DNA from: Saccoglossus kowalevskii
Taxonomy: Eukaryota; Hemichordata; Enteropneusta; Harrimaniidae
Assembly: GCF_000003605.2 (NCBI RefSeq)
Contig: NW_003139318.1
Coordinates: 431,206-473,360, forward strand
Direction: 5' to 3'
Length of the DNA stretch: 42,155 bases
Translations under genes and position numbers: made by a program
The notes under the pieces: model-generated
What the model was told of the DNA's origin: nothing
Database searches by the model: none
The model's input: only the letters and a program-made list of their open reading frames with translations
Part shown: positions 1 to 42,155 of the stretch, in pieces
How the letters are laid out: each line of letters starts with the position of its first letter
Numbering within the stretch: position 1 is the first letter of the stretch

Positions 1-865
1 ATGGCATTTCTAGATAATTACGAAGATGTCATCAAAGCACTGAGAACAGCGTCATCTGAGTTTGGAACCAACGTAGCATCACGAGCAACTGGGCTGTTAA
101 AGTTTCTAAAGTCAGCAAAGTGCATACTAGGCTTGGTAGCTGCACTGCCTATCATCAAGTGTCTTGAAAATTTTAACAAGGCTTTGCAAGGTAATACCAT
201 TAATATCTCCGGTATGCTTGAAGCTGCTGAGAGGGTGAAAAATGAGCTGCAGCGACTTCGTTCGGAAGAAACCTTCAGGGAGGTTTTCAAAGATACAGAG
301 GAGAAGATAGAGAAGTGGAAACTTGACCCTCTGGTTATACGCAAACACAGGATTCCATCCAGGTATGACACAGGTGGAGGAGAATCTGATCTGTCAATTG
401 AAGGATTGTACAGGAGTGAATACTATAAGGTCCTGGACAGTGCAAGTGTCAACATGATAAACTACTTTACTTCCACAGACATAGAAGAGCAACAGAGGTT
501 GGCGTCAATGTTACTTGAAGGTGAATACCACCAAGATTTGGTGAACAAGTATCCAGAGCTATCCGACTCACTTCGATTAAACATATCTTTCTTCTACAGT
601 CAGTACCAAGCATCATCTGTAGAGGAATACAGAACGATTAATACTCGTCTCTCCTGCCAGCTCTGTAGAAGCAGAGCGATCTTTCAGTACTCTTCGGCGT
701 ATGAAGACATGGCTTCGTAGCACTATGACTCAGCAGAGGTTAAACCATCTTATGGTTTCTAATGTCCATCGTGAACGTCTGCAACAGGTAAACATCAGAG
801 AAATAGCAGAGGAGTTTGTCAGCAACTCAGACTCCAGACGCCGTACTTTTGGAAGGTTTGATTAG
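1..865 (+). pseudogene. hAT-superfamily transposase, broken 3' part
   Basis: The first 239 codons read openly and look like the late catalytic and insertion region of a hAT transposase of the ZMYM1/THAP12-like type (DUF4371 plus dimerisation region). Seen motifs include SRYDTGGG near codon 121 and YRSEYYKVLD near codon 137. The frame ends at 720. From about 635 another frame (second position) carries the typical hAT C-terminal dimerisation signature: ASSVEAERSFSTLRRMKTW, then TMTQQRLNHLMV, ending at a stop at 863-865. The two halves are out of frame, and the stretch normally lying between the helical region and this signature seems missing, so an internal deletion with frameshift around 625-645 is likely. 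The window begins at its first visible codon, so the 5' part may lie outside. It is probably a dead copy. Family level is confident; the exact hAT lineage is not. Confidence 0.8.
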
Positions 866-1265
866 TCTAATTTCTCGAGCAACATGTGTTACATGCCTCT
901 AAATAATTATATTTTATTTGATTATGTATAATCATTTCATAAGTTAAAGCAGTTAACTGGATAAATATGATAATATAATAAAAATGATAAACAATAATCA
1001 ACCTGGTGTGTGTCTAGGCCTGGTTATGTGTGGAATTACCTAGAACAATGAGAAAGAAAAAAGGAGAAAACAGAACATTTCGGAACATTCTATTGAACAT
1101 GTTTTGTAAACAACTCCGAATATGGAGATCCCCAAAATGCAAGTCATGGATGGATAGGCCACGTGATTGGGTAATGTGTAATAAAATTCATCGAAAGTTA
1201 TCTGAAAGGTATGCACCAAATGAATTCATTTTAGTTGCATTTTTCAAAAATGTCTACCTTCTGAG

Positions 1266-1392
1266 GGGGGCACATGCCGCACATCCCTTCTCAGACACCC
1301 CCCTGTCTGCGCAACCGCGGACATTGGCCGCTTACGCGGCCGCAAAAGTGTCCCCCCCACTTTTCAGAATGGATCGACGCCCCTGCCTGTAG
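1266..1392. repeat. GC-rich, C/G-homopolymer patch, probable dispersed repeat fragment
   Basis: A sharply GC-rich island in AT-rich DNA, with several runs of six or seven C or G, a NotI-like GCGGCCGC, and a closing part reading CCCCCACTTTTCAGAATGGA then TCGACGCCCCTG. This style resembles dispersed transposon-derived repeats common in marine invertebrate genomes. No second copy is present in the window, so this rests on composition and general familiarity. Confidence 0.35.
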
Positions 1393-3411
1393 TCCATACT
1401 GCATTGTTGTAATGTACCACAAAAATACTTCCGTTGCTTACATGTCTAATGGCGCTATACTATAGAGAATATGCAATGGTCGCTGTTTTTGTTACGTGGC
1501 AAGGGCACTATTTAGCGACCGTATGCGATAAACGTCGTGGGACTTAAATACATGGACCAATTTTGAGTAATAATGTTTGGGTATCACAGTATACATTCTA
1601 GTTCAACAAAAACATATATACGGCGCTAAACTTAAATAGTTCTAACTGTGTATAGGCACAACCAAATGAAACAACAAAATGTAACATTACCACTTACCAT
1701 AGATATTTCATAATTCAATAGGTGTGTATTTTAGCACGAGAGTGTTATTTTATCTTCACCGACAAAGAATGGCGAAACGAAAGGCAGCAGAATCACGCAA
1801 AACTCGTAGTACTCTGCCCAAGGTTACACAGTCTTAAACCTCAAAGGTCATGTCAGTAACATACAGTATGTAGAGATTTACACCCTGGAACGTTTACGAC
1901 GTTTGTTATTTATTGCCTGGAATATAACCCTAATGCATCATTCATTAAAACTGGCTGTGGGTTGAACGAATGTTCCATCCAAACTTTTAGGAATCATTAA
2001 TACGGTGTGCGACGGTGATGCTGTCTACATCCTTCTGGAACTAGTGATTTTGCAAAATTAGTTCTTTCTTCATTTCCGTCTCAGTTTCCTTTTCATTATA
2101 TATGTAGTAGAGGGGTTACGCCGGTATCCAGAATGCATTTCGGGTAACCCGTGAGACAATATAGATATAAATACAAATGGCGGTGTGTTGTAAACCAATT
2201 TGGGAATTAATAATGTCTATCTGTGTAATTATATTTTTACTGAAAATGTCTGGCACATCAAAGTTACACATTCTGTTGAGGTGAAATCACATTAAGACAG
2301 CTATAGTAAAATACAAGCAAAATAACGGAGATTTGCTCTTAATGAATGCCCTTGCTAATATTTTAATCAAGCAAGTTCTAAAAGCGAAACATTAAAATAA
2401 TTTAGAATCATTACGGTTAGTCCGACAACAAACTCTGTAAAGAACAAATCCTAAAGTATAGATATCTTGACACGTGATTCAGAAGTGTTCACACATACAA
2501 TTCTAGAACCATTAATAAACTGCACAACCAAAAAGTAATTATATAATTCATATCGGTCAGTTATATAATATAATGACGATCAGCAATAAGGATGTAAACG
2601 AAAGAACTAATGTTCCTGACGTTGAATACTAAAGCCAATTAATACAACCAAATATTTATTTAATTGTACGAAAGACTGAATACGAAATATTCGACTGAAC
2701 AAGTAAAATATTACACAATATTACCTATCGTCACTAATACAAAATATACGTAAAAAACTTACCAAGCTGAACAAATGTAATATTAGTTTGATAGTTTATG
2801 ACAAATATTAACATTGACATGACAGTTGTTTCAAATGTTTGCAGATGTACAGGTGTGTTTTTCTATGCTAGATTAGATAATACTTACAATCAGTATGGTA
2901 TGTTACTGTCAGATATCCATTAAGCATTTCTGAATGAAAGGCCAGAAATTAATAATTGGATAGCACTCAAAAAGCTTTCGAGTAACGATTTATTCAACAA
3001 AACCATGTTCACTTTAAATTAATAAAAATAGAAGAAGATGCTCTATTCTTATAAATGTTATTTCCTGCCTGGCTCTATATTTTTTGCGTTTGTTAAACTG
3101 ACAGAAATTTGACAGGTTTTTTGTGGTCCATTACGCGGTCTTTCTCTTTTCATTTGAAGTGAAACATATTATGAAGCTACTAAAAAGTTTATTTTTAAAA
3201 CATTACCGCATTTTCTGTGTCTTAAAAACTATTGAACATTAATTTACTGTTGAACAACAACACCAGTGTCAGATCTAAGAAATACACATAGTGGATTCCA
3301 CTTTTTCAGACACGACGTTGATATTATTATAATGCCGGATCTAGTAATGATCATATATGAAAATTAGTAATGGGTACATTGTCATTGACGATAACTATAT
3401 AATTTTTATTT

Positions 3412-3454
3412 ATAAAACTAAATAAGAGACAAGTTGTCTTTTATTTAGTTTTAT
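3412..3454. repeat. 43-bp near-perfect hairpin
   Basis: Two 21-bp arms are reverse complements with one mismatch (arm position 15) around a single central G. The left arm begins ATAAAACTAAATAA and the right arm ends TTATTTAGTTTTAT. It lies eight bases from the YY1-like site at 3462. It could be a cruciform-forming palindrome, a miniature element remnant or a small structured RNA. Confidence 0.7.
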
Positions 3455-3461
3455 GCGTCAT

Positions 3462-3475
3462 TCAAGATGGCGGCC
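3462..3475 (+). promoter_or_regulatory. YY1-like site
   Basis: TCAAGATGGCGGCC matches the animal YY1 consensus AAGATGGCGGC, which is often found close to transcription starts. No exon I can support begins directly downstream, so its role is open. Confidence 0.4.
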
Positions 3476-4163
3476 CCCATATAGTAAATATCGTATTTAT
3501 TTTATTATCACGTGTGCGCCAGCTGACTGTGCACCGCCCATATTTTACTGTAAACTCGTTAACAACTTCACTATCAGCTAGTTCAGCAGGGGCTACAAAA
3601 TTGAAGTAACTTTACTAAGTAATAAATGTTTTCCATTTCCAGAAAGGACATAGGTCACTATCGTGGCCTAAAACTTGCCATTTCTCATGGATTACAGTAA
3701 TTTTCTTTTAGTAATACAATAAAAATTAAATTATATTACCCGGTATTATCAGTATAAATGTAAACAAAAATATAAATAAAAGAAACAGAGTACAGAATAA
3801 GAGTAACAAACCTTCTCTCATTGTTTCCAAATTTTGCTTCTGTCTCATATTGCGTTCAACATATTCACCTTTCTTCAATTTTTTTTACCAGTTCTTCATT
3901 CTCAATTTTATTTAGAGAACGTTTCCTTCCAGTATGTTTCTTTGCAGGGGGGGGGTTCTATCTCCTTTTCAACAGCACCTGTTTTCTGTACAATTTTGAT
4001 TATTGGCGACTCCTTCACAAAAGCTGTCTCCTTCTGTAAAACATTCACTGCAATAACACACCAATATTACTTTAACACAATCACAGAAGAAGTAAAAAAA
4101 ACACATATAGCATATGGCAACAAACATCCATAGGTGTGATTGTGTTAATACAACAATTCTTAC

Positions 4164-4493
4164 AAATTTGCAAGTTAAACCAATACTAACTATCAGTTCT
4201 ATATTTTTATCTTGCAATAATGATCCCTCAATGGAACCTAATAGTGGTCTCTCATTCTCCCACAGGGGTTGTGTATTGATAGAATATGCTTTGGTTCCAT
4301 CAGTTGTATTTTTCACTAATCTGCTGATTTTCACATCAATAGATGAGGCAATTTCACGTTTATCTGCTTCCTCTTGAAGACCAGCATATGAGATAATATG
4401 TTTGAGACAACACTGAAGATTAGTATGCTCCGTAAACATAGGCACCCTAATTCGCTCTTTTCCAACAACAAATCTGGAACTTGTTCCATATAG
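4164..4493 (-). CDS. exon B of the unrecognised minus-strand gene
   Basis: 110 complete codons between a TATCAG acceptor and a TTT|GTAAGA donor, phase 0 at both ends, matching exons A and C. Codon content looks like protein (SYAGLQEEADKREIASS) rather than a random frame. A competing reading frame on the same strand with an acceptor near 4571 gives hydrophobic, less protein-like sequence. Confidence 0.45.
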
Positions 4494-4990
4494 CTGATAG
4501 GTCCAAATAATAAACTACACATTATATGCACATCATCATTTTGTCTTGATGTAGGTTTCCCTGTAGTGAAAATATACCACAAAATGACTATCATGACTAG
4601 TTTAATATAACACCATGAAACAAAACGAAACAATTATGCACATGCGTAATATGGACATTCTATGCGACTTGTGTGGCAAATTGAATACAAAAATGTCTTA
4701 TTAATATAATGCATCTCCTTTGTCAGAATCAATTAATACTCAAAAATATGTAATATATTTCAGACCAGAAAGCTGAAAAACAGGATTTTGGAGATCATTT
4801 TAGATCATCGTATACCACCCAGCAAACAACTGAATACACGTGATATATTCGATTCGATTTCTGTACATAGAAAATATAAATAAAAAACATATTCACCGGA
4901 AACAAATGAACAGTTAGATAAGTGAATCTTAGTACCATGGGGACTGGTGAAGTTCGTACTTTTATAAATAGAATTCTGAAAACAACTTAC

Positions 4991-5236
4991 CTCTTCAAGT
5001 TCTGTCTCCCCGCGTTGTTGATCAATGTGCTCCGCTATTGTTGAGTTGTCAACATCATAGCGTTGATGGCGGGCTTTATCAATCGCCCAATTGAAATTGA
5101 ATTGAGACCAACCCAAGTCACGTAATCTGTGCCTTGCTTGACAGAATAGTATATTTTTGTACGCAAATTTTAAATTACTTCTGATTTTAGCTCTAGACAG
5201 CACGAATGGTGTTGTTTTGAAAGTGTGCTTCTCCAA
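4991..5236 (-). CDS. exon A of the unrecognised minus-strand gene
   Basis: Up to 82 open codons ending at a consensus donor (GAAGAG|GTAAGT in coding sense) in phase 0. The peptide is polar and aromatic, with no membrane segment, and ends GETELEE. The 5' boundary is uncertain because there is no ATG at the open-frame start and the upstream acceptor candidate (ATTTTGGAG) is poor. Confidence 0.45.
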
Positions 5237-6015
5237 AATATTTTAACATTATCTTTTATTCAGGGTTTGTCGAAATTATGATATGTTCCTGATAACATTA
5301 TCTACGTGAATGTTATTCATATACATATGCTGCTCATTAAAAACAATAATGTATGTTTTCTAAATAATTTACTAACATGATAACAATGGCTTATCTCCAA
5401 CCATTCAACAAACAGGTGTATTTTTTTTTTATAAAACATACACTTAAATAATTATGTGTTGACATTTAAAAAAAATAATAGTTAGTATTTTTTCATTTCA
5501 AGTTTTATTATATTTTTTTCTGAACCTGACCTTCTTAATTTATCTCACTCTAACATATGCAGTCGTTACCTGTTCTAGGGAGAGGTGCTCGAGATAGAAG
5601 TTGAATACGTGAAAGAATGGTTAATTATTTGGAAAATTATGACATTTATGTGCACAAATTTCAACCACAAATTCAGGTCTGCGTACTGTCTAAAAGTATG
5701 TATCTACCACGGATTATCAAAATAAGATGTGTAGTTGTTAAGATATCGGTGGAACAGACTGACAGACACAGACAAGCATATTTAAGTTCATGAGCAAATG
5801 TGTCAGAACACTCGATTGATTCCATACAAGGATTAGATCTCCATATTTTCCTCATTGGGCAGAAAGAAGAGTATAAGCTTAGTCGTTACCAAGCTTTAAC
5901 TAGGTAATTTGTTTGGTGATTTGAAGGTATCGAAGGAGTCACCGGCGGTATTTAGTGCAAGTCGCGCGCAGGTTAAAACTCCTACTCGTGACTTCATTAG
6001 AAAAGCCATTGAATT

Positions 6016-6213
6016 GTGGGAAAATCAATGTTTATCAACACAAATATTGAATATGCGCGGCGCGACGACTGTGTTATTAAACCTAATGAATTACCTTTTT
6101 ATATTTTAAACTTGCTGGATAAAAATTACGATTCAATTGACGCGAACATTGATGATACACAGAAATACACGAAAATAATTTCCACAATGCCGAAATATGG
6201 GTGTGAAATTGGT
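6016..6213 (+). CDS. possible exon of an unrecognised gene
   Basis: An open frame starting at ATG 6028, or continuous from 6016, includes KPNELPFYILNLLDKNYD and TQKYTKIISTMPKYGCEIG. It reaches a very good donor (GAAATTG|GTAAGT) near 6213. The peptide is unlike low-complexity noise but matches no family I know, and no partner exon was found. It may be an exon of a plus-strand gene or chance. Confidence 0.2.
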
Positions 6214-6817
6214 AAGTTTATTCCAAAGCAAATGCGAGCTGAAAGGGGACAACTTGTGTAAATTCGTTGGTCTTGAGGGCGTTGTTCATTAACATTAAAC
6301 AATCAAAATCGATTCCCGTTCCGCTGCAGATCAACAGTATAACGTACGTTATTAGGCGTAGTTATTAGAATGAGCTATGCTAAAGAATAAGAGCGTGAGT
6401 GTCCTCACTGTTAAAAGACGTTCATATACGCTATGATGGTGTAAGAAGTAGATATTATCACACAAGAATGTGACAACCCCATGCGGAGAATATAGAGATA
6501 TTAGAGCCATTCTCAGTTTTCTTTATGAACTTGCTCCGCACACTGGAAATGTCATGTAACAATACACATACATTCGTGGAACACCCTATAGCTAACGAAG
6601 GGAACTGTTAACTTCCAATTGTTAAAAAAAATGAATGCAGCTGATTTATTTACGACTGATTATAAATCTTATTTAACGTATTCTTTCTTTGAAGAAAGTT
6701 AAACCAGTCTTCCTTCGGGATAATGGTGCATATGCGTTATTCGCTGATTATAGTCAAGTACGGCATCCATAATTGCACCGAGAGATCAAAGAAACCGCAC
6801 ATAAAGCAACTTTCTAT

Positions 6818-6853
6818 TATAATAATAATAATAATATTATAATAATAATATTT
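6818..6853. repeat. AAT/ATT microsatellite
   Basis: Imperfect trinucleotide run of TAATAATAATAATAAT type followed by ATTATAATAATAATATT. Confidence 0.75.
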
Positions 6854-7884
6854 TGTGTTCACTGCGGGATATTGATGTGAAAAGCATAATAACAGATATT
6901 AATGAAAGAATGGTAAGTAAAATGTAATTAATACTGCAATATATAATAAGCGACAATATAAAATAATAAAGACAAGTTTATAAGATGAGAAAATATGACT
7001 TATTATTTTGCAGATGAAAAAAATCAATACTTTCGCCCACTCTAATAAGTATAGCATTTATGAATGAATTTTCCTGACTGAACTGTTTTTTGTACATTTA
7101 GATATTTTATAAAGCTGTTTTAAAAATTACGTCGCCATAGCGTTTGACAGTTGAGCAAGAAAATGTTTTTCATCTTCGATTTTATCAAATATTTTTTCAG
7201 CAGTTATGATTGTTCTAAATAATCATGTCGATTACTAACCATATACTTCACCAGTCACGCATGCTTAGGTTCGTAGCTACGATGTTTCACGGGTGAATTT
7301 TCAAAATATCATATGATTTTTTTTCTCGCTGACAACACTTGATAAAAGTATATTTGGTGTCCATTGGTGTAATGTATGAGACGGGTTTGAAAGCAGTGTC
7401 TTTTATTTTAAAATAAAACACGATTGGAATATATATTTCCGATTATAATATTGCTATATTTAAAAACTTTTTTTTCAGGTCAATGCTGTTTGCGTGTTTT
7501 TATCTATGTGCCCGTGATTCTATGTTTGTCCTATAGCCACCTGTCGTATCATTAGGTTGCCAGGAAGCAAGTCAGAGTTTAGCCGTATGCTCAAACAACA
7601 GTGTTTGTAAATAATCATATACTATCAGGTCAGCGTATGCCGTCACACGATATCAAATGAGCTAGTACCTATTCGCTATAGCGCTAAGTCATCCACGTCT
7701 ACGGTTGAATTGAAGCTATTAATAAAGGGTATTTTTATTTCATCGACGTGTGTCTAAAGCAAGAATGTAACCGATATATACACGATTAATCAAATTGATT
7801 TGGAATGTCATTTTCAATTATACGCCCATTATACGGTTTACATTAGAAACAGAAAAATCCCAACGCTGTACAATCGATATTTTA

Positions 7885-8022
7885 TTAAATGCGCATGCGT
7901 CGACATTGCTATTTCGTCGTGACGTTCGGCCGTTCAGCTATATTTGTGCTTCAGTGGGAATATAACGCTTCAAGAATCACAGAACCGTGCGTGTTTTGTA
8001 CACGAGCGAAGCTTAGTGAGAG
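7885..8022 (+). promoter_or_regulatory. CpG-rich segment with NRF-1-like site and consensus donor
   Basis: An NRF-1-like palindrome (ATGCGCATGCGTCGAC near 7887-7902) is followed by CpG-rich sequence ending at a good donor, GTGAGAG|GTAGGT, near 8022. This is the pattern of an animal promoter with a non-coding first exon. The next plausible plus-strand acceptor with a coding exon is at 10769 (the cGAS-like gene), so it may be that gene's promoter. No direct evidence connects them. Confidence 0.3.
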
Positions 8023-9660
8023 GTAGGTGAGACGACACTTTCGATATGTGCTCTCTTTAAATGATTTCAAAATCGAACCAGATGTTTTTCATTGTATTCA
8101 TTGTGTCAGGGAGTTGGTATTTTGGTGACCCTTGTCAGTATTAACTGTAGCTGTGGTTATGGTTACTCTCAAGTGCTCCGTGTTGACATAAAGGCGTGCA
8201 ATGTTTCTCCTGACTCACACATCGTTTCTGGCTTATATAAATAGACTGTCCTACTAAACACAGACTTATATAAGCCATATTGTTTTTAATTCTGATGTGT
8301 ATATTTGCCTTTCAACTCCACTATTAATAATCGTCCCGCATTCTGGGATGTGTATCTGATCGCATGGCAAGTTTTTACTTGTTCGACTTTTCTTTTCCAA
8401 AGCTGAGTTTATATAACAGATTTATTTTCCATGGCGACGGAAATTTGTAGACATTAAAATCAGTAACAAGCAAAGTAGTGGGGTTAAGTCGAAAGCTTCA
8501 AAAGTGGAGGTAGGTGTGAATTGATGTCAGGTATAAGAAAGATTATTTTTTTTTTTACAACCTCAAAGCACATATGTATGGGGGAAATGCTCTTCGGATA
8601 CTAAGAAAGTAAGGAAATAGCTAAAATCGATAAAAACGTGCCAGTTATCACGTCTGCATTTTATCGATTGATAGTAAATTAGTAAATTGAAGTGGCACAG
8701 CCATCGTGCTTTATAGAGCAGTGGCCGTGTTGCTGCCTTCAATATAAATGCGGTGGCGAATTGTACAACGTTTGTAAACTACAGCGAAGCATTAAACCAC
8801 GGTCTCAGTCCTGTATACCACGACATTTTGCACACTTTACACACTAGCGTCAGCAAATTTGTATATCTAGTGGATTGTGAAAACTTAATTGGTGCATCCA
8901 GATTCAGTGATGGTTTATTGCCATTATATGCCACCTTCATTTTATATGTACATCTCAGACATTGATATACGTTTAAAACATAGAAAATCATATACTAATG
9001 TGATATAGCGCCCGATACGGTATACTTGCAACTGTGGTAAGATAAAATAGGACCCAGGAACTTGTATACAGCGACTACAGATACATTGAGCGTTGGGGAA
9101 AATTCTCACCGGTTTGAATTTTATTAGCGTAGTTGATTGTAAGTGGAAACGTTGGTATACGTAAAATCGCCATATCATTTTTGAAAAATTGGATTTCTTA
9201 AAGGCACATGTCGAATTCTGTTGACAGCAAGATCTACCCTACCGCTATTCACGTTTGTGGCCTATCAAAAATGTTTTGTTGTTGTTTTTAAATGTTTTGC
9301 CGTCGAACGGGAGTTAAAGCGACGACTTAGGGGCATTTTTATTTGCGTGCATGAGGAGGTCCAACTTCTGTTCACTATTCTAGGAAGCAAAACATATATA
9401 TTTGATAATTTCAAAAGGGGTTACGAAGGTGTCTATGTTGGCGCCTCCCCCATTAATCCGGCGAGCGTGTTATAGTTACCGACAAACTATCATACCCTGG
9501 TGGTCAGAAGTCAGAGTTGTATTCGTAGATGTGGATATTGCTAAATCAGAACTATATTAATATGGATGTACTGATACAATAGAGATAGTGGTCAAAGTTG
9601 TGATCGCGGATTGATAGACCCTACTCGGGCTGATATCAATACAGTTGAGAATGAATATAC

Positions 9661-9833
9661 GAGTTGGGATGTTCCATGTTTTGTGAAATGTAACCTATAT
9701 TAAAGTTTATTGTTAGAAAACATAAATTGTTCGGTAGTTTTTGGGACGAGTTGAGATTTTCCATGTTTTGCGAAATGTAACTACATGTACTATTAAAAAA
9801 AAAGTCAAAAAAGCGTTCGATAGTTTTTGGGAC
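9661..9833. repeat. tandem duplication, 87 and 86 bp
   Basis: Copies at 9661-9747 and 9748-9833 share GAGTTG at the start, CCATGTTTTGTGAAATGTAA (G/C change) near the start, and GATAGTTTTTGGGAC or CGGTAGTTTTTGGGAC at the end. The middles have diverged, including a poly-A expansion in the second copy. Confidence 0.8.
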
Positions 9834-10586
9834 AAAATAACAAAACAGTATTTGGTTAACACATTCTAAAATATAGTAAGAACGTTAACAGTCACTATCT
9901 GTTGTCAGTATCACCCGTGCCAAATAAAATCATATATCCGCTCCAATCTACCTCTGCTCCACGAGTCGACTAAGCTACATATTTAATAAGTGATTTATAC
10001 CTTCATATATCGTGTACAAGGAACAAGAGACGATTGTCCGACGCAGAGCTTATTTTCAGACAGATTGCATATTTAATTAGCTGGTAGTACACATACCAGA
10101 TTCCGTTAAAAGTCGTAAAAGATATACGCTGTATGCGTATTATTATTCATTATTAGAACAAAGTGCGGTAAATCACTGCACTGTTTATCCAAATTTATAG
10201 AACAATAGTGACGCATTCCATATAGGAGTCTTGAAAACAAGGGTTTCGCAATATATACATATAAGGTGCACTTGGGTTAGACCGTCAGTCGTGAGACAGG
10301 TTAGTTTCCTACTGATAGGTATAGTATATGTATATAATTTATTAAACATTAATTACTTGGAAGCCAGTTTATTGCTGCTTATTAACTAGTGATTATTTTG
10401 TTTACAGAATTGTATTTATTATAAAAGTTCATACCAATGTGGTACCCAGGTAGGAATACGAATTTATCATAATATTGTTTTATGATTTTATCTTTTGTTG
10501 TATCGACATGTTGTTGATTTAAATCGCCTAACACCAACGTTCAAGTGGTACTTGGTATTTTTTTACCGTGGATGTTAAGTGCGTTG

Positions 10587-10605
10587 CCGCCGCCTCCATC
10601 TTGGC
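10587..10605 (-). promoter_or_regulatory. YY1-like site upstream of the cGAS-like gene
   Basis: The strand complement reads GGCCAAGATGGAGGCGGC, a near match to the YY1 consensus in a locally GC-rich patch. It lies about 165 bases before the acceptor of the first recognised coding exon. It could mark a transcription start, with a short 5' exon between it and 10769. Confidence 0.4.
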
Positions 10606-10768
10606 CGAACATACATTGCGATAAATTGGCAAAGTGCCAAGTAACAAGTACAGAACGGTGTGTATATGGTGTCTTCATTGCTTAAACGTGTTGCTCAGTG
10701 ACACGTTTTTTTGATTACTGATCATAATTTCAGATGGACCCCCTTCACATTTTTTTTTTGTTTTGCAG

Positions 10769-12874
<2,106 letters not shown>

Positions 12875-12880
12875 AATAAA
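12875..12880 (+). terminator. polyadenylation signal AATAAA
   Basis: A canonical hexamer begins at the base after the stop codon. If used, the 3' untranslated region would be unusually short, about 10 to 30 bases. Other signals further downstream could be used instead. Confidence 0.4.
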
Positions 12881-15800
12881 TATGGTTGGTTTTCATTGGA
12901 TAACTGTCAGGGAATGTCTGTGAAGAACAAACCCTGGGACTACTAGTAGCAGGTTTCTGAATCTGATTTTTTTGACAGTTCTCAAATCTCGGGTGTATTA
13001 TCAACTATCAGGTGAATTCCGATTCAGAATGTATTTTTTTTTAGTTAAAAAACACTCAGTGGGAGTATTACTCTTTATGGGAACTAGCCCTTGTGCTGTA
13101 TGAATGCCACACTTCCTTGCAGAGTCTTCGAGCTTATGACCTGACCTAGGGAGCCACAGAAAACCGTAACAAGTGGGACGTTCTCTGACGACTACCTAGC
13201 TTAGTGATAAAAGACCCATAGTCCTTACGAAGGAGAATGTATAGGTGCATTTTCTTTATTTTAGGAAACATATTTAAATATATTGGAAGTCAATTATTCT
13301 TTGTCTTAAAATATATATACAAGGATAGATACATTTTTAAACTGACATTCCTTTTTTAGCATATTATTACTGTGTATTTTAAAATGACGTTTCAATAGTA
13401 ATAGTTTCTTAAGGAAGCTGATACCGTTGTTAATCGTTTTGATTAATGCAGTGATATGCATAAACACAATCATAAACAATTCCACGCCTTGATCCTGCAT
13501 TGGAGAAGATTTCATCAACGATCTACTCAGGCTTGCTAGTATATACAATGTTGTACAATTTGTATAGTTAATCACAGATACACTCGATTATTCAAGTGTA
13601 ACAGCCACACTTGTGGTATATTGTATATATTACGATTAATATCGACTATTAACTCTAAAGATATGACATATTAGTATGTATAAACGAGAAAAAGTACGCA
13701 TGAATGGAATCTGGGCAACAGTGTGAAACATAGAGGATCATGAACGAAGAGTGGGAATAGCGCCACCAACGTTATTCAAGAAGTGTTTGGTTTTCGTTAT
13801 TAGAACTCAGGAAACTCCATGAATGTTTTAAGAGTGCAAACTGAAAGCAGAATCCAGAAAACAAATATTGCTATGTTTTACTCAGAGCTAATAAAGTATA
13901 AGGTTTTCGGAAAAGCTCCTAAAACATGTTTTAAGATTATAAATAAAGCAATGGCGGTCATTTTGTCAATTTTCCAAACATAGTTGTCCCCTTTCCATAT
14001 CCTGAATTGTTGCGCAAACATGAAGATAACAAATAGCCGGACACTATATATCCATAGTGATTTGAAATCGTCACTTTATATGTCGGAACACTAACCATAG
14101 ATGATTTGATATGACAACATCAGTCAAATTTCCAAGCAGGTTCACTTACTTCCCCATCAATTTGCAAATCCTTGCGCGTTATTTTTTATCAGCTTACGGA
14201 CAACTTGTATGGAATCCTGATAATATGTAATGAATGTTTATTAGTCTTTTCGTAACTATTTGAGCTTTTAAATATGGGATTCAATATGAAAACAACGTCG
14301 GTCAAATTTCCAAACGAATTCGCTATATTCCCCACAATTTTAGCACAACTTTGCGCGCTCTTTTTAACAGATTACGGAAAGTTTTTTTTTGACGTTGTAG
14401 TAGCTAATTTTTACTGACATTTCGTAACAACATTAAAACTTTATATTCAAGACTATTTTCGCGACTTTTTAATCTTTCAACTATGTGATACAATATGAAA
14501 ATAACATAGGTCACATTTTCAAACAACGCGATCTATCCCATCACTTGTCACATCTTTGCTCACTGTTTTCAAAAGTTTACGGCTAGATTAAGTTGAATGC
14601 AGGAGCCGATTTATTTCTGACATTTCGTAACAACGTTAAAACATTTCAAATTCAACAACATTTTATTGACATTACGAAAAAACACATTATAAATTGAGAT
14701 GACTCGTATGAATGCGTGTGACACAATTCCACAAAAACAACTAGATATGTTGGTTGGTTGTACAGTTGGTGTCGCATACAATTACTAGTCACGCTCAACG
14801 CAGTTTAAAATTGCCATGGCAGTCGGTTTGACGTATTTCGAATTGGAGCCATTAATGGTAAAAGGTGTTTTGAATTTTGTATAAAAGTTGAATGATTCAA
14901 AAGTTGGCCTATGACCCGCACATGCTCGTGCAGCAGTCCACTAATGTAATGAGCGATTGGGGGGCTTTTAGTCACTTTTCAAGTTTTCAACTCTGTGATT
15001 TGATATGACAATAGCATCGGTCAAATTAGCTAGCAGCTTTGCCAACTTCCCTATCACTTTGCACAACTTTGCTCACTGGTTTGTAACAGGTTACAGACAG
15101 CTCGTATGGCAAACTGATAATATGCAATGAACGTTTAATGAGTCGAAACTTTTTTGAGTTTTCAACTACGTGATTCAATATGAAAACAACGTCGGTAACA
15201 TTTCCAAACAACTTCACTATCATCTCCATTATTTGTCCAAAATATTAACGACATCACAGTTACGAGAATCAGATCTTAAATAGACCATTTTCCGTTCACT
15301 GCAAGAATCACGCGTTATGCGTGAAATCGAACGTAAAAACAGGACAAACAAAGGTCATAGCGTCGTAGTCGCGTCAAACATCGCGTGGGATTCGACAAAC
15401 GCGAAAGTATTTCGGAGACATTTCCATGCTTAATAATGTGCTGTCCATATTTGATGATAGGCAATTTCGATTAAGTAAGGGTATTCGGAAGCAATATTCC
15501 TCTGTCGAAGATCGGCCGGACAATGTAAGCTACGAAATAAAGAAATTCTAGTTCAAAATCAATTCGTTCGATTTTTGCGGCAGACGTTCGACGCGCGTCT
15601 TTCATGCATATCGCGAGATCTCGCAATTGTACGGAAAATCACCTATTGACATTTGCTATTTACATGTGTGTAACGAAATTCAACAATAAAATAATACGCT
15701 TATTGGTTTGTTCGATTTGTCTGCCATGCAAGTACTAGACACACTCAAGACAGTTTAACATTCAAATGGCAGAGCATGTCCACGGAGACTAGATATCATT

Positions 15801-17912
15801 ACCATACATACCAGAACACTGTGATTTGATATCAGCATTTTATATTGTGGAACACTATCGTGAACATAAATAAGATCAATTTATATAACATCTATGACCC
15901 GTTTTACAAACCATGTTATAAGTATGCTTTCTCGTTTGATGATTTCTAATTGCCACACAAAATAAATAAAATGTTTACAATGGGATTTGTGCCAAATTGC
16001 TTAAAATTATTTACGAGACTACGATTGTTTAACTTTGCTTGCCCCAGGCAAACTCCTTTCCCAGTACACATCTGAACTTCACCAACCTGTTGTATTGTGT
16101 GTATGTGGTGTACGGAAGGACACAATGCGTCCTCGCAACACAATACAGCGTAATAAAACACATCTTATACGTAAAGATAATGACGTGGTCGTTTGAGGTC
16201 ATCGCCTGACATTCTCTAAAAAAGTCTAGTCAAAAAATAGTACATTTAGTTATTTTACAATTAGATTTATTGGAATAATGTTTGCTAGTAAATCTTAATA
16301 TTCTCGGTACCGCGACCTTCATCCAAGTAAAGCTCGTTCATATAGAGACAAGCGCGCAATCGAAGCGAAGCTTGGCAATGTCACGGTTCCTCCTGTACGC
16401 AGAGTTGGGGAATAAAGAGGCGGCTGATTTGATTTTCTCTTAATTATTCGGGTGACCCAGAAAAAAAAAAAAATAAAAAAATAAGTAACTATAAGGAGAG
16501 TTTTTTATTTGAGTTGAAGTTTATTGTGAGTGATTGGTACTTGTTATCATAATGCTGGCGGTGGTAAGATGATCAACATGGGATTAAACCTGAGGCACCC
16601 CGTAACACGACACACCTGTTTGGTGACTGTGTTCTTGTGAAAGCTGTTTGGTCACACATTTGCCGCAAAACCCATTATCTTTGGAGATCACATCTATTCC
16701 GATCTCTTAAAAAGACGGTGATCACCGCACAACCTGCTTTTGAATTTCCTGTACATATAAACAAAAAAAAGTATTTGCCTGCATTGCGCGTGTCTGATGG
16801 CCTCCATTTCAAACACGACGCAACGTAGACACCAATGCTCTTTAACATTATTTTGAAACATGTTTACCACAACACAATTATTATAAACAATGTATATTTC
16901 GTACTTTATTTCAGTCAAATGTATTAATAATATCTGAACGTTGTAATACCGTGCGAATCTTTTTTACAAACGTCTCGGAAAAAATGAGAACCATGACGGC
17001 AGGCATGCTTGTTAAATCTATACCAGTGTGTCCAAGTTCTACCTACATGAACTGTGTACGCACGTCGTTGAACTTCGTCTTTTGTTTTATTTCATTATCT
17101 GTTTAAAAAATAATCTTGACAATAATACGTTATATAAATACAAAGAAAATTGGAACTTGCAATGGTGACCTAAACTTTCCGTTGGTTGTCATGGTTCCCC
17201 ACTGCTAAGAAAGGAATCATGTTCTCATTACACAGTATCGGACGAATCCTTTACCTGTACACATACTTGATGACAGAAACCTGTACAGCCCGATTACAGG
17301 CCGCATTCTCTGCGTTGTACCCATGGCAACATGACGGCATAGAGACCCATTTAACCAATGCCGTTACTTTCAAATAGAACACAATAAAGGGCGATTGGTC
17401 CAGTGACTTGACTTTGTTCACCTGTTTATTGTTTCGCTGCTAGGACGAGATGAGCTGCCGTAATGTTTTATGTCAACGTCCAAATCAGTGAGGCCACTGT
17501 GGCGTCACAATACGTGTTGTCCATACTGTATTGTCGGCGTATAATTATTCGATTTTTCGCGCGAGAGGTTACGAGTACCTCGTAATTTAAAAGTGGCTAA
17601 CATATGGGAATTCTTAATTAATCGGACTAGTAGGCAGCGTCGAATTGTGGTCACTATATGATGAGCGATTATATATAAGAAGTTAAAGATAGGTCTGCTG
17701 GACGAGCCTTGAAAGGTTTGAAAAAGAATCGCTCTTTGTTCATACTATATAAGTGATTGTTCACGCAGTTGCAAAATCGAACTGACGCCGCAAGAAAGCG
17801 TTGAAGAGCAAGGTACTTCGGAGTTAAGTTCGGGTTCAACCAAGCGGAAAACGACGAATCTGCGACCAGCAACAATTTAAAACACTTCAGCAAAGAGAAG
17901 TCTTATATAACT
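12881..17912. other. intergenic stretch between the cGAS-like and Cbl-like genes
   Basis: I find no convincing exon. The main structure is the degenerate tandem array at about 14090-15240. CpG-containing segments occur near 15290-15640. The 5' untranslated region and promoter of the Cbl-like gene presumably lie in 17400-17912, but I see no clear motif. Confidence 0.5.
14090..15240. repeat. degenerate tandem array, unit about 177 bp
   Basis: A recurring string of the form GTGATT(T/C)(G/A)ATATGA(A/C)AA, then a GTCAAATTTCCAA-like segment and then ACTTTGCGC or ACTTTGCTC, recurs at about 14101, 14278, 14487, 14996 and 15173. Two intervals are 177 bp and one about 210 bp. The middle 500-bp interval contains unrelated or more decayed sequence. 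Single related strings occur at about 14052 and 15820. This looks like an old satellite or a tandemly repeated internal part of a transposon. Confidence 0.75.
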
Positions 17913-18114
17913 ATGCCTAATATAGAAACCATGTCAGAGAAACTGCGCCAAGTCGCAAGGATTTACCTGAAAATACTCCACTCCTTTTACAGCTTGTACA
18001 AAATGTTAAAAATACAGTTGCCAGCGAAGAGCATCCGCTTGGAGTCCAGCATGTCGCATTTGGGAATTTTCTTCGAGAATTTAAACGCGGTTCCAGATCT
18101 GCAGCTGACTCCCG
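17913..18114 (+). CDS. Cbl-like gene exon 1 (start, first helices)
   Basis: Starts at the ATG of MPNIETMSEKL and ends at CCCG|GTGAGT in phase 1. A second in-frame ATG six codons on (MSEKLRQVARIYLKI) is an alternative start. The peptide is amphipathic and helical with no signal peptide, so the product is cytosolic. Confidence 0.75.
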
Positions 18115-21100
18115 GTGAGTGCAATTAACAGTGGCATACTATTTAATTTTTTTGTTATGTTCATTGCATCGCTGAATGATTTATACCTTATCCCTCTCAA
18201 TATAGCAATAATTGATGCCCTGTGCCAATTTTACGATGCGGTGTACTTCGGACCAGTTTTAGTGGCCTTAGGATGCACGACACAAAGACGGCTATAAAAC
18301 CCTATTGTTTGAAATAGGACAAACATATATGAAGGATTAAGTTCATTGTTCCCGGTGGTCTATCGTAATCACCGAATTGTGTATGTATATGCATATTTAT
18401 CGACGCAAAATATTTCTACAGTCCACTGACAATAAATAAAATATTTTTTAAAAAAATAGGTTGTTTTTTCAACGTAATTCTGTATTCCAATGTAAAGTTG
18501 TTTGTATTCGTCTTTTGTTAGAGTTGATAAGACTGAAGTACCAGTACTCATTCGAGCACGTGATTTGCTGACTGGCTGCCTATTATAGTGTGCAGTAGAT
18601 CATAGATCACTGTCAATTTTGATCGGTTGATATAATGACTTGTTCATATAAACCACATTTGTAATGTGCAACTAGAAGGTGAATAGTGTATGGTCGTGTT
18701 TATGATTCCTAGCCTAGTGATATGCAATGTGGTATATAATGATATATATGTCGGTTATATATAAATATATATTTGGAAATGGTCAAAATGAGAATAAAGT
18801 ATTTACACGTGGCCTAGAATCACGGACACGACCGTTTTTACCATGCACACCGATGGTGCTTGTAGAGTAATAAATACATTATTAACTATTGACATATAAT
18901 TAAGCATTTTACATTTAAACGAGAAACGACCTTCTTGTGGACAGCATTATAAGTGAATCGGACACTACTTGTCAGCTTCATAAAACACTTGAATTTTGAC
19001 CAACTTATCTACGCATGCGTAGTAAATTCCAATCGGTATGTGAATTTACTACGCTGCTAGGTTGGAATATTTTCCAGCGGTGTTTGTGAAATTAAAACAA
19101 TATTTATTGTTTTCGACTGTGTTTCCTTTAGGTGTGTACATCAACTACATCATGTACACAACCAAGTTTTTACTAATATATTGGCCACTTATTTGACTGA
19201 ACTGTCCAGTGTTTGATTCTAGTTCTATTTTATAGATATTGAAAATAAACTACGGGAGCTAAGAGTGCGGTTGGAGGAAATCGGACGGCTGATATTTGCC
19301 GTTGGAATGAATGACAGCAGTATGGTCGGTGATATAATGACGGGTCAACGGGTGGCATTGGAAGAAAAAGCAAAAGAGTTCGCAGTTCTACGCAAAGTGA
19401 GTTAAGAATGGGAACCTATTTGATTACCTGTATAAACCATAGAGTTGTTTTCTAAGGTCTATGTATAAACACACTTTGTCAAAATCAAAACTAGTTAAAA
19501 ATAGGCGAATTACATGGTGGCAAATATAGTATTATATTGTCGAACGTACGTAATTATGTCGAGACAGTTCTTTTGTTGTTATTATCATGCCAAAGACAGT
19601 GTTTTGTTTAGTTTAGTTTAGTTTAGTTTTGTTTTGTCTAATATGTTATGAATCAATCTAGATCAATGGATGATTTAACCATTTCTAGTAATAGACGAAT
19701 AGTTTAAAACACTAATACAACATGGGCAAAGTTAAAAAGTTCGAATGGACATATGCAATAAAACATTGTTTGGATGAAATATCATGATCACAATAAATAC
19801 CGAACACACACTAAATGTAAATAAACCACCACGTCATCGTGCGTTCGACTCGATATAAGATAAGTAACTTTGAACCTCGGCACAGCAATTCATGTTTAAC
19901 TTTGTTTTAACGGACGAGAAAAAAAATATTAAATACATGTAATACACCCAGGTCTGCATAAATTGGTGAGTGTCACAGTGCATACGACGTCGGCTACACG
20001 CTAACTTAAAATATAGTATCATGGGATACATGGGCTGATGGATATATATATATATGATGGCGTCAAATCCGTAAAGCTCTGGTTCGCATACTTATTATAG
20101 TACGCCTTTTCGCTGTTCGTTTTTTCCAGAATTTTTTTAACGCGGCTGCCAGAAGAACCATCAATCCAGCAGCGCAACAACTCATCAAGAACGAAGATGG
20201 TACGTATCAAGTGTTCATATGACGTCATAATGTCACAATTATCCAGTAATAAAACACGGAAGTAAAAAAAAAACGAAAGTAAAATTATACTAAAACAATG
20301 ATGGCGCTCATTTTGTTCGGTCATTGTGTTTGCCGTTGCTAATCATGAGGTTATACATGAGTCTTAAACGCCATGCCCAACAATTTCATTATGTGGACAC
20401 AATTGTAAATGTGCTTGTTTGTTTGTATTTCTCAGCTCAGATAATATGGGAGGAGTGTTTCGGGAGCAGTAGACAGGTGGGTTCCTTGTTATTTGTGTTG
20501 TATCTTATACGACCGTATCGTAATTTCTCGCAAGAATCATTGCGACACCTACGTTATCTTCACGTAGCTGTGCCGCACAATAACTGCCAGACTTGGTGGG
20601 TAATATGCGTGACGAAGGGGGTCGATTGTGTGACTTCATCCGGGAAACAAAATTCCTAGAACGTTGTTATGGTTTATTGGAAAAGAAAGAAAGTTATTTT
20701 CAGACTTTTTTAAAGGGTTCGAAATACCTTATTAAAAAAAAAAAAAACTGGTGTATAATTTTCCCTAGTACTTATGTGGATAAGTAAATCAATACCGCCA
20801 AGTTTTAAAGTGGGGCGGGGATTTTTAGTCTGAAATGTTCGCCCAGGTTCCCTAGTACAAATAAATCCACTGAGCTGTGGAACTAATGTAAAAATGTTGC
20901 CAACCATTTTATTATTGTGGTCAAAGTTTTTATTTTACACCCAACAAATTAGTAACATGTAAAAGTCTCTGATGAATAATTGATATGCCTAGTTATGATA
21001 TTTTTCATCGTGCATATTTATTTAAAAGGCAACGTTTTTTTTTCTTCAAAAAAATGAAACGCGTGCTTAATTTCGCCACTCATCCATCAAATCATACTGT

Positions 21101-24100
21101 TTCTTTAACACTCTGACCAGTTCGTAAATAAATCAAATTTTGAACGATATTGCTTACACCGCGTCATTTTATAATCAATGATCAGACCTAAGTTAACCGC
21201 GCTTTAAAATTTCAGACAAATAGCACAATGTATGATCTTGCTTCCATTATTTTCTTTTTTGTTATTTTAATATTGAAGTTTAAAAAGAATAAAAATTGTG
21301 GATTCAAATTGGATAAGGTATTATTATATAAATACAGGTGCAACTTACAGCATTCTACAGTAAAATCAAAGAAATCCTAGGAAAAGAACCACCGTGTACC
21401 ATGGATGACTTGAGACCTTTCTTTGGAAGTAAGTAGATGATGTAATAATAAACATATATGCATTACAGATCACCTAAATGAGACAATGGATTCAGTATCC
21501 ATATTCCATTAAGTAACGGCAGTTGTCACCATAGCAAGACTCACACTACCTCCCTTATTTAAAAGATAGTTAGTCGATATTCGGTTGCCTATGCTGAAAT
21601 GCTGCGGCATTCGTAACACTCGTCACCGTGACGTACGCCTCGTGCCATTGTATGTAAATAAGGAGGCGGAAAGACCTGCATTGTTTATTTCACGATAACC
21701 CGGCTTTCGCCATTTATACACCTTCCATATTTTATTTTATTGAAAAAAACACCCACAAATAAACAAAAGACTGTATGCCACCGTGGCACGATTTTTAGTC
21801 TACATTAAAAATAAAAAAATGCAAAATATTAGGAGAAAAAAATAATCAACAATTGTAGAATACAAATTGTTCATTGAATGGAAAGTGCGTCCGCTGAAAT
21901 ATATTCACCAACCGATACCAGATGTTTGGTGTTCGTTTCTTTAGGTGATATGGTTGACTTGAAAAGTTTCAACGTGTTCGTCAATATCGGGAACGCCAAC
22001 CACGTGTACGCCCTCAACGACCAAATACTCGTCGGTCATGGTAAATCGGTGACGAGTTTCCTGTCATTACAACGTCGACTGGGTCATTTACATACTCCGC
22101 TACTACGTCACAGGGATGCACAGCGAACTGAACAAAAGACGAGCAGGAAGAAACCATCAACGGAGGTAACTACTACTATAGCGTCGGCTTCGAACTGGAA
22201 TCCTCAACCACAGACAGATCGATGGTCGTGGATTCGGTCGAAAGTCACACGCTGGATTAACCAGGTAATATAATATATATATGAAAAAATATGTGGAAAA
22301 TATTGGCAACAAATGTTTACAAGACATTGCAAGCATTACCGAATAGAAACTGTGTACATACCTTATATACATTGTATCTCGTATTGCTAGGGCCGTAACG
22401 CTATAGGAACTGCTCCCTCACATCGTGGCCCAGCGCTCTCGGCTTTCATCAATCAAAACAAAATGCGCCATTCTAAACTACGTCGTGTGTTTGAGGTCAC
22501 ACCGTGGTAAAATTGTAATTACATCTATTATATGATAATTATTTTTTTTTTGTCTTTTATAAAAAAAAAAATTTATTCATATATTTTCCCAAAAAAGTAC
22601 ATTACTTCAAAATAATCTTACATGTCAAAAAGATATACAAAAAGATAATTAACAACATAAAATGAAGCAATATATGATAATTATATGATAAAACCTTTAT
22701 GGACCGTGACTGGATACGTGACCGTGACTTTTGCCCATCTTCACACAGCATTGAAAATAATTTATCCATCGCCTGCAGTTTTCATTTTTTGTCTAACATT
22801 TTTGTTTACATTCATTAGTGCAATTATAAAATATGAAATCTGCAATGATCGTGTACTAGTATGTTACGTATATATGTATATATTGCGTCGACTTTACGTC
22901 ATTTCTGTGTCAGTACAGACACATTATACGAGTGTCAGTATCTGTCCCGCGCTTAAATCCCATAGACGTAACATAATTGTCAATTTAGTGCTAGAGCTAA
23001 CAAAATGTTCATACTCTTTGAAGTCCTGACAAAGTCGGTGATGTCTTCTTTCACAAAATAAACTTACTTGTTTACTTTACTTGTTTATTTCAAATATTTT
23101 AATCAAAACCAGTAAACAATGTGAAATTGTTTCAATTTGGTTCATATTGGAAAAGGAATTGTGGAAAATACATTAAAACGTTGCACACATATTTTCGTCT
23201 CAGTGCATTTATTTTGCGCCCTCTGTGTCCAATTAAACAAATTTTTTAAACATGTTTTATTTTGTTTTTCAACAGACAACCGAATTGAGCAAGTAAGTAG
23301 TATATGTGTTTGTTATTGTTTTATTACAGTACTTTTATGATGATTTAGATTTGATTAAAATATCTTTCAGCGTCATATTTCAACCTTATTCTTGGTTAGT
23401 ATGTTTGCAAAATTTTCTGTATCATGAAGGCAGCTAGTCATTTGAAAATATATGACGAATATAGTATAATTTCAGTTATTTAATAATCGATTTGAATGTT
23501 ACACTTAGTTTTCCGGTGAGGGCGCACTAACTATCGCCGATCATTTTTGGCTAAGTAGAACAATATGAAATATACAATGTGTGGCTCTGTGGTACGCGAC
23601 ATGTTTGATTACGTCATCAACATGTAGACAGCATTTGTCAGCATTCATACGTGACCAGCCAAATCACTTTCTAATAAATAGGTACGTATTTAGCTTATTT
23701 AACTGATTATGACATAATTTTCTGCGAAAGAGGGTGGGAAAAATGACGGAATTGACGACGTACTTCGACATATATAACGCGTGACACTGAAACCCACAGA
23801 TTAGAATATGTTTTCAGCATACATGCTGTCTTACATTCATCCGAATTTGTACAAATTTCACACTGCAGGTATTTCTACGGACGTTGTGACAGACAGGACG
23901 TAGACGCTGGTCTCCATAACGACACACCCGGGACGTTTCTAGTTCGGTTTGGAGACAGACCTCACGAAACCAACCAACTATGTGTATCCTTTGTGCACGT
24001 CATGCCGTACAAACAGGACAACAGTTGGAAGGAATGGTTCATGCGAAAACACGTGCCAGTACATCAGATGATACACTATGGATGTGAGTTATTTTGTTGT

Positions 24101-26342
24101 TCAACGCACTGGTTGCGCCCGCTAGCGACGAAACACTTCTAAATGTTGCAAGGGACTCCGTTTACAATATTAACTTTATTTTTGTTCTGATATGTGGTCT
24201 GTCCATCAATAACAAGTGCACATAAAATCGATATCCAAAACGTGGCCCGTCCGATAGAACTGATTGAATTTATTACAATTTGGTTACAGTGATACTTTAA
24301 TAAGGGTATATGATGAAAGCCACGTGAATTACTTTGTCAATAAACAGCGCAATACGCCAGGTTTCATTCGACATAATTTATTGTTAGCGAAGTTACTCAA
24401 AATTTGAAGGACTACGTTTTTCTGACAATACAATTTACTGTGGAGTACACACCTGGGAATGTAAATCTCTTTCTATGCAGTCACGTGGTTTATCACGCTG
24501 AACATACGCTGCGCTGTGAAAGAGGAAAACAGGCGTTAAATTCTCTAATTACGCCCTCTTTTCTATTCTGTTAGATGTCGAAAGCATGTCGGAGCCAATC
24601 ACATGGGAGGAAGGACTGACCCATCGACATAATGTCTGCCGATACCTAGGTTAGTGTCACGTTGAAAGACACACTGCGCATGTGCAAACACTACTGTTAT
24701 CTGGTTGGTTTACAGCGCGCGCTACGCTATTTGTTCAGACACCGTATAGGCCGACAGCATTGATAATAGTTTCCTAAATTAGTGTTTCATTTTACGTGTA
24801 CCCAGAATGCATTGCTGTAGTACCCTATTCACTCTGCCCTTGAGCCATAAATCGTGGAAAGATAAAATATTCTATTTACTGAGTAACTATTTTTTTTTTA
24901 ACTATTAGTTACGCGGGAGGGTCGTCACCTGCGCACGCGCGGGAATTGAGTCCCAAGCGACGATAACAACACACGCCAACAACGCAAAGGATCATGGGAA
25001 GGCGCTTGTTTGTAAACAATGACACTCTATGGCCATCTGACGCATGCGCTGGTGACGACACCCCCGCTTTAAGTGATATCAGTGTATTGAATAGCGCTTC
25101 TGAAAAGTCACACCAAAGGAGAGTCCTACACAGTAAAACAAATCATGAATTACCGCTCATTCAACTAGCTGATATCTTGACCCAAGCATTATTTATTGTG
25201 ATGTCTCGTACATGTATATTCAATTTTTAATATGTTAAACGCTGTATTTGTTACCATGGTCCCTACAAGTTACTCATGTCGAAATCATATATATCATTTG
25301 TGAGCACGTTTTTGAACCTCAATGACTAATGCTAACAATTTTGAGGAGTATACTAAAAAACAATATTTATAGTGAATTTGTACTTCCGACCTCTGTGAGG
25401 AAATATCGTGCATACGACCTACTAATTAGAGACTGGGCCCCTATGTCATGGGATTGCTTGATCGTCATGCAGATACGTGCCAACGTTTCACAGTGCGCGG
25501 CGAATTGTGAGAAAGGTCATATTCAAAAAAATGCGTATGGCTATTTAATTTAACGTTCAGCGTCGTAATTGTGTGTCGAAATGACATCAAAGCGGGAGGA
25601 TGGTCACCTGCGCTCGCGCGAGAATTGAGTTCCAGGCGACGATAACTACACACGCTAAAACGCAAAGGCTCATGGGTAGACGCTTGTTTGTAAACAATGA
25701 CACGCTATGACCATCTAACGCATGCCGTGCGCAGGTGACGACTCACCCCTTTTTAAATAACCGCAATTCGGCCACTTGTGTCCAACTACGGCAACCATAC
25801 TGTCACGTGGTTTGGTCATGGGCTGCTAAAATAAGATATCACCCATGACCAAAAACGATTGAGATAGTCTATGTAAACGTAACAGTTTGGTTGCATTAGT
25901 TGGACGGCAGAATTTAATGTCATTTCGATTCACAGCAGTTGCATGTGCTAGACGTAAAAGCCATACACAAACATGTTTTATTATGACCTTTAATTTATTA
26001 CTGTGAATTTGTCTTATTTTATTACAAAATGCATCCTTGAATGATTAAATGGTGTAGTTGTAGGGGTTAATTCTCTCATGACTCAGACGATGATACATAA
26101 TTTATCATCATATCGAATATCCATCGATGTAAATGATGTCAAGTCAGACCAATCACAAAGCAGTGTTATGAAAGCAGGGATTGCATAACCGAGAAATATT
26201 TGACATAAGTGTAATGTGATTCATACCCCCGTCATATATTTTTGTTATTTTTTTCCCAGTATTCCGTGAATTTGAGAAGTTTCTGGCCGCATGTACAATG
26301 GCGGAAAATATCAATTGGTCTGAGTTTGAAATGAGAAGCTGA
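17913..26342 (+). CDS. Cbl-like helical bundle, EF-hand and SH2 protein without RING
   Basis: Ten exons with consistent phase: 17913-18114, 19236-19396, 20130-20199, 20436-20476, 21338-21428, 21945-22264, 23276-23292, 23869-24083, 24575-24649, 26260-26342. They give 424 residues and a stop. Residues 1-144 are helical (KLRELRVRLEEIGRL), as in the four-helix bundle of Cbl. Residues about 138-205 match the Cbl EF-hand-like domain: IWEECFGSSRQVQLTAF aligns with the FWRKAFG...VPWKSF region, and VDLKSFNVFVNI with the second helix. After a basic, Ser/Thr-rich insert of about 75 residues (around 212-290) comes an SH2 domain (296-390): YFYGRCDRQDVDAGL, then GTFLVRFGD with phosphate-binding Arg327. Cbl uses this module to dock on phosphotyrosines before a RING ubiquitylates the target. 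No linker helix or RING follows. The FLVR strand is closer to STAT than to c-Cbl, so a STAT-like relative is the main alternative. The name is inferred from motif order. Confidence 0.8.
19606..19636. repeat. GTTTA/GTTTT pentanucleotide run
   Basis: Four GTTTA units followed by GTTTT units in an intron of the Cbl-like gene. Confidence 0.85.
20130..21428 (+). CDS. Cbl-like gene exons 3-5 (end of bundle and EF-hand-like domain)
   Basis: Exons 20130-20199, 20436-20476 (41 nt) and 21338-21428 join in phase to read QLIKNEDAQIIWEECFG and then VQLTAFYSKIKEILG. The order and hydrophobic pattern match the junction of the four-helix bundle and EF-hand in Cbl. Skipping the 41-nt exon puts the next exon in a frame with an early stop, which argues that it is real. 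Confidence 0.75.
23276..23292 (+). CDS. Cbl-like gene exon 7, 17-nt microexon
   Basis: Flanked by TTTTTCAACAG and GTAAGTAG. It encodes TTELS plus two bases of a lysine codon. It is needed to shift from phase 0 (exon 6, ATTAACCAG|GTAATA) to phase 2 (exon 8). Without it the SH2 exon would be read out of frame. Confidence 0.7.
23869..24083 (+). CDS. Cbl-like gene exon 8 (SH2 domain core)
   Basis: Preceded by a TTTCACACTGCAG acceptor and ending GGAT|GTGAGT. It encodes the alpha-A helix region and the beta-B strand GTFLVRFGDRP with the invariant arginine, then LCVSFVHVMPY as beta-C/D. The codons are clearly protein-like. This is the best single piece of evidence for an SH2 domain in the window. 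Confidence 0.85.
24909..25072 (+). mobile_element. TTAA-type miniature element, family 1, copy A
   Basis: The ends are inverted repeats: GCGGGAGGGTCGTCACCTGC on the left against the complement of GGTGACGACACCCCCGC on the right. TTA(C) lies before and TTAA after. The interior includes GAATTGAGTCCCAAGCGACG and TTGTTTGTAAACAATGACAC. It lies in the last intron of the Cbl-like gene. Confidence 0.85.
25587..25756 (+). mobile_element. TTAA-type miniature element, family 1, copy B
   Basis: Same interior strings as copy A, more diverged, with right-end target TTAA and a left end reading TCAA. It sits about 515 bp from copy A, in the same orientation and the same intron. Confidence 0.85.
25811..25855. 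repeat. short inverted repeat
   Basis: TTTGGTCATGGG at 25811 and CCCATGACCAAAA at about 25842 form a 12-bp stem with a loop of about 20 bases. It is of unknown meaning, perhaps the ends of a tiny deleted element. Confidence 0.5.
26260..26342 (+). CDS. Cbl-like gene last exon
   Basis: A strong acceptor (TTTTTTTCCCAG) opens 27 codons reading VFREFEKFLAACTMAEN and then an acidic tail to TGA. The reading frame closes here, so the product lacks a RING in this transcript model. The tail is helical and not a known domain. Confidence 0.65.
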
Positions 26343-28803
26343 GTCGGTGCATCACGTATGTTTTGTGGATCGTTTGTGGATATTTTACTGGCTAACTTCG
26401 GACTAAAATATAGTTCCAAGGCCTTAGAAACCGTACCGGCCATACCGGCTATGGCCAGATCACTTCTCCTTCGGCCCACGTCATCATACACCTCGGACAT
26501 ACGGCCCTCGATGGATGGCCGGACCAACTAATTTTTGCTTCCTACGGCCTTGAGTTCTCGACTAAACTGTGTGTTTTTCACAGATTGTTATTTACAGCGT
26601 TCGCCTGGAACATGACACAGCGCCCTCAGTTGGTTTTACTTCTGAGATGTTTAATATTGTAACTTTTGAATATAGATAGTTAAAATAATAATAATTAGTT
26701 TAACATGGATCGTATTTTGTTTTGTAAAATGTGAAATATATGACAACTCGGATTAATTTAATACCAGTATGGTATAGCAGCGCAGATTGTCCGAGGCGAA
26801 ACCGAATGAGGTAAAGTTTATATACTTACAATATAAAGTAGCCTGTATATAAAATTAATTGTAAATGTAAATTAAGCAATATCTGACATCTTCGAAGTTC
26901 TTTGACGTGAGACGTAAGCATGAGTCAAAGTTGTCCGGTCGCCCTGTAAAATTATGACTGAATAGTGACGTCACTAATTACACGCAACCAACTGTATTAT
27001 GGCGTGTGGTGATGTCGAAAACAACTGTGGAAATATATGTATGTTGTTGTAATGTATCTTTATATTAAACACCGGTAATAAATTGGATTTATTGTATTGA
27101 TACCTGGTTATTTCGTTGGAGGGATGATGTAACAAACATTTTGCCGACGCACCTTTTTTAAATAAATACAAATATGGCAATGTTCTTGACTGAATTCAAC
27201 GTTGAAATGTTATTAAATGCACGTCGTTGTTTAAAGTGTCAACCATTTAAAATCATGGGGTGGCTGGGAGAGTGTGACCAGTCAATTTTTCACGGTTTCT
27301 GTACACTTTTATTTTCAACAGTACTTTTCTGCTTCCATTTTTCCCTCTGCACATTTTTTAACAAATCGTTTATTCACCCTCATGATTTCAAATGGTCGAG
27401 CCCTAAATGACGTAGCATCATCAACAACTTCATGTTTTATTTCAAGGACACGAAGTGTATATTTAACAACGGTAATACCACCATTTGAACACTCCGTAAC
27501 TTTGAATGACGTGTGTGGTATCTACGCAAAGAGTTGATTAGTGAGTGATATTTTAATGAAAACCAACCGATTTTGAAATTGCGGACGACCACACTTACAG
27601 CGTGAGTATTCATCCGAGTAATTTTTCCCCAAGTACACTTAGCTCGGTTGAATCCACAACTTATGGAACATCGATATTCTATATTTTTGGTAAATAAATA
27701 GCGAAAGTATTCTATCTTTTTTGTTACACAATTTTTCAATTTACCTACAATTCGTTTATAAAAAAATCAACTGTAGAACTCCTCGCAACACAACACATAG
27801 ACGAGGGACGTCAAAACCCGGGACACTTGTGGAAACTTATAAACGGGTATGCGAGGCACCCAAGGGGTATATAAATTCAAAATACTAGGTAAGGGTCCTT
27901 TTTTGACATGTTCAATAACCAAAGAATTCTTTTTTGACACCCAGAAATCAAAGGGATTTTACTTTTGATGTGTTGATATAAAGTGTGATATGTAGTGATA
28001 GCTAATATATACACAATCTGATTAAAATCCGATGTAGGTATGAGGCTCCATTTTTTTAATGACCCTAAGAGGCGACTGGGACACAATTTTCTAAGAACTG
28101 ATTAACGGCAAGAAAGCCCAAAAAATCGATATATTCAAACTAAAATACAAATTAATATAATATAAAGGGTCATAAAAAACAAAACAGATCGATATATTCA
28201 ATATCATTGAGTGGGGTTTTCTTGTAAATTTGTTAAATTTGTTTCAAGAAGAAGGTTTTTCTTTAAATAACATTTTCAATTGGTTTTGAGAAATTTGGTC
28301 TCCCGAACCGCGATTTTTCACAAAACGCTGGTTAAGTTCCCTCACACACATATGTAAGTAATACATGGTCGAAACAAATCTTAGCAAGACACGATTTGGG
28401 TCGTGACTTTGGTGCGGATTTAGAAAAGAATTAGTCCAGTGAATGTAAAACGTTAATTTAAAAATAAAACAAATAACGCACACATTTAATAGAAATAATA
28501 GCAGTTTGCAGCCATCTCACCGTGCAAAGGAAATCAAACCCAAAACTGTATTCCCAGCTGTATACATTTATTCTTACCAAAGGCCAGTGGCCTACATGTG
28601 CTTGATATTAAAGAGAAATACAGAAGTAAGCGTTGACGTTCAGTTACCCAAGTTCCATAAAACATTACGACTGGAAATCAGTTACATGTTCCCCTCTTAA
28701 TTTAAATACCTTGAAGATATATCTGTTAAGATTCTCGGTGTACATATATGAGATGTCAAGAACGTACTGTTTATAAAATATCCTTTCATTCCCACCAACC
28801 AAG
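26343..28803. other. intergenic stretch with repeat-like DNA
   Basis: A possible inverted-repeat element occupies about 26395-26570, with AGTTCCAAGGCC at the left and its near complement GGCCTTGAGTTCT at the right. The remainder, including frames at 27274-27739 and 27877-28086, shows no domain. The region 27800-28250 has a low-complexity, repeat-like character. Confidence 0.4.
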
Positions 28804-30555
28804 GATGTTTCCCGTAACGTACATACGCACGCCAATGTGTTGTGGGGTTACTGCACTTTCCTGGCGGAACTAGGTTATGACATAGACTGGAGGTTGGAGA
28901 AACATTATTTAGTCGCTTCTCCTAAATCACCAGACACTGAAATATTTTTCTCCGCCACATTTGGGTACGTAGTAACATCTATCGACTCTGAGATGACGCC
29001 ATTGGTATGATGACGTAACGTGATATCCCCTAGGAGAAGTCTGATACCTCGTTACAAGTGATGAAATCGAACAGAGTAACTTATAAAATGGGGTAATGTG
29101 AAACTGCCCACTAAGATAATTATTATAGGTATAGTGACGGCTTGGTATGAATCAGTAGGCAAAGATGTGCTGTGAATATAGTACATAGTGGTATGTCCCA
29201 CTGTTAAAAAAACAAACACCGTTTTGCTGGTATCTGTGTTGGGAGAAATACAACATCACATGACTGCATCGACCGAAGTCATGTGACATTGTCGAAAACA
29301 ACTTGTTATTTGTACATTTGTAAACGTCATAGTTTTTTGCAGCGCTCAAGTTGTGAATCGACATCGTGAACTATTCTACAATCTTAAGTCCCTCACTAAC
29401 TATAGTTACGTCATCGTTGCCAAGGAGACACGCATCAGAGGGTATGCAAGCGGTTTCGTTGATCACCCGGATATTGGGAGCTAAATTGGGAAGTATCGGA
29501 AACCGATCGATTGTCAACTCAAATGAAAGAATGATTTGACATAAATATTTGAAACAGAAAAGCAGGTGTCCCTCAAACTACCGGAAGTGCAGCCACACTG
29601 ACAGGGAAATAACAAGTTGATTTAAAGAATTAAGAGCTGTTATTTATTTTCCCGTTTTCACTTTCACTGCAGAGATCACTGATATTTTTAAATCAAATCA
29701 AATGAACTAACATGGTTACATGTGAATATGTTTTCATCCAGTTGAATTTACCGCAGCTAAGGGGGTGACCATTAGGAAGTTTCGCGAGAGATTGTGGAAT
29801 TATAAGTAAATTATTTGCAATAATTGTACAGAGATAGTCACAAAAATTATATTCATAAAATAAATCTCCAATATACTTGAAAAGGTTAATAAAAATATAA
29901 TCGTCACGCACAGAAAATGGAGCTCACAAAGGAAAACAAGATAAAAGAAAACAAAGTAATTTGTAGAGTAGTTCTACCCTCCAGAAATCTAATGATCAAC
30001 TCCCAATTTAGCAAAAAGTACATTTTATTGGAATATTAGTTTGTTGAAATTGGTCATTTGAATCAAAATTGTTGACTGCCATGTAACTACAAAAGTAATT
30101 CAAAAAGTTGCCGTAGTGTACATGAGTTGCGCCAATATATAGTCTAGTCCAAGCGCTAGCTGTATTACTTTTAATGAATTAGAACTGATCGATAAAAGGG
30201 GGATATGAAAAAGAGAGAGATGTAATACCCATTGCATCATTGTTCATAACGTTGCTATGGTTTCAGAATCGTGTGTCGCTAGCAACACGCCATCAACATT
30301 CTAGAGTTTACACATACATTGTATACTTAGGTGGTCTTTGCGTTCGAAGTGAATAAAGTTAGGGACTCATAATAATATAGTAAAGTCTTGTTCGTCATTA
30401 CACTGCTTTCCCTAGACCGAGCAACCGCGTACGTCGCAACCCTATCGCTGTAACCCTACCGGTCACAGTAGACGCCGATGAAATTGTGTTCATACGAAAA
30501 AATAATGCTTTCACAATGAGTACGAGGATAATATTGATATTGTACCTTATTAATG
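28804..30555 (+). CDS. three phase-matched exons of unknown family
   Basis: Exons 28804-28964, 29343-29441 and 30416-30555 have good donors (TTTGG|GTACGT, AGAGG|GTATGC, AATG|GTAAGT) and acceptors (TTTTTTGCAG, CTTTCCCTAG; the first, CCAACCAAG, is weaker). All join in phase 2. The peptide contains NVLWGYCTFLAELGYDIDWR, ASPKSPDTEIFFSATFG and SLTNYSYVIVAKETRIRG and looks like a folded alpha/beta protein, but I do not recognise it. There is no ATG in the first exon, so 5' exons are missing. The third exon also contains the ATG and hydrophobic start of the C-type lectin gene in the same frame. Either this is one long gene with an internal membrane segment, or the lectin has its own start inside this exon. 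Confidence 0.5.
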
Positions 30556-33500
30556 GTAAGTTTGCTAAGTTCTGTTCTACAAATTGCGTGTTTCTGAAAA
30601 ACTATTGTTTAATTTTGTTTTGTATTTTAACGTCTTCATTTTTCCCGCCAATATTTTGACACAACATTTTGCAAATTTCTTGTTAATTTTGCACCAAGTG
30701 GGCAATTTGCCATTGGCAACAAGTCTTGGTCAGAATTGTTAAGAAAATTGTGAAATTTAAAAGGAATTTTATACGGGTTTATTTAGTGAACGAAACCTAA
30801 AGTTGACTTTGGTGGTTTCAAAGGTTAAACAACAACATAATCAACAGGCCACACACAACCCAACACGTTTATTTCCCAACAGCTGAACTTGTTGGTCACT
30901 GTACTGTGCGGTACCGTAGATGAATGTTACTGCTGTCTCTTCTAACTTGCTACGTACCAATTTTAAGAGCATTTACTGAATTGATAGGGTCATGTGACCA
31001 TCTTCAAATCATATACTGGTTGTTCAATGCGCTGTCCCAGCGGTAGCCATGCCCGGTCGAACACAATCCTGAGCAAATGTCTGCTAACCGGCGTTTCCTA
31101 ATGCCTCAGGTCAATATTATAAACGTTAACTAGACTTTAACTTCCTCAAAATTCGTCAAAGGAATTTGAAAAAACAGAAGAAAAACGATGTGGTTTTTCT
31201 TCTGTGCCTTCCTGTATTATTACATACTTGGGTAAATACGTAAAAAAAGTATGAACAATTATACACAATTTCCATTTTCTAAAAACACGAGCAAGCAGGA
31301 AAATATTGAAGAAAACATTCATAAATCTTCATAAAATTACACACACATTTCATAGCGTAAAGCATACAATTGTTGCAGTAAAAGCACCCTAAAACAAATA
31401 ATTTATATAGTTTTTTTACCATCTTGACATCCAAAGTTACTAATTGTCTATTTGAAAACCACGTTACATGAACCTAGAGCATCGTACTCCAGTAGTACAC
31501 GGTAAGACACAGTAGTACACAGTAGTACACAGTAGTACTGTACATAGTAATTGTTTTATCCAAGGTCGCTATAGCGTCAAGTTGAGTCGACATATTTAAT
31601 CGACGACTGATGTCCAGTTTGACACGTACAGTTTGAGAATGTGTGTTGTGTAATTCTAGAATAACAACTGTTACATGGTCTTTTTATGACGTTTTACAAC
31701 TTCGCACTATTTCAGAAGCGATGGGGGCAACTCCCAACAACTTTTATATGGGTCGGGGTATTAGATCAGCGTAGATAACGGGCTACACCGAATTTTAATC
31801 AAATAGCTTTGCGGTTCGTGACGCATAAACTTGGGACAAGGATTGATGAGCTGTGTACGATGGGGAGGGAAGATTCCTAAATCTTAACAAACACATATGT
31901 TGACTCTGTCAGTGACAGCGCGATTAGATGGATGAGAAGATATGGTAGCCGGTTCTCAGTGTCCTATATATTAATTTTCCATACTCGCCGCAATTACCAA
32001 GTCTTGACCAAGAACGGTTTGTGCAATATAGCTGCTATACAGAGAATATACGTAAACACGATACACTGTCTGTTCACGTTTCAACGTCCTAGGTCCATGA
32101 ACGTACGTACTAGTAGTTTCCAATACGACAACTAGACACTTTGGGTGGCGAGATGGTAGAAAAACGAGGTACGATTGATCTGCGACTCAGAAGCCGTCTG
32201 AAAGGCACTAAGCATAACTACCCGTATATCACCGGAAAGCTACTAGTATTTAAAGGGAGGTGGTCGACGTGCAACGCGTGTTCGAATGGAAACAATGTAT
32301 TTTACACGCGTTGCCAGTGTATACGCCGATATAATGAGTTAGATATCGAACAGGACGCGGCGAGACCACCACCGCCCTTTAAGAGAATACGGTTGTGTAT
32401 ATTCCGTACGAAAGTTTGTCCATGGAACTACAAAGGAATTACCTGACGCCCAATTTCGTTATTATCATTTTTTAATATTACGACTATTGAAAAAACATTT
32501 TTTAACATTTTCAGTCACGATTTTTTTTACCAACGAAATTGGCCGTAAGAAAATCCATTAGACATTGGTACGGCATACGCACTACTGTATTCGACTTTAT
32601 CTAAGCTTTCAGATGATGTAGATATGCGTTTGGCGATTATCTGGTCAGAGGGTATGTCTGTCAGAAAATACAGCATTAATTAGGGAGGGGAACATTTTTG
32701 ACCTTAAAACTTTTAGTATGTTACGGTATAAAGGGAAATTCCCAGAAATATTTCATGGGTAGAGGAAAACTTCGCCAAAAGATGCGGCGGGATGATAAAC
32801 AAAAAATAACACAATTTTAGAGAAGAGCTGAGTAATCCTCAATTAGATTATGAAAAAATCTCAATTCTTTTTGGCCTAAATTATCCAACATTCTAGACCC
32901 GTAAAAAAATCGTCATGAAAATAACGTTCAAGAGAGAACACTCGTTGGGTGCTCCTGTCTTGATAGCATCTTTAGTAACTTTTTGAGAATATCTGAATTA
33001 CAAATCATTTTTCCCTTGAAAGTCGGTGGTCGCAGTGAAGCGAGCGCGTGCTCAAATTTCATGTAAACAAACAACGTATTTTACACGCGTTGTGTGCGTC
33101 GCCTGGGACCCAGATATAACAACCGTCGCCCTTAAAGTACAACAATTTTGGTGTCTTTAAAAGGGGTCGTTGTTGTTGTACTGACACACTGGTCGCTCTG
33201 CGTCGTGTTTAACAAGGACCCCGCGCGGCGTAACACGTCTGTATTTGAAAAGAACGTCCGATCAGATCATCATGATCCTGCCGCCTATCAGAGTAACTCT
33301 TGGGAACAGGATAGTTTTATAACGACCGGGTTTGAATAACTGTTAAATACGCAATGTAGGAACAATACAATATTATTTTAAACTTAGCCCCTCCATCATC
33401 TTCTAGTGACTGCTGCTGATGCAACTAATTTATGACACAGAGCGAAGATTAAGGCAACTCAAACGTTCTAAGTGCGCTATTATAATGTCGTGTTTGATAC

Positions 33501-36500
33501 TGCAACAATTGAGGGGACGTGACAGCTACAGCCATAAACTCTGAAGTCGATGACGTCACTGGTATTTACGACGTAGTACAATAAAACATAATACTAACAC
33601 TGTAGTGTGTAAATAAAGACACGTGATTTATTGGTGTATTTCTACTATTTTAAACATTTCACGCAACTTCTTGCGTGGTGTGTTTTTAAACGTTTTACCA
33701 TCGTCAAGTTAAAACGAAGAGCAATACTTCTCTCAAAAAACTCGGTTATTTTTGTGGAATGAGTTGTATATCGGATCTTTATCGAATACAACTAGTACAA
33801 AATGCACATGGAAACCAGCGAAAAAAAAAGTCGGGTTTTCAAAATACCGTCGATCTTTTATACGCATGTCGTTCATTTCGCCTCGCATTCAGAAATGGTG
33901 GTCAGGCCTGGTCTGGTTGCCGACGTCGACTGTTCACTCAACAGCCCACTGGAGTACATTCATGTGCTTATCCAATTAAATACGTCGCACATATTTTCGA
34001 AATATTTGTCCTATATCGGCTAGAGCGATACAAACCGTTGACCAGTTCCGTCCTATGGCGTATAACCAATGTTTTCCTGAAGTGTTTTTTTTTTATGAAA
34101 GTCTTTGTAAGAGCGAGAAAGCAGTTTTAAATATTACATAACTTCTGAGAAAGACATGACGCTTACGTAGTTCTGCATTATGCAGTCAAAATTATAAAAT
34201 GAACAGTACAAATGAAGATGGACTATCGGGATGGTTAAAATAAATTTCCTGATGTCAGTGACGGTCCTTGAACCACAATCCCGTTCCCTACCCATTTACC
34301 AAGCATTGCGAGAATTGTTTAAAAACCATATCTTTTGTGGCTCCCAATTTTGAAACTCGGACGTAAATTTGTCGGGATGAAGAGTAAACACAAATTGAAA
34401 TTCGCGACAAACACATTATGTAAAAATTTTAAATGAGTAACCGCTTATATTTGGAATATGAAAATATATATGTGATTAAGACTATTTCTCCGATATAAGT
34501 TGATACTTATATGTGTATCAGAAGCGACTGTCATTCCATATCCATCCGCTGATCGGTCAATTATTTACGAACTTTGCATCTGTCGTGTTTAACTGTTTCA
34601 AAATGCGCTGTATCCGCGTTCACTCGCTCGTAACAAATTGAAAAGTTCAAACAACGTGTAATTAGAGATATGATTTGACAGAGTATAAATGATTTTTACT
34701 ATTTCTCAACCACGTTTGACAGGACACAGTATACCAGATGGGGACTGGGGTACTCAAAGCAATCTTCGCGGTGCCTGTCTGGTCCAGTACTTCGCATTGT
34801 GAAATGTTTTTTAAAGCGGGGCAGTCGTCATCTGCGCATGCGTCAGATGGCCATATCGCGTCATTGTTTACAAATAAGCGTCTACCCATGAGCATTCGCG
34901 TTTTTAGCGTGTGTTGTTATCGTCGCTTGGGACTCAATTCCCGCGCGTGCGCAGGTGACGTACTGTGAATGCACTAACTAACTAACCATTGGGTTTTATT
35001 TTTGCTTACGAGTAAAATCCGCTAAATGGAATCCACGTTAACAAGTAAAACAATATAACTCATTTAATAATACGTAAGACTACTATTCGACAGACTAGCA
35101 ACGCCAATTGTTGTAGGTGTGAATTAGGGATTACGCCCGTAGGACGCGTGCCTCGGCAGACTTTGCTGGTACATGTAGTTTAATGACACAAGTTGACCCG
35201 AAGATTCCCGAACGCACTCGCATTTACCTGCTTCGTGTGTTTTCGTAATGTCGTTTTAGTATCAAGCGTACAATTGCATACTTTTTGACCAAACCGGAAA
35301 TGCAATCTGTGTGTTTTTTTACTCTTCGATCGTTCTTGTTTCCGTTTAAAGCGACCAGTTTTTGGGCGAGTTACAGCATTTTTAACATCTCCTACTTTCG
35401 TCTACAACATTGATGAATGTATAATGAGCAACTTTATGGTAGTATTTCTCATTAATTTGAATTTTCCCAGAATATGTGAAAATTTTTCTATAAAAGTCAA
35501 ATGGTGGTGTTGGCGTTAACAGTGTTCCTTTGTTTGGACGCTTCGTAGTTTGAAAACTTATGCTCCCGCAACTAAGCGATTGAAATCATTGAATGTTCAG
35601 TAGGAAGCTGATATTTTAATGAAGCATACATTTTAGCTATCTCTATTCTTGTTTATAATTACAGAAATTACAGAAATATAGAGAATAAACACAGAAATAA
35701 ATTGTATATGCTTTGTCGTATTTATGGAAATTATTTAACCAAGGAAAAAAGGAAAAAAAGATAATGAACTACGAGCCAACTAATAGGAGTACTACCCCCT
35801 GTGTACATCTCACATTATCTCGCGTTATTTGATGAAATAATAAAGGACATCGCGTTAGTACGTTATAGTCGCGTTAGCTCGATGGCTTGTTTATTGGATT
35901 AAAAAGTTAAGTCCCAAAACAAACGTGGCACGGATCTGACCAAGGAAAAGGCCGCGTTGCCAGTCTATCTATAGTAGTCTGAAATTATACAAAATAATAC
36001 ATGTTACTAGCAGTCGTTGACATCGAATCAAATTGTGTGTATTTTAATAAAATTTGATTTAGTCAACTGTATATAAATAAGCTATGACAAAAGGAAACAC
36101 AGAGCTCTTTTGAGATACTAGTAGACTAAGTAATATTATTACCTCAGACCACTAATAGGATGAGGCTTATAGTAGGTGTTACACAGCCAATCAACGAGCA
36201 ACGCAACGTGTGCGCAACGTTGTTTGCAGACAATCCAGTGTTATTCAATCAGCCAGTTTCAGTTCGAATATACTGTAGAATACTTTATTTTCGCTTGGAA
36301 TTTATTTTTGCTATTTTCGCTGAAAAGATGATTCTGTGAAAATAAAATCTAGCGAATATACTTTTTTTCCTATATTTCACATTAAACTCATCAAAAATCA
36401 GTGAAAATAAATTCCATACGAAACGCCCAAAAAGCCTTTTCAGCGAAAATTAATTCCAGCGAAAATAAAGTATTCCACAGTATAGTTCAGTGAAATTTAT

Positions 36501-39500
36501 AAATATTTTTAAAGATGATGGAAATACTTTTGTTGCACTAAGATTAGTGCGCGTTCACGCCGTTTTTTTCTTCAAAATTTGTGTGCACGCACACTTTAGT
36601 CGTTTTCAATATCCCGTCAAACGAATACTTCAATTTGTGTTGCCAAAACGGACGTTTCGATTTCACGATATACTAGTCTGATTTCATAAAATTGTCAAAC
36701 AAATCTATTCAATCGTACTCACATTCGTTCACACTGTTTCATACTGTATTACAGAATATTCTATGTTGCATCCCGTAGCATCAAGGTCTAGTACTATCAA
36801 TACTGTGTTGTTGTTTAATGAGAATGATTTTGTTATTCTGAATAGTTTTACGATATGGCCTTTGCTCTATACAAATGCTTGGGTGATTCCCATTATTGGT
36901 CTCATTAATATCGTCCCCGAATTCAGGTTGCGTAAATTCTGAAAATCATAAATTTAAACGATCGAACATTCACTTTCTAATACTTTCCACCCACACATAT
37001 GCATGCCTGGAAACCCATTTACTTGAAATAATAAATATGGGCGGTTAGAAAAATTCACCAAATATGGTAATCACACGGTCTCGCGATAGTCACCTGATTT
37101 ATACGTCACCGTGATGGGTTAATACAGAACACGGACTCTTTAAGTATATAGATTCGCTATATAGACTTTGCAAGACATACAATAAAGTTTTACGTCGTCG
37201 CCTCACATTGTCGGTTACACTGCTGTGGTTTACATTTGATATATACATCTCAAAACAAATATGAAGAGGAGGTTAAAGAGAAGGTAATGTGATGTGGCGG
37301 AAGAGATCATGTCATTAAAGATAACAGCATCTGCCCCGGGCGAATGTCGCCCTGCTTGCATGGGAAGTGTCTCTGATGATGCGTTGGGCGTTGTGTCAAG
37401 TGATATAGTATAACACGGTTTTATGTGGCGGGAACCCAAAGATTGATTAGCCAACCAGCCCAATAACCAGCCCAAGAGGCGAGTATACCCCGACTTTGAA
37501 CTAGTAGTCAAAATCGAGCGGCATACTCGCTTCTGGGGTGGCTATTCCTATTATGATAGGCCACTGTTCCAGGAAGTACTAGTAATCGTGGTTACGGCAT
37601 GCCTTTCCAATACGAATTAATCGACTTTATTGCCAAATTAGCTATATCTTTGCAAAAATAATCATAATTTTAAAAATTATAGGACTAAATGTGAGGGGGC
37701 GTTATATTGTTAGTATAATTTCAAAAGGAATATCATCGTAACAAGGTATGTATTGCTGATATATACATGTTGTATACATGTAAAAAGTTATAGAAACCTA
37801 AATACGAGTTAGTATGAGCAACCAATTATATTAGTTCGGTGTCAAGAGACAACAGGTTAACGATAAAAGAACACGTTGCATCGGCCGGGAATCGAACCCG
37901 GGCCTCCCGCGTGGCAGGCGAGAATTCTACCACTGAACCACCGATGCTTGTTGACCTCGCTTATTGCATATTCATAAGTTGTGTTAGTCGAACATCTGCG
38001 AAATAATTATTGAATAACTGAGTAATTACTGTCATTAACCTTCAAATAATAGATGGCAATTTTGTTACCAAGGATGACTATAAGATATAATAGCGCCCTC
38101 TATCGACGGAGCTTTTTCAGTAACATCAAAATGACATGAACGGGTGAAGGCGGTTGTTAAAATTGATTTTATGTGGTCGTTCGTTGCGACTGAGAGTGGT
38201 CTACGAAGGAATAAATTTACATAGATAATGAACACAATCGAGGCAAAAGGCAAAAGGACCTACAGACCCACAAAATAATAGGGAGCTAACTGGTTGATAA
38301 GAATAACCCCCATTTGCATTGAATAATACGTTTACGAATAAATGAAGACACGGGAATGCAACTACTCACCATTTGACCGGTGACCTGGAATTTTGAGAGC
38401 CAAATTAGAGAAAATACCAATTCTCGGGAGCGGACATCTGGGCATTTTCACAAAAGCCGGAAACTCTCAGGAAACGGTATGTTTAGATAGTAATTGAAAA
38501 CTCCCCTGGATAGTGTAACAAAGATTAACCCTGCATTTACAACATATATAAATTTGGTTGCCCAAAGATTATTTTGTGCCGTTTTCTCGACTTTAGCTAC
38601 TAGTATTTTCACCGGCTCTTCGGCCGACGTTCCACAGCAGCTCGTGTCTAAGTAGCGTAGAACGTTCTGTGACGTAGCTTTGCCCCCGACAATTTCTGAA
38701 AAATAACGCCTTATTTCGGATTTCAAGGACTGAAAACAGGATGGCCGGTTGGTACTTGTTTGAACGATAAGTGCCATAACCAAGCGGTGAACGGTATTGC
38801 GAGTGCTCCTCCGGACTCGAGTTATTTACGTCATGAAAGCGCATATAGTCGCTTGAGGGCGCAAGAGAAGGCGTTTGTACCACAGATATCTTGAAGCGGT
38901 CAACCAATGAACGGTCTAGAATTTCTGTGGTTATATGCCGTATCATGATTATGGCAGATTATAGAAGATCAAAAAACTGAAAACCTAATACAACCGTATA
39001 TGCAACAAATTGATTGCAAATTAACTTATGTGTTTTTACCACAGCAATCTACACTCTAAAATTCGCGACAGTATTGGTCTGTAAATCCACGGGACATGGC
39101 CCCGCCTGCACCCCCTCTGGATCCACCACTGGGGTTGTAGCCCGGAACAACCCTCCGGGTCTCGCGGTGTTAACTAGAAGATAAACGTAAATAAAAACGT
39201 ACTGTACTACCAGATATAGTGGTGAAAACAGTGAGCGGGAGCCTGACTAGCACTACAAAAATCCCACGCTAAGCACTCATTGGCTAAATTAAAAACAAAT
39301 TACTACAGGAGAAAATTATCACTGTTCTCTCTTACGTTCGTACAATTTAAAGTCAATAATAGTTAGCCGTGCTAGTTTTCTAACAGAGAGATTTCGAGAT
39401 AAAATAGCGAATACATTGTCAGTAACATCTTGGCTTATCTTTTATCATTGCAGAAAACAAGCCAGCTGGGCTTATTTATTACTATTATTACCAGCTGTGA

Positions 39501-41553
39501 CACGCTATAGCTGATTGGCTACTCGCGCTGTCAATCCAGTACAGTGCAAATAGCAATAACCATTTAGCTTAGATATTAAACTGGCAGTGGGTATATATTT
39601 TTAAACATTTATAATAACTATGTGCCCGTTTTCTTTACAGTGTTGGTGTATTATGTGAATGGAACCGTGTCACCTGCAGCTACACTGGAGCCTTGTCCCT
39701 CTGGCTGGATCGAACTTGGAGAGAAGTGTTATTTGATTGAATATCAAGACCAAAAAACTTGGGAAGAAGCGCGTGCCGCGTGTAGGTCAATGCCAGGCGC
39801 AGATCTCTTGGTGTATGACAACGAGGAAGAAAAACTGTAAGTCCAACACGTGTTTCAATCGCTAGGCGCCACGCCTTGGTGCTAAACTAGTACCATTACC
39901 CATTCAAATTTACGCAAACGGACGCGCACTTTCTATGGGATATCGTGAGCGTCCCGAAAAGTAAAATACTGTATGTTCATTGGTCGATTTCTGGGTCATA
40001 GTTTACAATGACTATGACATTATCATTTAACCAATCAAATATTATTTAAGTGACATACAGATTGTAGACGAGAAGTAAAATGGCTCAGACGTTTTCATTT
40101 TTGGTTCGATGCAAAATTACCACGACTGCATGGTCTAATCTGAGGCATATTTATTGCTATTAATTATTCATGATATTCAGTGACGTATTGATCCTAGGAG
40201 TGAGACACTTCCAAAAAGGGGAAAATGAATGTGCGCTTGCGCTAAGGATTACATACGTCAGGTCACGCTCGTTTATAGCTGTGTGCAACAGATCAGATCA
40301 AATGCTGCCTTTTTCATTGGTTGGCAGCTCACGGGTCATGCAAATCTTAGTATATTTATACCTCAAAAATACAGCTGTAGGGGCGCGGCAGAACAGACCA
40401 GTTAGGGTAATTTTGTGTCAACACGAACGATTCTAGAAAGCTGTTCTTAAAAGGACTTTCATATAAAACAATAAAATTGCCACAAATGGCCAGTCTAGCT
40501 TGATGACGTAAACAGATACTGACCTAGGCATATTACGTTCTTCAAATTTATTTTTTTGATGATGGAGTGTACTAAAAACTTTTAAATGCTGGAGTCGAAA
40601 TAACATATAATGTCAAGTAAGTTTGTTAAAATTCAGCTTTTCCGAGGAGAGGCAAAGCAACCTCACTAGTATCTGTAAAAATAAACAACATAAGTATAAT
40701 CTATATTCGTATAGGTTTTATCGATTAACCCAAGACAAAGATTAACTCATGCTTACAGCTTTCCACCATGAGAGACTTTATGACCGCCGAGATGTCGTTG
40801 AGAGCGAGAAATCCACGAGGTGTGCGAGAAATCTGCGAGATTTGCTTTCGTCCATCAAAAAGTGTTTTTATTCTCTCACATCATCGCGTCTACTGCTCCA
40901 AAATCATTGTTTCATAGATCAGTGGAACAATAGTCGCGATGACGTAAGAGAATGTAACCATATTTGTGGGTGAAAACAAGTCTAGCGAACACTGCTTTCA
41001 GCGAGAACTCGGTAGTCATTTACCTCAAAGGGTTATTCAATTTAAAGCGGGAGGGTCGTCACCTGCGCGCGCGGGGGAATTGAGTCCCAAGCGACGATAA
41101 CAGCACACGCTAAAAACACAAAGGATCATGAGTAGAAGCATGTTTGTAAACAATGACACGCTTTGGCCATCTGACGCATGCGCGGGTGACGACTCCCCCG
41201 CTTTAAATGCAGATATTTAGAGGACTATTGAGTGACTTTAACACGAATAATTATTGATGACGTTCTCAAATCCAACGTGCACCCGTATATTTTACTGAGA
41301 TACTCCATAATTTGTCCAGCCCCGGTACCAATCACAGTTTACACTTAACTATTTTACATTACAACTGTGTTTTCGTGCCATTACAGGTTCATCAACAGCG
41401 AGCTGGAAACTCTGACAGTTGACATGCATCTATGGATTGGAATGATAGCAGAAAGTTTATCATTTGGTGATTTGCGTTATCATTGGATCAACGATCAAGA
41501 GCATGAAGTGAATATGTCCAACTGGGAAGCTGGCCAGCCAGATAATGCATATG
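30516..41553 (+). CDS. C-type lectin-domain protein, 5' part
   Basis: Join 30516-30555, 39641-39836, 41387-41553, continuing past the window. The start MSTRIILILYLIN joins across a phase-1 intron to VLVYYVNGTVSPA, giving a signal peptide or short membrane anchor. The lectin domain follows: CPSGWIELGEKCYLI, TWEEARAACRSMPGADLL, MHLWIGMI and NWEAGQPDNAYG. WIG and the early cysteines are standard fold marks. The QPD triplet is the galactose-type calcium-site motif (EPN would be mannose-type). The closing WND and last cysteines are outside the window. Phases agree at both introns (1, then 2). The last donor could be at 41553 or 41557. The 9-kb first intron holds a tRNA gene and several mobile elements, so the link between the signal exon and the lectin exons is less sure than the domain itself. 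Confidence 0.7.
31491..31540. repeat. imperfect 10-bp tandem repeat
   Basis: Units of AGTAGTACAC occur four times, interrupted once by GGTAAGACAC. Confidence 0.8.
32250..32382 (+). mobile_element. TTAA-type miniature element, family 2, copy E
   Basis: TTAA on both sides. The ends are AGGGAGGTGGTCG and its near complement CCACCACCGCCCT. The interior has CAATGTATTTTACACGCGTT and ATATCGAACAGGACGCGG. Confidence 0.85.
33016..33135 (+). mobile_element. TTAA-type miniature element, family 2, copy F
   Basis: Shares GTATTTTACACGCGTTG and the GGTGGTCGC-like left end with copy E. It shows TTGA on the left and TTAA on the right. The right half is diverged. Confidence 0.8.
34811..34960 (-). mobile_element. 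TTAA-type miniature element, family 1, copy C (truncated)
   Basis: An inverted copy relative to A, B and D. TTAAAGCGGGGCAGTCGTCA at the left is intact; at the right, sequence stops at CAGGTGACG without the final CCTCCCGCTTTAA. Confidence 0.85.
36267..36484. mobile_element. long-hairpin miniature element
   Basis: The left arm (36267-36328) and right arm (36435-36484) are imperfect reverse complements. They share ATACTGT, GAATACTTTATTTTCGCT and TTTTCGCTGAAAAG in left-arm sense. The interior has further GTGAAAATAAA units, so the repeats are nested. No protein is encoded. Confidence 0.85.
37877..37947 (-). tRNA. tRNA-Gly (anticodon GCC)
   Basis: The complement starts GCATCGGTGGTTCAGTGGTA (acceptor 5' arm and D arm). 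It has a CTGCCACG anticodon loop with GCC, a GGTTCGATTCC T-loop (B box) and a 3' arm CCGATGC pairing fully with the 5' GCATCGG, with an A discriminator. It is 71 nt without intron or encoded CCA, normal for an animal tRNA-Gly(GCC). Internal A and B boxes are intact, so it should be transcribed by RNA polymerase III. Confidence 0.97.
38448..38783 (-). CDS. possible small membrane protein, unrecognised
   Basis: A 111-codon frame from ATG has protein-like composition: SLKSEIRRYFSEIVGGK, then EEPVKILVAKVEKTAQ. A hydrophobic segment near residues 80-92 (FIYVVNAGLIFVTL) could be one membrane span. No family is recognised, and an overlapping 117-codon frame at 38593-38946 on the same strand shows this may be chance. 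Kept at low confidence. Confidence 0.2.
   Translation of the reverse strand: MVMALIVQTSTNRPSCFQSLKSEIRRYFSEIVGGKATSQNVLRYLDTSCCGTSAEEPVKILVAKVEKTAQNNLWATKFIYVVNAGLIFVTLSRGVFNYYLNIPFPESFRLL
39641..39836 (+). CDS. C-type lectin exon 2
   Basis: Acceptor TTTTCTTTACAG, donor AAACT|GTAAGT. It encodes the N-terminal lectin beta-hairpin and first alpha helix, with the conserved paired cysteines CPSGW, KCYLI and AACRS. Confidence 0.88.
41042..41206 (+). mobile_element. TTAA-type miniature element, family 1, copy D (best copy)
   Basis: TTAA is perfectly duplicated on both sides. The ends are AGCGGGAGGGTCGTCACC and the complement of GGTGACGACTCCCCCGCT. The interior matches copies A-C. It lies in the lectin intron between exons 2 and 3. 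Confidence 0.9.
41387..41553 (+). CDS. C-type lectin exon 3
   Basis: Acceptor TGCCATTACAG, starting FINSELETL after the shared leucine. It contains WIGM, the long-loop region and GQPDN. It ends at a GTGGGT donor within the window; later exons are not visible. Confidence 0.85.
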
Positions 41554-41638
41554 GTGGGTATATTCTCGCGTAATACGTCATTATTAAAAATGCCGCCCTT
41601 CAGCGTGGTAACGTGTACCAAATTGACCATGATAGTTG

Positions 41639-41771
41639 TTAAAGCGCGGTGGTCGTCGCGGAGCGCGTGTTCGATTTTCATGTAAATAAACAATGTATTT
41701 TACACGCGTTGCATACGTCGCTATGAGTCCCATATCGAACAGGACGCGACACGACGACTGCCACCCTTTAG
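41639..41771 (+). mobile_element. TTAA-type miniature element, family 2, copy G
   Basis: Contains GTATTTTACACGCGTTGC and ATATCGAACAGGACGCGAC as in copy E. Ends are AGCGCGGTGGTCGTCG and CGACGACTGCCACCCT, with TTAA left and TTAG right. It begins 86 bases after lectin exon 3. Confidence 0.85.
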
Positions 41772-42155
41772 TATTAGTACACGCATTGTGGGTCACACGT
41801 GATTACAATACAGTATGTCAGTCAATACTAAAACGTGTATTACATCACATGATCAAAACTGTTGACGTTCATACCCTCACATTCTTTGATCACGTGAGTA
41901 TACTTTTTCTATCCGCGAAAATCGGAGAACTGACAATTCTAACCATGCTAAAGAACGACCACACGTTATCGACAATTGTAGCAGGTGTTTCCGTTAGAAG
42001 TACGACGGAATGTACATTATCGATTATAGTTGCGATGATTTAAACAAATACTGCGGAAGTTTAATGAATTAGTAAACATTAAGGAAATTAACAAAAAGGC
42101 GATCTTCTCGAAAGATTTCAGTGATGCACGCATGATAACTCAAGCAAAACAATTT

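Follow-up and report, generated by a model that had tools for sequence, protein, structure and literature searches.

The DNA window that we analysed (42,155 nucleotides; C3045:431206-473360 in the 572 Mb Saccoglossus kowalevskii assembly) contains a gene whose 424-residue product we interpret as a RING-less phosphotyrosine adaptor resembling the TKB unit of Cbl proteins, encoded by a functional animal gene. We give this reading a probability of roughly 55%. In the predicted protein, the N-terminal region, probably helical, would be followed by an EF-hand of the Cbl type that is degenerate and probably binds no calcium, then by a linker and lastly by an SH2 domain that closes the protein. Judging from its sequence, the locus is most probably functional and one of two members of a family whose proteins end after the SH2 domain, because a paralog in the same assembly has matching exon lengths, matching phases and an equivalent stop. 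Membership in the Cbl family itself is not claimed, since neither a RING pattern nor an SH2 domain of the Cbl type was found in the two family members.

The original prediction of ten exons forming one frame was borne out. Splicing of the window sequence gives a single frame of 424 codons with a stop at 26342, all nine introns begin with GT and end with AG, the exon phases are mutually consistent, and the paralog has a matching structure. The start is the first in-frame ATG within the open stretch 17805-18125. The predicted motif IWEECFG..VQLTAF lies at residues 148-164, and the SH2 arginine is R327. The features of the locus, in window coordinates, are the following.

17913..18114, + strand: exon 1, with the start codon, coding for residues 1-67 of the N-terminal region and holding one further base; its counterpart in the paralog is modelled to begin with an ATG at the corresponding position
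19236..19396, + strand: exon 2, N-terminal region; length (161) and phases identical in the paralog
20130..20199, + strand: exon 3, end of the N-terminal region; 73 nt in the paralog, phases identical
20436..20476, + strand: exon 4, IIWEECFGSSRQ, which supplies helix 1 of the EF-hand-like segment; AVWGICFGRNNK in the paralog, 41 nt in both
21338..21428, + strand: exon 5, EF-hand-like segment (VQLTAFYSKIKEILGK...)
21945..22264, + strand: exon 6, degraded EF loop and helix, a conserved VG..KS...F..LQ.RLGHL motif, a variable linker and a WSWI stretch preceding the SH2 domain
23276..23292, + strand: exon 7, a microexon of 17 nt (TTELS), which the paralog model joins with exon 8
23869..24083, + strand: exon 8, SH2 core with the FLVR-type arginine R327 and the Pfam and profile matches
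24575..24649, + strand: exon 9 (EEGLTHRHN), presumably coding for the C-terminal half of the SH2 region, past the Pfam SH2 match
26260..26342, + strand: exon 10, final stretch (FREFEKFLAAC) and stop codon
27077..27082, + strand: AATAAA, a possible polyadenylation signal 735 bases past the stop

A single diverged paralog was found in the assembly, on contig C1416. When the joined window protein was searched against the genome, 12 matches resulted, comprising nine of its own exons and three in order on C1416 (E 4.9e-5, 5.5e-5 and 3.15). The reverse search with the paralog gave 11 matches, every one at the window locus or on C1416, and among the best-scoring candidates of the searches with either protein there were no family members beyond these two loci. 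Our model of the paralog has eight exons with 404 codons, to which a terminal exon adds 22 codons and ends in a stop. This last exon (YRELELLLESC) was the top downstream candidate, with a score of 29 versus 24 for the next; the phase of the eighth intron, which precedes it, was imposed in that search. The exon boundaries of the paralog were picked by hand as canonical sites adjoining the similarity.

The two proteins are identical at 118 of 390 aligned residues (30%), and the stop codon falls in the equivalent exon of both gene models. Exon lengths in the window gene and the paralog are 202/211, 161/161, 70/73, 41/41, 91/91, 320/317, 17+215/235 (fused) and 75/84, and the phases of all seven freely compared introns are equal. 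The sole structural difference in the paralog model is that the microexon and exon 8 form one exon. Open frames conserved at only 30% identity argue strongly for two functional genes. That the window locus might instead be a decaying pseudogene that yields no protein is hardly credible: all ten exons are open, the splice sites are canonical, and a paralog so far diverged is itself open with the same phases.

The absence of a RING was also predicted, and the data agree with it. The pattern C-x2-C...C-x-H-x2-C-x2-C occurs in none of the six frames of the window, including the 15.8 kb downstream of the gene, nor within 30 kb around the paralog, in a scan that misses a RING split by an intron. The gene could in principle be a full Cbl whose RING exon we overlooked, either outside the window, divided by an intron or joined by alternative splicing. 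The blindness of the pattern scan to split domains and the fact that gene ends are unprovable without RNA leave some room for this reading, but both paralogs stop in the equivalent exon, and we regard it as very improbable.

The assignment of an SH2 domain to the window protein is well supported by sequence comparison. SH2 is the sole Pfam family found with the whole window protein, at 18.7 bits (E 0.0019), below the curated cut-off of 21. The C-terminal fragment reaches 21.0 bits, and the paralog scores 22.1 bits as a whole and 24.7 as a fragment. Since the Pfam matches span just model positions 1-42 or 1-44 of 77, the second half of the domain is a presumed one. Other Pfam matches, to KIF21A_4th, MYRF_ICA, DUF4867, Zn_ribbon_16 and SH2_2, had E values of 0.025-0.16 and were taken as chance, except that to SH2_2, which is a domain related to SH2.

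R327 sits in the sequence GTFLVRF (GSYILRF in the paralog), in keeping with an FLVR-type arginine of strand B. A profile built from the two sequences matched 91 PDB sequences with E values of 10 or less, and SYK (1.2e-4), Dictyostelium STATa (1.5e-4) and GRB2 (5.5e-4) were among the best; no Cbl chains were among the best 60 of these 91. A further sign is the phase 2 intron before exon 8, which lies one base ahead of YFYG. We compared 21 of the 25 SH2 matches in the genome, judging acceptors by eye, and 8 of the 21 loci, including the organism's own STAT, have an AG acceptor at that position. This intron supports the SH2 boundary and no particular subfamily. Together, the profile (E about 1e-4), the arginine invariant in the paralog and the boundary intron uphold the predicted SH2 domain with its FLVR arginine.

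The strand around this arginine had been described as closer to STAT than to Cbl, and shuffling tests agree. Against the SH2 domain of human CBL, the score of the window domain was reached by 1914 of 3000 shuffles and that of the paralog by 142 of 3000. Against the SH2 domain of the organism's own STAT, the counts were 51 and 1 of 3000, and shorter pieces gave 5 and 1 of 2000; for scale, human CBL versus the same STAT domain gives 45 of 3000. Neither protein has a match to Cbl_N3, the model that human CBL matches at 154.8 bits. In single-sequence PDB searches, the SH2 domain was most similar to Dictyostelium STATa (E 0.012 and 0.004). Because SYK, GRB2 and VAV2 are also among its matches, we regard it as an SH2 domain of general type and not as one specific to STAT.

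STATs have an EF-like linker followed by an SH2 domain. The gene might therefore be read as a shortened STAT that lost its DNA-binding and transactivation parts, kept the coil, linker and SH2 domain, and acts as a dominant-negative STAT or scaffold. Besides the SH2 similarities to STATa and the own STAT, the FLVRF/ILRF strand and the W-x-W-I stretch before the SH2 domain, which is reminiscent of STAT, fit such an origin. The remainder of the protein does not. When the EF-hand-like segments of the two paralogs were compared with the linker of the own STAT, 1101 and 69 of 3000 shuffles attained their scores, as did 298 and 49 of 2000 when the segments were longer, and neither protein matches STAT_linker (PF21354), a model on which the own STAT scores 82.1 bits. 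No STAT DNA-binding domain was found with Pfam, nor is there room for one, as the N-terminal region directly adjoins the EF-hand-like segment. The most C-terminal tyrosine, Y396, still falls inside the presumed SH2 region, and residues 397-424 contain no tyrosine that could act as the STAT dimer switch. The intron between exons 7 and 8 agrees in position and phase with one in the own STAT gene, and we had considered it as proof of kinship; given its presence in many other SH2 loci, we rejected it. We consider a STAT origin quite improbable.

The preferred reading of a TKB-like adaptor also draws on the EF-hand-like segment. Cbl_N2 was its top Pfam match in both paralogs when pieces of 69-70 residues were cut by hand (17.4 bits, E 0.007 in the window protein; 17.0 bits, E 0.0093 in the paralog), with both scores below the curated cut-off of 22 bits and far from the 143.9 bits of the human CBL control. 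None of ten shuffled segments matched Cbl_N2, and the best shuffled match of any kind had an E value of 0.15. Searched whole, the paralog reached 12.7 bits (E 0.2), and the window protein gave no Cbl_N2 match in Pfam. The match covers residues from about 140 to 200, encoded by exons 3-6, and model positions 3-66 and 3-58 of 84. The EF-hand-like segments of the two paralogs are 43% identical and align with a score of 164, versus a shuffle mean of 23.7 (0 of 2000 shuffles).

Direct comparison with human CBL points the same way. The CBL sequence used here agrees with structure 1b47. Both paralogs have an ungapped 32-residue match to the EF part of CBL (IxxxDAxxxWxxxFGxxxxVxxxxF), one with a score of 41, which 4 of 3000 shuffles attained, and the other with a score of 44, which 2 of 3000 attained. 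These results favour a Cbl-like first EF-hand motif, in line with the prediction. When a two-sequence profile of the segment was run on a set of 2002 sequences, made up of CBL, the STAT linker and 2000 shuffles, CBL took the first rank, but its E value of 0.079 does not reach the HMMER inclusion threshold. When the profile was extended to the start of the linker and searched against the PDB, Cbl was not retrieved, and STING chains came out on top with chance-like E values of 0.08-0.11. A link to STING, suggested by matches of the segment to two STING chains at E 0.08-1 and by a Mab-21/cGLR-like gene that lies upstream, was rejected, as these values are chance-like and there was no STING match in Pfam.

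Calcium binding by the segment is unlikely on the basis of its alignment to CBL, because the counterpart of the second Cbl loop, the one that binds calcium, lacks three residues and the position of Glu240 is occupied by Ser in both paralogs. The position of Asp229 is Gly in one and Lys in the other. Glu240 and Asp229 have roles in the calcium loop of Cbl; the alignment is only weakly anchored in this region. Another departure is that about 100 residues separate the Cbl_N2 and SH2 matches, versus one residue in human CBL.

The N-terminal region, of about 140 residues, is conserved between the paralogs (alignment score 100 versus a shuffle mean of 27.9; 0 of 3000 shuffles) and matches no Pfam family above chance. 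It had been predicted to be a helical bundle related to that of Cbl. By sequence, this relationship did not emerge: neither protein matches the four-helix model Cbl_N, to which the human CBL control scores 184.7 bits, and the scores against the four-helix part of CBL are at the level of shuffles (501 and 1666 of 3000). A crude propensity profile gave mixed helix and strand, as it likewise did for the true CBL helices. A helical bundle in this region is suggested by its position and length. The HMM comparison proposed with the original prediction had a mixed outcome, with SH2 recovered, Cbl_N2 recovered on segments below its cut-off, and Cbl_N and Cbl_N3 without a match.

These observations also bear on a simpler interpretation, namely that the protein is a plain, lineage-specific SH2 adaptor, with no kinship to Cbl in its N-terminus and with a short EF likeness that reflects chance or a convergent helix-loop-helix. 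This is a possible, though less likely, explanation. Only SH2 attains its curated cut-off, and the failure to find Cbl with the PDB profile, the missing Cbl_N and Cbl_N3 matches and the shuffle-level four-helix scores are all as it would have them. On the other hand, it must account for the same top match, Cbl_N2, in two such divergent segments and in none of ten shuffles, for a match that covers most of the model, and for its location, which is that seen in Cbl: after about 140 residues and before the SH2 domain.

Among known systems, those closest to the TKB-like adaptor that we favour are the Cbl TKB, v-Cbl, the STAT linker-SH2 unit and Dictyostelium CblA and LrrB. With the Cbl TKB (structures 1b47 and 2cbl) it shares the order of an N-terminal region, an EF-hand-like segment and an SH2 domain, a comparable distance from the N-terminus to the EF motif (about 140 residues, versus 135 in Cbl), the best match to Cbl_N2 and the ungapped EF motif. 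It differs in having no RING pattern, a four-helix part that is unrecognisable by sequence, an SH2 domain that is not Cbl_N3-like, a degraded calcium loop and the long spacing before the SH2 domain. With the STAT linker-SH2 unit (PF21354; Dictyostelium STATa, 1uur) it shares an EF-like part ahead of an SH2 domain, whose core is most similar to those of STATa and the own STAT, and it differs in that no DNA-binding region or STAT_linker match was recognised and the EF part is unlike the linker of the own STAT.

In c-Cbl, the EF-hand is wedged between the four-helix part and the SH2 domain, and packing of the four-helix part on the SH2 domain makes the phosphotyrosine pocket complete (PMC2943896). 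In the window protein, the N-terminal and EF parts may likewise pack on the SH2 domain and shape the phosphotyrosine pocket. Such a unit would read phosphotyrosine, probably without sending proteins to degradation, and then either bridge partners or cap the phosphotyrosine site, roles suggested by the fact that no catalytic or DNA-binding part was recognised. We find it plausible, with a chance of about one half, that the protein functions in the manner of a TKB unit.

Capping of phosphotyrosine sites would parallel the block of ubiquitination by v-Cbl, a truncated, retrovirus-carried Cbl oncogene. PMC6602201 describes v-Cbl as consisting of the TKB domain only and as preventing receptor ubiquitination, most likely by blocking the recruitment of Cbl. 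The statement in the original prediction that this module is always followed by a RING was thus too strong. By description, v-Cbl (PMC6602201) and the window protein have in common a phosphotyrosine module without a RING; unlike the oncogene, the window gene is one of two diverged members of a family that an animal genome carries. Dictyostelium CblA and LrrB are likewise comparable by description, as SH2 proteins that PMC3085826 presents as adaptors. CblA, an ortholog of Cbl, presumably directs proteins to degradation, and LrrB differs from the window protein in having leucine-rich repeats.

Cbl proteins end phosphotyrosine signals through ubiquitination. The original prediction had proposed that the window protein could shield phosphotyrosine sites from true Cbl. 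This competitor role is unproven, and it is weakened because it needs a Cbl to compete with: queries with Cbl_N3, Cbl_N, the human TKB and the human TKB plus linker-RING detected no canonical Cbl in the assembly. The last of these queries gave 39 matches, all in its last quarter (the RING), with a best identity of 44% (E 4.7e-4), and we take them for other RING proteins. Six Cbl_N2 matches in the genome (E 0.35-5.1) were translated and rejected, as none was a convincing Cbl. The same search method recovered other conserved SH2 genes, apparently of the ABL, GRB2, SHP2 and FER types. A Cbl could have been missed, because an empty search result is no proof of absence and some stretches of the assembly read N, and we treat its apparent absence as a lead and not as a claim of loss.

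It is also conceivable, but unlikely, that the two genes represent a separate, old animal family of four-helix, EF-hand and SH2 readers, standing between Cbl in its EF-hand and STAT in its SH2 domain. Such a family could be a surviving branch of an ancestral module, or an adaptor derived from Cbl in a lineage where canonical Cbl is missing or highly changed. Among the titles and abstract openings covered, none describes the domain arrangement of the window protein, without a RING, in an animal genome.

If the adaptor reading is true, conservation of the reading part alone would make this protein a natural counterpart of v-Cbl, with a built-in means of adapting or protecting phosphotyrosine sites. 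Such a protein would be relevant, too, to the question of whether the pairing of EF-hand and SH2 domains in Cbl and STAT had a single origin. The occurrence of two diverged copies in one genome makes these ideas testable.

The motif VG..KS...F..LQ.RLGHL, encoded by exon 6 at about 21990-22130 of the window and located between the EF segment and the SH2 domain, is strongly conserved between the SH2 gene and its diverged paralog. Searched by itself, exon 6 of neither gene hits a Pfam family.

Queries with Cbl_N, Cbl_N3 and the human TKB/RING sequences found no canonical Cbl in the whole assembly, and other SH2 signalling genes were found there. The absence of a match could come from a gap or from masking, from a Cbl that the search overlooked, or from a true loss of the gene.

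In the STAT gene of the same genome (contig C1295; L032:8826-9602), the strand B-C stretch LRYSDGSIGGVTIAWVAQDPNTGK occurs in several tandem copies, which start at the SH2 exon and run onward. From the look of these copies, it is as if a piece of SH2 coding sequence had turned into a minisatellite.

Features in the window and in the stretches L021 (paralog locus) and L033 (STAT locus)
10702-12874, plus strand: Mab-21 nucleotidyltransferase exon and Mab-21_C exon (Pfam)
about 24910-25140, 25470-25750 and 34665-34965: dispersed repeat whose reading resembles GRRLFVNN...WPSDAC or the reverse of that sequence
37877-37947, minus strand: tRNA-Gly (GCC)
39580-39837: C-type lectin-like domain exon (Pfam UL45, E 1.4e-5, and Lectin_C, 0.014; both matches under the Pfam cut-off)
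L021:8345-8617 and L033:2489-2581: dispersed repeat of the same type

Two copies of the repeat lie in intron 9 of the SH2 gene, with a further copy elsewhere in the window; the repeat is probably a mobile element family. Long open frames at 1-862 resemble the C-terminus of a hAT-type transposase; positions 1-717 have no Pfam match.

The two Mab-21 exons (E 3.8e-8 for the nucleotidyltransferase, 2.3e-16 for Mab-21_C) belong to a gene of the cGAS-like-receptor type, which lies upstream of the SH2 gene at a distance of 5 kb. In its DGFEVM sequence the first catalytic acid is apparently substituted.
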